DNA of 64,000 bases, taken from contig CACJEN010000003.1 in assembly GCA_902592445.1 (NCBI GenBank), positions 62,001 through 126,000 of the forward strand, given 5' to 3'. Within the stretch, counting starts at the first letter, position 1, and each line of letters starts with the position of its first letter. A program made the translations under genes and the position numbers. Origin of the DNA: an uncultured Pelagibacteraceae bacterium (GTDB lineage: Bacteria; Pseudomonadota; Alphaproteobacteria; Pelagibacterales; Pelagibacteraceae). The notes under the pieces are model-generated. The model ran no database searches. It had not been told where the DNA came from and was given only the letters and a program-made list of their open reading frames with translations. Positions 1 through 64,000 of the stretch are shown in pieces.

Positions 1-528
1 GTTTTGCATCAGAAAATTAAAATTATTATTAATAATAAACAGCGTGATAAGGAAGATATCGTTTTAAAAAAATTTACTAATCAACTTGTAAATAAAACAA
101 CTCAAAATCTTAATAACTTTAGCTATAACGTTATAATTGCAAATATGCATGAGACTTACAATTTTCTTATCAAACATATTGAGAATAAAGTAAACTCAGA
201 TGATTTAAGCGAGTGCTATAATAAGATTTTAATTTTATTTTCTCCGATATTACCTCATCTTATAAACGAATGTTTAGAGGAAATGAATTACAACAAAAAT
301 AATACATGGCCAGTAATTGAAGAAAAATATCTTGAAAATGAAAATATTGATTATGTAATTCAAATTAATGGCAAAAAAAGATCATTAATAAATGCTGAAA
401 AAGATCTTAAACAAGAATTGTTATTTGAGCTTGTTAAAAAAGATAAACTGTTAGATAAATATTTAAAAGATCTTTCAATAAAAAAAATAATTTTTATAAA
501 AAACAGATTGATGAACATATTAGTATGA
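1..528 (+). CDS. leuS: leucyl-tRNA synthetase, C-terminal part
   Basis: This is the 3' end of a class I leucyl-tRNA synthetase, which charges tRNA-Leu in the cytoplasm. The frame is already open at base 1, so the start lies outside the window and about 175 residues remain. The segment aligns by eye with the end of bacterial LeuS: an anticodon-binding helical domain with the PILPHL stretch, the TWPVIEEKYL segment, the IQINGKKR turn of the C-terminal domain, and the closing KKIIFIKNRLMNILV. The stop overlaps the lptE start as ATGA, so leuS, lptE and holA look co-transcribed. The catalytic and editing domains are not in view, so activity cannot be judged. Confidence 0.95.
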   Translation, partial: VLHQKIKIIINNKQRDKEDIVLKKFTNQLVNKTTQNLNNFSYNVIIANMHETYNFLIKHIENKVNSDDLSECYNKILILFSPILPHLINECLEEMNYNKNNTWPVIEEKYLENENIDYVIQINGKKRSLINAEKDLKQELLFELVKKDKLLDKYLKDLSIKKIIFIKNRLMNILV

Positions 529-1007
529 TTAGAAAAGTACTCAATTTATCCTTTTTGCTTATTTTGTTGATTGTTAACGGTTGTGGATTTAAACCAATGT
601 TGGCGGGATCTGATTATGACTTTTCAATTAAAGTTGTAAATAGTTCTGGAAATGAAGAAATAAACTCTAAAATTCAAAATAAATTAAAAATGTTAAATGG
701 AACTAAAAGGACGTTTGATTTAAACATTAACTCTAACGAAACTAGAAACGTTCTCTCAAAAGACTCGAAAGGAGATCCAGCTATTTTAGAAATTGTAATA
801 AGTTTAAATTATAAATTAGCTGAGAAAAAAAAGATATTAGTTAATAAGAGTTTAACCCAGAAATCTACTTATAATAATATTTCAGATAAATTTGAGCTTA
901 GTAAATCTGAGGAAATGTTAAAAAGTAATCTAGTTGAAAATTTAGTTTCTGAGATAATTAATTCAGCATCAAATTTTCTACAAAGTTCAAAGATCAATGA
1001 TAATTAA
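525..1007 (+). CDS. lptE: LptE-like LPS-assembly lipoprotein
   Basis: This is a small outer-membrane lipoprotein. The N-terminus has a hydrophobic signal ending in a lipobox (IVNGC), with the lipidated Cys at residue 20, followed by GFKPML as in LptE/RlpB proteins. LptE plugs the LptD barrel that inserts lipopolysaccharide into the outer membrane. The mature part is short (about 140 residues) and diverged, so the call rests mainly on the lipoprotein N-terminus and on the leuS-lptE-holA order, which is conserved widely in proteobacteria. The start overlaps the leuS stop by 4 bases and the end overlaps holA by 11 bases. Confidence 0.85.
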   Translation: MIRKVLNLSFLLILLIVNGCGFKPMLAGSDYDFSIKVVNSSGNEEINSKIQNKLKMLNGTKRTFDLNINSNETRNVLSKDSKGDPAILEIVISLNYKLAEKKKILVNKSLTQKSTYNNISDKFELSKSEEMLKSNLVENLVSEIINSASNFLQSSKINDN

Positions 1008-1971
1008 ATCTTTTGAGGTAAATAAAATAAAATTTTCAAACTTTAAATCGATACTTTTATACGGTCTCAATAAGGGTTTTAAAGAAGAAGTTATAAATAC
1101 CAATATTTCATTTGGCTTCGCAGGAGAAATATTACGTTATGAAGAATCAGAAGTTTTAGAAAATAAAGACATAATACTTGAAGGTTTAATTAATGGATCA
1201 TTATTTGATGAGAACAAGCTTATGATAATATCGAGATCTTCTAATAAGATACTCGATTTTATAGAGGAATTTTTAGAAAGAAATTTATCAAACATACAAG
1301 TAGTAATAAATTCTGAAAATTTAGATAAAAAATCAAGGCTAAGGGCTTTATTTGAGAAAGATAAAAAACTAGCCTGTATACCATTTTATGAAGACAACAA
1401 TCAAAGTCTAAATATTTTTGCAATTAATTTTATAAAAGGAAAAAATATAAAAATTTCACAAGAGACTATAAATTTAATTGTTGAAAGAGCGCGTGGAGAT
1501 AGGGGCAATTTAAAAAATGAACTTCAAAAATTGGAAGCTCTATCTTTAACAAGAAAAAAGATCAATCAAGAAGATATATTTAATTTAACAAATCTTTCGG
1601 AAGATTATGGAATATTTGAACTCGTAGATAATTATTTAGCGAAAAATAAAATTAAAGTTTCAAAAATTCTAAATGAAAACAATTTTGTAAATGATGATTG
1701 TATTTTAATACTAAGAACATTACTCAATAGATCAAAAAGACTTTTAAAATTAAAGAATATCCAAAAAGAAAAAGATAATATTGATGAAGTAATTTCGTCT
1801 TATAAACCGTCAATATTTTGGAAAGAAAAAGATTTAGTTAAACAACAAATTAAAAATTGGTCTGAAAAAGAGATTAAAGAAAAAATTTATCAAATATCTA
1901 ATTTAGAGATTTTAACCAAGAAAAATACGTCCTCTATTAATCTTGTGTCTGATTTAATCAGCAATTATTAA
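997..1971 (+). CDS. holA: DNA polymerase III delta subunit
   Basis: The delta subunit of the clamp loader opens the beta sliding clamp ring during replication. The protein is 324 residues, close to the usual HolA length. It has the family layout: an N-terminal AAA-like region without a Walker motif, the conserved segment ERARGDRGNLKNELQKL near residue 165, and a C-terminal helical collar domain. It lies directly after lptE, its usual neighbour, and overlaps it by 11 bases. Its stop codon and the stop of the convergent parB share the tetranucleotide TTAA. Sequence is diverged and Lys/Asn-rich, but gene order makes the call secure. Confidence 0.9.
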   Translation: MIIKSFEVNKIKFSNFKSILLYGLNKGFKEEVINTNISFGFAGEILRYEESEVLENKDIILEGLINGSLFDENKLMIISRSSNKILDFIEEFLERNLSNIQVVINSENLDKKSRLRALFEKDKKLACIPFYEDNNQSLNIFAINFIKGKNIKISQETINLIVERARGDRGNLKNELQKLEALSLTRKKINQEDIFNLTNLSEDYGIFELVDNYLAKNKIKVSKILNENNFVNDDCILILRTLLNRSKRLLKLKNIQKEKDNIDEVISSYKPSIFWKEKDLVKQQIKNWSEKEIKEKIYQISNLEILTKKNTSSINLVSDLISNY

Positions 1972-2816
1972 TAGTATTCCTTAATTATTGTAATTAATCG
2001 ATCAAGTTGGTCAACACCTTTATACTCAAAAATTAATGTACCAGTATTATTTTTTTTATTGTTTAAGAATACTTTCATCCCAATTTTAGAACTTAATTGA
2101 TTCTCAATTTCTTTTGAATTTGGATCTTTTAATTTATTTGGATTTTTATTACCCTTTACCAATCTGGCAAGAGCTTCTGCTTGTCTAACTGATAATTTTT
2201 TTTTGATTATTTTTTCGGCTAGTAACTCAGAGTTATCTAAACCAACTAAAATTTTGGCATGACCCGGTGATATTTTGTCATTGATAATGTGCTCAATCAC
2301 CTTACTTGGAAGACTTAATAATCTTATGCAATTAGATATATGAGCTCTACTCTTCCCAATAAATTTAGCAACTTTGTCTTGATCATAATTAAATTCATTA
2401 ATTAATCTTTGATATCCTTCAGCTTCTTCAATAGGGTTAAGGTCTTTTCTTTGAACATTTTCAACAATTGCAAATTCAAGAGACTTAAGATTATCGACAT
2501 TAAGAATTACTGCTGGAACTTCATGCAAGCCAGCATTTTGGGCTGCTTGCCATCTTCTTTCTCCTGCAATCAATTCATATTTGTTATTGCTATCTTCTGA
2601 TACTCTTACAATTATTGGCTGAATAATTCCTCTCTCACGAATTGATGCTGTGAGTTCTTCTAAGCTATTTTTGTCAAAGTTTTTTCTTGGTTGATATTTG
2701 TTCGGTATAACAGAACTAATCGATATTTTATTGTTTATTATCTTTACATCGCTATCTCCAATCAAGGATGATAAACCTCTTCCTAATCCTTTTTTATTTT
2801 TAAACGGATTTATCAT
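1968..2816 (-). CDS. parB: chromosome partitioning protein ParB
   Basis: ParB is the CTP-dependent DNA clamp that loads at parS and spreads to form the partition complex. The 282-residue protein shows the N-terminal GLGRGLSSLIGD motif (residues 10-21, the ParA-interacting region), the ParB/Srx CTP-binding domain with GERRWQAA at 85-92, a helix-turn-helix around 144-170 (KVAKFIGKSRAHISN), and a C-terminal dimerisation region. Its start overlaps the parA stop (ATGA), so the two are translationally coupled. Candidate target sites lie about 1.4 and 1.7 kb upstream, inside rsmG and mnmG. Confidence 0.97.
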   Translation of the reverse strand: MINPFKNKKGLGRGLSSLIGDSDVKIINNKISISSVIPNKYQPRKNFDKNSLEELTASIRERGIIQPIIVRVSEDSNNKYELIAGERRWQAAQNAGLHEVPAVILNVDNLKSLEFAIVENVQRKDLNPIEEAEGYQRLINEFNYDQDKVAKFIGKSRAHISNCIRLLSLPSKVIEHIINDKISPGHAKILVGLDNSELLAEKIIKKKLSVRQAEALARLVKGNKNPNKLKDPNSKEIENQLSSKIGMKVFLNNKKNNTGTLIFEYKGVDQLDRLITIIKEYY

Positions 2817-3613
2817 GCAGCTGTCTCAATTTTTTTCTCTTGTTCTAGAAATTCCTCAGTGAAACTAAAATATGCTTTACTGCCTGGACAAAGCTTATCG
2901 TAAATTAATACTGGAACTCCATGAGAGGGTGCCTCTGATAACCTTACATTTCTTGGCACTGCTGTGTTGTAAACTTTTTCTTTAAAAAAATTTCTAGCTT
3001 CCGTCTCAACCTGACTAGACAACTTATTTCTCTTATCATACATCGTAAGGAGGATCCCTCTTATCTCTAGGATAGGATTTAAATTCGATTTAATCCTCTC
3101 AATAGTTTTCATTAATTGAGTTAGGCCCTCTAAAGCGAAAAACTCCGTCTGAAGTGGCACTACTAAAGCATTAGAAGCTACTAAAGCCATAATTGTGAGA
3201 AGACTAAGTGACGGAGGGCAGTCAATTAGTATATAATGATATGATGCTCTAGAATCATTTAAAATAGAGGCTAATTCATCTTTTAATTTAAATGCTCTTC
3301 GGCTGTCACCGGCTGTTTCAACCTCAAGACCTGATAAATCTACGTTAGAAGTAATAATATCTAAGTTTTCGAATTTAGTTTTTTGGACTACATCAGATAT
3401 TTTGTTGTTTCCATTTAAAACACTATAAATTGTATTATCAGATGAGCCTGAGTTGGATAATCCAAGACCTGTTGTTGCATTTCCTTGCGGGTCAAGGTCA
3501 ATCACAAGAATTTTTTTTTCTTTAAGAGACAAACCAGCGGCCAAATTAATTATTGTTGTTGTCTTCCCCACTCCACCTTTCTGATTTATCACTGAAATAA
3601 TTTTTCTACTCAT
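2813..3613 (-). CDS. parA: chromosome partitioning ATPase ParA
   Basis: ParA is the MinD/ParA-class ATPase that moves ParB-parS complexes during chromosome segregation. The deviant Walker A motif KGGVGKTT is at residues 12-19. It is followed by the Walker A' region IDLDPQGNATTGLG and the Walker B motif LIDCPPSL. The 266-residue length is typical of the chromosomal (Soj) form, with no extra N-terminal DNA-binding domain as in plasmid ParA. The gene sits between rsmG and parB, overlapping both by 4 bases, which is the standard alphaproteobacterial mnmE-mnmG-rsmG-parA-parB order. Confidence 0.98.
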   Translation of the reverse strand: MSRKIISVINQKGGVGKTTTIINLAAGLSLKEKKILVIDLDPQGNATTGLGLSNSGSSDNTIYSVLNGNNKISDVVQKTKFENLDIITSNVDLSGLEVETAGDSRRAFKLKDELASILNDSRASYHYILIDCPPSLSLLTIMALVASNALVVPLQTEFFALEGLTQLMKTIERIKSNLNPILEIRGILLTMYDKRNKLSSQVETEARNFFKEKVYNTAVPRNVRLSEAPSHGVPVLIYDKLCPGSKAYFSFTEEFLEQEKKIETAA

Positions 3614-4248
3614 ATTTTTTTAAGATTTGATATTTTTACAATGATAGACTCGTTGTTGGTCAAACTTTTCCTCTCTTCATAATCAAATTTCCAATTTCTC
3701 ATTGCATCTTTTAAAATTTTTTTTCCACTTTTTCCTAAAAATAAAATTATGTATTTAAAATTTTTAAAATTTGTTTTCGCAATTTGAAAAATTACTGGCA
3801 AAGGTTTAAAAGCACGTGAAATTATAACGTCTGTAATTAAATTTTTTTCATTAAAAATATTTTTTTGATAAATTTCTGCATCCAGTTTAAATTTTTTGGA
3901 CATTTCTCTTAAGAAATTACTTTTATGATAACTTTTTTCATAAAAAATCACTTTAAATGTTGGCTTTTTCGAGCTCATAATAATACCTAGAACAATTCCT
4001 GGTAAGCCTGCCCCCGACCCTAAATCGGTACACGTTCTAATATCATTTTTATCAATAAAATCAATAGTTTGCAAACTATCAGCAATATGCCTTGATTTTA
4101 TTGAGCTTTCTGTAGCTTTGCTAATTAAATTTATTTCCTTATTTTTCAAAATTATTTCATTTGAATATTCATCTAACCTTTCGAGTGTTTCACGTGAAAC
4201 ATCTAGATTATATTTTGGGTCTGTTTTTAAAAAATACGAATCAATCAA
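3610..4248 (-). CDS. rsmG: 16S rRNA m7G527 methyltransferase
   Basis: RsmG (GidB) methylates G527 of 16S rRNA using SAM. The protein is 212 residues. The N-terminal VSRET segment (residues 17-21) is encoded by a perfect parS sequence. The SAM-binding motif [10 protein letters not shown] lies at 75-84, followed by VIFYEKS and [10 protein letters not shown], the usual family landmarks. It overlaps mnmG and parA by 4 bases each. The embedded parS means this part of the gene is under selection as DNA as well as protein. Confidence 0.96.
4186..4201. promoter_or_regulatory. parS centromere site, perfect consensus
   Basis: The 16-base palindrome TGTTTCACGTGAAACA matches the universal bacterial parS consensus at every position. 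It lies inside the 5' part of rsmG and encodes its VSRET residues, about 1.4 kb upstream of the parB start and about 9 kb from the candidate origin. ParB is expected to load here. Confidence 0.93.
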
Positions 4249-6116
4249 GCTATATGCTTAATAGACTTTCTTTTAAGGTGAGACAATAAAATATATACGG
4301 CTGCAGGTGTTATCCCGTCTATCCTAAGGGCTTGACCCATTGTTTTAGGCTTTATTTTCTTGAATTTTGATTTAACTTCATTTGAAAGTCCTGAGAAAGC
4401 GTCATAATTAATATTATCTGGGATTATTAAATTTTCATCTCTTTTAAAGGCTAAAATATCAGCTTTTTGCTTCTTCAAATAACCTTTGTAATGAGAGTTT
4501 ATCTCTAATTGTTCATCTATTTCACGTGAAACATAAGGTATTTCTGGCCAAATTTCCCTTATTTTACTCATATTAACCGATTTTTGGCCTAATATTTGGA
4601 ATGCGGTTCTACTAACCCCGTCCTTTGCAATATTAATACCATAATTTTCAACTTTTGATGGGGTAATTTGTAATTTTGACATATGTTTCTCAATTTTTAT
4701 TAATTGCAAATGTTTTTCTTTAAATATTTGAGCTCTATGATTATCAACAACTCCCAAATCAATTCCTTTTTGAGTTAATCTAACATCCGCATTATCTGAC
4801 CTTAATGATAACCTATACTCAGCTCTTGAGGTAAACATTCTGTATGGTTCTGCTACACCTTTTGTAACCAAGTCATCTATCATAACTCCAATATATGCGT
4901 CTGATCTATCAAGTATAAAAGGTTCTTCACCTTTAATAGATAGAGCAGAATTCATTCCAGCGATTAAGCCTTGTGCAGCAGCCTCTTCATATCCAGTTGT
5001 TCCATTTATTTGACCAGCAAGATAGAGATTTTTGATTTTTTTAGTCTCTAAAGTTAAAAAAAGCTCTCTTGGATCAATATAATCGTATTCAATAGCATAC
5101 CCAGGCCTTAATATTTTTACACTCTCTAATCCATTTATTTTGTTACATATTTCTTGCTGTATCTCTGGTGGCAGTGAAGTTGAAATGCCATTTGGATATA
5201 TAGTATTATCATTTAAACCTTCTGGCTCTAAAAATATTTGGTGTCGCTTCTTGCCCGCGAATTTTTTTATTTTATCCTCTATGGATGGACAATATCTTGG
5301 ACCTACTCCTTGGATGCTGCCAGAATACATAGCACTTCGCTTAATATTTTTGGAAATGATTTTGTGAACTTCCTCATTGGTATAAGTCATTTTGCAAGAG
5401 ATTTGTTTGTTTAAATTTTTTTCGGTTAAGAAAGAAAAAAAATATGGATCTTCGTCTGCATGTTGAGCTTCCAAATTTTCAAAATTAATTGTACGTGCAT
5501 CTAATCTTGGTGGAGTTCCTGTTTTTAATCTACCAACTTTAAAATTGAACTTTTCTAGTTGTTCACTTAAACCTGTTGATGGTTTCTCATCATATCTCCC
5601 TGCTGGGGTTTTTTTATCGCCAATATGTATAAGACCATTTAAAAATGTGCCGGTTGTTAGAATTATCTTAGATGATCTGATTTCTTTACCAGATTGAGTG
5701 TTAAAGCCAATTATAGCATTATTTTTAAATATAAAGCTAATTACAGGATCAGAATAAATGCTTAAATTACAGTAGTTTACTAGTTTTTCTTGCATGAATT
5801 TTTTATATAATGATCGATCACTTTGTGTTCTGGGTCCTCTTACTGCAGGACCTCTACTTCTATTTAGGAGCCTAAACTGTATTCCTGATTTGTCCGCAAC
5901 TTCCCCCATAACACCATCTAAAGCGTCTATTTCTCTGACCAAATGACCTTTGCCAAGTCCACCAATTGCAGGATTACAGGACATTTCCCCTATGGTTTCG
6001 AAGTTATGCGTGAATAGGGCAGTGTTAACTCCCAATCTTGCAGATGCTGCCGCTGCCTCACAACCAGCATGCCCACCCCCAATAACCACTACATCAAATG
6101 ATAACTCATTTTTCAT
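4245..6116 (-). CDS. mnmG: tRNA uridine-5-carboxymethylaminomethyl modification enzyme MnmG
   Basis: MnmG (GidA) is the FAD protein that, with MnmE, installs the cmnm5 group on wobble U34 of several tRNAs. The protein has 623 residues, the usual length. The N-terminal dinucleotide-binding motif [17 protein letters not shown] starts at residue 13. It is followed by the strongly conserved [18 protein letters not shown], and then the RLKTGTPPR and [10 protein letters not shown] segments typical of the family. The C-terminal helical domain ends [20 protein letters not shown], as expected. It overlaps rsmG by 4 bases and its partner mnmE lies just upstream. A one-mismatch parS copy is embedded near its 3' end. 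Confidence 0.98.
4518..4533. promoter_or_regulatory. second parS-like site, one mismatch
   Basis: TATTTCACGTGAAACA differs from the parS consensus only at position 2 (A for G). The inner palindrome TTTCACGTGAAA is intact. It lies in the 3' part of mnmG, 332 bases from the perfect site, and encodes the VSRE residues of MnmG. Two sites close together next to parAB fit a partition locus. Confidence 0.75.
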
Positions 6117-6192
6117 GTCTTTAATTTATTATCGTTATTAGATTTTACAAGATACTAGTTATTACTCTTTTTGCGGTTTTCTTAGTGGATGA

Positions 6193-7524
6193 TTATTTAC
6201 CTATACAGAAATCGTTAAAGATGGTTCCGAGTATTTCTTCAACATCTACTTTTCCAACAATTAATCCTAAATGTCTAACTGCTAATCTTAAGTCTTCTGC
6301 AGCTTTGTCAAATTCTTCCTCTGAATTTTTGTCCTGAAAGTTTTTTAAATGATTAATGCATTTTTCAATATTGTCTCTATGCCTGCTTCTTGTGATTATA
6401 ATATCGTTTGACGATATAAATTTGTTTTCTAATTTTTTTTTTATTTCATTAATAAGTAAATCTATATTTTTGTTTTCTTTAACCGATATAGATATTGGAT
6501 TTAATTTTCTAATTTCTTCATTTATTTTATTATTAATATTATCCAATTTATTAACGACAATTATAATCTTATCCTGACTCAAAGTAGCCAAAAAGCTTTG
6601 AAAATCAACACTTTTTGGTTCTAAGACAATGATGTTTAAATCTGCCTCATTTGCGTTTTTGAGACTTAACTTTATCCCTTTTCTCTCTATTTCATCTTTA
6701 GAGTCTCTGATGCCAGCTGTGTCAGATAAAATAACTGGATATCCATCTAAATTAAGATGTGTTTCTATAACATCTCTTGTTGTTCCAGCAATTTCAGACA
6801 CAATTGCTACTTCTCGGTTTGCTAGATGATTAAGGAGAGAAGATTTGCCTACATTAGTGGGACCAATAATGGATATTTTAAATCCTTCTCTTATTCTTTC
6901 TCCTACTCTTTGATCATCCAATATCTTTTCTAAATCAGATAATGCTTTAGCCGTATCTGCTTTTATTCCGTTTAATATTTCAGTTGGCAGATCTTCATCT
7001 GGAAAGTCAATTTTAGCTTCTATTTTTGATAAAACTTTAATAAGAACATTCCTTAGACTCTCATATAATTTTGAGCTTTTACCCTCCATAGTTTTAATAG
7101 CTTGTTTTCTTTGAATCTCTGTTTCTGATGAAATTAAATCTGATATACCTTCAGCTTTCATTAAGTCTATCTTTCCGTTTTGAAATGCAATTTTGGTAAA
7201 TTCTCCAGGCTCTGCTAATCTACAATCCTCTAACTTTGAAATTGAAGTTTGTATAGCATCTATTACCGCTCTACTCCCATGCACATGAAATTCAGCCATA
7301 TCTTCACCAGTATAGCTATTTGGCCCAGGAAACCATAATATTATACACTCATCTATTAATTCATCAGAATTGTATTTATAAAGTTTTTTTAACGTAGCAA
7401 CTCTAGGTGTTGGTAGATTTGATTGTGATAATTTTATGATAATGTCTTTAGTATTTTTTCCTGATACTCTTATTACGGCCACTCCAGACATTCCTGGGCC
7501 AGATGATAAAGCATAAATGTTCAT
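6193..7524 (-). CDS. mnmE: tRNA modification GTPase MnmE
   Basis: MnmE partners MnmG in tRNA wobble uridine modification. In the 443-residue protein the N-terminal folate-binding domain carries the motifs SGVAVIRVSG and AEPGEFTKIAFQNGKIDL. The inserted GTPase domain has G1 GPTNVGKS (221-228), G2 GTTRD (247-251), G3 DTAG (269-272) and G4 NKLD (325-328). The C-terminus is CIGK, the family's catalytic CxGK end. It is followed at a 76-base gap by mnmG. Downstream context is the par operon; upstream is the GT41-like gene. Confidence 0.98.
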   Translation of the reverse strand: MNIYALSSGPGMSGVAVIRVSGKNTKDIIIKLSQSNLPTPRVATLKKLYKYNSDELIDECIILWFPGPNSYTGEDMAEFHVHGSRAVIDAIQTSISKLEDCRLAEPGEFTKIAFQNGKIDLMKAEGISDLISSETEIQRKQAIKTMEGKSSKLYESLRNVLIKVLSKIEAKIDFPDEDLPTEILNGIKADTAKALSDLEKILDDQRVGERIREGFKISIIGPTNVGKSSLLNHLANREVAIVSEIAGTTRDVIETHLNLDGYPVILSDTAGIRDSKDEIERKGIKLSLKNANEADLNIIVLEPKSVDFQSFLATLSQDKIIIVVNKLDNINNKINEEIRKLNPISISVKENKNIDLLINEIKKKLENKFISSNDIIITRSRHRDNIEKCINHLKNFQDKNSEEEFDKAAEDLRLAVRHLGLIVGKVDVEEILGTIFNDFCIGK

Positions 7525-7567
7525 TTGAGGACATTTATATATAAGTATAAGTACTTATTAAATAAGT

Positions 7568-9250
7568 TTATCTTTTGTAAATTTCTAAAAGAGAACTGCC
7601 AAAATTACTTGCAAATTTCTTTGTATCAAAAAGAGGTGTATTTAAAATCCTATCAAATATGTCTCTTCTTAAAATTGAGAGTTTATCAATGTTATTTGAA
7701 AGCTCTAAAGCTTTTACTATATAGTCTTCTGGACTCTTTGAAATAAGTTGGTCAAGATTTGCATTTTTAAGAATGCTTGATCCACATCTTGAGTTAAAAT
7801 TATATCCCAACATAGTTAATACAGGTATTCCACACCACAAAGCTTCAAATGACGTTGTTACTCCATTGAAGGGAAAAGTATCTAGTGCGATATCAATCTT
7901 TTTATACAAATTTAAATGCTCATTTAAACTAGGATAGTCTACCCTGTTATAGAATTCTATTGAATTTAGAACTCCATTTTTTTTGAAAATATCGATAATT
8001 CTTTTAGGAAAGCTATTATTTGATGATTTAAGAATTAGCTTTGAATTTTGAGATTTTTTTAAAATTTCAGACCAAACATATACTGTTTCATCAGAAATTT
8101 TGAGAAAATTATTAAATGAACCATAAGTAATATAATTGTTTTTTTTTGCAGGTGTTTCACTAAAATCTCTTTTAAAATCAAAGCCAGAATGTGCATTCCA
8201 AATGTCTTTAAGTTTAATAATTTTTTCTGAGTAATGATTTTCCTCTGATTTAATTAAATTATTATCAGCGATCAAGTAATCTATGTTTTTAAATCCGATT
8301 GTATTACAATAGGCTAACCATGATACTTGCACAGGAGATACTCTAGATTTAAATATTTCTATTCTTTTACTCGATGTCAAACCACCAATATCTATCAATA
8401 CTTCTATCCTCTCTTTTTGAATTTTTTCTATGACTTCCTGATTGGATAATTTATTAAAATTAAACCATTTTTCTGAACTATCTTTAATTTCCTTAGAAGA
8501 TTCATCAACTTGATCTGAAAAAGAAAAGACATATGTTTCAAATTTATTTTTGTCTAAATATTTAAGTAATTTTTTTACAAAAAATGTTACGGAATGATAC
8601 TTGCTGAAATCTCTCGATACTAGACCTATTCTTATCTTATCATTTTTTTTGAATTCTATTTCAGAGATAGGTTTAACTTTATTAGTAAAGAAATAATTTT
8701 CGTATTTTTTTGAGTGATTAAAAAAATTTTCTTGTTTCCAGTGTGATGTATAGTTATTTACAAATGCATATCTTGCAATGACAGATGTATTTTTTGGGTT
8801 AATATGGATTAATTTCTCCAAAATTTCTTTAATTTTTGGAACATCAACAAAATATTTATATAGCTCTACTCCATTAATTAACAATTTTTCATTATCATTA
8901 AAATTTTTAAGTGCTTCGGTAAAATATTGTTCAGCTATAAAGATTTTTTCTGAAAGTTTTTTAATTGAATTAATGTAAGTTGTACTAATTGAGATCATAT
9001 TACATAAAGAATCCAATCCATGAATTGTGTTTTTCTCTTTTAAATAAGCATCTTCAAAATCCAACATAGAAGATAAAATATCATTTTCATCTTTGTTTAA
9101 TTTTAGAATTTTACAAAGACCTAATAAATTTGATAAACCTGCAGGTCTTTGTTCGATTTGGGTCTTTTCTTTTGCAACTTTTAAAGCTAATTCATAATCC
9201 TTTTTAATAAAAAGTGATTTTATTTCTTCAATTACAGATCTACTTATCAT
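7568..9250 (-). CDS. GT41-family (SPINDLY/OGT-like) glycosyltransferase
   Basis: This is a 560-residue protein resembling bacterial O-linked N-acetylglucosaminyltransferases (glycosyltransferase family 41). The N-terminal 200 residues look like degenerate TPR helices. The C-terminal half has the GT-B landmarks of the family: KIRIGLVSRDFSKYHSV, VLIDIGGLTSSKRIEIF, PVQVSWLAY, ITYGSFNNFLKIS with its sugar-nucleotide loop, and DTFPFNGVTTSFEALWCG with GIPVLTM. Such enzymes usually move GlcNAc or another sugar from a nucleotide donor to protein Ser/Thr. The target is unknown. The gene is inserted between rho and mnmE, which are close neighbours in many alphaproteobacteria, so it may be an accessory acquisition. 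Confidence 0.85.
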   Translation of the reverse strand: MISRSVIEEIKSLFIKKDYELALKVAKEKTQIEQRPAGLSNLLGLCKILKLNKDENDILSSMLDFEDAYLKEKNTIHGLDSLCNMISISTTYINSIKKLSEKIFIAEQYFTEALKNFNDNEKLLINGVELYKYFVDVPKIKEILEKLIHINPKNTSVIARYAFVNNYTSHWKQENFFNHSKKYENYFFTNKVKPISEIEFKKNDKIRIGLVSRDFSKYHSVTFFVKKLLKYLDKNKFETYVFSFSDQVDESSKEIKDSSEKWFNFNKLSNQEVIEKIQKERIEVLIDIGGLTSSKRIEIFKSRVSPVQVSWLAYCNTIGFKNIDYLIADNNLIKSEENHYSEKIIKLKDIWNAHSGFDFKRDFSETPAKKNNYITYGSFNNFLKISDETVYVWSEILKKSQNSKLILKSSNNSFPKRIIDIFKKNGVLNSIEFYNRVDYPSLNEHLNLYKKIDIALDTFPFNGVTTSFEALWCGIPVLTMLGYNFNSRCGSSILKNANLDQLISKSPEDYIVKALELSNNIDKLSILRRDIFDRILNTPLFDTKKFASNFGSSLLEIYKR

Positions 9251-9291
9251 TAAGATAATTTAATCCCAAATATCGAGTATCGATATAAAAA

Positions 9292-10563
9292 TTAAGAAGG
9301 TTTATTCATAGAGTTAAAAAATTCTGCATTATTTTTTGTATCTTTTAATTTAGAATTTATAAACTCTATTGCATCCATTGAGCCCATTGGGGCAATAATT
9401 CTTCTTAGCACATTCATTTTTTGAAGATCGTTTTTATCAAACAATAACTCTTCTCTTCTTGTGCCTGATTTAGTTATGTCTATTGCTGGGAATATTCTCT
9501 TTTCCGATATCTTTCTATCTAATATTGTTTCACTGTTACCAGTACCTTTAAATTCTTCGAATATGACTTCATCCATTCTGCTTCCAGTATCAATTAACGC
9601 TGTAGCAATAATTGTCAATGATCCACCTTCCTCAATATTTCTTGCAGCACCAAAAAATCTTTTTGGCCTTTGAAGTGCATTGGCATCTACACCTCCAGTT
9701 AAAACTTTTCCTGAACTTGGAACTACAGCGTTATAAGCTCGTCCAAGCCTTGTTATTGAGTCTAATAAAATTACTACATCCTTTTTATGCTCAGTTAGTC
9801 TTTTAGCTTTTTCAATAACCATTTCAGCAACTGCAACGTGTCTTTGAGCAGGCTCATCAAATGTTGAGCTTATTACTTCTCCTTTAACTGTACGTTGCAT
9901 GTCGGTTACCTCTTCAGGTCTTTCATCAATTAATAAAACCATTAAATAGCACTCTGGATGATTGGCTGTAATCGAGTTTGCTATACTTTGCAAAATCATC
10001 GTTTTACCAGCTTTTGGTGGTGATATAATCAATGATCTTTGTCCTTTTCCAATTGGACTAACGAGATCAATTAATCTTGGAGTTAAGTCTGGTTTTTTTT
10101 CAATTTTTATAGTCTCAACTTCCATTCTAAATTGCTTGTTAGGATAGAGTGGAGTTAAGTTATCAAAAGCTATTTTGTGTTTAAACTTATCAGGTTCCTC
10201 GAAATTAATTTTAGATACTTGCAATAAAGCAAAATATCTTTCACCTTCCTTTGGAGATCTTATTGGGCCTTCAACAGTATCGCCTGTTCTTAATCCAAAT
10301 CTTCTAATTTGGCTTGGACTTACGTATATATCATCTGCACCCGGGAGATAATTAGACTCCATTGCTCTTAGAAAACCAAAACCATCCTGCAAAAGCTGCA
10401 AAACCCCACCGCCAGTAATTTCCTCACCTTTTTCTGCCAATTTTTTTAATATGGCAAAGTAAATCTCTTGCCTTCTTAGAGTGCTTGCATTTTCAATGCC
10501 AAGCTTTTCAGCTTCGGTAATTAACTTTTCTGAGCTCTTTTCTTTTAATTCCTGAATGTTCAT
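9292..10563 (-). CDS. rho: transcription termination factor Rho
   Basis: Rho is the hexameric RNA-dependent ATPase that ends untranslated transcripts. The 423-residue protein has the N-terminal Rho_N helical domain, the RNA-binding cold-shock-like domain with GFGFLRA (61-67), and the RecA-like ATPase core with Walker A SPPKAGKT (181-188). It also has the [16 protein letters not shown] stretch and the secondary RNA site region TGGVDANAL. With convergent genes overlapping throughout this window and few hairpin terminators visible, Rho may carry much of the termination work here. The gene follows hemJ after a 64-base gap that holds a candidate promoter. Confidence 0.98.
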
Positions 10564-10597
10564 AATTTAAGGGGAGGTTTATTTGTTAGATATTAAG

Positions 10598-10625
10598 AAT
10601 ATATATATATAGTCTTAAATTTCAA
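10598..10625 (-). promoter_or_regulatory. candidate sigma70 promoter of rho
   Basis: On the minus strand TTGAAA is followed after 16 bases by TATATT (an 18-base spacing to TATTCT is also possible). It lies in the gap between hemJ and rho and would give a leader of roughly 30 bases before the rho ATG. The A+T richness makes chance matches common. Confidence 0.4.
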
Positions 10626-10627
10626 GG

Positions 10628-11062
10628 CTAGATGGGTTTAAAAATTACAATAAATACTATTAAAATTAACAGCACAGTTGGAATTTCATTAATTAACCTG
10701 TAAAATCTAGAGGTTTTTGTATTTGAACCATCTCTAAGAGAATTCAAGCATTTTCCCAAATACTCGTGGTAAATAGTCAAAATTATTACTAAAAAAATTT
10801 TAATTTGAAGCCAAAGTTGTGAGAAAGATTCAAAACCTATTTGATAAATTAAGAGTACGCCGAAGAGCCAGGATATTAACATTGCCGGTCTCATTATATA
10901 AAAATAAAGCTTTCTCTCCATAGTCTCAAAAATTTCAGTGGTTTCTTTTTTTTGATAATTTTCAACATGATAAACAAAAATTCTTGGCAAATACAACAAT
11001 CCAGCCATCCAAGATATAACTGCTATTAGATGTAGTGACTTAAATAACAAATAATAGTTCAT
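10628..11062 (-). CDS. hemJ: protoporphyrinogen IX oxidase HemJ
   Basis: HemJ (UPF0093) is an inner-membrane protein that oxidises protoporphyrinogen IX to protoporphyrin IX, the penultimate step of heme synthesis. At 144 residues it has four membrane segments, with the family motifs KSLHLIAVISWMAGLLYLPR at the N-terminus (conserved His11) and QIKIFLVIILTIYHEYL in the third segment (conserved Lys). It sits directly downstream of hemH and hemE, so three late heme genes form one cluster. Confidence 0.92.
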   Translation of the reverse strand: MNYYLLFKSLHLIAVISWMAGLLYLPRIFVYHVENYQKKETTEIFETMERKLYFYIMRPAMLISWLFGVLLIYQIGFESFSQLWLQIKIFLVIILTIYHEYLGKCLNSLRDGSNTKTSRFYRLINEIPTVLLILIVFIVIFKPI

Positions 11063-11066
11063 AAAT

Positions 11067-12056
11067 TTATAAATTTTTATTTATAAGATATTCTAGAAGC
11101 TTAATATGATCCTCGTTGTCATTCAAACATGGTATCATATCAAAGTTTTTTCCTCCGGATTTTAAAAAACTCTCTTTACCTTGAATTGCGATTTCTTCTA
11201 AAGTCTCAACACAATCTGATGCAAATCCAGGACAAATTACTAAGATATTATTTATATTGTCTCTCGGTAATTCTTCTAAAGTTTTATCTGTATAAGGTTT
11301 TAACCATTGTTCGGGGCCGAACCTTGATTGAAAAGTTGTTCTTATTTCAATATCTTTGAACTTTTCTGAGATTAGCCTTGTCGTTTTGTGACAGTAACAA
11401 TGATAAGGATCACCTTTATCAAAATACTTTTGTGGAATTCCATGGTAAGAGGCGATGATAAGATCTGGTTTCCAATTAATTTCAGAAATTTTTTTATTCA
11501 ATGAATTTACTAGCGCATCGATATAAAGGTCTTCTGATTCATAATGCGGAACAATCTTCAAACTTGGTTGCCATCTCATATTCATAAGAGATCTGTATAC
11601 TTCATCACATACTGTTGCTGTTGTAGCAGCAGCATATTGTGGGTATAGAGGAATAATTAAAAGATGCTCACAGCCTGCTTTGTGAAGTTCATTTATTTTA
11701 CTTTTAATACTTGGGTTTCCATATCTCATTGCATAATCGATTATAACTTTTTCATTTTTAATCAATTTGTTAATTTTTTCCGCCTGTAATTTTGTGTAGT
11801 ACCTTAGAGGAGACATGTTTTCTTTTTTCATCCAAATTTCTTTATATGCTTTTGCGGTTTTAGAGGGTCTAAATGTTAAAATGAAAACATTAAGTATAAA
11901 TTTCCACAATATAGGGTTAACTTCTATAACTCTTCTATCAGAGAGAAATTCTTTAAGATACTTTCTTATATCAAACCAACTTGTGGACTCCGGAGTTCCA
12001 AGATTGATCAACAAAACTCCAGTTTTTCCAAAATTAATTTTTGGGTGATCTTGCAT
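11067..12056 (-). CDS. hemH: ferrochelatase
   Basis: HemH inserts ferrous iron into protoporphyrin IX. The 329-residue protein begins with KTGVLLINLGTPES, the standard N-terminus. It has AMRYGNPSI and the signature SYHGIPQKYFDKGDPY, which contains the catalytic His, plus GFASDCVETLEEI near the C-terminus with the conserved Glu. It lies between hemE and hemJ with a 1-base overlap to hemE and a 4-base gap to hemJ, consistent with one transcript. No C-terminal membrane anchor is visible, as is usual for proteobacterial enzymes. Confidence 0.97.
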   Translation of the reverse strand: MQDHPKINFGKTGVLLINLGTPESTSWFDIRKYLKEFLSDRRVIEVNPILWKFILNVFILTFRPSKTAKAYKEIWMKKENMSPLRYYTKLQAEKINKLIKNEKVIIDYAMRYGNPSIKSKINELHKAGCEHLLIIPLYPQYAAATTATVCDEVYRSLMNMRWQPSLKIVPHYESEDLYIDALVNSLNKKISEINWKPDLIIASYHGIPQKYFDKGDPYHCYCHKTTRLISEKFKDIEIRTTFQSRFGPEQWLKPYTDKTLEELPRDNINNILVICPGFASDCVETLEEIAIQGKESFLKSGGKNFDMIPCLNDNEDHIKLLEYLINKNL

Positions 12057-13057
12057 TAATTAAACGATCTCACAATTTTTACTAATTTTTCAACCATTTC
12101 AATTTTTGTTTGAGGTTGAATTCCGTGTCCTAAATTAAATATATAAGGATGGTCTTTAAATATATTCAAATATTTTTTAGTCTCTTTTTCTAAGGTATCT
12201 TCATCTTGTAATAATATTTTAGGATCTAAACCGCCTTGAATAGGAATATCTATATTTTCAACGATATCCTTTGGGTCTATATCATAATCAATATTGACAG
12301 CGCTTGGTTTAACGATATCACAAAAGTTCTTGTAATCTTTTATACCTCTAGGAAAACATATAACTGGCACTCCAAGACTTTTAGTATACTCTACCAGACT
12401 TAATGTTGGTATGTATATATATTCGGGTATATTATTTTCAAGCAGCCCAGCCCAACTATCAAATATTTGTATAATCGTGGCACCTGCCTCAACTTGATTT
12501 TTAATATGAATTTTGAGGAATTTATCGATAATAGATAGTAATCGATTAATTAAAAATTCATCTTTAAAAAAATCTTCCTTTAGTTTTTTTTTAGGAGAGA
12601 TTTTGTTGATCATGTACACTAAAATTGTCCAAGGAGCACCAACAAAACCTATCAAATCTTTCTCTTCTTTGTTAATCTTACTTGATGTTATGTTAATTGC
12701 CTTATAAACGGAATTTAACTTAAAAGAAAAATCTACCTCATCAATATTCTTTAAGTCATCTAAATTTAAATTACCTAGCTTTGGACCAAAGTTTTTTTCA
12801 AACTCAACTTTCTGATTAAGGCCATATGGTAACATTAAAATATCCGAGAAAATAATTGCAGCATCAAAATTAAATCTTTCTAGAGGTTGTAATGTTATTT
12901 CAGACGCCAAATTTTCGCTAAGACACAATTTTATAAAATCTTGATTTTTACTCCTTATTTCACGAAATTCAGGTAGATATCTTCCAGCTTGCCTCATCAA
13001 CCATATAGGATTTAGATTGCTTTTTTTTTCAACAATACATTTTTGAATTGGGGTCAT
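12056..13057 (-). CDS. hemE: uroporphyrinogen decarboxylase
   Basis: HemE decarboxylates uroporphyrinogen III to coproporphyrinogen III. The 333-residue protein carries the N-terminal signature PIWLMRQAGRYLPEFRE, which holds substrate-binding Arg residues. It also has FSDILMLPYGLN with the catalytic Asp, GFVGAPWTILVYMI, and GHGIQPQT near the end. It is the first gene of the minus-strand heme cluster and lies next to the candidate replication origin, as in Caulobacter. Confidence 0.97.
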   Translation of the reverse strand: MTPIQKCIVEKKSNLNPIWLMRQAGRYLPEFREIRSKNQDFIKLCLSENLASEITLQPLERFNFDAAIIFSDILMLPYGLNQKVEFEKNFGPKLGNLNLDDLKNIDEVDFSFKLNSVYKAINITSSKINKEEKDLIGFVGAPWTILVYMINKISPKKKLKEDFFKDEFLINRLLSIIDKFLKIHIKNQVEAGATIIQIFDSWAGLLENNIPEYIYIPTLSLVEYTKSLGVPVICFPRGIKDYKNFCDIVKPSAVNIDYDIDPKDIVENIDIPIQGGLDPKILLQDEDTLEKETKKYLNIFKDHPYIFNLGHGIQPQTKIEMVEKLVKIVRSFN

Positions 13058-13343
13058 TTATAAATAGATCAATTAATATTTATTGTATTAGTATTATGAT
13101 ATGTGAATTACGTAAATTATCTAATTTGCACACTTTATATACAATTTATCAACATTTAATCGCTAAATTTACGTTTATTTATCAATGTAAGCACATCAAT
13201 TTTAACAATTAAAGAATTCTGGTTTTTAATTAATTAACATGTAAAAAAATGTTTAGTATCAGTAATTATTTATAATAATAATTACAGATATTTACTAATC
13301 ACTAATTACAAAATTTTAGTGATACTTTATTGACATTTTATAC
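13058..13343. other. candidate chromosomal replication origin (oriC)
   Basis: This 286-base gap between hemE (minus) and ppsR (plus) is extremely A+T-rich and carries no credible ORF. Three DnaA-box-like 9-mers each differ from TTATNCACA at one position: 13102-13110 (minus strand, TAATTCACA), 13135-13143 (TTATATACA) and 13146-13154 (TTATCAACA). A run TTTTTAATTAATTAA near 13223-13237 could serve as an unwinding element. Known biology: the Caulobacter origin lies beside hemE, and the flanking gene order here matches that region. Coding direction diverges on the two sides. I cannot compute GC skew, so the call remains inference. Confidence 0.65.
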
Positions 13344-14162
13344 ATGAAAAATGAACATCAAATTTATTTAATCTCTGATTCAACTGGAGAAACTCTAGAT
13401 AGAATCTTTTTAGCACTAAAAGCACAGTTTACAAACTTTGAATACGAACTCAATAATTTCTCTTTTACTAGGACAGAGAATCAAATTCAGCAGATTTTAG
13501 AAAAAGCAAAAAAAAGAGAAAATCCAATAATACTTTATACAATAGTCAATAGTAAACTTGCTAAGTATTTAGCAGATCAAGCACAATCAAAACAAATACC
13601 CTGTTTTGGTGTTTTAGGTGATTTAATACTTAGCTTTTCTAAAATATTAAATCAACGAGCATCACATGAGCCAAGCGGTCAACACGTTCTCAATGAAGAA
13701 TATTATCAAAGAATTGAAGCTATACAATTTACAATGAACCATGATGATGGAAATCAAACTGAGGATTTGGAGAAATCTGATATTATTTTATTAGGAGTCA
13801 GTAGAACAAGCAAAACCCCAACCTCAATTTACTTAGCCAATAAAGGCTACAAAACTTCAAATATTCCATTAGTTAATGAAAAATCTATACCTATAAGAAT
13901 AACAAAAAAGAACTTTAAACCTTGTATTATTGGTTTAATAACCGAGGCTGAAAGATTATTTGATATAAGAAAAAATAGACTAAATAGTTTAAAGGAAAAT
14001 GAAAGTACTGAATATACAAATTTAGAAAAAATTAAAGAAGAGGTTGAAAACTCAAAAAAAATTTTCAGAAAAAACCAATGGCCAACAATAGATGTTACTA
14101 GAAAATCCGTTGAAGAAACAGCCGCTTCAATCATAAAAATTTATGAGATAAAAAACAATTAA
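13344..14162 (+). CDS. ppsR: PPDK/PEP synthase regulatory protein (kinase/pyrophosphorylase)
   Basis: This is a 272-residue DUF299 protein. These bifunctional enzymes switch pyruvate phosphate dikinase or PEP synthase off by ADP-dependent phosphorylation and on by phosphate-dependent dephosphorylation. The sequence has the N-terminal YLISDSTGETLDRI (residues 8-21), the nucleotide-binding loop GVSRTSKTPTSIYLA starting at residue 151, and WPTIDVTRKSVEETAASI at the C-terminus. All are hallmarks of the family. Which of the two targets is used cannot be told from this window. It is the first plus-strand gene right of the candidate origin and overlaps maf by 1 base. Confidence 0.93.
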   Translation: MKNEHQIYLISDSTGETLDRIFLALKAQFTNFEYELNNFSFTRTENQIQQILEKAKKRENPIILYTIVNSKLAKYLADQAQSKQIPCFGVLGDLILSFSKILNQRASHEPSGQHVLNEEYYQRIEAIQFTMNHDDGNQTEDLEKSDIILLGVSRTSKTPTSIYLANKGYKTSNIPLVNEKSIPIRITKKNFKPCIIGLITEAERLFDIRKNRLNSLKENESTEYTNLEKIKEEVENSKKIFRKNQWPTIDVTRKSVEETAASIIKIYEIKNN

Positions 14163-14743
14163 TGAAAATAATTTTAGCTTCAAAAAGCAAGGTTAGAAAA
14201 GATATATTAACAGAACACAATATAGATTGTGAAGTTATACAATCAAACATCGATGAAGATCCAATTAAAGATAGCTTAATTGCGGAAGGAGCAACACCTG
14301 AGATTATTTCTAAAAATCTAGCTGAGTTAAAAGCTAATAAAGTTAGCTTTAACTTGTATGACGAATTAGTATTAGGAGCTGATAGTGTAATAGACTTAAA
14401 CGGTGAATTAATTTCAAAACCCTCATCAAGGGAAGAGGCGATGAATATCTTAAGAAAATTAAATGGTAAGTCACATTATCTAATAAGTTCAGTTTGCATA
14501 TCAAAAAATAATTCAATGATATGGAATCATACTGACAAAGCAAAACTAACTATGAAAAATTTTTCAGACTTAGAGCTAAAAGATTATTTAAACAAAATCT
14601 CAGACGAAGCATTATATGCTTATAATGTTTATCAAATAGAAGGAGAGGGCAAAAATTTATTTGAAAAAATTGAAGGTGATAAAGATACAATAATGGGCTT
14701 ACCAATTACACAGATAAAAACATACATGGAAAATTATAAATGA
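14162..14743 (+). CDS. maf: Maf-like nucleotide pyrophosphatase
   Basis: Maf/YceF proteins hydrolyse non-canonical or modified nucleoside triphosphates. The 193-residue sequence begins with IILASKSKVRKDIL, the phosphate-binding N-terminal motif. It continues with VLGADSVIDLNGELISKP, carrying the catalytic acidic region, and later has YNVYQIEGEGKNLFEKIEGD and IMGLPI. It lies in the tight ppsR-maf-aroE-coaE-dnaQ series with overlaps of 1-8 bases. Which Maf subfamily it belongs to, and so its preferred nucleotide, is not decided by eye. Confidence 0.92.
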   Translation: MKIILASKSKVRKDILTEHNIDCEVIQSNIDEDPIKDSLIAEGATPEIISKNLAELKANKVSFNLYDELVLGADSVIDLNGELISKPSSREEAMNILRKLNGKSHYLISSVCISKNNSMIWNHTDKAKLTMKNFSDLELKDYLNKISDEALYAYNVYQIEGEGKNLFEKIEGDKDTIMGLPITQIKTYMENYK

Positions 14744-15534
14744 AAAAATTCTTAGTTATTGGAGATCCAATAGAACATTCACTTTCTCCAAAATTACATA
14801 ATTATTGGTTAAAACAAAATAATATTGATGCAGTTTATGAAAAAAATAAAATTAATGAACTAGAACTACAGGATATTGTTTCCAAAATCAGAAAAAACGA
14901 AATTTTCGGGGTAAATGTTACTGTCCCTTATAAATCAAAAATAATAAAATACTTAGACTTACTAAGCGATGATGCTAATGCAACTCAATCTGTTAATACA
15001 ATACTTAAAAAAGAGAACAAAATTTTTGGATTTAATACTGATGTAGATGGTTTTGAATTATCTCTGTTAAATTATATCAATAAAATAAGAAATAAAACTG
15101 TCTTTATTCTAGGAGCTGGAGGGGTTGCTCCATCTATAATTTATGTTTTAAAAAAAATTAAAGCATCAAAAATTATAATTACTAATAGAACAAAGATTAA
15201 ATCAGAAAATTTGAAAAATAAATTTAGTGATATAAATGTAGTTGATTGGGGTGAGACACCAGCTGCTGACGTTGTAATAAATGCAACAAGCTTAGGTCTT
15301 AATCCTAATGATAAAATTGATCTAGATTATCAAAAAATTGGAAAGGATAAGTTTTTTTATGATGTAATATACAAACCATCAAAAACATTATTTTTAGATG
15401 AAGCAAAAAAAAGAGGCAATGTTATTGAAAACGGTAAAATGATGTTTGCTTATCAAGCACAAAAAGCATTTGAATTGTGGAATAATTTAAAGCCAAAAAT
15501 TAATGATCAAGTCTTAAATCTTTTAGATGATTAA
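14740..15534 (+). CDS. aroE: shikimate dehydrogenase
   Basis: AroE reduces 3-dehydroshikimate to shikimate with NADPH in aromatic amino-acid synthesis. The 264-residue protein shows the substrate-binding PIEHSLSPKLHNYW near the N-terminus, VNVTVPYKSKI with the catalytic Lys, NTDVDGFELSL, and the Rossmann motif GAGGVAPSIIYVL. NRTKIKSENL follows, where Arg in the NRT motif favours NADPH. It overlaps maf by 4 bases and coaE by 8. Confidence 0.96.
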   Translation: MKKFLVIGDPIEHSLSPKLHNYWLKQNNIDAVYEKNKINELELQDIVSKIRKNEIFGVNVTVPYKSKIIKYLDLLSDDANATQSVNTILKKENKIFGFNTDVDGFELSLLNYINKIRNKTVFILGAGGVAPSIIYVLKKIKASKIIITNRTKIKSENLKNKFSDINVVDWGETPAADVVINATSLGLNPNDKIDLDYQKIGKDKFFYDVIYKPSKTLFLDEAKKRGNVIENGKMMFAYQAQKAFELWNNLKPKINDQVLNLLDD

Positions 15535-16102
15535 AATAGCAGTATTAGGAGATATAGGTGCTGGCAAAAGTTTTGTTTCTAAACAATTTAATTGTCCACT
15601 CTTTAATGCTGATAAAGAGGTTGCTAAAATTTATAAATATGACAGATCTTGTTATCTTAAAATTAAAAAAGCTTTGCCTAAATATATTATTTCAGATCAC
15701 TTAGATAAAAAATTTTTACTGAAAGCTGTATTGGATAGTAAAAATAATCTTAAAAAGATTTCAAAGATTGTACATCCAATTGTGAGAACTAGAATGAATA
15801 AATTTTTAAGCAAAAATAGAACAAAAAAACTAGTAGTACTAGACATTCCATTGTATTTAGAAAATAAACTAAACAAGAAAGGAGATGTGTTAATTTTTGT
15901 TGATGCAAAACGAAAAGATATTCAAAAAAGGTTAAAAAATAGGAAATATTTCAGCGAAAAAATTTACAAAAAATTGAAGAGTTTGCACTTGCCATTAAGC
16001 AAAAAGAGAAAGTTATCTAATTTTGTTATTAAGAATACATTTAACGCATCAAAAATACAAAATGATGTTAAAAAGATAAAAACCAAAATTTTAAAAATAT
16101 GA
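15527..16102 (+). CDS. coaE: dephospho-CoA kinase
   Basis: CoaE phosphorylates dephospho-CoA to CoA, the last step of CoA synthesis. The 191-residue protein has the P-loop GDIGAGKSFVSKQF at residues 8-21, FNADKEVAKIY matching the conserved Asp region, KIVHPIVR, and the IPLYLENKLNKKGDVLIFVDA core. The sequence is diverged and very Lys-rich, but the motifs and the aroE-coaE-dnaQ order support the call. Start overlaps aroE by 8 bases; stop overlaps dnaQ by 4. Confidence 0.92.
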   Translation: MIKIAVLGDIGAGKSFVSKQFNCPLFNADKEVAKIYKYDRSCYLKIKKALPKYIISDHLDKKFLLKAVLDSKNNLKKISKIVHPIVRTRMNKFLSKNRTKKLVVLDIPLYLENKLNKKGDVLIFVDAKRKDIQKRLKNRKYFSEKIYKKLKSLHLPLSKKRKLSNFVIKNTFNASKIQNDVKKIKTKILKI

Positions 16103-16767
16103 AAGAAATAGTTTTAGATACTGAAACAACTGGCCTATCTGTTAAAGATGGTCATCGTATTGTTGAAATTGGTTGTATAGAACTCGAAAACTTAATACCT
16201 ACAAAAAATATATTTCATTGTTATTTAAATCCAGAGAGAAAAGTATCTGAAAAAGCATTTGAAGTACATGGTTACTCAGATGAATTTTTATCTGATAAAA
16301 AAAAGTTTTTTGAAATCGCAGATGAATTTTTAAACTTTATTAGAGATAAAAAATTAATTATTCATAATGCAGAATTTGATATTTCACATTTGAACAATGA
16401 GTTAGCTATTGCTGGCAAATCAGAAATTAAAAAAGAAAATACTTTAGATACACTAGACATTGCTAGAAATAAATACCCTGGCTCAGGAATAAGTTTGGAT
16501 GCTCTCTGTAAAAGATTTAGAATAGATAATTCAAAAAGAGAAAAACACACAGCGCTAGTTGATTGTGAATTGCTTGCTAAAGTTTATATAAATCTACTTG
16601 ATCAAAAAGAGCCCAAACTAAATTTTTCAGATTCTGTTGATTTAAGCGCTGTCAAAAATCAAAGCAAAACTAAGGCTTATTCAAAAAAAATTATTTATCC
16701 AACTATGGAAGAGCTTCAACAACATAAAGAATTTTTGAAGAGAGATTTAAAGAAAAATTTTTATTAA
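16099..16767 (+). CDS. dnaQ: DNA polymerase III epsilon subunit (3'-5' exonuclease)
   Basis: This is the proofreading exonuclease of the replicative polymerase, DEDDh type. Exo I is LDTETTG (Asp7 and Glu9 as metal ligands), Exo II is LIIHNAEFDISHLN, and Exo III is KREKHTALVDCELLAKVY with the catalytic His and Asp. At 222 residues it is near the usual length. It closes the plus-strand ppsR to dnaQ series. Its stop shares the tetranucleotide TTAA with the convergent secB stop. Confidence 0.96.
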   Translation: MKEIVLDTETTGLSVKDGHRIVEIGCIELENLIPTKNIFHCYLNPERKVSEKAFEVHGYSDEFLSDKKKFFEIADEFLNFIRDKKLIIHNAEFDISHLNNELAIAGKSEIKKENTLDTLDIARNKYPGSGISLDALCKRFRIDNSKREKHTALVDCELLAKVYINLLDQKEPKLNFSDSVDLSAVKNQSKTKAYSKKIIYPTMEELQQHKEFLKRDLKKNFY

Positions 16768-17186
16768 TTAGATCTTTGTTGATATAATTTTAGAAAATCA
16801 ACTTCACCAGAGAAGTTAGCTTCTGGAAATCCTGAGTGTCTAAGTATTTGAATAAAAGCTTCGCGTATTCTAGGAAAAATCTCTAGTTGTAAGTCACAAA
16901 GAATAAACTTTTCCATTTCATTTTTTTCAATATTTATATCTTCTATTTCAACAAGTGTTGAATGAAGAAGTTCAAACAGAGCCTTTTTTTTACTTTCCTC
17001 TACATCTGTGTACTTAAGTTTAGTAAAGACTTCTATCATTTTATTTTTTACTGGTTTTGAAGAAATGTCCATAATTATTTTGTATTTTGAAATCCTTTCT
17101 CTTGCCAAAAGATAAGTTTGTACATCTGGTATTTCAACAGATAAATCTTTGGTGTAAGTGAGTATAATTTTATGTTTTACAGACAT
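16764..17186 (-). CDS. secB: protein-export chaperone SecB
   Basis: SecB keeps precursor proteins unfolded and passes them to SecA. The 140-residue protein has the expected length and ends with VDFLKLYQQRSN, close to the common SecB ending. Earlier it has the CDLQLEIFPRIREAFIQIL segment and SGFPEANFSGEVDF, both family landmarks. It is preceded immediately by fxsA with a 1-base overlap and is convergent with dnaQ. Position next to dnaQ in the origin block is conserved in alphaproteobacteria. Confidence 0.95.
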   Translation of the reverse strand: MSVKHKIILTYTKDLSVEIPDVQTYLLARERISKYKIIMDISSKPVKNKMIEVFTKLKYTDVEESKKKALFELLHSTLVEIEDINIEKNEMEKFILCDLQLEIFPRIREAFIQILRHSGFPEANFSGEVDFLKLYQQRSN

Positions 17187-17602
17187 TATTTTTCATCCAT
17201 ATCTTTATATTCACCCTCAATAAAATCTTTTTTTTCAAATGTGTTATCTTGTTTTTTAAATCTTTTAGAAAAAGCATTGAAGATAATTCTCCTTGAAAAT
17301 GGAAAAATTAATAGTAACCCCATTAAATCAGTAGCAAAACCTGGAATAATTAAGAGAATTGCAGCAAATGTTAGAGCTGCACCTGATACAATTTCATAAA
17401 TAGGAACTTCGTTTTTTACTAATTGGGACATTCCAGATTTTAGAGTGTTAAAACCCTCGTATCTAGCATAGGCAACACCTATAATTGCTGTCAGTAAAAT
17501 TAAACTAATTGTGTTTAATGCGCCTATAGAGGATCCTATTTTAATAAATAGGTAAATTTCAATTAAAGGAACAGATATAATTAGAATTAATACTGAGTTC
17601 AT
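17186..17602 (-). CDS. fxsA: FxsA family membrane protein
   Basis: This is a 138-residue cytoplasmic-membrane protein of the FxsA family. It begins with a hydrophobic stretch containing PLIEIYLFIKIGSSIGALNT, the typical FxsA start. A second segment is ILLTAIIGVAYARYEGFNTL, and a third, LLIIPGFATDLMGLLLIFPFSRR, shows the conserved PGF-TD-GLLL-P pattern. E. coli FxsA affects exclusion of phage T7 by F plasmids; the general cellular role is not known. The C-terminus is charged and likely cytoplasmic. Confidence 0.9.
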   Translation of the reverse strand: MNSVLILIISVPLIEIYLFIKIGSSIGALNTISLILLTAIIGVAYARYEGFNTLKSGMSQLVKNEVPIYEIVSGAALTFAAILLIIPGFATDLMGLLLIFPFSRRIIFNAFSKRFKKQDNTFEKKDFIEGEYKDMDEK

Positions 17603-17660
17603 TTGTCTATAATGTAAATTGCCAGTTGAAATTAGGCAACATAGTAAATATTATCATATT

Positions 17661-18248
17661 ATGAATTATAGTTTCGAATACATTGATATTATCCTTCTTG
17701 CAATGATTGCAGGGTTTATTTTTCTTAGATTAAGAGGAATTTTAGGGAAAAAATCAGGTTTTGAAGAGGATATAAACCAAAGCTTTCCACATGATGCGCC
17801 GGTAGTTAAAACTGACCTAAAGTTAAACGCAGATACTTTTGATGATAATGCTAAAAAAGAATTTTTAAAAGGTGCACAAATTGCTTACGAAACTATTGTT
17901 ACAAGTTTTTCTGAGGGAAAACTTAAAGATATTAAATCTTTGTTAGGGAAAGAAGTTTATGATCAATTTGATCAAGCAGTAAAAGATAGAAAGTTAAAAA
18001 ACTTATCTTCTAAAACTACTTTTATAGGAATTAACTCTGCAGAAATTAAAAATCACGAACAAAATAAAAATATGCTTGAAGTAACAGTTGAATTTGTGAG
18101 TGAAATAATTTCACATATTAAAGATAAAGAAAATAAAATTGTTTCAGGAGACCCAGAGAAAATTAAAAAGGTTCATGATATTTGGAAATTTTCTAAAGAC
18201 AGTAGATCTGTAAATCCTAATTGGGTACTAATTGATACCCAAGCTTAA
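17661..18248 (+). CDS. Tim44-like domain protein
   Basis: This is a 195-residue protein with an N-terminal membrane segment (IDIILLAMIAGFIFLRLRGI) and a C-terminal Tim44 domain containing FLKGAQIAYETIVTSFSEG and VKDRKLKN. Bacterial Tim44-like proteins are anchored in the inner membrane. Their role is unclear, though they resemble the mitochondrial import motor component. I chose the ATG at 17661 over an in-frame TTG at 17619 because the family begins directly before the membrane segment. Position opposite secB-fxsA is common in alphaproteobacteria. Confidence 0.88.
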   Translation: MNYSFEYIDIILLAMIAGFIFLRLRGILGKKSGFEEDINQSFPHDAPVVKTDLKLNADTFDDNAKKEFLKGAQIAYETIVTSFSEGKLKDIKSLLGKEVYDQFDQAVKDRKLKNLSSKTTFIGINSAEIKNHEQNKNMLEVTVEFVSEIISHIKDKENKIVSGDPEKIKKVHDIWKFSKDSRSVNPNWVLIDTQA

Positions 18249-18665
18249 TTGACAAAAAAACTTTCACACAAAGATAAAAAAGACTGGCAAAATTTTTTAG
18301 AAAGCTCAAAAAAGTTAGATAACAAAGATAAAGAAACTTTAGATCACTCGGATAGGATTGAAGAGAAAGTTATAGATCTTCATGGATTTACTCTTGAGGA
18401 AGCAAATCAAAAAGTTTCTGAATTTATCCAAGATTGTTATGATCGAAATGTAATAAAAATAAATATAATAACTGGCAAGGGACTTAGGTCTAAAAATTTA
18501 GATGATCCATATCAATCTAAAGATTTAAGTATACTAAAGCACTCTGTACCTAACTATATTAAACATAACCCTCAACTAATGTCAAAAATTATCAAAATTG
18601 ATCAACAAGCTGTTAACAGTCCATCAAAAGGAAATTTTGAGATTTACTTAAAAAAGAAGTTATAA
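18249..18665 (+). CDS. Smr domain protein
   Basis: This is a 138-residue stand-alone Smr protein. The motif [19 protein letters not shown] (residues 38-56) and [14 protein letters not shown] (about 76-89) are the conserved DLHG and TGKG signatures of Smr nuclease-type domains. The start is TTG directly after the stop of the Tim44-like gene, with no gap, so it is translated from the same message. Smr domains cut or bind RNA or branched DNA in several systems; the role of short proteobacterial members is open. The 3' end overlaps hslU by 6 bases. Confidence 0.9.
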
Positions 18666-20027
18666 AATAAACTTAGAAAGATCGGTATCTTTTACCAGTT
18701 CTCCAATATTTTTCTTAATATATTCAGAGTCTACTGTTATCTTTTCACCAGCTCTATCTGTAGCTGTAAAACTAATCTCATCTAGCACTCTTTCGATAAT
18801 GGTATGAAGACGTCTTGCACCAATATTTTCTACAGTTGTATTTACTTCACTAGCAATATTAGCAATAGTATCAATACCGTCGTCTGTGAATTCAAGGTCG
18901 ACGTTTTCAGTTTTTAAAAGTGCCTTGTATTGTTTTATCAAACTGTTATCTGGCTCTTTAAGAATTCTTTTAAAATCATCACTGTTTAACGCATCAAGCT
19001 CAACTCTAATTGGAAGTCTTCCTTGAAGTTCTGGTAAAAGGTCAGATGGTTTTGCTAATTGGAATGCTCCTGATGCAATAAATAAAATATGGTCAGTTTT
19101 AATAGGACCATATTTTGTGCTCACAGTTGTACCTTCAATTAAAGGCAATAGATCTCTTTGAACTCCCTCTCTTGAAACATCTCCTCCAACACGATCAGTT
19201 CTAGCTGAGATTTTATCTATTTCATCTAAAAATACTATTCCATTATTTTCTGTTGAATTTTTTGCAGCTTTAATAATTTTATCTTGTTCAATTAATTTAT
19301 CAGACTCCTCATTGATTAAAATTTCATGGGATTCTTTTACACTCATTTTCTTCTTCTTTGGTTTTTGCCCCATTGATTTGCCTAAAACATCAGAAATATT
19401 TATCATCCCAACATTCGCACCCGGCATTCCAGGTATTTCGAAAGATGGCATTTGGTTACTTTCGGCTACAGCAATTTCAATCTCATTGTTATCTAAATCT
19501 CCATCTCTCAATCTTTTTCTAAAACTTTCTCTCGTGGCAACACTTGCTTTGTTACCTACTAGCGCGTCCAAAACTCTTTCCTCGGCTAACTTTTGTGCTT
19601 GTGCATGGACTTCTTTTCTTTTTTTTACTTTTTCCATTGAAATGGCAATCTCTAACAAATCCCTCACAATTTGTTCGACATCTCTTCCCACATAACCTAC
19701 TTCTGTAAATCTTGTTGCTTCAACTTTTACAAAGGGAGCTTCAGCAAGTTTTGATAGTCTTCTTGAAATTTCTGTTTTACCAACTCCTGTAGGTCCTATC
19801 ATAAGTATGTTTTTGGGCAGAACTTCATCTTTCATATCTCCAGATAAAGCCTGTCTTCTCCATCTATTTCTTAATGCTATGGCGACTGCTCTTTTTGCTT
19901 TATTCTGTCCAACAACAAATCTATCTAGCTCTGAAACAATTTCCCTTGGAGAAAGTGAATTTTCAACGGTTGAATTTTCTTTTGCAACTTTTTCTTTTGG
20001 AAAAGTAGTTACGTTAGTTTTTTCCAT
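18660..20027 (-). CDS. hslU: ATP-dependent protease ATPase subunit HslU
   Basis: HslU is the AAA+ unfoldase of the HslUV protease. The 455-residue protein has [20 protein letters not shown] near the N-terminus and Walker A GPTGVGKT at 78-85. The pore region follows (EVGYVGRDV), then the inserted I domain, Walker [12 protein letters not shown], and a C-terminus of DTDLSKFIL. HslU normally inserts its C-terminal tail into HslV, and the ending matches that role. hslV lies immediately upstream with a 1-base gap. Confidence 0.98.
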
Positions 20028-20028
20028 T

Positions 20029-20544
20029 TTATATTTTCTCCATACTCAAATTGTCATTTGTAAAAACACATATTTCAGATGCAACTTTAATAGCTTTCTT
20101 CGCTATATCTTCAGCGGATTTATCACCGTCTATTAATACTTTCGCAGCTGCCAAAGCATAGTTTCCACCTGAACCAATCCCGATCACATCTCCTTCAGGC
20201 TCTAAAACATCTCCGGTTCCAGATATAATAAAGCTTTTTTCTTTATCAGCTATAGCCATTAGTGCTTCAAGTCTTCTTAAATACTTATCAGTTCTCCAAT
20301 CTTTAGCTAGTTCCACAGCAGCTCTTGTTAAATTGCCTGCGTGTTTTTCTAATTTAGACTCTAATCTTTCAAATAATGTTAATGCATCTGCTGTTGAACC
20401 AGCAAACCCAGCGATCACATTTCTTTTCTCAATCTTCCTAACTTTGTTAGCAGTTTTTTTAATTACAGTATTTCCCATGCTGACCTGTCCGTCACTTGCA
20501 ACTACTACATCATCATTTTTTCTTACTAATACTATTGTTGTCAT
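20029..20544 (-). CDS. hslV: ATP-dependent protease peptidase subunit HslV
   Basis: HslV is the proteasome-like peptidase of HslUV. The sequence starts MTTIVLVRK, and after removal of Met the N-terminal Thr2 is the nucleophile. [12 protein letters not shown], the catalytic Lys region [23 protein letters not shown] and [17 protein letters not shown] are clear family motifs. The length of 171 residues is typical. The gene is divergent from hisB, with 91 bases between them that must hold both promoters. Confidence 0.98.
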
Positions 20545-20635
20545 GCAATATAAATGGATACTAAATTTAATAGTTCAAGCCCAAGTTTAGTATTATTGCC
20601 ATAATTGAATTATATATATATACCTCTTAAAAATT

Positions 20636-21226
20636 ATGAAGCGTAAAGCAAAAATAAGCAGAAAGACAAAAGAAACCAATATCAATGTTGAGCTAAACAT
20701 TGATGGAAAAGGTAAATACAAAGTTGACACAGGTATTGGATTTTTAAATCACATGCTTGAACAATTGTCAAAGCATTCTTCAATGGATATGAATATAAAA
20801 GCCAAGGGCGATACACATATTGATCTTCACCACACCACAGAAGATACAGGTATTGCAATCGGTGAATGTTTAAAAAAAGCTTCTAAAAGATTTGTTGGTA
20901 TTAAAAGATATGCTCATGCAATGATACCAATGGATGAAACGCTTACTCGAGTCGCAATCGATGTTTCAAACAGACCTTACTTAATTTGGAAAGTGAAGTT
21001 AAAAGTTGAAAAGCTTGGAGAAATGGACACAGAACTTTTCAAAGAGTGGTTTCAAGCATTTTCTCAAGCTGCAGGAATTACACTGCATGTTGAAAATATT
21101 TACGGTGATAACAGTCATCACATAATTGAATCTTGTTTTAAAGGCTTAGCAAGATCTTTAAGAACCGCTTTAGAGATGGATCCAAGAAACAAAAACACCA
21201 TTCCTTCAACTAAAGGCTCTTTATAA
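20636..21226 (+). CDS. hisB: imidazoleglycerol-phosphate dehydratase
   Basis: HisB dehydrates imidazole glycerol phosphate in histidine synthesis. This is the monofunctional form (196 residues) without the phosphatase half found in enterobacteria. Two His-rich metal-binding motifs are clear: [17 protein letters not shown] near residue 60 and [18 protein letters not shown] near 160. It begins a histidine gene series hisB-hisH-(FkbM)-hisA-hisF-hisE. A gap of 4 bases separates it from hisH. Confidence 0.97.
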
Positions 21227-21230
21227 ATTA

Positions 21231-21857
21231 ATGAAAGTCACAATTGTTGACTATAACTCAGGCAATATAAGCTCGGTAATTAACTCTTTTACAGAGGTTG
21301 CAAAGAGCACAGTGAATTTAGAAGTTACATCTGATTTAAAAAAAATTAAATATAGTGATAAGGTTGTCTTACCAGGACAAGGATCATTTAAGAGCTGCAT
21401 AGATGCTCTTGAAAGCATAAAAGGCTTAACAAACACTTTACATGAGTTTGTGAAAATAAATAAAAAACCACTTCTTGGAATATGTGTAGGTTTACAAATG
21501 TTTGCTGATGTTGGCTATGAAGAAACAGAGACTAAAGGATTAGGATGGATACCTGGAAAAGTATGTAAAATAGATAATCAAAATGGAAATTATAAACTCC
21601 CCCATATTGGCTGGAATCAAATAAATATAGTTAAAGATAGTGCAATTTATAAAGATATAGAAAATAATTCTCACATGTACTTTGTGCATAGTTATGAATT
21701 TGTTCCTAAAGATAAAAAAGTTATTACAGCAGTAACTGATTATTCATCAAAAATTGTTTGCTCTGTTGAAAAAGAAAATATTTTTGGCACTCAATTTCAT
21801 CCTGAAAAAAGTGACAAATTAGGATTAAAGATAATTAAAAATTTTATTTCAATATGA
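21231..21857 (+). CDS. hisH: imidazole glycerol phosphate synthase, glutaminase subunit
   Basis: HisH hydrolyses glutamine and passes ammonia to HisF. The 208-residue class I amidotransferase shows DYNSGNISSV at the N-terminus, VLPGQGSFKSC for the oxyanion region, LLGICVGLQMF with the nucleophilic Cys, and FGTQFHPEKSD with the catalytic His and Glu. It is separated from its partner hisF by an FkbM methyltransferase gene and hisA. The stop overlaps the FkbM start by 4 bases. Confidence 0.97.
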   Translation: MKVTIVDYNSGNISSVINSFTEVAKSTVNLEVTSDLKKIKYSDKVVLPGQGSFKSCIDALESIKGLTNTLHEFVKINKKPLLGICVGLQMFADVGYEETETKGLGWIPGKVCKIDNQNGNYKLPHIGWNQINIVKDSAIYKDIENNSHMYFVHSYEFVPKDKKVITAVTDYSSKIVCSVEKENIFGTQFHPEKSDKLGLKIIKNFISI

Positions 21858-22705
21858 ACGTTTCCTACTTCAACCCAGAGGGAAAAAATGTCAATGATAT
21901 TATTAATCATGGTGATAAGTTGTTCAACGGAAGTGAAAATGAAAAGTTAAGGGCTAGAGAATTATATCTATCGGCTTTGCAAAAAGTTCCTAATAATCAA
22001 GAAGGTGATAAACCTTATGTTTTAAGAGGTATAATTAGAAAAAGAATTTGGGATTGTGAAAAAAAATTAAATAAAAATGAAAAGTTTTCCTCTGAGGCAG
22101 GACAAGATAAATTGATTAAAGATAAGTTTTTTAAAAATCAGCATAGCGGCTTTTTTATCGAAATAGGTGCTTTTGATGGAATTGAAGGTAGCAACTGCCA
22201 TTATTTTGAAAAGTATGAGAGCTGGGAAGGAATAGCAATTGAAGCATCACCTAAACAGTTTCAAAAGTTAGAAGGAAATAGGAAATGCGAAAAGATTAAT
22301 GCTGTTATTGGGCCTGAGGAAAAAGAAGTAGAATTCTGTGAAATTACAGAGGGTTTTACTCAAATGAGTGGCGTTTATAATTCTAACTATAAAAACAGTA
22401 TGGATAGAATTCAAAAAAAAAGTTATTCAAAAATAAATATTATTAAAACAAAAAGCACAACTTTTAAAAAAATAATCTCAAGTAATAAAATTATAGATCT
22501 TATATCTATTGATATAGAAGGAAACGAATTAGATGTGATCAATTCAATTGATTTTAACAAATATGAAATAAAAGTTATCTTACTAGAGAATAATATTCCT
22601 GAAAAATTAAGTTATATAGATTTTTTTAAAAAAAGAAATTTCTCATATTTTGATAGAGTGGGAATGGATGAAATATACTTTAATAAAAAATATTTCAATT
22701 TTTAG
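21854..22705 (+). CDS. FkbM family methyltransferase inserted in the histidine cluster
   Basis: This is a 283-residue SAM-dependent methyltransferase of the FkbM type. It has the SAM motif FFIEIGAFDGIEGSNC near residue 100, GIAIEASPKQF, and the acidic motif IDLISIDIEGNELDVI near 215, all as in FkbM. The first 75 residues are an extra helical region. The start overlaps the hisH stop as ATGA, so it is co-translated with histidine genes although no role in histidine synthesis is known for FkbM. Most FkbM enzymes O-methylate sugars or small hydroxylated substrates. The substrate here is unknown. The insertion between hisH and hisA is unusual. Confidence 0.85.
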   Translation: MNVSYFNPEGKNVNDIINHGDKLFNGSENEKLRARELYLSALQKVPNNQEGDKPYVLRGIIRKRIWDCEKKLNKNEKFSSEAGQDKLIKDKFFKNQHSGFFIEIGAFDGIEGSNCHYFEKYESWEGIAIEASPKQFQKLEGNRKCEKINAVIGPEEKEVEFCEITEGFTQMSGVYNSNYKNSMDRIQKKSYSKINIIKTKSTTFKKIISSNKIIDLISIDIEGNELDVINSIDFNKYEIKVILLENNIPEKLSYIDFFKKRNFSYFDRVGMDEIYFNKKYFNF

Positions 22706-22756
22706 TTATGTATAACTTTTTTACTTATGATAATTTAAAATTAAAAATAAAATATT

Positions 22757-23482
22757 GTGAAAATTTTTCCTGCAATAGATATTAAAGATAAAAAATGTGT
22801 AAGGTTAGTTAAAGGGGACTTTGATAAAAAAACTGAATACGATATGTCCCCAGTTGAACAAGCTTCGAAGTATAAAGATTATGGATTTAAAAATTTACAT
22901 ATTGTAGATTTAGATGGTGCTTTAACAGGGGAGACTGTTAATTTGGATATTATTCAAGAAATAGTAAAGAAGTGTGATCTTAAAATTGAAATTGGTGGTG
23001 GTATAAGAAACCTTGAAAGTATCAAAAAATATACTGATGCTGGTGTTGAGAAAGTTATTTTGGGAAGTGCGGCTATAAAAGATAAAGGCTTTTTAAAAAA
23101 CGCTTGTGAAAAGTTCCCTAATAAAATTGCATTAGGCTTAGATGCAAAAGATGGATATTTGTCTGTTTCAGGATGGAAAGAGAACTCTAACCAGCTTACG
23201 TTGGATTATTTAAAAGAGGTGAATAACTTTGGAGCAAGCAGACTAATATATACAGACATCAATAAAGACGGAATGAAGCAAAGCCCTAATTTTGAGGAAA
23301 CTGAGAGAGTGGCACATACTTCAAATTGCCCAGTAATAATATCTGGAGGTGTATCAAATATAGATGATATTAAAAAAGCAAAAGGATTAAACAACAAAAA
23401 CATTGAAGGTATAATTGTTGGCAAAGCTATATATGATGGAGATATTAAGTTGGAAGAACTTGCAAAAGAAATAGATGCTTAA
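22757..23482 (+). CDS. hisA: ProFAR isomerase HisA
   Basis: HisA isomerises ProFAR to PRFAR in histidine synthesis. The 241-residue TIM barrel begins [20 protein letters not shown], where Asp in the first strand is catalytic. It has [12 protein letters not shown] and [11 protein letters not shown] as phosphate-binding loops and YTDINKDGM with the second catalytic Asp. The start is GTG at 22757, 51 bases after the FkbM gene. That gap is A+T-rich with a possible -10 element but no clear promoter. It overlaps hisF by 8 bases. Confidence 0.97.
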
Positions 23483-24227
23483 AAATAGAATTATTCCTTG
23501 TTTAGATGTTAAAAATGGAAGAGTTGTAAAAGGCATAAATTTTGTAGATCTAAAAGATGCTGGAGATCCAGTTGAACAAGCAAAGATTTATAGTGATGGT
23601 GGTGCCGATGAAATATGTTTCTTAGATATTACAGCATCAAACGAGAATAGGAACACTATTTATGATGTTGTTAAGGAAACATCAAAAAAATGTTTTGTAC
23701 CTTTAACAGTTGGAGGAGGTGTGAGAAGTGTTGACGATATAAACAAACTTTTAAACTGTGGTGCAGACAAAGTTTCTATAAATACAGCTGCAGTTCAAAA
23801 TCCAAGTGTTGTAGAAGAAAGCTCTAAAAAATTTGGATCGCAATGTATTGTCGTTGCAATAGATGCAAAAAAAAATGGAGACATATGGGAAATATTTACC
23901 CATGGTGGAAGAAAAGAAACGGGAATTAATGCAATAGAATTTGCACTTAAAATGGAAAAAAGTGGAGCAGGGGAACTGCTTGTTACTTCAATGGATAAAG
24001 ATGGAACTCAATCTGGATATGATACTGAATTAATGAAAACTATTTCTGAAATTATTAATATTCCTGTCATTGCATCTGGTGGAGTTGGGACTTTAGATCA
24101 TTTGGTTGATGGAATAAAATCAGGTGCTAGCGCAGTTTTAGCAGCATCAATATTTCATTATGGCACTTATTCAGTAAACGATGCAAAGCAATATTTGGCA
24201 TCAAAAGATATACCTGTTAGGATTTAA
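23475..24227 (+). CDS. hisF: imidazole glycerol phosphate synthase, cyclase subunit
   Basis: HisF closes the imidazole ring using ammonia from HisH. The 250-residue TIM barrel has [15 protein letters not shown] at the N-terminus with catalytic Asp11, [13 protein letters not shown], and [13 protein letters not shown] with the second catalytic Asp. The phosphate loop [11 protein letters not shown] is near residue 200. Family length and motifs are intact. hisE follows one base after its stop. Confidence 0.98.
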
Positions 24228-24228
24228 T

Positions 24229-24501
24229 ATGCTTAAAAATTTAGAAGACCTAGTTATTCTTGCAAGAGAAAGAAAAAAAAATCCAGTACAAGGGTCCTAT
24301 ACAAATAAACTTTTATATGATGAAAATTTAGCAAAAAAAAAGGTTTTAGAGGAAATTAGTGAGCTAATAGAATCCGTAGAAAAAAATACTAACAAAATCC
24401 ACGAAGCAGCAGATGTTTTTTACCATTTAGTTATGTACCTCGAAAAAAATGACATATTGCTTGAAGATGTGATGAAAGAGTTATCTAATAGAAAAAAATA
24501 A
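24229..24501 (+). CDS. hisE: phosphoribosyl-ATP pyrophosphohydrolase
   Basis: HisE hydrolyses phosphoribosyl-ATP to phosphoribosyl-AMP. The motifs LYDENLAKKKVLEEISEL and HEAADVFYHLVMYLEK are the metal-binding helices of the MazG-like HisE fold. I chose the ATG at 24229, giving 90 residues, instead of an earlier in-frame ATG at 24181. The shorter form begins LKNLEDLVILARERK like other HisE proteins and starts right after the hisF stop. It is not fused to hisI here. Confidence 0.94.
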   Translation: MLKNLEDLVILARERKKNPVQGSYTNKLLYDENLAKKKVLEEISELIESVEKNTNKIHEAADVFYHLVMYLEKNDILLEDVMKELSNRKK

Positions 24502-24538
24502 TTTCAATTAAAACATAAGAATTTTTAATTTTAGATAC

Positions 24539-24568
24539 TTGAAAATTCAACATTTCGAGTGTTATAAT
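24539..24568 (+). promoter_or_regulatory. candidate sigma70 promoter
   Basis: TTGAAA at 24539-24544 and a perfect TATAAT at 24563-24568 are separated by 18 bases, just upstream of the small gene starting at 24589. This is the best-formed sigma70-like promoter I found in the window and suggests that gene is transcribed on its own. Confidence 0.6.
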
Positions 24569-24588
24569 TAAATTTTGGGTTTCAATTT

Positions 24589-24930
24589 GTGAGTAAAATT
24601 AAAATTGTATTAGTCTTGTTGCTTTGTTTTGGTTTATACAAAGGATATGTAGCATTCACTAATTTTGAAATAGGGGTATCTAATAAAGTAGCAGAGCTAG
24701 AGGAAATAGCAGAAATAGAAAAACAGGAAGAGGTTGTTGCTCTGTTAATGTATCTTGGAGATCCTCTTAAATTAACGGAACACCTCCTGGTTAAAAACGA
24801 GGAGAAATGTTCAGGGATGAAAAAAATAGCAGAAGAGACCTCATATGCTTTTTATCAATGTGCAGTAGTTGATGCAGTATTAACAGGTGGAAAAATAATT
24901 AAAGTTAATAAAAAGTTAAAAGTTTTCTAA
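24589..24930 (+). CDS. small membrane-anchored protein of unknown function
   Basis: This is a 113-residue protein that I do not recognise. The start is GTG at 24589, 20 bases downstream of a well-formed TATAAT element. Residues 4-20 are hydrophobic and could be an anchor or uncleaved signal; a charged Glu-rich helix follows (about 33-48). The periplasmic part has two Cys (74 and 91) that could form a disulfide. No enzyme motif is visible. Neighbours are hisE and a DUF985 cupin, neither of which suggests a role. Confidence 0.65.
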   Translation: MSKIKIVLVLLLCFGLYKGYVAFTNFEIGVSNKVAELEEIAEIEKQEEVVALLMYLGDPLKLTEHLLVKNEEKCSGMKKIAEETSYAFYQCAVVDAVLTGGKIIKVNKKLKVF

Positions 24931-25032
24931 AAAAATGAAAAATAAATTTAGCACAAAATTATTTGTGGAAATTTCTCAGACTTTTTTTTGTTCATCAAAC
25001 ATATGTTGCGCTTTTAATAAAGGGAAATCCAA

Positions 25033-25440
25033 ATGAGTATTGTAGATTCCTTAAAATCATATCATAATATGATCCCGCATCCTGAGGGAGGACATTACGT
25101 TGAAGTATTTAAAAATAAAGATGTTAGTCATATCTATTTTTTATTAGAGCAGCATGAACATTCTCATTGGCATCGAATAACAAAAAATGAGACAGTTCAC
25201 TTTTATTCCGGTGATCCTTTACAAATATTTACTTCCAGGGATGGAGAGAGGTTTGAAACTAACCAAATTGGGTCAAATAATAATTTTGTCTATAGCATAG
25301 AAAAAAATACTTGGTTTGCAATGAAACCCAAAGGCAAATATAGCTTAATTGGATGTACAGTTGCACCAGCTTTTGAATTTAAAGATTTAGAACTTGCACC
25401 AAAGGATTGGAAGCCATCTAAATTTAATTTATCTCTGTAG
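25033..25440 (+). CDS. DUF985 cupin-fold protein
   Basis: This is a 135-residue cupin of the DUF985 (Cupin_5) family. It has the conserved start MIPHPEGGHYVEVFKN (residues 14-29), IYFLLEQHEHSHWHRI with potential metal-binding His residues, ETVHFYSGDPLQIF, and a C-terminal IGCTVAPAFEFKDLELA. Family members are small beta-barrel proteins related to sugar-phosphate or metal-dependent enzymes, mostly without an assigned reaction. The gene stands alone between a small anchored protein and the malyl-CoA lyase gene. Confidence 0.88.
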   Translation: MSIVDSLKSYHNMIPHPEGGHYVEVFKNKDVSHIYFLLEQHEHSHWHRITKNETVHFYSGDPLQIFTSRDGERFETNQIGSNNNFVYSIEKNTWFAMKPKGKYSLIGCTVAPAFEFKDLELAPKDWKPSKFNLSL

Positions 25441-25491
25441 TAGAATTAAGTATTCACAATAATTAAATCCAGATATACTTTTTTAATAAAA

Positions 25492-26427
25492 ATGAGTCAT
25501 AAATTTTACCAACCTGCAAAATCTAGGCTTCAAAGAAGTGAGCTAGCGGTTCCAGGCTCATCTCCAAAAATGTTTGAAAAAGCGTTGAATTCTGATGCCG
25601 ATTATATCTTTTTAGATTTAGAAGATGCTGTTTCACCAAATGATAAAATAACCGCAAGAGCAAATGTTATTAAAGCTTTAAACGAAATTAACTGGAGAGA
25701 AAAAAAAAAAACAATATCTGTAAGAATTAATAGTTTAGATACACATTATATGTATAGCGACCTTGTTGAAATTGTCGAGCAAGCTGGAGAAAATGTTGAC
25801 ACAATTTTGGTACCAAAAGCTGGAACAGCCAGTGATGTTTATATGGTTGATTGTATGCTTACACAAATTGAAACAAATAAAAAAATCAAAAACAAAATTG
25901 GAATTGAATGTTTAATTGAAACAGCACTTGGAATGTCAAACATAAAAGAAATTGCAACATCAAGCGATAGACTAGAAGCATTACATTTTGGAGTAGCAGA
26001 TTATGCGGCAAGCTTAAGAGCTAGGACTGTTGTTATTGGTGGATTAAATCCTGATTATCCAGGAGATCAATGGCATCACGGTTTATCAGAACTAGTAATG
26101 ACCTGTAGAGCTTATGGATTAAGAGCAATTGATGGCCCTTTTGGAGATTTTAATGATCCAGATGCATACATAGCTGCTGCAAAAAGAGGAGCAGCTATCG
26201 GGATAGAGGGAAAATGGGCAATACATCCTTCTCAAATAGAATTAGCAAATAAAGTATTTTCTCCTCCAGAGGCTGAAGTGAACAAAGCAAAAAGAATTTT
26301 AGAAGAACTTGAAAAAGCTGCTAAAGAAGGCAAAGGTGCAGCTCAATTAGATGGCAGAATGATTGATGCAGCGTCTGCAAGAATGGCAGAGAATATTGTT
26401 AATATAGATAAATTAATTAATAATTAA
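25492..26427 (+). CDS. mcl: malyl-CoA lyase (CitE/HpcH family)
   Basis: This is a 311-residue CitE-like lyase. It contains RSELAVPGSSPKMFEKAL for CoA binding, DYIFLDLEDAVSPNDK with a catalytic acidic patch, VRINSLDT, ILVPKAGTASDV, and IGIECLIETALGM, where the Glu binds magnesium. It also has LEALHFGVADYAASL. In serine-cycle methylotrophs the same enzyme cleaves malyl-CoA to glyoxylate and acetyl-CoA. The next two genes look like malate-CoA ligase subunits at a 2-base spacing, which supports malyl-CoA as substrate. A run of 12 A at 25700-25711 lies in the coding sequence. Alternatives in the family are beta-methylmalyl-CoA lyase or malyl-CoA thioesterase. Confidence 0.85.
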   Translation: MSHKFYQPAKSRLQRSELAVPGSSPKMFEKALNSDADYIFLDLEDAVSPNDKITARANVIKALNEINWREKKKTISVRINSLDTHYMYSDLVEIVEQAGENVDTILVPKAGTASDVYMVDCMLTQIETNKKIKNKIGIECLIETALGMSNIKEIATSSDRLEALHFGVADYAASLRARTVVIGGLNPDYPGDQWHHGLSELVMTCRAYGLRAIDGPFGDFNDPDAYIAAAKRGAAIGIEGKWAIHPSQIELANKVFSPPEAEVNKAKRILEELEKAAKEGKGAAQLDGRMIDAASARMAENIVNIDKLINN

Positions 26428-26429
26428 TT

Positions 26430-27590
26430 ATGGATATACACGAATATCAAGCAAAAGAAATTCTATCTAGTTTTGGAGTTACTATTCCAAGAGGAGGTAT
26501 TGTTTATAGTCCTGAGAATGCTGAAAATAAAGCTAGAGAGATTGGTGGATCTAAATGGGTTGTAAAAGCACAAATTCATTCTGGAGCAAGAGGAAAGGCT
26601 GGAGGAATAATAGTTTGTAATTCACCTTTAGAGGTTGCTCAAGCAACCGACAAATTGCTTGGTAAAAAATTAGTTACAAATCAAACAGGACCAGAAGGAA
26701 AAATTGTAAATCGAATTTATATTGAAGAAGCAACTGATATTGAAAAGGAACTTTATTTAGGTTTAGTTTTTGATAGAAGCTCAGAGAGTATAATGGTAGT
26801 AGCTTCAACTGAGGGAGGCATGAGCGTTGAAGAAATTGCTAAAGAAAAACCAGACACAATAATTAGATCTAAAATTGAAGTAGCAGTTGGCATTCAAAGT
26901 TTTCAAGCAAGAGAATTAGCATTTGGGCTAGGTATTGATTCCGAATTAATAGCTAGAGCTTCAGATACAATAGTTGGGTGCGCTAAAGCATTTAGCGAAC
27001 TAGATGCTACTATGGTTGAAGTTAACCCATTAGTCATTTCAAAACAAAAACAAATATTAGCCTTAGATTGTAAAATGAGTTTTGACAATAATGCCATGTT
27101 CAGAAGGAACAAAGTTTCAGAACTAAGAGATAAATCTCAAGAGAATGACAAAGAAGTATATGCATCTGATAGGGGTTTAAATTATGTGAGTTTGGATGGA
27201 AATATTGGAAATATTATTAATGGAGCTGGACTTGCAATGGCATCAATGGATATGATTAAATTAGCTGGAGGGGAACCTGCAAACTTTTTAGACGTAGGAG
27301 GAGGCGCGACTCCAGAAAAAATTGTAAAAGCATTTAGGCTAATTACGATGGATAAAAAAGTAAAAGTAATTTTAGTCAATATTTTTGCTGGCATAAATAG
27401 GTGTGATTGGGTTGCAGAGGGCATTGTTCAAGCGTTGAAAAAAATTGAGGTAAAAGTTCCATTGGTTATTAGATTAGCTGGAACAAACGTTGAAAAAGGA
27501 AATAAAATTTTAAAAGACAGTAAAATAAATTATATTGAGGCAAGTACTTTGGAGGAGGCTGCTAATAAAGCTGTTGCAGTGCTTAAATAA
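26430..27590 (+). CDS. mtkA: malate-CoA ligase (malate thiokinase) beta subunit
   Basis: This is a 386-residue ATP-grasp subunit related to succinyl-CoA synthetase beta. It begins MDIHEYQAKEILSSFGV and has the ATP-binding AQIHSGARGKAGG and the GGEPANFLDVGGGATPEK region. The stretch NIFAGINRCDWVAEG matches Methylobacterium MtkA as I remember it, where succinyl-CoA synthetase has NIFGGIVRCD instead. Together with adjacent mtkB and mcl this favours malate + CoA + ATP to malyl-CoA over succinyl-CoA synthesis. The assignment rests on recalled sequences, not on a search; SucC remains the alternative. Confidence 0.78.
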   Translation: MDIHEYQAKEILSSFGVTIPRGGIVYSPENAENKAREIGGSKWVVKAQIHSGARGKAGGIIVCNSPLEVAQATDKLLGKKLVTNQTGPEGKIVNRIYIEEATDIEKELYLGLVFDRSSESIMVVASTEGGMSVEEIAKEKPDTIIRSKIEVAVGIQSFQARELAFGLGIDSELIARASDTIVGCAKAFSELDATMVEVNPLVISKQKQILALDCKMSFDNNAMFRRNKVSELRDKSQENDKEVYASDRGLNYVSLDGNIGNIINGAGLAMASMDMIKLAGGEPANFLDVGGGATPEKIVKAFRLITMDKKVKVILVNIFAGINRCDWVAEGIVQALKKIEVKVPLVIRLAGTNVEKGNKILKDSKINYIEASTLEEAANKAVAVLK

Positions 27591-28478
27591 ATGTCAGTAA
27601 TCATTCATAAAGATACAAAAATTATTATTCAGGGATTTACTGGTAAAATGGGTACATTCCATGCCGAGGAAATGATCAAATATGGATCCAAGGTTGTTGG
27701 AGGTGTTACACCTGGCAAAGGAGGCCAAAAGCATTTAGACAGACCAGTTTTTAACACTGTCAAAGATGCTGTTAAACATACTGGTGCTACAGCATCAATA
27801 TTGTTTGTTCCCCCAGCTTTTGCAGCAGACTCTGCGATGGAAGCAGCTGATGCAGGTATTAAAACATGTGTAGCTATAGTTGACGGAATTCCATCACACG
27901 ACATGATTAGAATCAAAAGGTACATGAGACGATATTCTAGAACAGAAAAAATGACTTTAGTTGGACCTAACTGTGCAGGAATCATAAGTCCAGGAAAATC
28001 AATGTTAGGAATAATGCCTGGGCACATTTATAAAGAAGGAAGAGTTGGAATTATAAGCCGTTCAGGAACTTTAGGTTATGAAGCTGCGCAACAAATGAAA
28101 AATTTAGATATAGGAATTTCAACAAGCGTTGGTATTGGTGGTGATCCAATAAATGGAAGTTCATTTAGAGATATAATTGAAAAATTCGAAACTGATGATG
28201 AAACAGATGCAATTCTAATGATAGGTGAAATTGGTGGACCACAAGAGGTAGCAGCCGGTGAATTTGCTAAAAAGAACATGAAAAAACCAGTAATAGGTTA
28301 TATCGCGGGATTAACAGCACCAAAAGGAAGAGTTATGGGACATGCTGGAGCCATAGTGTCTGCCTACGGAGAGAGTGCAATTGAAAAGGTTGAGATTTTA
28401 AAAGAGTGTGGTGTTATAATTTCCAAAAACCCTTCTGTGATGGGCGATACAGTAAAATCTGTTTTGGATAAAATGTAA
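27591..28478 (+). CDS. mtkB: malate-CoA ligase (malate thiokinase) alpha subunit
   Basis: This is the 295-residue CoA-binding subunit. It has IQGFTGKMGTFHAEEMI, VVGGVTPGKGGQ, VGPNCAGIISPGKSMLGIMP, ISRSGTLGYEAA, VGIGGDPINGSSF and GEIGGPQEVAA. The phosphohistidine motif GHAGAI has His251. The segment MIRIKRYMRRYSRTEK, a basic insertion, resembles Methylobacterium MtkB and is absent from typical SucD as I recall it. It directly abuts mtkA with no gap. Substrate specificity is inferred from this and the neighbouring malyl-CoA lyase. Confidence 0.78.
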   Translation: MSVIIHKDTKIIIQGFTGKMGTFHAEEMIKYGSKVVGGVTPGKGGQKHLDRPVFNTVKDAVKHTGATASILFVPPAFAADSAMEAADAGIKTCVAIVDGIPSHDMIRIKRYMRRYSRTEKMTLVGPNCAGIISPGKSMLGIMPGHIYKEGRVGIISRSGTLGYEAAQQMKNLDIGISTSVGIGGDPINGSSFRDIIEKFETDDETDAILMIGEIGGPQEVAAGEFAKKNMKKPVIGYIAGLTAPKGRVMGHAGAIVSAYGESAIEKVEILKECGVIISKNPSVMGDTVKSVLDKM

Positions 28479-28844
28479 ATGTCTTACGATAATCAAAATA
28501 TTTTTGCAAAAATCTTAAGAGGTGAAATACCTTGTAAAAAGATTTACGAAGATGATTTTGTATTATCTTTTTATGACATTAATCCACAAAAGAAAGTTCA
28601 TGCTTTAGTAATACCTAAAGGGAAATATATAAATTTAGATGACTTTAATAAAAATGCATCCAAAGATGAGATAGTAGGTCTAATTAAAGGAATATCTACT
28701 GTGGCTGAAAAACTTGGTATTTCTTCAGTAAAGGGTAATGGTTATAGAACTTTAGCAAATATCAATGAAGATGGCGGACAAGAAGTTCCACATTTACATT
28801 TCCATTTATTTGGCGGCGAAAAAGTTGGTAAAATGGTTTCGTGA
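28479..28844 (+). CDS. HIT family protein (HinT-like)
   Basis: This is a 121-residue histidine triad protein. The catalytic motif PHLHFHLFGG (HxHxHxx) lies near residue 108, and the N-terminus NIFAKILRGEIPCKKIYEDD is typical of HinT/PKCI proteins. These hydrolyse adenosine phosphoramidates and aminoacyl-adenylates. It starts directly after the mtkB stop and overlaps the next gene by 4 bases, so it rides on the malate-cleavage transcript, though a functional link is not evident. Confidence 0.93.
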   Translation: MSYDNQNIFAKILRGEIPCKKIYEDDFVLSFYDINPQKKVHALVIPKGKYINLDDFNKNASKDEIVGLIKGISTVAEKLGISSVKGNGYRTLANINEDGGQEVPHLHFHLFGGEKVGKMVS

Positions 28845-29353
28845 TAACAAAAGTTATTAGAAATTATTTAGAAATAAGATCTGTAGAAGAATTAAATTAT
28901 TCTAATAGACCAAATAATATGTGTGAATTGTTTGAGATAAATCCACCAGACTTCCAGATAAATAAATTTTTTTATAAACAAATTGGCAGTGATCACAGAT
29001 GGATGGACCGTTTAGTTTGGGATGATAATAAATGGGTATCTTATGTTTCTAATCCAAATGTTAAAACTTATGTGCTCAAAGAAAACGGTAATTTAGTAGG
29101 ATACTTTGAGCAAATTACTAACACTGAAAAAAATGATTGTGAAATTGCTTATTTTGGAATTTTAAAGGATTTCTATGGAAAAAAATATGGAGCTCATCTT
29201 TTATCTTTAGCGATAAAAAAATGTTTTGAACAAAAGCTTAATAAGATATGGCTTCATACTTGTTCTCTAGATCATAAAAATGCCCTTAAGAATTACCTAG
29301 CTAGGGGTATGAAAATATTTAGGTCAGAAACAATTAATTTAGATATTAATTAG
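28841..29353 (+). CDS. GNAT family N-acetyltransferase
   Basis: This is a 170-residue protein with a GNAT-like fold. The core stretch GYFEQITNTEKNDCEIAYFG is followed by ILKDFYGKKYGAHLLSLAI, a degenerate acetyl-CoA-binding loop, and by IWLHTCSLDHKNALKNYLARG, the usual GNAT motif B pattern with a Tyr. The substrate cannot be told. The start is GTG overlapping the HIT stop (GTGA). Its 3' end overlaps the convergent lolA by 8 bases. Confidence 0.82.
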   Translation: MITKVIRNYLEIRSVEELNYSNRPNNMCELFEINPPDFQINKFFYKQIGSDHRWMDRLVWDDNKWVSYVSNPNVKTYVLKENGNLVGYFEQITNTEKNDCEIAYFGILKDFYGKKYGAHLLSLAIKKCFEQKLNKIWLHTCSLDHKNALKNYLARGMKIFRSETINLDIN

Positions 29354-29900
29354 TGTAATTTCTTATATCAAATATCTTTTCATCGATTTTAATATTTTTT
29401 TGAACCACTGACAGTTTCGTTTCCACTTTATTTTGGTAAATATCGATTGTTGACCAACCTACCAAATTAAGTTCCTGATTATCAAAGTAAACAATTATAT
29501 CTAAATTTCCGTAAGATAATTCAAATTTATAATACTCACCTATGGAAGACTCATCTCCGAGCTCTCTAATTTTGTTTATTATAAATTCTTTATCTAAAAT
29601 CAAGTTAAGGGGAGTTTTATCTAAAGAATACCTAAAATATTGATTATTCTTATTCGAATTTATCAATAACGATTTTCCATTAGAAACCAGCACCTTTTTA
29701 TGGAAGTCATTATACTCACAAAAAATCTTTTTTGGATATTGGATAATGCAATTCCCTGTCTCTACTTTTTCATTAATTTTTTGCTCAAATTGAAACTTAA
29801 GATTATCTGTTGATATTAGATTTAAAATAATTTGTGATTTAATAGATCCATAAAGAGCTGTTGTAGATAAAAAAAAAAATAAAATAATTAATTTTTTCAC
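29346..29900 (-). CDS. lolA: outer-membrane lipoprotein carrier protein LolA
   Basis: LolA ferries lipoproteins across the periplasm to the outer membrane. The 184-residue protein has a signal peptide (hydrophobic residues 3-18) and the LolA-like beta core: LKFQFEQKINEKVETGNCIIQYPKK, PLNLILDKE, and IDIYQNKVETKLSV. No LolB-like lipobox is present. It overlaps ftsK by 4 bases; ftsK-lolA adjacency is common in alphaproteobacteria and supports the call in a diverged sequence. Confidence 0.88.
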   Translation of the reverse strand: MKKLIILFFFLSTTALYGSIKSQIILNLISTDNLKFQFEQKINEKVETGNCIIQYPKKIFCEYNDFHKKVLVSNGKSLLINSNKNNQYFRYSLDKTPLNLILDKEFIINKIRELGDESSIGEYYKFELSYGNLDIIVYFDNQELNLVGWSTIDIYQNKVETKLSVVQKNIKIDEKIFDIRNYTN

Positions 29901-31987
29901 TTCAGAACTTCTCTTTTGCCTACATGATTAGCTTTACTTACTTCACCATTTAATTCCATTTGGTCTATTATTCTTGCCGCACGGTTATATCCGATTTGTA
30001 ACTTTCTCTGTAAGAAAGATGTAGATGCTTTTCTCTCATTTTTCACGATTTCAAGAGCAGTTTCATATAATTCATCTAAATTTTCCTCATCTTTACTTGT
30101 TGATTTTGTATCCTTTTCATCAGCAAAATTTAAAACCTCATCAACATAATTTGGTTCAGCTTGACTTCTTAAAAAATCATTTATCTTTTCAATTTCATTT
30201 TCGGACACAAATGGAGCATGAATTCTAACAATCTTGTTTGCAGAAGACATGTATAACATATCACCTTTTCCAAGTAATTGTTCAGCACCTTGTTCACCAA
30301 GAATTGTTCTGCTATCTATTTTAGAGGTAACTTGAAATGATATTCTGGTTGGAAAATTCGCTTTTATTGTCCCTGTTATTACATCGACACTAGGTCTTTG
30401 AGTTGCCATAATAATATGAATTCCAGCTGCTCGTGCCATCTGAGACAATTTCTGAATATAATTTTCAATTTCTTTACCAGCCACTAACATTAAGTCAGAC
30501 ATTTCGTCAACAATTACAACAATGTACGGCATTGATAATTTATGCTTTTCGTTATAGCCATCTATGTTTCTGACCCCAACTCTTGTCATAAGTCTATATC
30601 TACTTTCCATTTCTTTAACGACCCATCCCAGAACAGATGCAGCTCTCTTCGCTTCTGTAATTACGGGACATAATAGATGGGGGATTCCTTCGTAAGTAGA
30701 TAGCTCAAGCATTTTTGGATCAATTAAAATAAATTTACATTTTTCTGGAGGATGTTTGTAAAGAAGTGATAGTATTATTGTATTAATACAAACTGACTTA
30801 CCAGATCCAGTTGTGCCAGCAATTAGTAAGTGAGGCATAGAACCTAGATCTCCTGTAATAGGCTTACCAGAAATACTTTTTCCAAGAGCAATTGGTAACT
30901 TTATGTTTTTCTTTGAAAATTCCCCACTAGATATAATTTCACTTAAATAAACGTTTTCTCTTAAGGATTTTGGTAACTCTATTCCTATAGAGCTACTACC
31001 TGGAATAGTGGCTATTCTAGCTGATTCAGAGCTTGTATTTCTTGCTATGTCTTCAGACAAATTTATTATTTTAGATACCTTAACTCCTGGAGCAGGTTCA
31101 AATTCATTTAATGTGACTACTGGACCATTACTTATTTTATTAATTTTTCCCTCTACACCAAAATCTAATAGTATTTTTTCTAACATTTCTGCGTCCACTT
31201 TAATTTCTGATGAATTTTCCCTCTCTTTTTTTGTTGGTAATTTTAAAAACTCCAAAGTTGGAAGCTTAAATTTTACAGATTTAACTACTGGTTCAGTTTT
31301 TTTATCGAAAGAAAAATTTTCTTGAACTTCCACTTGATTTATTTCAGTTTCAAAATTTTTTTCGGATTCTGTATTTACTGTAATATTTTCAGACCTACTC
31401 TTATTTTTAAATAATAAGATTATTTTCTTAAATATATTAAACATGTAATAAAATTTAAAATTAAGACTTTTCAAAAAAAATAAAAGTATTAAAGCAATTA
31501 GAAAATAATAGGAAAAGTCCTCTGAACTCTTAACAAATTCTAAAATAAATGTTTCTCTGTATAAATCTCCTAGAAATCCACTTTTTCCGTTTATAATTAA
31601 CCAATAAGACGTTTCATCAAAAGCTGAAAAAAATAAAGATGCTAATAGAATATAAACTATTATTAAAAATAAGTTTTCAATAATTGCTAAAAAATTTTTA
31701 GAAACTGCAATGACTATACCAGTAAAGAAAAAAGTTATTGGTATCATCATGGAGGCTAAACCAAAACTTTGAAACAACAGGTCAGATACGAAACTTCCTT
31801 TTGATCCCATTAAATTCTTTATTGTTGTTTTTTCAGGAAAAATAAAGTTTGGATCTTCCGGAGAATAAGTTATCAATGATATAAATATAAAAATAGACGT
31901 TAATACTATTAAAACACCAACTAACTCAGCCAATCTATTAATACAAAAAGTCCCTATTTTGTTTAATAATTCTCTCATATTCCGCAA
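29897..31987 (-). CDS. ftsK: DNA translocase FtsK
   Basis: FtsK pumps DNA at the division septum and helps resolve chromosomes at dif. The 696-residue protein has four or so N-terminal membrane segments within residues 15-185 and a short linker. It continues with the RecA-like motor: Walker A GTTGSGKS with Lys397, FILIDPKMLEL, Walker B YIVVIVDEMSDLM, and MATQRPSVDVITG. It ends in a gamma winged-helix domain (STSFLQRKLQIGYNRAARI) that normally reads KOPS. The short linker makes it smaller than the enterobacterial form, in keeping with a small genome. Confidence 0.97.
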   Translation of the reverse strand: MRNMRELLNKIGTFCINRLAELVGVLIVLTSIFIFISLITYSPEDPNFIFPEKTTIKNLMGSKGSFVSDLLFQSFGLASMMIPITFFFTGIVIAVSKNFLAIIENLFLIIVYILLASLFFSAFDETSYWLIINGKSGFLGDLYRETFILEFVKSSEDFSYYFLIALILLFFLKSLNFKFYYMFNIFKKIILLFKNKSRSENITVNTESEKNFETEINQVEVQENFSFDKKTEPVVKSVKFKLPTLEFLKLPTKKERENSSEIKVDAEMLEKILLDFGVEGKINKISNGPVVTLNEFEPAPGVKVSKIINLSEDIARNTSSESARIATIPGSSSIGIELPKSLRENVYLSEIISSGEFSKKNIKLPIALGKSISGKPITGDLGSMPHLLIAGTTGSGKSVCINTIILSLLYKHPPEKCKFILIDPKMLELSTYEGIPHLLCPVITEAKRAASVLGWVVKEMESRYRLMTRVGVRNIDGYNEKHKLSMPYIVVIVDEMSDLMLVAGKEIENYIQKLSQMARAAGIHIIMATQRPSVDVITGTIKANFPTRISFQVTSKIDSRTILGEQGAEQLLGKGDMLYMSSANKIVRIHAPFVSENEIEKINDFLRSQAEPNYVDEVLNFADEKDTKSTSKDEENLDELYETALEIVKNERKASTSFLQRKLQIGYNRAARIIDQMELNGEVSKANHVGKREVLK

Positions 31988-32008
31988 ATCAGATTTGTCA
32001 CTTTTACC

Positions 32009-32014
32009 ATTATA
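32009..32014 (-). promoter_or_regulatory. possible -10 element for ftsK
   Basis: A perfect TATAAT on the minus strand lies 22 bases upstream of the ftsK ATG, in the 53-base divergent gap with the Ubi-type gene. No convincing -35 is visible, so this is weak in such A+T-rich DNA. Confidence 0.3.
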
Positions 32015-32040
32015 CTATTATTGCTAAAATTAAATAATAA

Positions 32041-33138
32041 ATGAATGCATGTTTAATAGGCTTAAATATTACAAACTACATACTAGCAATATTGCTAAGC
32101 AAAAAAGGTTTTCAAGTAGATATAATCTTTGAAGAAAAAAACAAGTATGTAAAAAATAATAGAACAATTGGCATATCAAAAAAAAATATAGAATTTCTCA
32201 AATCAATTTTAACGATACCAAACCAATATCTTTGGCCAACATATCAAATCGAAATTTTTAATTTAAAAAATAATCCATCCAAAAAATTAAAATTTAAAGA
32301 TAGCAAAAATGAAAATTTTTTTTTAATTACAAATAATAATTTATTAAATATATTTGAAAAAAAATGTAAGGAATTAAAAAATATTTATATCAAAAAATAT
32401 AAACCAAAAGAGATTTTAAAATTAGAGAAAAATAATAATTATAATTTCGTTGTAAATTCTCAATCAAATAATATTCTGATAAAAAAATTTTTTTCAAATA
32501 AAATTGAAAAAGATTATAATAGCATAGCATATACATCAATTTTAAATCATAAAAAGATTGATAATCATACTGCCGTACAAATTTTTACAAAGTATGGTCC
32601 ATTAGCTTTTTTGCCATTATCTAAAGATAAAACATCTATTGTATACTCGGTTCAAAAAAAATTTAAACTTAATTTACTTAAAGTTAAAGATGAAATTTTT
32701 AAACATTCAAAGAAGTATGATTTAAAAAAAATTTCTGAATTAAAAAAATTTGATCTGAAATATTCTTTTCCTAGAAAATTTGTTCATAAAAATATTCTCT
32801 GTTTTGGTGATGCTTTACATAAAATACATCCTCTTGCTGGACAAGGATTTAATATGACACTTAGAGATATGAAGCTTTTTTCAAATATAATTGATGATAA
32901 ATTAAACTATGGATTAGAAATTGATAGATCTGTTTTACTGGAATTTAGAGATAAAACTAAGCATTTAAATTATATTTTTGGTGTTGGGATAAATTTTATT
33001 AATGATTTTTTTAAGTTAGATAACAAATTAGATGGTGTATTATCAAATAACCTTTTAAACTTCTTTGACAAAAACGATTTTTTTAAACGCAGTTCGATTA
33101 CTTTAGCTAATAAAGGTTTAAACTTTGTTACTGAATAG
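32041..33138 (+). CDS. UbiH/UbiF/COQ6-family FAD hydroxylase
   Basis: This is a 365-residue flavoprotein monooxygenase related to ubiquinone ring hydroxylases. The second FAD motif is well kept: CFGDALHKIHPLAGQGFNMTLRD near residue 258. By contrast the N-terminal dinucleotide-binding loop reads GLNITNYILAILLSKKG rather than GGGxxG, so it is degenerate. The middle is very Lys/Asn-rich and diverged. It probably adds a hydroxyl to a ubiquinone precursor, but which ring position cannot be told. The 3' end overlaps the convergent Lon-N gene by 11 bases. Confidence 0.8.
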   Translation: MNACLIGLNITNYILAILLSKKGFQVDIIFEEKNKYVKNNRTIGISKKNIEFLKSILTIPNQYLWPTYQIEIFNLKNNPSKKLKFKDSKNENFFLITNNNLLNIFEKKCKELKNIYIKKYKPKEILKLEKNNNYNFVVNSQSNNILIKKFFSNKIEKDYNSIAYTSILNHKKIDNHTAVQIFTKYGPLAFLPLSKDKTSIVYSVQKKFKLNLLKVKDEIFKHSKKYDLKKISELKKFDLKYSFPRKFVHKNILCFGDALHKIHPLAGQGFNMTLRDMKLFSNIIDDKLNYGLEIDRSVLLEFRDKTKHLNYIFGVGINFINDFFKLDNKLDGVLSNNLLNFFDKNDFFKRSSITLANKGLNFVTE

Positions 33139-33772
33139 TTTTGTTTGTGAAACTATAGTTAGTGTAAGTAACTAAGATTTCCTCTAATTTATTTTTTCTT
33201 TCAGTTAGATTTTGAGTCTCTAATAAAATTTGTTTTTCTTCTAATGTGAATGGTGAGGCCATTGACAAAGTATTAAGTGTTTGCTCTACACTTTGATTTT
33301 CAAGATCTTTCCAATTGATTTGATAACCTTGACTTTCAAATAGTTTTTTAAGGTCTTTGAAAATTTGTTTCAAGTCAGAAAACGATAATTGTTCTTTTTG
33401 CTCTATAAGGTCATTGGAAAAATTTTTGAAATTTACCTCACATTCTCGATAAAGTTTGTTCGAACTTAACTCATTTATTGTCTCGTATCTGCATACTCCA
33501 TTTAAAACTATAAGATATCTTCCATCCTCTGTTTCATTAAAGCTTGTAATCTTTCCAACACAACCAATATTATAAAGATCTGGTTTTTTTAAATCTCCTG
33601 TTTTTTTTGGCTGGATCATTCCTATATATCTATTACTCTTCATACTATCATCAATCATCTGTATATATCTTGGCTCAAAAATATTTAATGGAACAGTAGT
33701 CTTCGGAAAAATTATAAAATTTGAGAGAGGAAAAACAGGTATTTTTTTTGGTAGATCTTTATTTAACATCAT
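33128..33772 (-). CDS. Lon N-terminal-domain protein
   Basis: This is a 214-residue protein consisting only of a Lon substrate-binding (LON/PUA-like) domain. IPVFPLSNFIIFPKTTVPLNIFEPRYIQMI at the N-terminus and IGCVGKITSFNETEDGRYLIVLNGVCRY in the middle are the conserved parts. It lacks the AAA+ and peptidase domains of Lon, as do the stand-alone members found across proteobacteria, whose role is unknown. It is convergent with the Ubi-type gene and divergent from the sulfotransferase at 33822. Confidence 0.9.
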   Translation of the reverse strand: MMLNKDLPKKIPVFPLSNFIIFPKTTVPLNIFEPRYIQMIDDSMKSNRYIGMIQPKKTGDLKKPDLYNIGCVGKITSFNETEDGRYLIVLNGVCRYETINELSSNKLYRECEVNFKNFSNDLIEQKEQLSFSDLKQIFKDLKKLFESQGYQINWKDLENQSVEQTLNTLSMASPFTLEEKQILLETQNLTERKNKLEEILVTYTNYSFTNKTIQ

Positions 33773-33821
33773 AGATATTTAGCTAAGATTTAATTATATA
33801 GTATTACATCTTAATATTTCA

Positions 33822-35474
33822 ATGAAAGAAAATAAATTAAATTTTGATAGATTAAAAATTTTTAATCTTTTCCAAGACAAAAAATATGCCAAAATATCAA
33901 AGATATCTAAGTCTATTTTGAAAACTTTTGCTCAAGATAAAGAGATTTATAAAATTATTATATTTAGCGAGCTGAATGAAAAAAACTTTACTAAAGCTAA
34001 AATTGTATCTGAGAAACTGCTTGATTTGATTAATGATGCTGAAACAAATTATATACATGGCAATGTTTTAAAATTACAAAACAAATTTAAGGAAGCAATT
34101 ATTTTCTATGAAAAAGCAATTGATTATAAAAAAGATTATTTTGAAGCATATAATAATCTCGCCACATCTCAAAAGAATATTGGTTTAAAAGATAAAGCAT
34201 TTGAGAATTACAAACATGCTATTAATCTAAAAAAAAATAACTTGGAGGCCCATTATAATTTAGCGAATCTTTTGTATGATGAAAAAAGATTCGATGAAGC
34301 TCGTGAAAACTACGAAAAGGTAATTGAAATCGATAACAATTTTCCACAATCATATTTATTAATTGGTCTTATATATTCTGTTCAGGGTAATTTTGAAGAA
34401 GCAAAGAATTATTTTTTAAAAGCTACACAGAAAGATAAATTTTTAACTGAGGCTTATGTTTACTATGTAAATACGAGAAAAATTGATAAAAATGATAAAA
34501 TAATTAAAATTTTGGAGGAGCTTATAAGTCACAGAGATCTTCATCCTAACTATGAACAAGATATTTCATTTGCCCTAAGTAAAGTTTATTTTGACATAGA
34601 AAATATTGATCTCGGATTTAAATACTTAAAAAATGCAAAAAAATTGTATTTGAAAAAAATTGATTTCTCAATTGAGGGAGAAAAGAAATCATTTAGAAAG
34701 GTAAAAAAATTCTTCTCACTAAACAAATTTACAAAAATAGATTTTAAAGACAATTATAAAGTTTATCCAATATTTATATTAGGTATGCCTAGATCAGGCA
34801 CTAGTCTGTTAGAGCAAATTATATCAACACATTCTGAAGTTTTTGGTGCTGGAGAACTTAATACCATGCCTAAAATTTTTTATGAGGCCAACTGGAATGA
34901 AAAAACAAATCCAGAAGAGTTATTTAAATTTGTAAGGAGAGAATATTTATCAAATATAGAAAAAATTCAGACCTCAAAAAGACTTTTAATAGATAAAATG
35001 CCTTTTAATTTTTTTTCAGTAGGATTTATTTTAAACTCAATTCCTGAGGCAAAGATTATTCATATGTCAAGAAATCCAATGGCTGTTTGTTGGTCAAATT
35101 ATAAATCTAATTTTTTTGATAATATTGGAATGGATTACGCTCACAAATTAGAAAGTATAGCTGAATACTATATAATTTATAATGAAATGATGAATTTTTG
35201 GAGAGAGAAGTATCCGATGAGTCTTATAGAAGTTGATTATGATAAATTTGTTTTAGATTATGAAACAAACTCAAAATCAGTTATAGCGAAAATCGGATTG
35301 AACTGGGAAAATCAAATTTTAAAATTTTATGAAAATAATAGAGCTGTTGAAACAAATTCATTATTGCAAGTAAGAAGCAAAGTGTATCAAGATAGTTCAC
35401 AAAAATGGAAAAAATATGAGAAGCACTTGAAACCTATTATGGATATACTTAAAGATAATAACATTGAATTTTAA
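33822..35474 (+). CDS. TPR-containing sulfotransferase
   Basis: This is a 550-residue protein with TPR repeats in roughly residues 60-240 (repeats such as YEKAIDYKKDYFEAYNNLA and NYEKVIEIDNNFPQSYLLIG) and a C-terminal sulfotransferase domain. The 5'-phosphosulfate loop is GMPRSGTSLLEQIISTHSEV, beginning at residue 321. The 3'-phosphate-binding helix is IHMSRNPMAVCWSNYKSNF. Bacterial TPR-sulfotransferases of this layout are common, with unknown acceptors; tyrosine or sugar sulfation are possibilities. A second sulfotransferase starts 3 bases after its stop, so the pair is co-transcribed. Confidence 0.88.
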   Translation: MKENKLNFDRLKIFNLFQDKKYAKISKISKSILKTFAQDKEIYKIIIFSELNEKNFTKAKIVSEKLLDLINDAETNYIHGNVLKLQNKFKEAIIFYEKAIDYKKDYFEAYNNLATSQKNIGLKDKAFENYKHAINLKKNNLEAHYNLANLLYDEKRFDEARENYEKVIEIDNNFPQSYLLIGLIYSVQGNFEEAKNYFLKATQKDKFLTEAYVYYVNTRKIDKNDKIIKILEELISHRDLHPNYEQDISFALSKVYFDIENIDLGFKYLKNAKKLYLKKIDFSIEGEKKSFRKVKKFFSLNKFTKIDFKDNYKVYPIFILGMPRSGTSLLEQIISTHSEVFGAGELNTMPKIFYEANWNEKTNPEELFKFVRREYLSNIEKIQTSKRLLIDKMPFNFFSVGFILNSIPEAKIIHMSRNPMAVCWSNYKSNFFDNIGMDYAHKLESIAEYYIIYNEMMNFWREKYPMSLIEVDYDKFVLDYETNSKSVIAKIGLNWENQILKFYENNRAVETNSLLQVRSKVYQDSSQKWKKYEKHLKPIMDILKDNNIEF

Positions 35475-35477
35475 AAA

Positions 35478-36329
35478 ATGATTTTTTGGATAGCTTCTTA
35501 CCCTAAGAGTGGAAATACTTGGGTAAGATCACTCATTTGTTCATATTACTATACAAATGACGGTATATTTACAGATGATAAGTTGTTAAAAAATATTGGA
35601 CAATTTCCCGAAAAAAAGCACTTTGAAAAATTTGATTATAATATCACAGTTCCTGGTGATACAACTAAATTTTGGATAAAAGCTCAAGAGGCAATTAATC
35701 AAGACAGAAGATTTAGATTTTTTAAAACACATAACTTTTTGGGAAAAATAAATAATACTCAATTTACAAATGAAGAAAACACTTTGGGCGCAATATATAT
35801 TTTAAGGGATCCAAGAAATGTTATTACTTCTGTTAAAAATCATTTTGAAATGACTTATGAAGAATCTTTAGAATTCATGCTTAATGAAAGAAAATTCACT
35901 TATGATTATTTCAAAAAAAATGATTTTGGTGATTTTCAGTTTTTAAGCTCATGGGAAAAGAATTATCAAACATGGATAAATAATAAAATGTTCCCAACGT
36001 TAGTTATTAAATATGAAAATTTAATAAGCCAAACTTTTGTAGAATTAAAAAAAATTGTGAATTTTATAGATAATCTAACCAAACAAAAAAAAAATTTTGA
36101 TGAGAAAAAAGCTATTAATGCTTTATCAAGTACTAGTTTTTCTAACTTAAAAAACTTTGAGAATACAATAGGATTTTCAGAATCTTTAGTTTCAAAAATC
36201 AATAAAAGAAAAATTCCTTTTTTTCATTTAGGTCCAAAAAATAACTGGAAGCAAATACTAGACAAAGATTTTCAAATTAAGATTAATAGAATATTTAAAA
36301 AAAATTTAAATGATTTAGAGTACTTATAA
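35478..36329 (+). CDS. sulfotransferase, copy A
   Basis: This is a 283-residue PAPS-dependent sulfotransferase-like protein. The 5'-phosphosulfate loop is IASYPKSGNTWVRSL at residues 5-19, and the 3'-phosphate motif is AIYILRDPRNVITSVKNHF near residue 110. It is clearly paralogous to the gene at 37348; both share the starts, YPKSGNT, the RDPRN motif and similar C-termini. The acceptor is unknown. It follows the TPR-sulfotransferase closely and converges with an FkbM methyltransferase 2 bases away. Confidence 0.87.
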   Translation: MIFWIASYPKSGNTWVRSLICSYYYTNDGIFTDDKLLKNIGQFPEKKHFEKFDYNITVPGDTTKFWIKAQEAINQDRRFRFFKTHNFLGKINNTQFTNEENTLGAIYILRDPRNVITSVKNHFEMTYEESLEFMLNERKFTYDYFKKNDFGDFQFLSSWEKNYQTWINNKMFPTLVIKYENLISQTFVELKKIVNFIDNLTKQKKNFDEKKAINALSSTSFSNLKNFENTIGFSESLVSKINKRKIPFFHLGPKNNWKQILDKDFQIKINRIFKKNLNDLEYL

Positions 36330-36331
36330 AT

Positions 36332-37162
36332 TTAATTTTTTTTCTTAAATGGATGAAAATTAGAGTCTTTTATTTGAAACTTTTTCCAACTTTCATCAAG
36401 TGAAATTTTTGTGCTAAAATGAATACAAAACATATTACAAGATATTATATTTGAGAAAATATTTTTTGAATTTTTTAAATAGTTGTTTGGATTAAATAAT
36501 GGTGGTAAATGCCAAAACATTATATATCCAAGGTTTTTTATTCTATCTATTAATTTTTTTGAAGTTTCAATGTTATCATTTTCTAAATAAAGAATTGGCT
36601 TATATTCATTTATTAATTTTTCTGATCCTATAATCACATTCAACTCTTGGCCCTGCACATCAAATTTTATCAATCTAACTGAATTCTCTCCAGCACAATT
36701 ATTATAAAAAAATTCATCTAAGGTCTTAACTTGCACACATTCAGAGTTATCAAATTCATCTCTGAAAATTCTTGCGTCTCCATAGTTACTTAATTTATCA
36801 TTTGCAAATGTATTCATATATGCCTTACCTTCTTTTGAAGATATCGCTATTTTTGAAACTTGAACATTTTTAATATCGTTATCTTTGATATTTTGCTCAA
36901 GTAATTTACGATTTTGTGATTGTGGTTCAAAAGCATATATTTTCCCACCATTTGATAAATGTTTTGCTAGAGGTACAGTGTGTGTACCAATATTAGATCC
37001 TATTTCTATAATTACATCATTATTGGGTACCAATTCTTTTATTAATTCAACTTCAGACTCTGACCATTCTCCATACTCTGATAAACTTTTACCAACATAT
37101 TTGTCATTGTCGTAGAAAGAAAAAATACCATGCTTTAATTTTTGTTTTAAAACGTTAGCCAT
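36332..37162 (-). CDS. FkbM family methyltransferase
   Basis: This is a 276-residue SAM-dependent methyltransferase. It has NDVIIEIGSNIGTHTVPLAK as the SAM motif near residue 48, IYAFEPQSQNRKLLEQNI, and LIKFDVQGQELNVIIG, as in FkbM enzymes that O-methylate sugars. It lies between two paralogous sulfotransferases on the opposite strand, which fits a small glycan-decoration gene group. It is unlike the FkbM gene in the histidine cluster, so the two are not recent copies. Confidence 0.87.
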   Translation of the reverse strand: MANVLKQKLKHGIFSFYDNDKYVGKSLSEYGEWSESEVELIKELVPNNDVIIEIGSNIGTHTVPLAKHLSNGGKIYAFEPQSQNRKLLEQNIKDNDIKNVQVSKIAISSKEGKAYMNTFANDKLSNYGDARIFRDEFDNSECVQVKTLDEFFYNNCAGENSVRLIKFDVQGQELNVIIGSEKLINEYKPILYLENDNIETSKKLIDRIKNLGYIMFWHLPPLFNPNNYLKNSKNIFSNIISCNMFCIHFSTKISLDESWKKFQIKDSNFHPFKKKN

Positions 37163-37236
37163 AATTTCAAATCATACACTATTTTGTCTATTGCTTAATT
37201 TTAAAAAAGCTAATATTTTCAATACATATAGATCAA

Positions 37237-37311
37237 GCGGGCATAGCTCAGTGGTAGAGCGTCTCGTTGCCAACGAGAAGGTCGTGGGTTCGAGTCCCAT
37301 TGCCCGCTCCA
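37237..37311 (+). tRNA. tRNA-Gly (anticodon GCC)
   Basis: A full cloverleaf can be drawn. The acceptor stem GCGGGCA pairs with TGCCCGC. The D-arm is GCTC-AGTGGTAGA-GC, and the anticodon arm TCTCG-TTGCCAA-CGAGA gives anticodon GCC. The T-arm is GTGGG-TTCGAGT-CCCAT. A CCA end is encoded after discriminator T. It is flanked by an FkbM gene and a sulfotransferase paralogue, a typical place for accessory insertions. Confidence 0.97.
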
Positions 37312-37330
37312 AAAAGATTAAAAAAATTGA

Positions 37331-37336
37331 TATAAT
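37331..37336 (+). promoter_or_regulatory. possible -10 element for sulfotransferase B
   Basis: TATAAT lies 11 bases before the ATG at 37348 and 20 bases after the tRNA end. A transcript from it would be nearly leaderless. No -35 is visible because the expected position falls in the tRNA 3' end. The gene may instead be read through from the tRNA. Confidence 0.3.
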
Positions 37337-37347
37337 ACTATCAACTG

Positions 37348-38184
37348 ATGATTATTTGGATTGCTTCCTATCCTAAAAGCGGAAACACATACTTACGATC
37401 TTTCTTGTGCTCATACTACTTTAGCGAAAATGGAAAATTTGATTTTAATTTGTTAGATAATATTAAAAATTTTCCAGGGATACATTATTCAAAAAATAAA
37501 ACAGATAGTAACCAAGAAGCAAGTAGAAACTGGATTATTAATCAAAATTATTTTTTTGATAAAGCAAAATTAAATTTCTTGAAGACGCATAATTCAATGC
37601 AACTTTTTGAGGGAAATAGATTTACTTCTAAGGATCAAACTATTGGAGCAATATATATTTATAGAGATCCAAGAAATATTATTACATCTCTTAAAAATCA
37701 TTATTCAATGAATTATCAAAGTGCGTTCGAATTTATGATTGATGATAAAAGTTTCATTATTCAAGATTCATATGATAATGATAAAAGTAATTTTACTTAC
37801 CTAGGATCCTGGGTAAATCATTATAAATCATGGTTTTCTACTAAGAATTTTAAAGTAATGTTAATTAAGTATGAAGATCTTCAAGATAAAAAATTTGAAA
37901 TCTTTATAGATGTCGTAAAATTTATAAATTCCTTAAGTGATAAAGATGAGAAGGTTAATGAAAATAAATTAGAAAAATCTATTAAATCAACTAATTTTTC
38001 TGTTTTAAAAAATAATGAGAAAAATTATGGTTTTGTCGAGTCTGTAAAGTCCAAAATTAGTGGTCAAAAAATAAATTTTTTTAATTTGGGCTTTAACAAC
38101 AGGTGGAAAAAAATTTTGCCTAAGGATTTTCAAATAAGTATGAGTGATTATTTTAAAGAAGACTTGAAATTTCTTAAATACTAG
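37348..38184 (+). CDS. sulfotransferase, copy B
   Basis: This is a 278-residue sulfotransferase-like protein and a paralogue of the gene at 35478. The PAPS loop is IASYPKSGNTYLRSF (residues 5-19) and the 3'-phosphate motif is AIYIYRDPRNIITSLKNHY. It begins 36 bases after tRNA-Gly. The duplication on either side of a tRNA, with an FkbM gene between, suggests the region has been rearranged. Its partner genes and acceptor are unknown. Confidence 0.87.
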   Translation: MIIWIASYPKSGNTYLRSFLCSYYFSENGKFDFNLLDNIKNFPGIHYSKNKTDSNQEASRNWIINQNYFFDKAKLNFLKTHNSMQLFEGNRFTSKDQTIGAIYIYRDPRNIITSLKNHYSMNYQSAFEFMIDDKSFIIQDSYDNDKSNFTYLGSWVNHYKSWFSTKNFKVMLIKYEDLQDKKFEIFIDVVKFINSLSDKDEKVNENKLEKSIKSTNFSVLKNNEKNYGFVESVKSKISGQKINFFNLGFNNRWKKILPKDFQISMSDYFKEDLKFLKY

Positions 38185-38198
38185 GGGATAAATAACGT

Positions 38199-38543
38199 AT
38201 GACAGATTTAGCTGAAAAAAAATGTATACCCTGTGAGGGAAATATACCACCATTTAAAGTTGAAGAAATACACAACTATTTAAAAAAGGTTGATGGATGG
38301 TCGGTTAAAGATGATGGCCTGGATGGCTACCATTTAATAAAAGACTTTAAATTTGAGAATTTTTTAAAAAGTCAAAGTTTTGTAAATAAGGTCGGTGAAA
38401 TTGCAGAGAAAGAGGGTCATCATCCAGATATATGGTTTGGATGGGGTTATGCTAAAATTAAAATTTATACTCATGCTATAAAGGGATTAGCTGAGAGTGA
38501 TTTTATATTAGCTGCAAAAATTGATAAAATATCTAGTGTTTAA
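38199..38543 (+). CDS. phhB: pterin-4a-carbinolamine dehydratase
   Basis: This is a 114-residue PhhB/PCD protein, which dehydrates 4a-hydroxytetrahydropterin. The active-site motif EKEGHHPDIWFGWGYAKIKI is intact with its tandem His, followed by THAIKGLAESDFILAAKID, the usual C-terminal part. The N-terminus has two Cys in MTDLAEKKCIPCEGN, as in many bacterial members. No phenylalanine hydroxylase is in the window, so it may serve molybdopterin or folate chemistry here. The 3' end overlaps purH by 11 bases. Confidence 0.93.
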   Translation: MTDLAEKKCIPCEGNIPPFKVEEIHNYLKKVDGWSVKDDGLDGYHLIKDFKFENFLKSQSFVNKVGEIAEKEGHHPDIWFGWGYAKIKIYTHAIKGLAESDFILAAKIDKISSV

Positions 38544-40074
38544 AGTGACGTGTTTTAGAAAAAACTAGAATAGTGCCTGTTTCATTTGCGTATTTAATTA
38601 TTTCTTTATCTCTTATTGACCCTGAAGGTTGAATAACTGCTCTTATGCCTGCTTGGACTAAAGTTTCTATTCCATCTACAAATGGGAAGAAAGCATCTGA
38701 AGCGGCAACTATTTCTTCATTATCTCTATATTTTTGAAACTTATACATTTTATCAATTGCAATTTTACAACTATCCAAACGACTTGGTTGACCAGAACCT
38801 ATACCAACAGTTCTTGTATTAGAAGCTAATACAATTGCATTTGATTTTACATATCTACAAGCATTAAATGCAAACATTAAACTTTTAAATAGTCCACGGC
38901 TAGGCTTATGTTTTGAAACAACATGAAAATTTTTATTTTCAAATTTTTTATTATCAGGAGATTGTATAATTAGAGAGTTTAAATTTGATACAATGCTATC
39001 AAAATAATTTAACTTAATTTTAGAAGAATCTATAATTCTTAAATTTTTTTTTTTTTTTAATATTACTAAAGCATTTTTTTCATAACCTTTCCCAATTACT
39101 ACTTCAAAATAGGTTTTTGATAATTCAACTGCTAGTCTCGCATTAATTTTGAAATTACATGAGATAATTCCACCAAAAGCACTAATTGGATCACAACTCA
39201 ATGCTTCTTTAAAACTTTCAAGTTTATTTTTGTTAACAGATATACCACAAGGGTTAGCGTGTTTTACAATTACACTACCTATATTACCAGGTAATGACAT
39301 CGATGCATTAAGTGCTGCATATAAATCATTGTAATTATTATAGCTCAATTTTTTGCCATGTAGCTGATCAAGATTTGTCGATCTAGAGTAACCATATAGT
39401 GATGCACTTTGATGTGGATTTTCACCATATCTTAATTTTTCTATTAGACTTGTAGATATTACTTTTTTAGCTGGATAACTTGTTTTATTTTTTGTAACAA
39501 AATAATTTGAAATCATTGCATCATAAGATGCAGTTTCTGTGAAAGCTTCCTCAGACATCTTTTGTCTGAAAGGCAATGATGTTGATCCGTTATTTTCATT
39601 TAACTCTATAATTAAGTTTTCGTATTGATCCAGCTTTGTAATAATAGTTACATCGTTATAATTTTTAGCCGCTGCCCTAACCATAGTTGGTCCGCCAACA
39701 TCAATATTTTCTACAATTTTGCCATGATTTTTAGTTTCACTTATTGTTTTCTCAAATGGATAAAAATTTACTATTACTAAATCTATATTTTCAAAATTAA
39801 AGGATTTCATCTGTTTTTTATGAGATCTTTTATTTCTCTTGTATAAAATTCCTGCATGAATTTTTGGATGTAAAGTCTTCACTCTACCGTTAAGAATTTC
39901 TGGAAATTCAGTAAAGGTAGAAACTTCTTTACATTTAAAACCAAGTTTTTTTATTTCTTTATAAGTTCCACCAGAACTTATTATTTTTATATTGTATTTT
40001 TGAAGAGCCTTTAAGATTTTATTCAGGTATCGCTTATCTGAAACTGAAATTAAAGCCTGCGAAATTTTTTTCAT
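38533..40074 (-). CDS. purH: bifunctional AICAR transformylase/IMP cyclohydrolase
   Basis: PurH does the last two steps of IMP synthesis. The 513-residue protein has the N-terminal IMP cyclohydrolase (MGS-like) domain: ALISVSDKRYL, ISSGGTYKEI, TEFPEILNGRVKTLHPKIHAGIL and NIDVGGPTMVRAAAKN. The transformylase domain has LRYGENPHQSASLYG, VKHANPCGISVNK and ASDAFFPFVDGIETLVQAGI. A run of 15 A in the coding strand (plus-strand T at 39044-39058) encodes KKKK and is a slippage-prone site, but the frame is open throughout. Confidence 0.97.
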   Translation of the reverse strand: MKKISQALISVSDKRYLNKILKALQKYNIKIISSGGTYKEIKKLGFKCKEVSTFTEFPEILNGRVKTLHPKIHAGILYKRNKRSHKKQMKSFNFENIDLVIVNFYPFEKTISETKNHGKIVENIDVGGPTMVRAAAKNYNDVTIITKLDQYENLIIELNENNGSTSLPFRQKMSEEAFTETASYDAMISNYFVTKNKTSYPAKKVISTSLIEKLRYGENPHQSASLYGYSRSTNLDQLHGKKLSYNNYNDLYAALNASMSLPGNIGSVIVKHANPCGISVNKNKLESFKEALSCDPISAFGGIISCNFKINARLAVELSKTYFEVVIGKGYEKNALVILKKKKNLRIIDSSKIKLNYFDSIVSNLNSLIIQSPDNKKFENKNFHVVSKHKPSRGLFKSLMFAFNACRYVKSNAIVLASNTRTVGIGSGQPSRLDSCKIAIDKMYKFQKYRDNEEIVAASDAFFPFVDGIETLVQAGIRAVIQPSGSIRDKEIIKYANETGTILVFSKTRHFKH

Positions 40075-41702
40075 TAAATCTTAATTATTTCCCATTTTAT
40101 TTCTTGTTCGTTTTTTTCAGTAGAGCCAAATATAAATATATTTTGATTTTCTAAATAATTATTTTTATTACCAAAATACAGTCCAGTTTCAACATCTATA
40201 GACGCATTTTCTGAATAAAATCTCCAGGCTGAATTTTCAAGTTCTATTAGTATTATATTTTTATTTTGTGTTTTTGTTACTTTTGTTGAGGGCATCAAAT
40301 GAAATCTAATTTCAAAACTCGTAGGTATAAAATTTTTATTTTTTATTAACTTATCTGTTCCTACAAATTTATTTTTCTCTGGAAAAAATTCTAAAATTCT
40401 CTCATGAATGGTTCCGTAGTTTCTTGAATATCCATCATGTGAACTCTTAATTAGCCAATAGTTTTTCTCAAATACAACATTTTTATTCAAAGTTTTGAAA
40501 TTGAATTTATTAAATATTTTACCTTTAAAATCTTTTTTAAAATTTGCTACAGATTTATTATTTAATACTAGAGTAGAGTGTGCTGCAGTCGATCTTGATA
40601 TTAAATTTAACTTTTTTTTTGTATCTTGAAAATATCCAGAATTACAAATTAATTTTTTTCCTTTAAATATTAGCTCAAAAGATAATGGTCCACTTTGATA
40701 ATTCTCGGAAAATTTATTTTCTGGGGGCGGTCCAATATCCATTCCAAGAATTACATTTTTATTTGTTAGGATGCTATACCCACCTAAGTCATTTTTTTTA
40801 TTCTTAAAGTAGTATTTTTGAAGATCCAAGTACTTGTCAAAGTCATCTAAATTACTTTCGAGGTTTCCATTAAATAACAAACTATGTTTGATTGAGCTCC
40901 ATAAAAAATCATATCCTTTGCCTAAATGAAAAATTATTTCGTCAAGATATTCAGGAATTTCGTTAGATGATTCCTTAAGCAATTCTCTTATAAGTATAAA
41001 ATATTTTAGATAGAATATTAATTGTCTTATATTTCTAGATTTTGGAAAAAATTCTGAATCAAAAGAATATTTTATTACTTTTTTTAATAGTTCTAGACCA
41101 AATTCTAAATATCTATCTTCATTATAAGATATACCAGTTAAAATAATTGCTGCGCATCCTAACAATTTATCATGATAATTATCAGATTTTTTTATTTCGT
41201 TAATTAAATGATTTACCTGCTTAAAAACTATTTTATTAAATTTTTCTTTGTAGATTTTGTCTCCCTCATCATAAGTCAATTGCGAATTTGAAATCCATGA
41301 GATTATCCTTCTAGATAATATGTCGATTTCCCATAAATCACTATTATATCTTTGATTATTTTCAATCCATTTACTTATAATTGATAGACAAATTCTTTTT
41401 GAGGATTTTAAGTCAATGGAAAATAACCAAAAAAAATTATTTAATTTTTTATAATCCTTATAAGCAATTTTGTTAATTTCCAAAATTTTATCGATCTCAA
41501 AGTCCTCAATTTTATTTTTAGTTTTATCATATTTTGCAATAGTGCTTAAAATGTTTAAAGAAGGTTTATAAATTAATGCTTTAAGATTTTTTGAGGAAAT
41601 TTTTTTGTCGTAAATAGACGAGTTAAAATAAATTTTTCTTATTTGACTAAAGATCTGATGAAAAGTCTCATTAATAATTAACGTGTAATTATTTAATTTC
41701 AT
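40074..41702 (-). CDS. heparinase II/III-like protein
   Basis: This is a 542-residue protein with an N-terminal alpha-helical barrel-like region and a C-terminal heparinase II/III-like beta domain. The latter includes GGYSILTNKNVILGMDIGPPPE, GPLSFELIFKGKKLICNSGYF and STAAHSTLVLNNKSV, where His is the family's metal or catalytic residue, and SHDGYSRNYGTIHERILEFF. No signal peptide is seen, so it may act on intracellular polysaccharide or the cell envelope. It sits between rpe and purH (1-base spacing), a position also seen in other alphaproteobacteria. The substrate is unknown. Confidence 0.82.
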   Translation of the reverse strand: MKLNNYTLIINETFHQIFSQIRKIYFNSSIYDKKISSKNLKALIYKPSLNILSTIAKYDKTKNKIEDFEIDKILEINKIAYKDYKKLNNFFWLFSIDLKSSKRICLSIISKWIENNQRYNSDLWEIDILSRRIISWISNSQLTYDEGDKIYKEKFNKIVFKQVNHLINEIKKSDNYHDKLLGCAAIILTGISYNEDRYLEFGLELLKKVIKYSFDSEFFPKSRNIRQLIFYLKYFILIRELLKESSNEIPEYLDEIIFHLGKGYDFLWSSIKHSLLFNGNLESNLDDFDKYLDLQKYYFKNKKNDLGGYSILTNKNVILGMDIGPPPENKFSENYQSGPLSFELIFKGKKLICNSGYFQDTKKKLNLISRSTAAHSTLVLNNKSVANFKKDFKGKIFNKFNFKTLNKNVVFEKNYWLIKSSHDGYSRNYGTIHERILEFFPEKNKFVGTDKLIKNKNFIPTSFEIRFHLMPSTKVTKTQNKNIILIELENSAWRFYSENASIDVETGLYFGNKNNYLENQNIFIFGSTEKNEQEIKWEIIKI

Positions 41703-41703
41703 T

Positions 41704-42363
41704 TTACACTAATTTTAGTGTCTCTATATTTTTCTTTATATCCCCATTATTTTCTTTAAAAACCGTTGTACCAGAGACCAATATATTAGCTCCAGCTTTT
41801 AGTATATCTTTAGAATTTGAAAAATTAACACCACCGTCAACCTCAATATCAAAGTTATAATTATTTTTATCTTTTAATTCTTTTAGTGTTTTTATTTTAT
41901 TTAATACTTCAGGAATAAATTTTTGGCCACCAAAACCTGGAAAAACACTCATAACTAAAACTAGATCAATACCATCAAGATAATTAGAAATTTTATTAAT
42001 TTCTGAGTCAGGATTTAATGAAACACCGACCTTTTTATTCAAACTTTTTATTAATGATATTGTGTCCTTCATATTCTCTGTCGCTTCAGGATGAAATGTG
42101 ATGATATCAGCACCAGAATCTGAATATTCTTTTATGTATTTATGCACCGGGGATATCATTAAGTGAACATCAAACATTAATTTACAATGCTTTCTAAGTG
42201 CTTTAATAACTGGTGGTCCTATTGTGAGATTAGGCACGAAATGCCCATCCATTACATCAACGTGGATCATGTCTGCCCCTCCTTCTTCAAGACGCTTTAT
42301 TTCTGCCGCTAGCTGACTAAAATCTGCTGATAAGATTGATGGTGAAATTTGAATTTTTTTCAT
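41704..42363 (-). CDS. rpe: ribulose-phosphate 3-epimerase
   Basis: Rpe interconverts ribulose 5-phosphate and xylulose 5-phosphate in the pentose phosphate pathway. The 219-residue TIM barrel shows ISPSILSADFSQLAAEI, MIHVDVMDGHFVPNLTIGP with catalytic Asp and His metal ligands, LMFDVHLMI, LVLVMSVFPGFGGQKFIPEV and IEVDGGVN with the second catalytic Asp. The family length is normal. It lies directly upstream of the heparinase-like gene. Confidence 0.97.
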   Translation of the reverse strand: MKKIQISPSILSADFSQLAAEIKRLEEGGADMIHVDVMDGHFVPNLTIGPPVIKALRKHCKLMFDVHLMISPVHKYIKEYSDSGADIITFHPEATENMKDTISLIKSLNKKVGVSLNPDSEINKISNYLDGIDLVLVMSVFPGFGGQKFIPEVLNKIKTLKELKDKNNYNFDIEVDGGVNFSNSKDILKAGANILVSGTTVFKENNGDIKKNIETLKLV

Positions 42364-42391
42364 CGATTACTAGATTTACTAGTACCAATTT

Positions 42392-42748
42392 TTAAAATTT
42401 AATTGAATTAAAAAATTGATAAATTTGTCTTGAAATCTCACTTTCAAGAGGAAATGACAACATTCCCATTACAGAATAACCCAATATCCAAGGCATCAAG
42501 TAAAATCTAATCATATAAAAAAACCAGGCTACATATAATGGTACTAAAGGCCCAATAATAAAAGAAGGTGTTATAGGTTTAAATACCTTAATTAAAGGAT
42601 TTGTGTATTTAACAAAAACTTTCATAAAAAAAAATTCAGAGTCTTCTCTTTGAAAAATATTCATTGCAACTCTTCCAATCAAAGTCCACATGATTATTCC
42701 AAGTAAATAATCTATAAAATAGATTAAAGGATGAAAGTTTGCTGACAT
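42392..42748 (-). CDS. YggT-like integral membrane protein
   Basis: This is a 118-residue protein with two to three membrane segments. The layout (an N-terminal membrane segment with LIGRVAMNIF, a short polar part with YTNPLIKVFKPITPSFI, then a second hydrophobic region) resembles the YggT family. The Pro-rich KPITP between segments fits YggT proteins. It is not closely similar to the YggT gene at 55794. YggT proteins have no settled role, though some affect osmotic tolerance. The call is tentative. Confidence 0.5.
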   Translation of the reverse strand: MSANFHPLIYFIDYLLGIIMWTLIGRVAMNIFQREDSEFFFMKVFVKYTNPLIKVFKPITPSFIIGPLVPLYVAWFFYMIRFYLMPWILGYSVMGMLSFPLESEISRQIYQFFNSIKF

Positions 42749-42781
42749 TTAAAATTTATATTGGAAAATTTATTGAAATTA

Positions 42782-42805
42782 AAGGGGCGAAATTAATCGC
42801 CCCTT
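42782..42805 (-). terminator. intrinsic terminator after the symporter genes
   Basis: A 9-base-pair perfect inverted repeat, AAGGGGCGA and TCGCCCCTT, surrounds a 6-base loop. It lies just after the stop of the minus-strand symporter gene, and on that strand is followed by TAATTT. It is the clearest hairpin I saw in the window. Confidence 0.75.
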
Positions 42806-42817
42806 AAAAGTATTTAT

Positions 42818-44629
42818 TTAGTGTTGTTTACCAAGAATTGTTTTACCACTTGGCACACGCACATTATCAACCATTTTTTGTGTAGCTTTATCTGGTTCTT
42901 GTGTCATTAAACTTACGACAACCATAGAAACCAAACTAACAGCTGATCCAAATATACCAAAGGTTAACTGAGTGATACCTAGGAATCCACTTCCACCACT
43001 TCGTACCCATACTAAGTACCAAGCACCAGAAACTAGACCTAGAACCATTCCCGCAATCGCACCTTGTCTGTTAGCTCTCTTCCACCATACACCTAGTACA
43101 AGTGGGAAGAACAATCCAGACATAGCAAAGTCAAATGCCCAAATAACCGAACCTAAGATACCTTGTATCTCCATGGCTGCGATTGTTGCTCCAGCAAAAC
43201 CAATTACTACAAGTAATACCCTTGCAACAACTAGTCTTTTTGCAGTTTCCGCTTTTGGATCAATGATTTTGTAGTAAACATCATGTGATATAGCGTTTGC
43301 AATCGCTAGAATTAAACCATCAGCCGTTGACATGGCAGCAGCCATACCTCCAGCAGCAACCAGACCTGAAATCACATATGGTAATCCTGCAATTTCTGGA
43401 GTTGCTAATACAACAGCTTTACCACCCATGAAGAACTCGTTTAATTCAACAGTTCCATTTCCGTTAAAGTCGCTGATAAACATTAAGTTTGCTTGGTTCC
43501 AGTTTTGATACCAATCTATAGCTTGAACTTCTGCTATTGATTTACCGATTATACCAGTTGATAAAGTCGGATCAATCAATGACAACTTAGACAGTGTAGC
43601 TAACATTGGAGCAGAAGAATAAAGTAAGAAGATAAAGAATAATGACCAACCTACTGATTTTCTAGCTGCTTTTACACTTGGAGTAGTAAAGTATCTCATC
43701 ATAACATGTGGTAATGAAGCTGTTCCCATCATCATCGCCAGTGCTAATGAAATAAATGCCCAAGGTGTTGCGTTAACCGCAGAGTGAGCTTTAGTTATTC
43801 CAGCTAAACCTTTTGGTACTAAAGCAAGATCTTCTTTAGAATTTGCAATGAAACCAAATTGTTGTTCAAGTTCACCAATTCTAGCAACCTCATCAGCTAA
43901 CATAAAGTGAGGGAAGAACCCTGCACCCATTTTGTTACTGATCCAGAATACTGGAAGTAGGTAAGCTATAATTAGTACGATATATTGCGCAACCTGTGTC
44001 CAAGTTACTCCTCTCATACCACCCAACATTGAACATAATAAGATACTTATTAATCCAATGTAAACAGCGTACTGAAATGGAATATCAAGTGCAACAGATG
44101 CAATAGTACCTGTAGCGTTAATTTGAGCTGTCACATAAGTAAATGATGCAACAGTTAAAACAACCACCGCACAGAACCTAGCCAAATTACCACCGTATCT
44201 CGTACCTATAAAATCTGGAACTGTATAACAGCCAAATTTTCTTAAGTACGGTGCTAATAAGGATGCAACAAGCACGTAACCACCAGTCCAACCAACAAGA
44301 AGAGCCATATAACCATAACCTTTAAAGTAAATACCACCTGCCATTGCAACGAATGAAGCACCAGACATCCAGTCTGCTGCTGTGGCCATTCCATTGAATA
44401 CCGTTGGTACTTGCCTTCCAGCTACGTAATAAGCATCTGCTTGGGCTGTTCGTGATAGATAACCAATTAATGCATAGATGAACACTGTAAATGCAACAAA
44501 GGCGATACCTATCGCTTTGGCAGACAGACCCATCTGTTCAGCAATTGCCATGATAACTATGAAACCTATAAATCCTCCAGTATAAATTCCATAAATTCTT
44601 GGCAAATTATCTATAAAACTACCTTTCAT
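42818..44629 (-). CDS. sodium:solute symporter large subunit (ActP-like)
   Basis: This is a 603-residue SSS-family transporter with about 13-14 membrane segments. It is the kind that pairs with a DUF4212 small subunit, encoded just upstream. ADWMSGASFVAMAGGIYFKG and YGGNLARFCAVVV resemble ActP and related acetate or monocarboxylate symporters. A loop at residues 387-398 (DFNGNGTVELNE) matches the EF-hand calcium-binding pattern at every ligand position. The acetyl-CoA synthetase gene close by suggests acetate or a similar substrate, but that is inference. A hairpin terminator follows. Confidence 0.87.
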   Translation of the reverse strand: MKGSFIDNLPRIYGIYTGGFIGFIVIMAIAEQMGLSAKAIGIAFVAFTVFIYALIGYLSRTAQADAYYVAGRQVPTVFNGMATAADWMSGASFVAMAGGIYFKGYGYMALLVGWTGGYVLVASLLAPYLRKFGCYTVPDFIGTRYGGNLARFCAVVVLTVASFTYVTAQINATGTIASVALDIPFQYAVYIGLISILLCSMLGGMRGVTWTQVAQYIVLIIAYLLPVFWISNKMGAGFFPHFMLADEVARIGELEQQFGFIANSKEDLALVPKGLAGITKAHSAVNATPWAFISLALAMMMGTASLPHVMMRYFTTPSVKAARKSVGWSLFFIFLLYSSAPMLATLSKLSLIDPTLSTGIIGKSIAEVQAIDWYQNWNQANLMFISDFNGNGTVELNEFFMGGKAVVLATPEIAGLPYVISGLVAAGGMAAAMSTADGLILAIANAISHDVYYKIIDPKAETAKRLVVARVLLVVIGFAGATIAAMEIQGILGSVIWAFDFAMSGLFFPLVLGVWWKRANRQGAIAGMVLGLVSGAWYLVWVRSGGSGFLGITQLTFGIFGSAVSLVSMVVVSLMTQEPDKATQKMVDNVRVPSGKTILGKQH

Positions 44630-44889
44630 TATTCGTCCTCTCTTTCGCTAAAGCCGAACTCTTCATCAATTTTTTCTTGCCTGTTTGCAAACCAAAAAAT
44701 TAAAATTACAAAGATTCCAAGAGATCCTTGACATGTAAACCAATATGTCCATGGATATCCAAAAGGTCCAGTGACCTCGTTCATTTCAGCTCCAAAGAGA
44801 AAGATGCCAATTGAGAAAACAAACCAGATAGCAAGTGTTATAAACAACAAGCCACGGGATTTTTCCCAATGTTTTGTTTGATTTGACAT
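44629..44889 (-). CDS. DUF4212 symporter small subunit
   Basis: This is an 86-residue protein with two membrane segments, of the DUF4212 family that accompanies certain sodium:solute symporters. The sequence KHWEKSRGLLFITLAIWFVFSIGI and PFGYPWTYWFTCQGSLGIFV is typical, including the YPWTYWFTCQGS stretch. It overlaps the large subunit start by 1 base. A purine-rich AGAGGT about 5 bases before the ATG is a good Shine-Dalgarno, which few genes here have. Confidence 0.9.
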   Translation of the reverse strand: MSNQTKHWEKSRGLLFITLAIWFVFSIGIFLFGAEMNEVTGPFGYPWTYWFTCQGSLGIFVILIFWFANRQEKIDEEFGFSEREDE

Positions 44890-44997
44890 TTTTACCTCTC
44901 TATTTAGTTATAACTATTAAAACCATAACCATTATGAGAGGTTTGAAAAGACTAAAAATTGTACACATAAAGTACTTATTTACTTACTTTTTTAAGG

Positions 44998-45003
44998 TAT
45001 AAT
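44998..45003 (+). promoter_or_regulatory. -10 element that decides the next start
   Basis: A perfect TATAAT overlaps the TTG codon at 45003. If it is a promoter, transcription begins near 45010, so translation from that TTG is impossible and the ATG at 45024 is the start. No clear -35 is seen. Confidence 0.45.
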
Positions 45004-45023
45004 TGAGTTACATCACTTCAATC

Positions 45024-45647
45024 ATGGGAAAATATAAATTAACCTGGAAAGATCTCACACTTAGAGATTTCAAAATATATTTATTCGCTATGTTCAAAGC
45101 GTTTATCCCAAAGAGGAAAATTAGGAATTTAGATGATATAGAGGAATTTATCCAAACAAAATCTGCATGGGTAACCCAGGTTACTTTGTACAATTATTTA
45201 AAAACTAGAATGGGTACAAGGTATGTTCTTCATTTTGAGAATGATGTTTTTATGGGATCGGTCAATTTGGCAAAATGGAACATATACTCCGTATCTTTGC
45301 AAGATTTAACATTTTTTACTTTTTCGTATCTAAAAGTAAATTTTAATTTTCAAGACATTAATAAGGCAAAAGAAATTTTTAATAAAATATTAGACGATGA
45401 AATCTCAAATAAGATGCCATTAGATATAATTGAAGTTGCAAGAAAGAGTTTTGATGAAAGATTAGAGAAAATAAACTGGGATGATTATTATCAAGACCTG
45501 CCATTTAATCCAAGCGCTCTCTCATTATATAAATGGGCCCCTATAGCTGAAGAATTAAAAAAATTAGATCGCCAAATAGTTTTGAATTCTATGATCTTAA
45601 AATGGGATATTATAAAAAAAGAATTTGTAAGCTTAATTAAATTTTAA
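45024..45647 (+). CDS. conserved hypothetical protein
   Basis: This is a 207-residue protein. I do not recognise a named family, but the segments [45 protein letters not shown] and [17 protein letters not shown] look like a conserved alphaproteobacterial protein of unknown function. No signal peptide or membrane segment is clear. I chose the ATG at 45024; an in-frame TTG at 45003 overlaps a TATAAT element. It is divergent from the symporter pair and convergent with acs, sharing TTAA as stop. Confidence 0.7.
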
Positions 45648-47740
45648 ATATTCTTTCGATTTTCAACCAAACTATTTATGACACTTGGATCGGCTAAAGT
45701 AGTAGTATCACCTAATTGATTATGTTCATTGGCAGCAATTTTTCTTAAAATTCTCCTCATTATTTTTCCTGATCTCGTTTTTGGAAGACCTGGAGTAAAA
45801 TGAATCAGATCTGGAGTTGCCAAAGGTCCAATTTGTTTTCTTACCCAAAGTTTTAGATCTCTCTCTAGTTCTCCTGACTCATTCTCTCCTGCATTTAGAG
45901 TTACGTAGCAGTAAAGACCATTTCCTTTAATATCATGTGGATATCCAACCACTGCTGCTTCTGCTACTTTTGGATGAGCAACAAATGCACTTTCAATTTC
46001 TGCAGTTCCTAAATTATGTCCTGACACTATAATTACATCATCTACTCTTCCAGTAATCCAATAATAACCATCTTTATCTCTTCTACATCCATCTCCTGTA
46101 AAATATTTTCCATTAAACTGAGAAAAATAAGTATCAATAAATCTTTGATGATCCCCATACACAGTTCTCATTTGTCCAGGCCAGGACTGAGCGATACATA
46201 GTCTTCCTTCGCCGGCACCTTTAATTTCAACTCCATTTTTATCTACTATGACAGGCTTAATTCCATAGAAAGGTTTTGTTGCAGAACCAGGTTTAAGAGG
46301 AATGGCACCAGTTTGAGGAGCAATTAGTATTCCTCCAGTTTCTGTTTGCCACCAAGTATCTACAATTGGACACTTAGAATTTCCAACAGTTTTGTAATAC
46401 CACATCCATGCTTCGGGATTGATTGGTTCTCCAACTGTACCAAGAAGTTTTAGTGATTTACGGGACGTTTTTTTAACTGGCTTGTCTCCTTCTCGCATCA
46501 GAGCTCTGATTGCAGTTGGAGCAGTATAAAAGGTATTAACTTTATATTTATCAACTATTTGCCACCATCTAGAACTATCTGGATAATTTGGAATTCCCTC
46601 AAACATTATTGTAGTCGCTCCATTAGAGAGTGGCCCATAAATTATGTAGCTGTGACCAGTTACCCAGCCAATGTCAGCTGTACACCAGTAGATATCTTTT
46701 GGTTTATAGTTGAAAATATATTGATGTGTCATTGAAGCATAGACCATGTATCCACCTGTTGTGTGCAGAACACCTTTGGGTTTACCTGTAGAACCTGAAG
46801 TATAAAGTATAAACAAGGGATCTTCCGCATTCATTTCTTCTGGTTCACAATGATTTGATACGTCTTTGATTAAATCGTGATACCAAACATCTCTCTTATC
46901 ATCCCAGTTGATGTAATTTCCTGTACGTTTAACCACAATACATTTTTTGACATTTGGACAATTTAATAATGCTTCATCAGTTGTGTATTTAAGAGGAATG
47001 GTTTTTCCACCTCTAACTCCTTCATCTGCTGTAATAATATATTCAGACTCGCAATCATTAACTCTTCCAGAAATTGACTCAGCAGAAAAACCACCAAATA
47101 TTATTGAATGAATTGCTCCAATTCTTACACAAGCTAGCATCAAAATTGCTAACTCTGGTATCATTGTTAAATAAATTGTTACACGATCCCCTTTTTTAAT
47201 TCCTAATTTTTTTAAACCATTAGCAGCTTTTGAAACTTTTTGATGGAGTTGTTTGTAAGTAATTTTTTGGCTATCTTTTGGATCATCACCTACCCATATA
47301 ATTGCAGTTTTGTCTTTTTTATCTTTTAAATGTCTATCGATACAGTTTGCAGATGCATTCAAAGTTCCATCTTCAAACCATCTTATTCTAACTTCTTTTG
47401 AACTATATTTTACATTTTTGATTTTTTTATATGGCTTAATCCATGTAATTCTTTTTCCTTCTTTTCTCCAAAATTCATCATTGCTTTTTATAGATTGAGA
47501 ATATTTTTGTTGATATTTACTTTTGTTTGCTAAGCTGCTTTTAATCCACTCTGGTTTTGTTTTAATAACAACTTCCGGAGTTGTATTTCCATTTTCTTTT
47601 TTTGCTTCAACTTTTTTTTTTAACTTTTTAGAAGATTTTTTTCTTACTTTAGATTTTTTCTTGACCTTTTTTGTGGTTTTTTTTCTTACTTTAGATCTTT
47701 TTTTTCTTACTTTGCTTTTTTTCTTTTTTTTCTTAGGCAT
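45644..47740 (-). CDS. acs: acetyl-CoA synthetase with Lys-rich N-terminal tail
   Basis: Acs activates acetate to acetyl-CoA through acetyl-AMP. The core is standard: [20 protein letters not shown] for ATP binding, TWWQTETGG, the hinge region [12 protein letters not shown], and [14 protein letters not shown] with the catalytic Lys659 that is acetylated in other species. The 698-residue length exceeds the usual 650. Residues 1-50 are an extra tail with about half Lys and three copies of SKVRKK (9-14, 16-21, 30-35). The start is the only ATG and lies 15 bases after the EVE gene, so both are probably on one transcript. Confidence 0.95.
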
Positions 47741-47755
47741 GAGATAATTTTTTTT

Positions 47756-48169
47756 TTAAATCTTACTCATGTTATTTATAATTTTCCAGCTTTTATAATC
47801 AACTGGCATTACTGAAAGCCTGCTTTGTTTGATTAAGGCTAAATGGCTTAAATCCTTAATTTTTTTAATATTTTCAAGCGTAACTGGAGTTTGTAGTTTA
47901 CTTTTAAATTTTACTTTAACCGCTACAAACTTTCTCTTTTTATCTGTTGGATCTATATATGCAGTTTTAATTACCTCAACAATACCAACAATTTCTTTAC
48001 CAATATTTGAGTGATAAAAAAAACAAAGATCACCCTTTCTCATTTTTTTAAGATTATTCGCAGCTTGATAATTTCTAACACCATCCCAATCAGCCCCTTT
48101 TGATCCTGCTTTAAATTGTTGATCAATTGACCATACATCAGGTTCTGATTTTAATAACCAAAAATTCAT
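47756..48169 (-). CDS. EVE domain protein
   Basis: This is a 137-residue EVE protein (PUA-like fold, YTH-related). It shows NFWLLKSEPDVWSIDQ at the start, WDGVRNYQAANNLKKMRKGDLCFFYHS with the family's aromatic binding site, GIVEVIKTAYIDPTD and a C-terminal SRLSVMPVD. EVE domains bind modified bases in DNA or RNA; stand-alone bacterial forms have unclear roles. It lies directly upstream of acs. Confidence 0.93.
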   Translation of the reverse strand: MNFWLLKSEPDVWSIDQQFKAGSKGADWDGVRNYQAANNLKKMRKGDLCFFYHSNIGKEIVGIVEVIKTAYIDPTDKKRKFVAVKVKFKSKLQTPVTLENIKKIKDLSHLALIKQSRLSVMPVDYKSWKIINNMSKI

Positions 48170-48231
48170 TTTTTAACTAAATAATTTTTAATTGCTATAA
48201 CCAATTAAATTATACATAATCAACTTACAAA

Positions 48232-50973
48232 ATGTTTAAGTCAATTATTTTTGCTGTTTTTTTAACTACTTTATTTTTACAGCCCAGTGCTCAGGCAATA
48301 AAATATAAAGTTACAGAAAAAGAATATATAGACAGATGTTACGATTGGGACATTTATCGAGTGAATATTTGCCCTTTTCCAGCAGAGTTAGAATACTTAT
48401 GTGATGATTGTAGATATGATGGTGAAGGCAGAACTCAAAAAAATGGAAACATTATACCTGATGGAAGTGGAAATTATTCAAACATTATAATTGAAAGTTT
48501 TATTCCACCAAACCCAAATCCTTCCTCTGAAGATGATTTTGATTTACAAATTTTTAATATGGAAACTCAATGCTTAGGAGATAGTAATTGTAATAGGTCT
48601 GTTAGACCAAGAGTTCCAATTATTTCCGTAGCAGACATTGAACCAGAACCAGAAGTAAATGAAAATAATAGAAATGTGAGAACACGTAATGGCTTTAATT
48701 TTATTTCATTTGAGCCACCATCTCAAAATTGGAATTTTAATAATGAATATATTTCGCGAGGTTTTGCATCTCAATATGGTGCAAATTTTAATTCTGACAA
48801 CCCCACAGGTCGTGATCTAGAAAGAATCTTTTATGCATACGACGTAGGCGGCGGCGATATTGGTCTTAGAACGTATAGAGTTAATGTTAAAGAGGACGTG
48901 AGAGATGATGGGGAAAATATTATTGGATTTAATATAAATACATATAGAGCAGACATAGATAAGTCTACAGTAACTTTTATGATCACTACGGAAGCAAACA
49001 ACACTTATACTCTTACGTTTACTGAAAGGGAATTTCGCGGGATGAGTGGGGTTATGAGTGGGGTAGACTTTGGAAAATTAAATACAAAGGAATGGAGTGA
49101 GGAATTTTTAGATGGGAGCCCTGCTGTCAATGTTGCATTTGTTGGAAGAAATGTTGTTAAAGCAGAATTAGTTAAGACTAATTTTCATGAGATCCAAAAT
49201 TCGGTTAATCAGGAAACAGTTAAAGTTGGTGAGGTTGAAACAGTAAAAGAGGTAGAGATAAAAGTTGAAAAAAAGGATGTAAAAGTACCTCAAAATGCTA
49301 ATGAAGCTTTAATTTCAATGGGAGCCCCATCGGCTAAGCAAAAAGAATTTACTATTGATAAAGATTTACTTTATCCTGCTAAAATAGCAACAGATGCACT
49401 TATTCTTAATTATAATGGAAAATTTAAAAAAGGTGTTCCACACGGAAAAGGTACTGTTACTATTTTAAACCCTAAAACTAATTTAAAATATGGTCTTTAT
49501 GGAGATTATAAAATTAATTTATCTGGAACTTTTAAAAATGGGGTTTTTACAAAATTAAACGAAATATACTACCTAAAATCAGGAGAAGTATTTAAATTTA
49601 CTAAAGGTGTAAAGCCATATGAAAGTAAATTTACTAGAAATATTCTCCATGGAGCATGTTCAGGAAAATGTAAAAAAATCAAAATTTCTCTTGATAATAT
49701 TAATTTAGGAGAACCATCAAAAAAATTCAAAAATATGCCAGGTATTAATTCTAAATTAATTAGTCAAACTCAATTGTTTAAGAATAATACACCAACAATA
49801 TTATCTACCCATGTCACTATTGAAATGGAGGATGATAAAGGAAATATTTTACCAACCTTAGGTATCGATCTACCACCGCTTGCAAGAAAAAGTTTATTTA
49901 CGCTTCCAGGGTATAATGATTTTACATCTGCAAATAATATAAACATCAATGATCGTAATATGGTTAAAGAACTTAAACTTAATATTTTAAATTTAAAAAA
50001 AACAGATCTAGAAAATAAGGTTAAGGATCTATTACAGAATAGTAAAATTAAAGATAGAAAAGAACTAATCAAGGAATCAAAAAAAATATCAAAAAAATAT
50101 AAAATTCCACCAAGTGGATTTATTCAAAAAGATATAATTGAACATTTATCAAATGACGAGGCTCATAATAATCAACCAATGACAGCTGATTATTCGGATT
50201 TACTTGCCGCTGGTGCGAGTGGAGAAAGCGCAAATAGCAAAAAAGAATTTTTACCTCCGATTACGTTTCCTGTGCCTGAAATTAAAGTCCAAAAATTGAG
50301 ATTTGCGAGAGGTGACAAAACACTTAATATAGAGAGTGAACCCATAGACCACAAAGTTGACAACGATTTCCTTGAAAAATCACAATCAGGAAATGCCGAA
50401 AAAATATCTACAATGGAAAGTATGGAATTTAATGTAGCAATGGAAGCAATGACTACTTTAAGACCAAAAGCAGATAACGATACAGAAAGCTATTTTAATC
50501 TTATTGGTGGAAACGCCGTAGTTAATGCATTTGGGGTTGCTGGATATGCACAACAAGTTATTGAGCTTTTAAATAACAGTAGATACTTCGGCAATTTAGA
50601 ATTTTTAAAAACCAATGATATAAATTATATTTTAAAAAGTTTGATAGAAACTAATTTACCAATCAATTCAAGACTAGATCTAGACGATGAATATATAAAA
50701 ACAATATTTGAAAAAAGCGATTTAGAAAAACTGGGAGTAATCCTGGAGTTTTATTTTAATACTCTAAGAGATGACAAAAACCCATCATTACAAGAAGCAA
50801 ATTCTATTATTGAACAATGTAAAAATGCTCCACTTTGCAATGTTAGTCTTATTAATTGGAATAATTCAGATTATGGAATGATATCTGATGATATGAAAAA
50901 AATTCTAAAAGTTGTAGAAGAAAGTGTTCAAAATGACCGTGATGGTGGCTCCGAAGGAGGAGGGGGCTGGTAA
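48232..50973 (+). CDS. large secreted protein of unknown function with MORN-like segment
   Basis: This is a 913-residue protein I cannot assign. Residues 1-22 are a signal peptide (cleavage expected after PSAQA). A Cys-rich stretch follows, with CYDWDIYRVNICPF and YLCDDCRYDG. Around residue 393 are MORN-like repeats (YNGKFKKGVPHGKGTVTI and LSGTFKNGVFTK). The region 590-660 is charged and helical. The protein ends in a Gly-rich tail with terminal Trp (EGGGGW). It is the largest gene in the window and stands alone between EVE/acs and a small convergent secreted protein. It could be a cell-surface or periplasmic structural protein. Confidence 0.75.
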   Translation: MFKSIIFAVFLTTLFLQPSAQAIKYKVTEKEYIDRCYDWDIYRVNICPFPAELEYLCDDCRYDGEGRTQKNGNIIPDGSGNYSNIIIESFIPPNPNPSSEDDFDLQIFNMETQCLGDSNCNRSVRPRVPIISVADIEPEPEVNENNRNVRTRNGFNFISFEPPSQNWNFNNEYISRGFASQYGANFNSDNPTGRDLERIFYAYDVGGGDIGLRTYRVNVKEDVRDDGENIIGFNINTYRADIDKSTVTFMITTEANNTYTLTFTEREFRGMSGVMSGVDFGKLNTKEWSEEFLDGSPAVNVAFVGRNVVKAELVKTNFHEIQNSVNQETVKVGEVETVKEVEIKVEKKDVKVPQNANEALISMGAPSAKQKEFTIDKDLLYPAKIATDALILNYNGKFKKGVPHGKGTVTILNPKTNLKYGLYGDYKINLSGTFKNGVFTKLNEIYYLKSGEVFKFTKGVKPYESKFTRNILHGACSGKCKKIKISLDNINLGEPSKKFKNMPGINSKLISQTQLFKNNTPTILSTHVTIEMEDDKGNILPTLGIDLPPLARKSLFTLPGYNDFTSANNININDRNMVKELKLNILNLKKTDLENKVKDLLQNSKIKDRKELIKESKKISKKYKIPPSGFIQKDIIEHLSNDEAHNNQPMTADYSDLLAAGASGESANSKKEFLPPITFPVPEIKVQKLRFARGDKTLNIESEPIDHKVDNDFLEKSQSGNAEKISTMESMEFNVAMEAMTTLRPKADNDTESYFNLIGGNAVVNAFGVAGYAQQVIELLNNSRYFGNLEFLKTNDINYILKSLIETNLPINSRLDLDDEYIKTIFEKSDLEKLGVILEFYFNTLRDDKNPSLQEANSIIEQCKNAPLCNVSLINWNNSDYGMISDDMKKILKVVEESVQNDRDGGSEGGGGW

Positions 50974-50974
50974 C

Positions 50975-51421
50975 TTATTTATCTTTATATTTAATTTCTT
51001 TAGCTCCACTTTTCTCTTTAAGGCTTAAATATTCATCTTTTGTGATTTCTATAATTTCATGTTTTCCAGGCATCATCATTTTCCCTTTTTTAAAAATTAT
51101 TTTAAAATAGTGATTAGAATTTTCCAAAATTCTTTTAGTTTTAAATTTTTTGGCTCCACCTAAACCTGTAACTGGAAGATTTACACTTAAACCAACCTTA
51201 GTTACAATTTTATGTTTGCCTTTTTTAGTTTCAATTACCCCATAATTATCATGCCAAAATTTTCCAATATATTTTTTTCCTAGATATACTTTTACTCCTT
51301 GACCAACAGTTTTTAGGTCAGCGGGTCTTATAAAATGCGCCTTTACCTCACTCGAAAATGAGTAGCTAGGAATTAGTAAAATTAGACTTAAAATAATAAT
51401 AGTAAAAATCTTTTTATACAT
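50975..51421 (-). CDS. small secreted protein of unknown function
   Basis: This is a 148-residue protein with a signal peptide (hydrophobic residues 5-19, cleavage near SFS). The mature part has the pattern VKVYLGKKYIGKFWHDNYGVIETKKGKHKI. This resembles small beta-domain lipoprotein-like families (DUF2846 or PEGA-like) in which a displayed value and a GKH turn recur. No lipobox Cys is present. It converges with the 913-residue protein, leaving 1 base between stops. I cannot give a function. Confidence 0.7.
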   Translation of the reverse strand: MYKKIFTIIILSLILLIPSYSFSSEVKAHFIRPADLKTVGQGVKVYLGKKYIGKFWHDNYGVIETKKGKHKIVTKVGLSVNLPVTGLGGAKKFKTKRILENSNHYFKIIFKKGKMMMPGKHEIIEITKDEYLSLKEKSGAKEIKYKDK

Positions 51422-51496
51422 AATAACTAAAACTTATTTCAAAATAACATTAATATCTATAGATTATTTTGATTCAGAATTATTATAATAAAGTAC

Positions 51497-51928
51497 GTGA
51501 AAAAACTTATCGCAATTTTGTTTACAATCTTATTTGTTATTAATTATCTGCAACATAGAAACGATAACACAATTGGAGAAATATTATTTATATACCTTAA
51601 ACTAATTGGCGGAGTTAGCTTTGTACTTTTGGCAATAGTGTTAAGCATAAAATACCACAAAAAAGCAGGCTACTCCTTATTTGATACAAATACCCTTGTT
51701 AATTGGGATAATATAAAAAAAAATCATTTTTTCAAATGGGGTAAAAATATTTCATCAGCAAATTTAAGATTATCTAGAATTAATTATGTAGCCTTAATTT
51801 ATTTATTACCGTCTTTTGCGATTAATTTTACCGAAGGGTTTTTAAAATACTTATTATTAATTTTGATATCTATACTGTTAACATGGTATGGATATTTATT
51901 GTTTTTTGTTTGGAAACATAAAAAATAA
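51497..51928 (+). CDS. small membrane protein of unknown function
   Basis: This is a 143-residue protein with about four membrane segments: residues 4-16, 28-47, and two in the C-terminal 40 residues (VALIYLLPSFAINF and LLLILISILLTWYGYLLFFVW). The middle has NWDNIKKNHFFKWGKN, a polar loop. Start is GTG at 51497. No family is recognised. It lies between two minus-strand genes, apparently transcribed alone. Confidence 0.65.
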   Translation: MKKLIAILFTILFVINYLQHRNDNTIGEILFIYLKLIGGVSFVLLAIVLSIKYHKKAGYSLFDTNTLVNWDNIKKNHFFKWGKNISSANLRLSRINYVALIYLLPSFAINFTEGFLKYLLLILISILLTWYGYLLFFVWKHKK

Positions 51929-51964
51929 AATTAATTTTTTTCAATAAAAACTTTTAAAAAACTA

Positions 51965-53041
51965 TTAATCTAAAATTAGGCCTGAACCCTTTAAAAATTG
52001 AGCATTTTCATCAAGAGGTAGCCTTGGGCTTGCTGGCAATTCTAAACTATCAAATTGTTTTTTTTTAAATTTCTCTAATCCTACCATCGCTATCATAGCA
52101 GCATTATCCCCACATAATTTTAAATCTGGAAAAATAGGTTTAAAGTTATGAAATAAACTAACTTCAATTAATTTTTTTCTAATCTCTTTATTTGCTGCAA
52201 CCCCTCCCGCTACAACAAATTTATAATTTTTACCTGGATTTAATTTTATAAACTCATCGAAAGCAACTTTTGTTTTTACGAATAGTATATCTTCAATTGT
52301 TTTTTGAAACGATGCTGCAAGATCATATTTTTCTTGCTCACTCTTAATATTTTTTACAATTCTTAAAATTGCAGTCTTCAAACCTGCAAAAGACAAATTA
52401 CATCCACCTTTATTAATTATTGGTTTTGGTAGGTCATATTTTTCTGCATTTCCCTTTTTTGCAAATTCCTCAATTTTGGGTCCCCCAGGGAAATCTATTC
52501 CAAGCATTTTTGCAGTTTTGTCAAAAGCCTCTCCTAATGCATCATCTATAGTAGTACCAAGTCTTTTATAATTTCCTAATCCATTTACTGATAGATACTG
52601 ACTGTGTCCCCCAGAAATTAAAAGTAAAAGATATGGGTAATCTATTTTGTCATGAAGTTTCGGGCTTAAAGCGTGCCCCTCTAAATGATTGACCCCTATA
52701 AAAGGAATTTTCAAAGTTGATGCAAGCCCTTTTCCAAAACTTAGCCCAACAGAAAGACAAACTATTAAACCAGGACCATAAGTTGCTGCTATCGCTGAAA
52801 TTTTATTTAATTCAATTCCACTTTCTTTGATTGCTTTTTTGGCTATCAGATCAATCTTTTCAACATGCGATCTAGCCGCTAGTTCAGGAACAACACCCCC
52901 AAACTCTTTATGAACATCAAATTGACTAGAGACTATATTCGATAGAATTTTTGGTATCCCTGTTTCATTGTCTTCAATTAATGAAATAGCAGTCTCATCA
53001 CAACTAGTCTCAATACCTAATATTATTGGCTTTTCTGACAT
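51965..53041 (-). CDS. tsaD: tRNA threonylcarbamoyladenosine synthase subunit TsaD
   Basis: TsaD transfers the threonylcarbamoyl group to A37 of ANN-decoding tRNAs. The 358-residue ASKHA-fold protein has GIETSCDETAISLI at the N-terminus and the metal-binding HLEGH (His119 and His123). It also has LLISGGHSQYL, GTTIDDALGEAFDKTAKMLG, FPGGPKIE and LCGDNAAMIA. It is divergent from hemC, the arrangement found in many alphaproteobacteria. Confidence 0.98.
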   Translation of the reverse strand: MSEKPIILGIETSCDETAISLIEDNETGIPKILSNIVSSQFDVHKEFGGVVPELAARSHVEKIDLIAKKAIKESGIELNKISAIAATYGPGLIVCLSVGLSFGKGLASTLKIPFIGVNHLEGHALSPKLHDKIDYPYLLLLISGGHSQYLSVNGLGNYKRLGTTIDDALGEAFDKTAKMLGIDFPGGPKIEEFAKKGNAEKYDLPKPIINKGGCNLSFAGLKTAILRIVKNIKSEQEKYDLAASFQKTIEDILFVKTKVAFDEFIKLNPGKNYKFVVAGGVAANKEIRKKLIEVSLFHNFKPIFPDLKLCGDNAAMIAMVGLEKFKKKQFDSLELPASPRLPLDENAQFLKGSGLILD

Positions 53042-53099
53042 AAAATATTTTTTTTAATTAATACAATTAAATTATAAGAATGTAATAGAAAATTATTTT

Positions 53100-54008
53100 A
53101 TGAAAAGGGATAACATCATTATTGGATCTAGAGGAAGCAAGCTCGCTGTAATTTATGCAGAAAAAGTGAAGAGTAAACTATCGAAATTTTATTCTGGAAA
53201 AATCGAGATTAAAAAAATAACTACCACTGGAGATCAAAATCAAAGTGAGCGACTTTCAAGCATGGGTGGCAAGGGTTTGTTCTCAACCAATATTGAAAAT
53301 GAACTTTTAGAAAATAAAATTGATATAGCGGTTCACGCTCTTAAGGATATGCCATCTTTTGATACCAAAGGTTTGTTAACAAATTGTTATCTAAAAAGGA
53401 ATTCACCAAACGAAATATTAATAAGTAAAAATATAAAATTTAAAGATCTAAACAATGGATCTGTTATTGGTACATCCTCCTTTCGAAGAGAATTTCAGTT
53501 GAAAAATATTAGAGCTGATTTAGTCTACAAATTGATAAGAGGAAATGTTGATACACGAATAAAAAAATTAGAAAATAATGAATATGATGCGATCATTCTA
53601 TCAAAAGCAGGAATAGAATCTTTAAATTTACAAAGTAAAATAACTGACGAATTTGAGGTTACAAAACTAGTCCCTTGTGCTGGTCAGGGTATAATAGCAA
53701 TTCAATGTAATGAAAATAATCAAGATATACTCCGGTTAATAGAAAAAATAAATGACACTCAAACTAGAATTATTGCAAATACAGAGAGAGAAGTACTTAG
53801 AATTCTAGAAGGAGATTGCGATACAGCTGTTGGAGTATTTGCAAGTATAAAGAAAGATAAAATTGAACTTACAGCAGAATTATTTTCTGTTGATGGTAAA
53901 AAAAGATTCTTTATGAGCGAAAATGAGAATATAGAAAATCACATAGTTTTAGCAAAAAGAATTGCTGAAGACTTGAAGAAACAATCTAAAGGATCATATA
54001 AAGGTTAA
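53100..54008 (+). CDS. hemC: porphobilinogen deaminase
   Basis: HemC joins four porphobilinogens into hydroxymethylbilane. The 302-residue protein has IIGSRGSKLAVIYAE, ALKDMPSF, VIGTSSFRRE, RGNVDTRIKKLE and VPCAGQGIIAIQC. Cys240 in LEGDCDTAVG is the attachment site of the dipyrromethane cofactor. hemD follows with a 1-base gap, so two early heme steps are paired here, while hemE/H/J lie near 11-13 kb. Confidence 0.97.
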   Translation: MKRDNIIIGSRGSKLAVIYAEKVKSKLSKFYSGKIEIKKITTTGDQNQSERLSSMGGKGLFSTNIENELLENKIDIAVHALKDMPSFDTKGLLTNCYLKRNSPNEILISKNIKFKDLNNGSVIGTSSFRREFQLKNIRADLVYKLIRGNVDTRIKKLENNEYDAIILSKAGIESLNLQSKITDEFEVTKLVPCAGQGIIAIQCNENNQDILRLIEKINDTQTRIIANTEREVLRILEGDCDTAVGVFASIKKDKIELTAELFSVDGKKRFFMSENENIENHIVLAKRIAEDLKKQSKGSYKG

Positions 54009-54009
54009 A

Positions 54010-54708
54010 ATGCATATACTCTTGACAAGACCTTTAGAAGATTCAAAAGAACTAATTATGAGATTTAAATCTCTTGGTCACAAGGTTTCGCACTTGCCAG
54101 TGATAAATATTAAAAAAAAGGATTACGATGAGCCAAATTTTGAAGAATTCAAGGGAATAATTTTTACAAGTTCCAATGCAGTAAAAAATTTGGATACCTC
54201 AAAAATAAACAAAAATATATTTTGTTTTTGTGTAGGAAATGCAACAGAGAAAATTTCAAAAGAAAAAGGTTTTCAAAATATTTATACCGCAGAGGGAAAT
54301 GTTTCTAATTTGAAAGAAATAATTTTGCAAAATTTTGACACTAAAAACGGAAATTTATTGTATGTAAGTGGAGAAGTAATTTCTAAAGAATTGGATAAAG
54401 AGTTAAAATCAGAGGGTTACTCTATAAAACGATTAGTAAACTACTCTGTAAATTCCAATGAAAAATTATCTGATGAATTTATAGAGCAATTGAAAACTTC
54501 AATACCGGAGATAGTATTTATTTATTCTGAAAACAGTGCTCGGAGTTATCTAAATTTACTGAAAAAATATAATTTAATTGATAATTGGATGGATACAAAT
54601 TTAATGTGTTTAGGTGAAAAAACATCATCTGTTCTCAATGAAATAAAGTGGAAAAAAATATTTTTATTTAACCCTGGTGAAGAAGAGTATTTACTATATA
54701 AAATTTAA
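54010..54708 (+). CDS. hemD: uroporphyrinogen-III synthase
   Basis: HemD cyclises hydroxymethylbilane to uroporphyrinogen III. The 232-residue protein starts ILLTRPLEDSKELIMRFKSLGH and has GIIFTSSNAVKNL, FCVGNATEKISKEKG and LYVSGEVISKELDKEL. It also has the C-terminal IVFIYSENSARSYLNLLKKYN. HemD is poorly conserved as a family, so the position right after hemC is an important part of the evidence. Confidence 0.92.
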   Translation: MHILLTRPLEDSKELIMRFKSLGHKVSHLPVINIKKKDYDEPNFEEFKGIIFTSSNAVKNLDTSKINKNIFCFCVGNATEKISKEKGFQNIYTAEGNVSNLKEIILQNFDTKNGNLLYVSGEVISKELDKELKSEGYSIKRLVNYSVNSNEKLSDEFIEQLKTSIPEIVFIYSENSARSYLNLLKKYNLIDNWMDTNLMCLGEKTSSVLNEIKWKKIFLFNPGEEEYLLYKI

Positions 54709-54711
54709 ATT

Positions 54712-55797
54712 ATGGAAGTCTTAAACAATTTTAAAAGCTTATTTTTATCAGTATGGGAAAAAGGTATTTTTGGGATAGATTTTTTTCAAATTTTAGTTGG
54801 TTTGGGAATTTTTCTTATCTTTCTTATCTTTAGGGGTTTAATTAGCAGATTAATTATAAAAAAACTCGAAATAATTTCTAAACGTACCACCAATAAACTC
54901 GATGATACATTTGTAAAATCAATGATGGGACCTGCTAGGTTTCTTCCAATCGTATTAGGAGTTTTTTTTGCAAGCTATTACATGTCATTCTCAGATGATA
55001 TGAGAGATTTTATAGACAATCTTAATAGAACATTAATTACAATATTAATATTTTGGGTTATCCATCAAATTATAGAGCCAATTTCATATATCTTAAGTGG
55101 GTTAGATAAAATTTTAACTAGAGAATTAATTGGTTGGATTATCAAATCTTTAAAAATTCTAATTTTCATTTTAGGTGCTGCTGCAGTTCTCGAATTATGG
55201 GGTATAAAAATTGGACCAATTATTGCTGGTTTAGGTTTGTTCGGGGTTGCTGTTGCATTAGGAGCACAAGACTTATTTAAAAATCTAATTTCAGGAATTT
55301 TAGTTCTAGTTGAAAAAAGATTTAGAATGGGAGATTGGATCAGAGTGGACGGAATAATTGAGGGTGTTGTTGAAAAAATTGGTTTTAGATCTACAGTAAT
55401 AAGAAAATTTGATAAATCACTTGCAATAATTCCAAATTTTCAATTTGCTGAAAATGCTGTAATAAATGTTAGCCAAACTACAAACTGGTTAATTAGTTGG
55501 ATCATTACACTTCAATATGACACTACAGTTGACCAACTCAAAACTATTAGAGATCAAATAGAAGAACATATTAATAAGAATGAGGATTTTGATCAATCCA
55601 TTGGAGTTGCTGTAAGAGTAGATAAATTTGCAGATAGTTCTATAGATATGTATGTAAGATGTTTTAGTAAAACAAATAGTTGGAATGAGTGGTTGAAGGT
55701 TAAGGAAAATTTAGCACTTTCAATAAAACAAATAGTAGAGACAAACAAAGCTTCTTTCGCATTCCCAAGCCAATCAATATACGTAGAAAAGAAATGA
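54712..55797 (+). CDS. MscS family mechanosensitive channel
   Basis: This is a 361-residue inner-membrane channel protein. The first 150 residues have four membrane segments, and the pore-lining helix reads IIAGLGLFGVAVALGAQDLFKNLISG, the MscS signature. The cytoplasmic beta domain follows: FRMGDWIRVDGIIEGVVEKIGFRSTVIRKFDKSLAIIPN. Such channels release solutes on osmotic downshock, or serve as small-molecule channels in some groups. It sits in the hemCD-mscS-yggT-folD series with 3-base and overlapping spacing. Confidence 0.93.
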   Translation: MEVLNNFKSLFLSVWEKGIFGIDFFQILVGLGIFLIFLIFRGLISRLIIKKLEIISKRTTNKLDDTFVKSMMGPARFLPIVLGVFFASYYMSFSDDMRDFIDNLNRTLITILIFWVIHQIIEPISYILSGLDKILTRELIGWIIKSLKILIFILGAAAVLELWGIKIGPIIAGLGLFGVAVALGAQDLFKNLISGILVLVEKRFRMGDWIRVDGIIEGVVEKIGFRSTVIRKFDKSLAIIPNFQFAENAVINVSQTTNWLISWIITLQYDTTVDQLKTIRDQIEEHINKNEDFDQSIGVAVRVDKFADSSIDMYVRCFSKTNSWNEWLKVKENLALSIKQIVETNKASFAFPSQSIYVEKK

Positions 55798-56087
55798 TAG
55801 CCGTTTACTATTTGGCTCTACAGGTACTCAAGTTATACTCTTATGTAGTCATTGGTTATGTAATTTTGAGCTGGTTGGTTGGTTTTAATATCATAAATAC
55901 TTCAAACAGATTTGTTTATTCTATATTACAGTTTGGTTATAGGTTTACAGAACCAGCCCTATCAAGGATTCGAAGATTTCTTCCAAATTTGGGTGCTTTT
56001 GATATTTCTCCTATCATTCTTCTTTTGTTGATATGGTTTATAGAAATGTGTATGAAACTCTACTTAGCACCAATAATTTTTAATTAA
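55794..56087 (+). CDS. YggT family protein
   Basis: This is a 97-residue integral membrane protein with two membrane segments. It has YVVIGYVILSWLVGFNIINT, FVYSILQFGYRFTEPALSRIRRFLPNLGAFDISPIILLLLIWF, which is a textbook YggT pattern with EPxLxxIRRxLP and GxDISPIIL. It overlaps the MscS gene by 4 bases and is followed by folD after 3. YggT affects osmotic or cation tolerance in some bacteria, which fits its neighbour. Confidence 0.93.
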   Translation: MIAVYYLALQVLKLYSYVVIGYVILSWLVGFNIINTSNRFVYSILQFGYRFTEPALSRIRRFLPNLGAFDISPIILLLLIWFIEMCMKLYLAPIIFN

Positions 56088-56090
56088 TTT

Positions 56091-56939
56091 ATGATTTTAA
56101 TCGATGGAAAACAGGCTGCGGCTGAACTTAGACAGGAACTAAAAGAAGAGGTTTCTGAATTGAAACAAAAGTATAATCAAGTTCCAGGTTTAACAGTAAT
56201 ATTAATAGGGGATTTAACTCCAAGTCAGATCTATGTAAGAAATAAGGAAAAATCGGCAATAGAGGTCGGTTTAAAATCGGACGTAATAAGGTATCCCGAT
56301 TCAGTTGAGGAAAAAACTGTTTTAGAAAAAATAGGAGAGCTAAATAAAGACAATAGTGTTTCAGGAATTTTAGTACAGCTCCCACTGCCAAAACATATTG
56401 ATAAACAAAAAGTTATCGAAGCCATTGATCCATCAAAAGATGTTGATGGTTTTCACCCTATGAATGTTGGAAATTTATCTTCTGGTTATGAAAGCTCAAT
56501 TCCATGTACACCCCTAGGATGTTACTTGTTAATAAAAAAAATTGAACCCAACCTTAATGGAAAAAAAGCAGTTATAGTTGGAAGATCAAATTTAAATGGA
56601 AAACCTATGACACAATTACTCTTAAAAGAAAATTGCACTGTGACTATCACCCATTCGAAAACAAAAGATTTAAAAGCGGAATGTTTAGAAGGAGATATAA
56701 TTGTTGCAGCAGTTGGAATCCCAGAATTGGTCAAAGGTGATTGGGTGAAAAAAGACGCGATTGTTATTGATGTTGGAATTAATAAAACAGAAAAAGGAAT
56801 AGTGGGAGATGTAGCATTTGATGAAGTTTCAAAAGTTGCAAAGGCATTAACACCAGTTCCTGGAGGTGTTGGCCCAATGACCATTGCGTGTTTACTTAAA
56901 AACACAATAGATTGTTTTAAAAGATCTCAAAAAAACTAA
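56091..56939 (+). CDS. folD: methylenetetrahydrofolate dehydrogenase/cyclohydrolase
   Basis: FolD interconverts methylene-, methenyl- and formyl-THF using NADP. The 282-residue protein shows PGLTVILIGDLTPSQIYVRNKEK with the catalytic Lys and Tyr, GILVQLPLPKHID, and DVDGFHPMNVG. It also has PCTPLGC, the Rossmann motif VIVGRSNLNGKPM, and the C-terminal TPVPGGVGPMTIACLL. It is intact and of normal size. It belongs to the C1 metabolism that SAR11 uses heavily. Confidence 0.98.
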   Translation: MILIDGKQAAAELRQELKEEVSELKQKYNQVPGLTVILIGDLTPSQIYVRNKEKSAIEVGLKSDVIRYPDSVEEKTVLEKIGELNKDNSVSGILVQLPLPKHIDKQKVIEAIDPSKDVDGFHPMNVGNLSSGYESSIPCTPLGCYLLIKKIEPNLNGKKAVIVGRSNLNGKPMTQLLLKENCTVTITHSKTKDLKAECLEGDIIVAAVGIPELVKGDWVKKDAIVIDVGINKTEKGIVGDVAFDEVSKVAKALTPVPGGVGPMTIACLLKNTIDCFKRSQKN

Positions 56940-56948
56940 TTTATTGCT

Positions 56949-58007
56949 GTGAAAAAATTAGCAATATTTATTGTTATTTTTTTAGCTTATAACTCTTTTA
57001 CTATAAGTATGGAAAATAAACCCTATCATCATCTTCCCGATGGAACATTTAGAAATCCAGAAGGGTCTCCTGAAAGAAGTAAAAATTTTAATTGGTCATT
57101 TAAAAAGTTTAGACAAGAAAAAAAAAATTTGGATATGACAGTTCCTAGCGATCATGTTGTTGAAAAAAGTATTGTAATTAAAGAATTTAATAGTTTAAAA
57201 AATGATGATTATATTGGTTGGATTGGTCATGCTACTTTTTTGATTAAATTAGGTGAAACTACAATTATTACAGACCCTGTATTTTCAAAAAATGCTGGAC
57301 CCTTAATATTTGGACCCAAGAGATTTACTGAACCAGCACTAAGTTTAAAAGAATTGCCTGAAATCAATTTATTTTTACTTACCCATAATCATTATGATCA
57401 CCAAGATATGAGCACAATAAGAAAATTTCCATACAAACAAGCAAAGGTAATGCTACCCTTAAAGTTAGGTAAATATTTTAAAAGGTATAAAGATGTTAAC
57501 GAAATGGATTGGTATGATGAAATTATAGTAAACAATGATCTAAAAGTAACTTTTTTACCTGCAGTACATTGGTCTAAGAGAAGTTTGACAGATACAAATA
57601 AAACTTTATGGGGAAATTTTTTGATTAATTACAAAGGTAAAAAAATACTATTTGCTTGTGATACAGGCGTAGGAAACATTTACAAAGATCTTGGAGAGAA
57701 ATATGGACCTATAGATTTAACGATTGTAAACATAGGCGCATATAACTTCTATCCTATGGCACCTTATAAAGATAAATCTACTTATCATACAAATCCTGAA
57801 GAGGCATTAAGTATAGCTAGAGACTTAAAAAGTAAAAAAGTTTTAGGGATGCATTGGGGAACATTCGTACTATCATTAGAGCCAATTATGGAACCGAGGC
57901 AAAGATTTAAAGACAATGCACCAAGTTATGGATACAAAAATGCTGAAGCTTTAATTTTTAAAATTGGAGAGTTTCAATCGCTTAAAAAACTTCTAAATTA
58001 TAATTAA
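56949..58007 (+). CDS. secreted MBL-fold hydrolase (NAPE-PLD/RomA-like)
   Basis: This is a 352-residue metallo-beta-lactamase-fold protein with an N-terminal signal or anchor (residues 3-20). The metal motif LTHNHYDHQDM is present near residue 145, with WIGHATFLIKLGETTIITDPVFS before it and LPAVHWSKRSL and FACDTGVGNIYKDLG after it. The order resembles the NAPE-hydrolysing phospholipase D and outer-membrane RomA family. It begins with GTG 9 bases after folD and shares the TTAA stop with the convergent PQQ-type gene. The substrate is unknown. Confidence 0.87.
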   Translation: MKKLAIFIVIFLAYNSFTISMENKPYHHLPDGTFRNPEGSPERSKNFNWSFKKFRQEKKNLDMTVPSDHVVEKSIVIKEFNSLKNDDYIGWIGHATFLIKLGETTIITDPVFSKNAGPLIFGPKRFTEPALSLKELPEINLFLLTHNHYDHQDMSTIRKFPYKQAKVMLPLKLGKYFKRYKDVNEMDWYDEIIVNNDLKVTFLPAVHWSKRSLTDTNKTLWGNFLINYKGKKILFACDTGVGNIYKDLGEKYGPIDLTIVNIGAYNFYPMAPYKDKSTYHTNPEEALSIARDLKSKKVLGMHWGTFVLSLEPIMEPRQRFKDNAPSYGYKNAEALIFKIGEFQSLKKLLNYN

Positions 58008-59065
58008 CTTTTTTTCATCAACCAGAGACCATTTTCATTTAAAAAATAAATTTCACCTGATCTAGGATGAACCTGAATATCTCTAATTCTTCCAATTTGT
58101 CCTTTAAAAATAATCTCCTCCTCTACTTTATCTAAGTTATCAAATTTTAACTTTCTTAAAGATTGATCTTTAAGAGATGTAATTAGTGCATGACCGTCCC
58201 ATTCATTGAACTCTTCACCTTTATAAATAGTAATTGCACTTGTTGCTATAGACGGAACCCAGTACTTAATTGCTTTTGTGAAACCTGGTTTCCATTTGGG
58301 ACCTATAGGTAGGCCTGAATAATTCTTTCCTCCCCAACCCAGAATTTTCCAACCATAATTTCCCCCTTTTTTTGCTTCTCCAAACCAATCTCCACCTTTA
58401 GCACCATGATTGCTCATGTATACTTTTCCATCAAATGGCGAAACAGTAAGCCCCTGGGGATTTCTAATACCAATTTGATAAATCTCGGGTAACCACTTGG
58501 GTTTCCCTTCAAATTTAGGATTATCTTTTGGGATACTTCCATCCAAATGAATTCTGATTATACTACCTGGATGTTTTGATGCATCTTGTGCAATCATGCC
58601 TTTGCCTCTTTCACCAGCTGATGCGAAAAGATAATTATCTTTGATAGCTAATCTTGATCCAAAGTGATAGCCCGAATTTATTGGTGGATTAGCTTGGAAT
58701 ATATTTTTAAAATCTAATTTTTTTTTATCTAAATTTGCTAAAGCTATCGAAGTACTGGTTTTTGAATTTCCTCTATTCTCTGTATATGAAATCCAAATTT
58801 TATTTTCTTTATGTAAAATATCAAGTAAACCACCTTGCCCATCTTCTAAAAAATTAAGATTATGCTCAAGATTGTTAACTTGATTGTTAATAATATTAAC
58901 AACTTTTATGTGGCCACCCTTTTCAGTTATTATTATTTCATTATCATTTAGAAAAGAAGATCCCCATGGATTATTCAAATTTGCAATTTTTATGAATTTT
59001 AAATTTTCTGAGCTAGCTTTAGAATATGAAAGAATAAATATAAGTATTAAAAATATTTTTTTCAC
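58004..59065 (-). CDS. PQQ-dependent soluble sugar dehydrogenase family protein
   Basis: This is a 353-residue secreted beta-propeller of the soluble glucose/sorbosone dehydrogenase family (YliI/Asd type). It has a signal peptide (residues 3-18). It also has GSSFLNDNEIIITEKGGHIKVV, YHFGSRLAI, SKHPGSIIRIHLDG, IGIRNPQGLTVSPFDGKVYMSNHGAKGGDW and NYGWKILGWGGKNYSG. These match the PQQ- and metal-binding loops of the family. The real substrate is uncertain, and some members use no PQQ. The SDR gene upstream overlaps its promoter region by 0 bases, so both may be one transcript. Confidence 0.88.
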   Translation of the reverse strand: MKKIFLILIFILSYSKASSENLKFIKIANLNNPWGSSFLNDNEIIITEKGGHIKVVNIINNQVNNLEHNLNFLEDGQGGLLDILHKENKIWISYTENRGNSKTSTSIALANLDKKKLDFKNIFQANPPINSGYHFGSRLAIKDNYLFASAGERGKGMIAQDASKHPGSIIRIHLDGSIPKDNPKFEGKPKWLPEIYQIGIRNPQGLTVSPFDGKVYMSNHGAKGGDWFGEAKKGGNYGWKILGWGGKNYSGLPIGPKWKPGFTKAIKYWVPSIATSAITIYKGEEFNEWDGHALITSLKDQSLRKLKFDNLDKVEEEIIFKGQIGRIRDIQVHPRSGEIYFLNENGLWLMKKS

Positions 59066-59776
59066 TTAGGATAGTTTTGATCTTCCACCATCAACCGCAA
59101 TTACTTGACCTGTCACCCAAGAACTTTCATCTGTAATCAAAAATTTTGCAAGTGAAGCAGAGTCTTTTCCTTCTCCAATTCTTTTAAGAGGATGTGCTTT
59201 GGCTATTCCCTCTGCTAAAACTTTATTTTTTAACATTGGTTCAGCAATTTTTGAGTTTGTTAAACTAGGAGCAATACAATTGACTCTGATATTTGGGGCG
59301 AACTCAGCAGCTAATGATACAGTTAGTCCCTCAACGGCTGCTTTTGTAGATGCAATTATTGAGTGATTGGTAAAACCTCTTTGAGCTGCAACAGTTGAAA
59401 ATAGTACGACAGATCCTTTGTTTTTTTTTAATGTTTCTTGATACCCCTTTATTAACTCCATCGCAGAGTACAAGTTAAGTTTCATACATTTATTCAAATC
59501 TGTTTCAGTTACCATCCTGAATGGCTTTAGATCAATTGAACCCACGCAGTACGCTATACCTTTAACATCTTCTATTTCTGACTTTAATTTTTCTACAAAA
59601 CCATCATCTAATACGTTGACTGTGGAATAACCACAGTTGAATTTCTGAGATAAAGATTTGGTTTGATCTTCATCTCTACCAACCAAGTGGATTTCTTTAC
59701 CCACTGAGTATAATTGCTCTGCTAAATTTGATCCTATTGATCCTGTTGCGCCAACTATTAAATATTTATCTGACAT
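59066..59776 (-). CDS. short-chain dehydrogenase/reductase
   Basis: This is a 236-residue SDR. The nucleotide motif IVGATGSIGSNLAEQLYSVG replaces the usual TGxxxGIG form slightly, and the catalytic pattern is less standard: the expected Tyr-xxx-Lys (YxxxK) is not visible, with HSIIASTKAAVEGL holding a Ser in place of Tyr. LSAEFAPNIRVNCIAPSLTNSKI and VTGQVIAVDGGRSKL are typical. The missing Tyr suggests a changed mechanism or a non-enzymatic role. It abuts the sugar dehydrogenase gene and is divergent from the photolyase-related gene. Confidence 0.87.
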   Translation of the reverse strand: MSDKYLIVGATGSIGSNLAEQLYSVGKEIHLVGRDEDQTKSLSQKFNCGYSTVNVLDDGFVEKLKSEIEDVKGIAYCVGSIDLKPFRMVTETDLNKCMKLNLYSAMELIKGYQETLKKNKGSVVLFSTVAAQRGFTNHSIIASTKAAVEGLTVSLAAEFAPNIRVNCIAPSLTNSKIAEPMLKNKVLAEGIAKAHPLKRIGEGKDSASLAKFLITDESSWVTGQVIAVDGGRSKLS

Positions 59777-59803
59777 ATTTTTTTGAAAGATTATATATAG
59801 GCA

Positions 59804-61294
59804 ATGAAATTATTTTTTCTACTAGGAAACCAGCTATTTGACGAAAAATACTTAGAAAAGTTTAAAAAAGATCATATTTTTTATATGGCTGAGGATTTTC
59901 AACTTTGCACTTATGAAAAACACCATAAAAACAAAATTTTATTGTTTCTTTCGTCCATGAGGTCGCATGCAGAAAGGTTAAAAAAAAGTAATTTTAAAAT
60001 TGAATATTCAACAATAGAGGAAAAAGCATTTAAACTAGACTACACAGAAAAATTGAAAAAATTCATAAAATCAAAAAAAATATCCGAAATTTCTAGTTTC
60101 GAAATTGAAGATAAATTTTTTGAAAAAAAAATAAATCAGTTCATTAAAAAAGAAAATATTAAATGGAATATTATCCAAACACCGATGTTTTTGAACTCGA
60201 GAGATAATTTTAGAAAATATCTATCAAAATCAAAAAAACCTTTTATGGCTGTATTTTACAAAGATACAAGAAGAGAGTTAGATATTTTAATTAAAAAAGA
60301 TGGAACTCCTGAGGGAGGAAAGTGGAGTTTTGATGAAGATAATAGAAACAAACTACCTAAAAATATTACAATTCCGAAATTTCCAAAAATAAAAGAGACA
60401 TCTCACACAAAAAAATTAAAACCAATAATTAAAAAATATTTTAAAGATCATCCAGGGGACGTAGAAAACTTTTGGTTTGCAACTGAATATGAGGATGTAA
60501 TTAAACTACTAAACTTCTTTATAAAAGAAAAATCTAATTTATTTGGTGATTACGAAGACGCTGTTGATCAAAAGGATAATATCTTATTTCATAGTGCTTT
60601 AAGTCCTTATATAAATTTAGGGTTAATTACACCTGAGATTATAATAAAAAAAATTTTAGACTTTCATAAGAAAAACAAAATTAGATTAAATTCATTAGAG
60701 GGATATATCCGACAAGTAATAGGATGGAGAGAGTTTATGAGAGGTATTTACCAGAGTTACTCTAACGAAATGGAAACAAGAAATTTCTTTAAACAAAATA
60801 GAAAAATGAAAAAAAGTTGGTACAATGGTACAACAGGACTTCCACCTTTAGATTATGCAATTAAAAATGCATTAAAATATGGTTGGTCACATCACATAGA
60901 AAGATTAATGATTTTATCAAATATTATGAACCTTTGCGAAATAAAACCGAATATAGTTTATAAATGGTTTATGGAAATGTTTGTTGATTCATCTGATTGG
61001 GTAATGGTTCCAAATGTCTACGGAATGGGCTTGTTTAGCGATGGAGGTATTTTTGCAACTAAACCTTATATTTGTGGCTCCAGTTATTTTATGAAAATGA
61101 TGGATTTTAAAAAAGGAGAATGGTGTAACACAATGGATGGATTGTATTGGAGATTTATCAACAGAAATAGAAATTTTTTTTTAAAAAACCCAAGACTATC
61201 TATGATGGTAAGAATTTTTGATAAAATGAAAACTGAAAGAAAAAAACTCATACTAGCTGAGGCAGAAAAATTTATTAAACAAAATACAATCTAG
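59804..61294 (+). CDS. cryptochrome/photolyase-related protein (PhrB-like)
   Basis: This is a 496-residue member of the deoxyribodipyrimidine photolyase-related (prokaryotic cryptochrome, PhrB) family. The N-terminal domain begins LFFLLGNQLFDEKYLEKF and the C-terminal FAD domain has GYIRQVIGWREFMRGIY and GWSHHIERLMILSNIMNLC. It also has DWVMVPNVYGMGLFSDGG and ATKPYICGSS. PhrB proteins repair (6-4) photoproducts and carry an iron-sulfur cluster held by four Cys. Here only Cys378, Cys424 and Cys441 occur in this region, and the expected YCxxC pair is absent. DUF2256 overlaps its stop by 1 base. Confidence 0.9.
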   Translation: MKLFFLLGNQLFDEKYLEKFKKDHIFYMAEDFQLCTYEKHHKNKILLFLSSMRSHAERLKKSNFKIEYSTIEEKAFKLDYTEKLKKFIKSKKISEISSFEIEDKFFEKKINQFIKKENIKWNIIQTPMFLNSRDNFRKYLSKSKKPFMAVFYKDTRRELDILIKKDGTPEGGKWSFDEDNRNKLPKNITIPKFPKIKETSHTKKLKPIIKKYFKDHPGDVENFWFATEYEDVIKLLNFFIKEKSNLFGDYEDAVDQKDNILFHSALSPYINLGLITPEIIIKKILDFHKKNKIRLNSLEGYIRQVIGWREFMRGIYQSYSNEMETRNFFKQNRKMKKSWYNGTTGLPPLDYAIKNALKYGWSHHIERLMILSNIMNLCEIKPNIVYKWFMEMFVDSSDWVMVPNVYGMGLFSDGGIFATKPYICGSSYFMKMMDFKKGEWCNTMDGLYWRFINRNRNFFLKNPRLSMMVRIFDKMKTERKKLILAEAEKFIKQNTI

Positions 61295-61419
61295 TGAAAA
61301 AACAAAATCTGCCTTCTAAAATCTGCCCAATATGTAAAAGATCATTCGCGTGGAGGCGAAAATGGAGGTTGAACTGGGATAGAGTAAAATACTGTTCTAA
61401 AAAGTGTTCGAGGTCTTAA
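61294..61419 (+). CDS. DUF2256 small zinc-finger-like protein
   Basis: This 41-residue protein was easy to miss. It starts with GTG overlapping the photolyase-related stop (TAG/GTG) and runs to TAA at 61417-61419. The sequence starts LPSKICPICKRSF at residues 6-18, followed by a Trp/Arg-rich middle (AWRRKWRLNWDRVK) and YCSKKC. The two Cys pairs (CPIC and CSKKC) match the DUF2256 pattern, a small zinc-binding family. DUF2256 genes are often found beside photolyase-related genes, as here; function unknown. Confidence 0.85.
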   Translation: MKKQNLPSKICPICKRSFAWRRKWRLNWDRVKYCSKKCSRS

Positions 61420-61420
61420 G

Positions 61421-61648
61421 TTAGCAGCAGGAGCAACTACTTTTTTTTACTTTTTTTATTTCTTCAGCTTTATCAGTTTCTATTTTGTTTTGTGAAACTT
61501 CAGATTCTTCAATTACTTTTTTCTTCAAAATTTTATCTTCAATATATGCATACAATGAACTAAAACCAAGTTTAGAAGCCCTTTTTTCCTCATAGGCCCT
61601 TCTTCCTTTTAAGTTTTCTATAATTTCCAAAATTTGAGGATTATTCAT
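61421..61648 (-). CDS. small protein with Cys-rich C-terminal tail
   Basis: This is a 75-residue protein of unknown function. The N-terminal half is helical (ILEIIENLKGRRAYEEKRASKLGFSSLY with a conserved-looking core), then an acidic/Lys-rich linker. It ends SSCSCC, a tail with three Cys that could bind a metal ion. It ends 1 base after the convergent DUF2256 gene and lies just downstream of the FAD-domain photolyase-like gene on the same strand. I recognise no family. Confidence 0.6.
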   Translation of the reverse strand: MNNPQILEIIENLKGRRAYEEKRASKLGFSSLYAYIEDKILKKKVIEESEVSQNKIETDKAEEIKKVKKSSCSCC

Positions 61649-61675
61649 ATTTTCTTATATCACATAAAATTTTTA

Positions 61676-62812
61676 TTACAAAATTTGCTCTATAATTTTG
61701 GGAATATATTTTTTAAAATTAAAAAATCCTTTGTTACAATATTTCCATGCGTTTTGATCAATATTTCTATATAGAAAACGTATTTTTAAATTATTAGAAT
61801 TTAAAAAATCTAGGTTTTCACCTATCGTTGGGTATAAACCATAACAATTTTCAATGTTTGTTATTTCACTAATATTAATAATTTGACAATCAATAGATTG
61901 ATCTTTTAATCTTTGTTCCTGATCTTCTATTAACTGAGACTTAAATTTCACTAATTTTTCACTTAACTTAATAGATCTATTCTCATTTTTGTTAGAAACT
62001 AAGTAAATTTTCTTAAAGTTTTTATCTCTAAAGTCAGTAATTTCAAACGAGAGATTATTTTCAAAAACCAAAAGATTTTTTTCATCAACGTTTTGTGGGT
62101 TAGTAAAATTTTGTTCTACTATTTTATAAGATTTTTCAGATACTTTTGGAGGAGCATTTTCATTTAATTTAATATTTTGAAATCTATTGTTAGTGAATTT
62201 TTTAATATTCCATTCACTTGCTAGGTAATGCTTCCCTTGAGTTTGAAAACCCGCAACCCATCTCCATCCAAGCGTATTTGATGCAGCATCTCCATCATAA
62301 AGATGTTGCATAAAAAATTCTGCACCTAATTGCCAAGGTAATTCTAAAGTAAATATCCAAATACTAGCAAACCACATTCTTGTGTGATTGTGTAAATAAT
62401 TATTCTCTTTAAGCTCATTTACCCATACATTAAAACAATCTATGTTTGTTTTTCCCTCAATAGCAGACAGATAATCATTATTATTTTTAAACTCGTTTTT
62501 TATCTGATTCAATTCTAGAAGATAATCTGTCCAAACATTAGGTCTTAATTCTAACCAACCTTTCCAATATGTTCTCCATAAAACTTCTTGAATAAATTTT
62601 TCATTTTTTGAGAGAGAAAATTTACTTAGTGATTTTTGTATCACCTCTTTTTCATTAATTATTCCATGCGTTATATATGGTGATAAACAAGAAACATTTG
62701 ATCTCTTTTCAGGTCCAAAATCAAAATTTCTTAATTTAGAATATTCTGCGAGATTATTTTCAACAAAATTATCTAATTTATTTATGGCCTTAGCCCTTGA
62801 GGCTTCAAACAT
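61676..62812 (-). CDS. photolyase-like protein with only an FAD-binding domain
   Basis: This is a 378-residue protein matching the C-terminal FAD-binding domain of DNA photolyases and cryptochromes. It has LSPYITHGIINEKEV, FIQEVLWRTYWKGWLELRP, NYLHNHTRMWFASIWIFTLELPWQLGAEFFMQHLYDGDAASNTLGWRWVAG and TQGKHYLASEWNIKKFT. The usual N-terminal antenna-binding photolyase domain is missing, and an unrelated segment follows at 240-378. The FAD pocket and likely Trp chain are kept. It could be a photolyase relative or a light sensor. It is 112 bases downstream of the PhrB-like cluster on the opposite strand. Confidence 0.87.
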   Translation of the reverse strand: MFEASRAKAINKLDNFVENNLAEYSKLRNFDFGPEKRSNVSCLSPYITHGIINEKEVIQKSLSKFSLSKNEKFIQEVLWRTYWKGWLELRPNVWTDYLLELNQIKNEFKNNNDYLSAIEGKTNIDCFNVWVNELKENNYLHNHTRMWFASIWIFTLELPWQLGAEFFMQHLYDGDAASNTLGWRWVAGFQTQGKHYLASEWNIKKFTNNRFQNIKLNENAPPKVSEKSYKIVEQNFTNPQNVDEKNLLVFENNLSFEITDFRDKNFKKIYLVSNKNENRSIKLSEKLVKFKSQLIEDQEQRLKDQSIDCQIINISEITNIENCYGLYPTIGENLDFLNSNNLKIRFLYRNIDQNAWKYCNKGFFNFKKYIPKIIEQIL

Positions 62813-62821
62813 TGCTTTAGA

Positions 62822-63202
62822 CTATTTCGATTTTTTTTTCTTTAGACCTAATTTATCACTGTGTCTTAATCTTAAGACAACAATTGCTGCAGCAATCAAT
62901 AAAATTGCAACTGCTTCATAAACAAGTGCAGTAGGATCCATCTCTTTACCTTGTAAGATAATAAATCGGGCAAGCGCTGTAATTGCAATAAGTAATGGAA
63001 GTGTAATACTAATAGACTGTTGGTTCCAAAAAACTCTAACCATAGCTAGTACCTCTAAGTAAAGAAACATTAAAAGTAAATCTGCTAATGTTACTAATTG
63101 ATTGGTGAACATATTTTTAATTTCTATGCCAACAGCAATAATGGTACTCACTAAAATAATACACATTAAGGCTAATTGTAAGTTTTTTGTAATATTGTCC
63201 AT
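62822..63202 (-). CDS. PsiE-like membrane protein
   Basis: This is a 126-residue protein with four membrane segments resembling the phosphate-starvation-inducible PsiE family. It has LVTLADLLLMFLYLEVLAMVRVFW and LPLLIAITALARFIILQGKEMDPTALVYEAVAILLIAAAIVVLRLRH, the typical conserved stretch. The tail is Lys-rich. The role of PsiE is unknown. It overlaps the next membrane gene upstream by 1 base, so the two may act together. Confidence 0.8.
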   Translation of the reverse strand: MDNITKNLQLALMCIILVSTIIAVGIEIKNMFTNQLVTLADLLLMFLYLEVLAMVRVFWNQQSISITLPLLIAITALARFIILQGKEMDPTALVYEAVAILLIAAAIVVLRLRHSDKLGLKKKKSK

Positions 63203-63660
63203 TATTTACCTTTAGTAAATGGTAGCCATTTTTCAAATGCTGATTTTAAAGGACCATCATATGGAATTGAATAAGAATTTGGATTTGGACTAGTTAAAAC
63301 TTCAATACCTTTTGAAAAAATAAAGATAAAAACTATTACAAAAACAATTACCATTATTTTAAAAGGATCAAAATTTTTTGTTTGAAAAACACTTGCGGAC
63401 CTTGCTTCTGCTTTATGAAATTGTTTAAAAGTCATGTAGACGGCAAATATTAATCCTATATGAGCTAAAAAAAGACCAGCCCACCCAAATGCAAAAGTTG
63501 TATAAGAAAAAACATATAAACTAAAAACTGTAGTCCAAATAAAACTTAAAACTAATAAAATTTGAAGTCTAACTGTTTTAGGAAGTGCACGTAAATCATT
63601 TTTGCTATCATCAAATAAAATGTTTGCAGCATCTCTCATCCAATTTTTTATTGATTCCAT
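63202..63660 (-). CDS. membrane protein of unknown function
   Basis: This is a 152-residue protein with three membrane segments: about residues 30-50 (LQILLVLSFIWTTVFSLYVFSY), 57-78 and 103-118 (IMVIVFVIVFIFIFSKGIEVL). The last 35 residues are probably periplasmic and contain Pro and Lys. I recognise no family. The 1-base overlap with the PsiE-like gene suggests a two-gene unit. Confidence 0.65.
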   Translation of the reverse strand: MESIKNWMRDAANILFDDSKNDLRALPKTVRLQILLVLSFIWTTVFSLYVFSYTTFAFGWAGLFLAHIGLIFAVYMTFKQFHKAEARSASVFQTKNFDPFKIMVIVFVIVFIFIFSKGIEVLTSPNPNSYSIPYDGPLKSAFEKWLPFTKGK

Positions 63661-63720
63661 ATTTTTAAGATATAATTTTTTAAAATTTAAACAAATGCTA
63701 ATTTGCCCTAAACTTTACTG

Positions 63721-64000
63721 TTAACGAAGCTTTTTTTTATGAAAATTGATAAATTTCTCAACGTTAGATTTATTAAATGACTTGTTCTCTTCAAAAGAAA
63801 CTTTCTTCATTGAATAAGCACTACTATTAGTTACTCTAGATTGAATTGTAATATTCCCTTTATATAATTTAAGCTTGACTGCGCCGTTAACTTTATTTCT
63901 TTTCAAATCAACAATTTTCTGAAGTTTAAATCTCTCTTTTGAATACCAGTAACCATTATAAATTAACTCTGCATATCTAGACATTATTCGATCTTTTTTA
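63721..64000 (-). CDS. argG: argininosuccinate synthase, C-terminal part
   Basis: The frame is open to the window edge, so the start lies beyond 64000. The 93-residue piece matches the end of ArgG: DRIMSRYAELIYNGYWYSKE, GAVKLKLYKGNITIQSR and SAYSMKKVSFEENKSF. ArgG joins citrulline and aspartate in arginine synthesis. An internal ATG at 63984 looks like a start but the family sequence continues upstream (KKDRIM), so it is not one. The ending NFHKKKLR is close to other ArgG C-termini. Confidence 0.92.
   Translation of the reverse strand, partial: KKDRIMSRYAELIYNGYWYSKERFKLQKIVDLKRNKVNGAVKLKLYKGNITIQSRVTNSSAYSMKKVSFEENKSFNKSNVEKFINFHKKKLR

Follow-up and report, generated by a model that had tools for sequence, protein, structure and literature searches.

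A 913-residue, putatively exported protein carried as island cargo at the EVE-tsaD junction of Pelagibacteraceae

Introduction

Four hypervariable regions (HVR1-4) have been described in SAR11, one of which, HVR2, holds mainly cell-surface genes (PMC2217521, in the part of its text available). The locus described here, an insert between an EVE-domain gene and tsaD in an uncultured Pelagibacteraceae bacterium, is like these regions and like the replacement-type islands of SAR11 in its strain-variable cargo, its richness in cell-surface genes and its conserved flanks (PMC2217521, PMC11898729 and PMC4033161, each available in part). It differs from them in the small size of the inserts and in its position: the EVE-tsaD site is absent from the text examined of PMC2217521 and PMC11898729, and PMC2217521 nowhere uses “acetyl-CoA synthetase”, “glycoprotease” or “sialoglycoprotein”. 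Titles and abstract openings in the literature held no description of the site or of the 913-aa protein encoded in it (p913), which is weak evidence of absence.

Two other described systems are comparable with p913 itself. C-terminal sorting signals are known in the LPXTG, PEP-CTERM and GlyGly-CTERM types; p913 is like the proteins that bear them in having a special C-terminal end on an exported protein, but lacks the terminal hydrophobic helix and the basic end after its glycines, the chain stopping at Trp913. With MORN repeat proteins (PF02493) it shares one unit of the consensus Y.G.F..G..HG.G, but this single unit falls under the family cut-off, and no resemblance was found for the remaining chain.

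Results

The insert between the EVE-domain gene and tsaD

The window (the whole stretch of DNA analysed, 64,000 nucleotides) contains the insert, its flanks and the features of p913 summarized in Table 1; the name tsaD for the right-hand gene is presumed. P913 is encoded by the longest open reading frame (ORF) of the window, the next being 698 aa, as an earlier note on this DNA had claimed; the coordinates, strand and length that the note gave for it were all exact. The other two insert proteins (148 and 143 aa) were each found in one of 61 genomes, their own.

Table 1. Coordinates of the insert, its flanks and the features of p913 (positions in the window).
Feature	Position	Strand	Observation
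Left conserved flank, EVE-domain gene	47756..48169	-	PF01878, E 2e-44
Insert between EVE gene and tsaD, occupied hotspot	48170..51964	.	
p913 ORF, 913 aa	48232..50973	+	Full-length relative known
Likely Sec signal peptide, residues 1-22 (..SAQA/IK, cleavage at the slash), by eye	48232..48297	+	Strongest hydrophobic stretch, without lipobox Cys
Cys-rich head, residues 23-145 (C36, C47, C57, C60, C114, C120)	48298..48666	+	
MORN-like unit, residues 394-408	49411..49455	+	Pfam PF02493, 14.3 bits, E 0.038, below cut-off
Replaced or variable segment, residues ~651-760	50182..50511	+	Drop in amino-acid identity with relative
Gly-rich C-terminal tail, residues 904-913, DGGSEGGGGW	50941..50970	+	
148-aa protein, signal-peptide-like start (by eye)	50975..51421	-	Weak DUF2846, 21.6 bits (cut-off 34.3)
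143-aa protein, membrane-type by eye, island neighbour	51497..51928	+	
Right conserved flank, presumed tsaD	51965..53041	-	Found in 58 of 61 genomes, counting its own

The only tRNA of the window lies at 37237. The insert ORFs were without recombinase match, strong border repeats were absent, and no integrase, tRNA or att repeats, as expected of an integrative mobile element, were present at the borders. Because a tRNA, a recombinase match and a clear border repeat are all absent here, homologous recombination in the flanking core genes is the likely route of exchange. Elsewhere in the window, two large transferase-like genes were recognized by eye, one (7568-9250) resembling the GT41-type cargo of locus L014 and the other (33822-35474) resembling a TPR-sulfotransferase.

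A hotspot with changing cargo

The junction was compared, on the stretch downstream of tsaD, in 40 of the 57 other tsaD-matching genomes, hand-picked mostly by score order (L005-L044), and the gaps were measured on the longest ORFs. In 23 of these congeners at most 118 bp separated the EVE-domain gene from tsaD, and the two mostly touched or overlapped; in the other 17 they were split by inserts of 0.8 to 9.5 kb. Some filled sites held near-identical cargo (L007/L009, L011/L013), so the 17 sites do not represent 17 independent events. Thirty-three cargo ORFs were listed in them and 20 were scanned; Pfam matched 14 of them at 1e-5 or better, and six had no match. By our reading, 12 of the 14 were of glycan or surface-modifying types: GT41 (four), other glycosyltransferases (three), epimerase/dehydratase (two), and one each of FkbM methyltransferase, carbamoyltransferase and sulfotransferase. 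The remaining two were a VTC domain and a cytosine DNA methylase.

The EVE-tsaD junction is a gene-exchange hotspot with changing cargo, and p913 is clearly part of that cargo. As in replacement-type flexible genomic islands, the same conserved flanks enclose cargo which differs or is absent in relatives, and the histories of cargo and core genes are discordant (see below). The p913 gene had been called expensive for a streamlined genome; costly it is, but as the strain-specific cargo of an insertion hotspot it is not a fixed cost of such a genome.

Two further observations were made at this site in other genomes. The hotspot of locus L016 (1305-4255) holds a C5 cytosine methylase whose neighbours may form a restriction-modification set; the one neighbour scanned in PADLOC was without match. 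In locus L072 (~6001-6189), the remnant of a short Gly-tail gene, of the kind described below, lies beside tsaD, next to an insert that by eye resembles a sialic-acid-type sugar pathway.

One full-length relative of p913

A peptide-pattern scan of 84,980 species genomes gave one locus, L001 of Pelagibacteraceae AG-915-G14, whose protein aligned with p913 over the full length (67-68% identity) and whose gene lay at the same place, between the EVE-domain gene and tsaD. This relative starts without an ATG: its first codon is a GTG that overlaps the last part of the preceding gene. A whole-genome search matched p913 in one of 101 genomes (its own), and a search of the order in three of 397: its own, G181, which from its coordinates is probably the same record as L001, and G089. 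The last match (G089/L004, E 5.7e-4) was rejected as chance, lying inside a cysteine-synthase-like gene (named by eye). Presence across SAR11 had been proposed as a check, and in the genomes searched p913 proved to be rare, with one full-length relative beyond its own genome. No relatives were found in viral contigs or in phage or plasmid records, and an origin from phage or plasmid was therefore rejected; among PHROGs, p913 matched nothing at E 1 or better and its relative had two weak matches (E 0.049 and 0.18).

The two proteins together point to export. The call was made by eye and from a hydropathy plot, without a signal-peptide predictor: the top hydrophobic windows of p913 begin at residues 1-6 (up to 1.69), and a weaker one lies around residues 755-780 (the best 19 residues after residue 30 start at 762, with 1.2). 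Identity with the relative is unbroken from A22/I23, the likely cleavage point, and all ten Cys are kept: the six of the head, which the earlier note had rightly called Cys-rich, and those at residues 476, 480, 863 and 869. By their spacing they fall into five close pairs. Since identity starts at A22 and every Cys is conserved, we infer that p913 is probably exported, as had been claimed, and probably carries disulphides. A Cys at +1 of the signal peptide, as in lipoproteins, is absent, the first Cys being residue 36.

The Gly-rich end reported earlier is present in p913 (Table 1), and the tail of its relative is DSGGDGGGDDGW. Such ends are rare: at least five Gly in the last 14 residues were present in 11 of 889 distinct ORFs (of at least 80 aa, from 62 loci, some of which had been fetched for matching the short-protein module described below), these being p913, its relative and nine short exported proteins of the same module. 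This rarity and a frame that stays open over the full length in the diverged relative argue that the p913 ORF is more than chance. A DNA pattern for GGGG[CW]-stop matched two of 300 genomes, at p913 and inside an aldehyde-dehydrogenase-like gene, where no gene ends; it shows only that the exact p913 tail is private within the 300 genomes scanned, and does not cover other tails. No sorting-signal model was listed for p913 in NCBIfam. The suggestion that the tail is a sorting or anchoring signal is indirectly supported by the presence of Gly-rich tails on further exported proteins of this slot, but neither a known type of C-terminal signal nor a processing enzyme was found.

P913 and the island diverge differently from the core genes

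Between the window and the relative's locus, p913 showed a dS of 0.44, lower than that of the core genes (EVE, tsaD, hemC, mscS-type and folD; 1.13-1.86), and a dN/dS of 0.50 against 0.04-0.14 in the core genes, a value that comes from one pair of sequences and is confounded by recombination; relaxed constraint also fits it. For 19 SAR11 genes, ratios of 0.04-0.23 are given in the available part of PMC2217521. Divergence within p913 was patchy: pS varied from 0.00 (codons 351-400, 97% nucleotide identity) to 0.65 (codons 701-750), and amino-acid identity in blocks of 50 codons from 90% to 26%. Identity was 26% in codons 651-700 and 48% in codons 701-750, flanked by 76% before and 63% after. 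Given a dS below that of the core genes and this patchy divergence, the exchange of p913 appears to be more recent than the split of the two lineages, and the gene is a mosaic with a replaced internal segment.

Two further pairs of loci were compared. In the pair L066/L069, the flanks were close (dS 0.16 for EVE, 0.17 for hemC and 0.30 for tsaD) and the cargo distant (dS ~1.0-1.5): the contents of the island were swapped. In the pair L001/L066, three cargo genes (carbamoyltransferase, 238-aa protein and SGNH-like protein; dS 0.40-0.50) were closer than EVE (0.91) and tsaD (1.17), and the short Gly-tail gene was not lowered (1.53).

Rarity (the own genome among 101, and three matches among 397, one of them by chance) and a dN/dS of 0.50 would also be expected if p913 were near-neutral transient cargo, recently acquired and heading to loss. 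We consider this unlikely: the frame is intact in both genomes, all Cys are kept, dN/dS is below 1, and 50-codon segments with 86-90% identity persist near the replaced ones.

A single MORN-like unit and no known family

The MORN-like repeats described earlier in p913 were reduced to one weak stretch, below the curated Pfam cut-off of 22.5 bits here and in the relative, where it scored 20.6 bits (E 0.00039). Pfam gave no tandem MORN units in p913, BLASTP gave no self-repeats, and a MORN family search of the window's genome was without match at E 0.001. No credible curated family was found for p913 in Pfam, NCBIfam, PHROGs or PADLOC, and NCBIfam matches at residues 322-362 (E 0.03-0.5) were judged to be chance; the protein is unassigned, as first described, and homology to a known family, which the earlier note had named as what would refute its view, was not found in these collections. 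Structure prediction and remote-homology search, also proposed there, yielded little: the two-sequence profile of p913 had no relative in PDB at E 5, and the AlphaFold models had a mean pLDDT of 27.8 for the full protein and 39.6 for residues 371-650, with low-confidence hairpins at the MORN-like unit. The poor prediction is due to there being too few relatives.

A large, exported, island-borne protein with replaced segments could be a polymorphic-toxin-like or bacteriocin-like protein that is secreted and used between strains, in which the parts for delivery are conserved and other segments can be exchanged. For p913 this is improbable: the clearest replaced segment is internal, with no C-terminal toxin module; no toxin domain was found in Pfam, NCBIfam or PADLOC; and the relative has no ORF of at least 80 aa between its gene and tsaD as an adjacent immunity candidate.

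Short exported Gly-tail proteins of the same slot

Just before the gene of p913's relative lies one for an exported MORN-like protein of 167 aa, whose last residues are SGGSGGSGC. Searching with this protein gave matches below E 1e-8 in eight of 300 genomes, including a short remnant beside tsaD (G228) and a gene with an in-frame stop (G592). When the search of the order was included, an intact short Gly-tail gene was present in 12 loci (L001, L066-L069, L071 and L086-L091; L073-L076 and L092 were looked over and left out of the set). The encoded proteins are of ~160-270 aa, with a signal-peptide-like start and a MORN-like motif. Nine of the 12 have a Cys at or near the end (six ending in Cys, two in CG and one in CSN), and the others end in Ser (L071 and L086) or Tyr (L087). 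At least five Gly in the last 14 residues were also present in nine, with fewer in L071, L087 and L088. The gene lies directly beside tsaD in eight loci, one gene away in L001, L089 and L091, and elsewhere in L086, among sugar-pathway-like genes.

Eight of the 12 short genes were in a fixed cluster with genes for a carbamoyltransferase (assigned by Pfam in L001), a 238-aa protein and an exported SGNH-like protein; that of L087 stands alone, and at L067, L089 and L091 a contig end interrupts the neighbourhood. The cluster recurred in L001, L066, L068-L071, L086, L088 and L090, and was broken in L070. The exported protein is taken to be SGNH-like from its GDSQ motif and, in L001, was without Pfam match. 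The 238-aa protein carries DEYKH and DEERH motifs, presumably di-iron-like, and the matches of its profile, to designed di-metal proteins, were all short of significance (E 0.095-0.3). Its gene was matched in eight of 300 genomes, six of them strongly; the two weaker matches (G223 and G564) are outside the cluster count. In all six strong-match genomes the cluster also included the short Gly-tail gene, in one case with an in-frame stop.

P913 resembles these short proteins in its signal-peptide-like start, MORN-like unit, Gly-rich tail and slot, but is unlike them in length and in the Cys at or near the end of nine of the 12. Homology between them, expected from the tail, the slot and the MORN motif, could not be shown, the profile comparison being at noise: hhalign of p913 with the short family gave a probability of 3.8% (E 0.011) over 34 columns at the MORN unit; when an HMM built from the 12 proteins was searched, p913 was not among the top matches listed, which include shuffled copies and unrelated ORFs of the window; and the relative of p913, with its tail removed, scored E 0.99. 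A profile match over the MORN unit and the domain after it, as expected of a member of the short family, is lacking.

The short family matched at least 99 of 300 genomes (E 0.001) and at least 182 of 397 (1e-8); judged by frame lengths, these were largely a separate 128-aa protein. Among the matches listed, this separate MORN-like protein appears to be common across the genus. Among MORN matches in viral contigs (L093-L100), L099 and L100 alone had a long frame, and neither frame ends in a Gly tail.

P913 might act as a periplasmic partner of envelope-glycan modification, beside the carbamoyltransferase and the exported SGNH-like protein, as the short Gly-tail proteins may do. The gene of its relative comes after the carbamoyltransferase, 238-aa, SGNH-like and short Gly-tail cluster, and the six genomes of 300 with a strong 238-aa match all pair it with a short Gly-tail gene. 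This role is nevertheless rather doubtful: the 238-aa gene was unmatched in the window's genome (84% complete), the cluster is not in the insert, and the profile of p913 against the short family is at noise. More speculative still, and highly improbable in our view, is that the slot hosts a class of exported proteins whose Gly tail, in most cases with a Cys as its last residue or close to it and otherwise ending in Trp, Tyr or Ser, is a dedicated substrate for anchoring or tailoring; the carbamoyltransferase, the putative di-iron 238-aa protein and the SGNH-like protein would modify this tail or an attached glycan, and p913 would be a giant client of this tail mechanism that evolved separately.

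Discussion

The reading that we favour, at about even odds (a probability of roughly 0.5), is that the small replacement-type island between the EVE-domain gene and tsaD encodes in p913 an accessory protein of the cell envelope, which is exchanged between strains and diversifies in patches. P913 would be made with a cleaved signal peptide and exported, local disulphides would probably stabilise it, and it would be displayed within the envelope or on its outside, ending in a flexible Gly-rich tail. Strains would swap alleles as well as entire islands, most likely by recombining within the core genes on either side, and p913 would diversify or be replaced in parts with the conserved frame kept, which fits a component of the envelope that phages or grazers put under pressure. 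Display at the surface under such pressure is suggested by the company of the locus and the patchy divergence of the protein; a periplasmic place fits equally.

SAR11 is very abundant and streamlined, so a near-private gene of 2.7 kb is notable there. The EVE-tsaD junction is a compact swap site, and much of its recognisable cargo is of glycan or surface type. Both this site and the set of exported Gly-tail proteins can be traced in single-cell genomes and metagenomes, and may lead to the drivers of SAR11 surface diversity.
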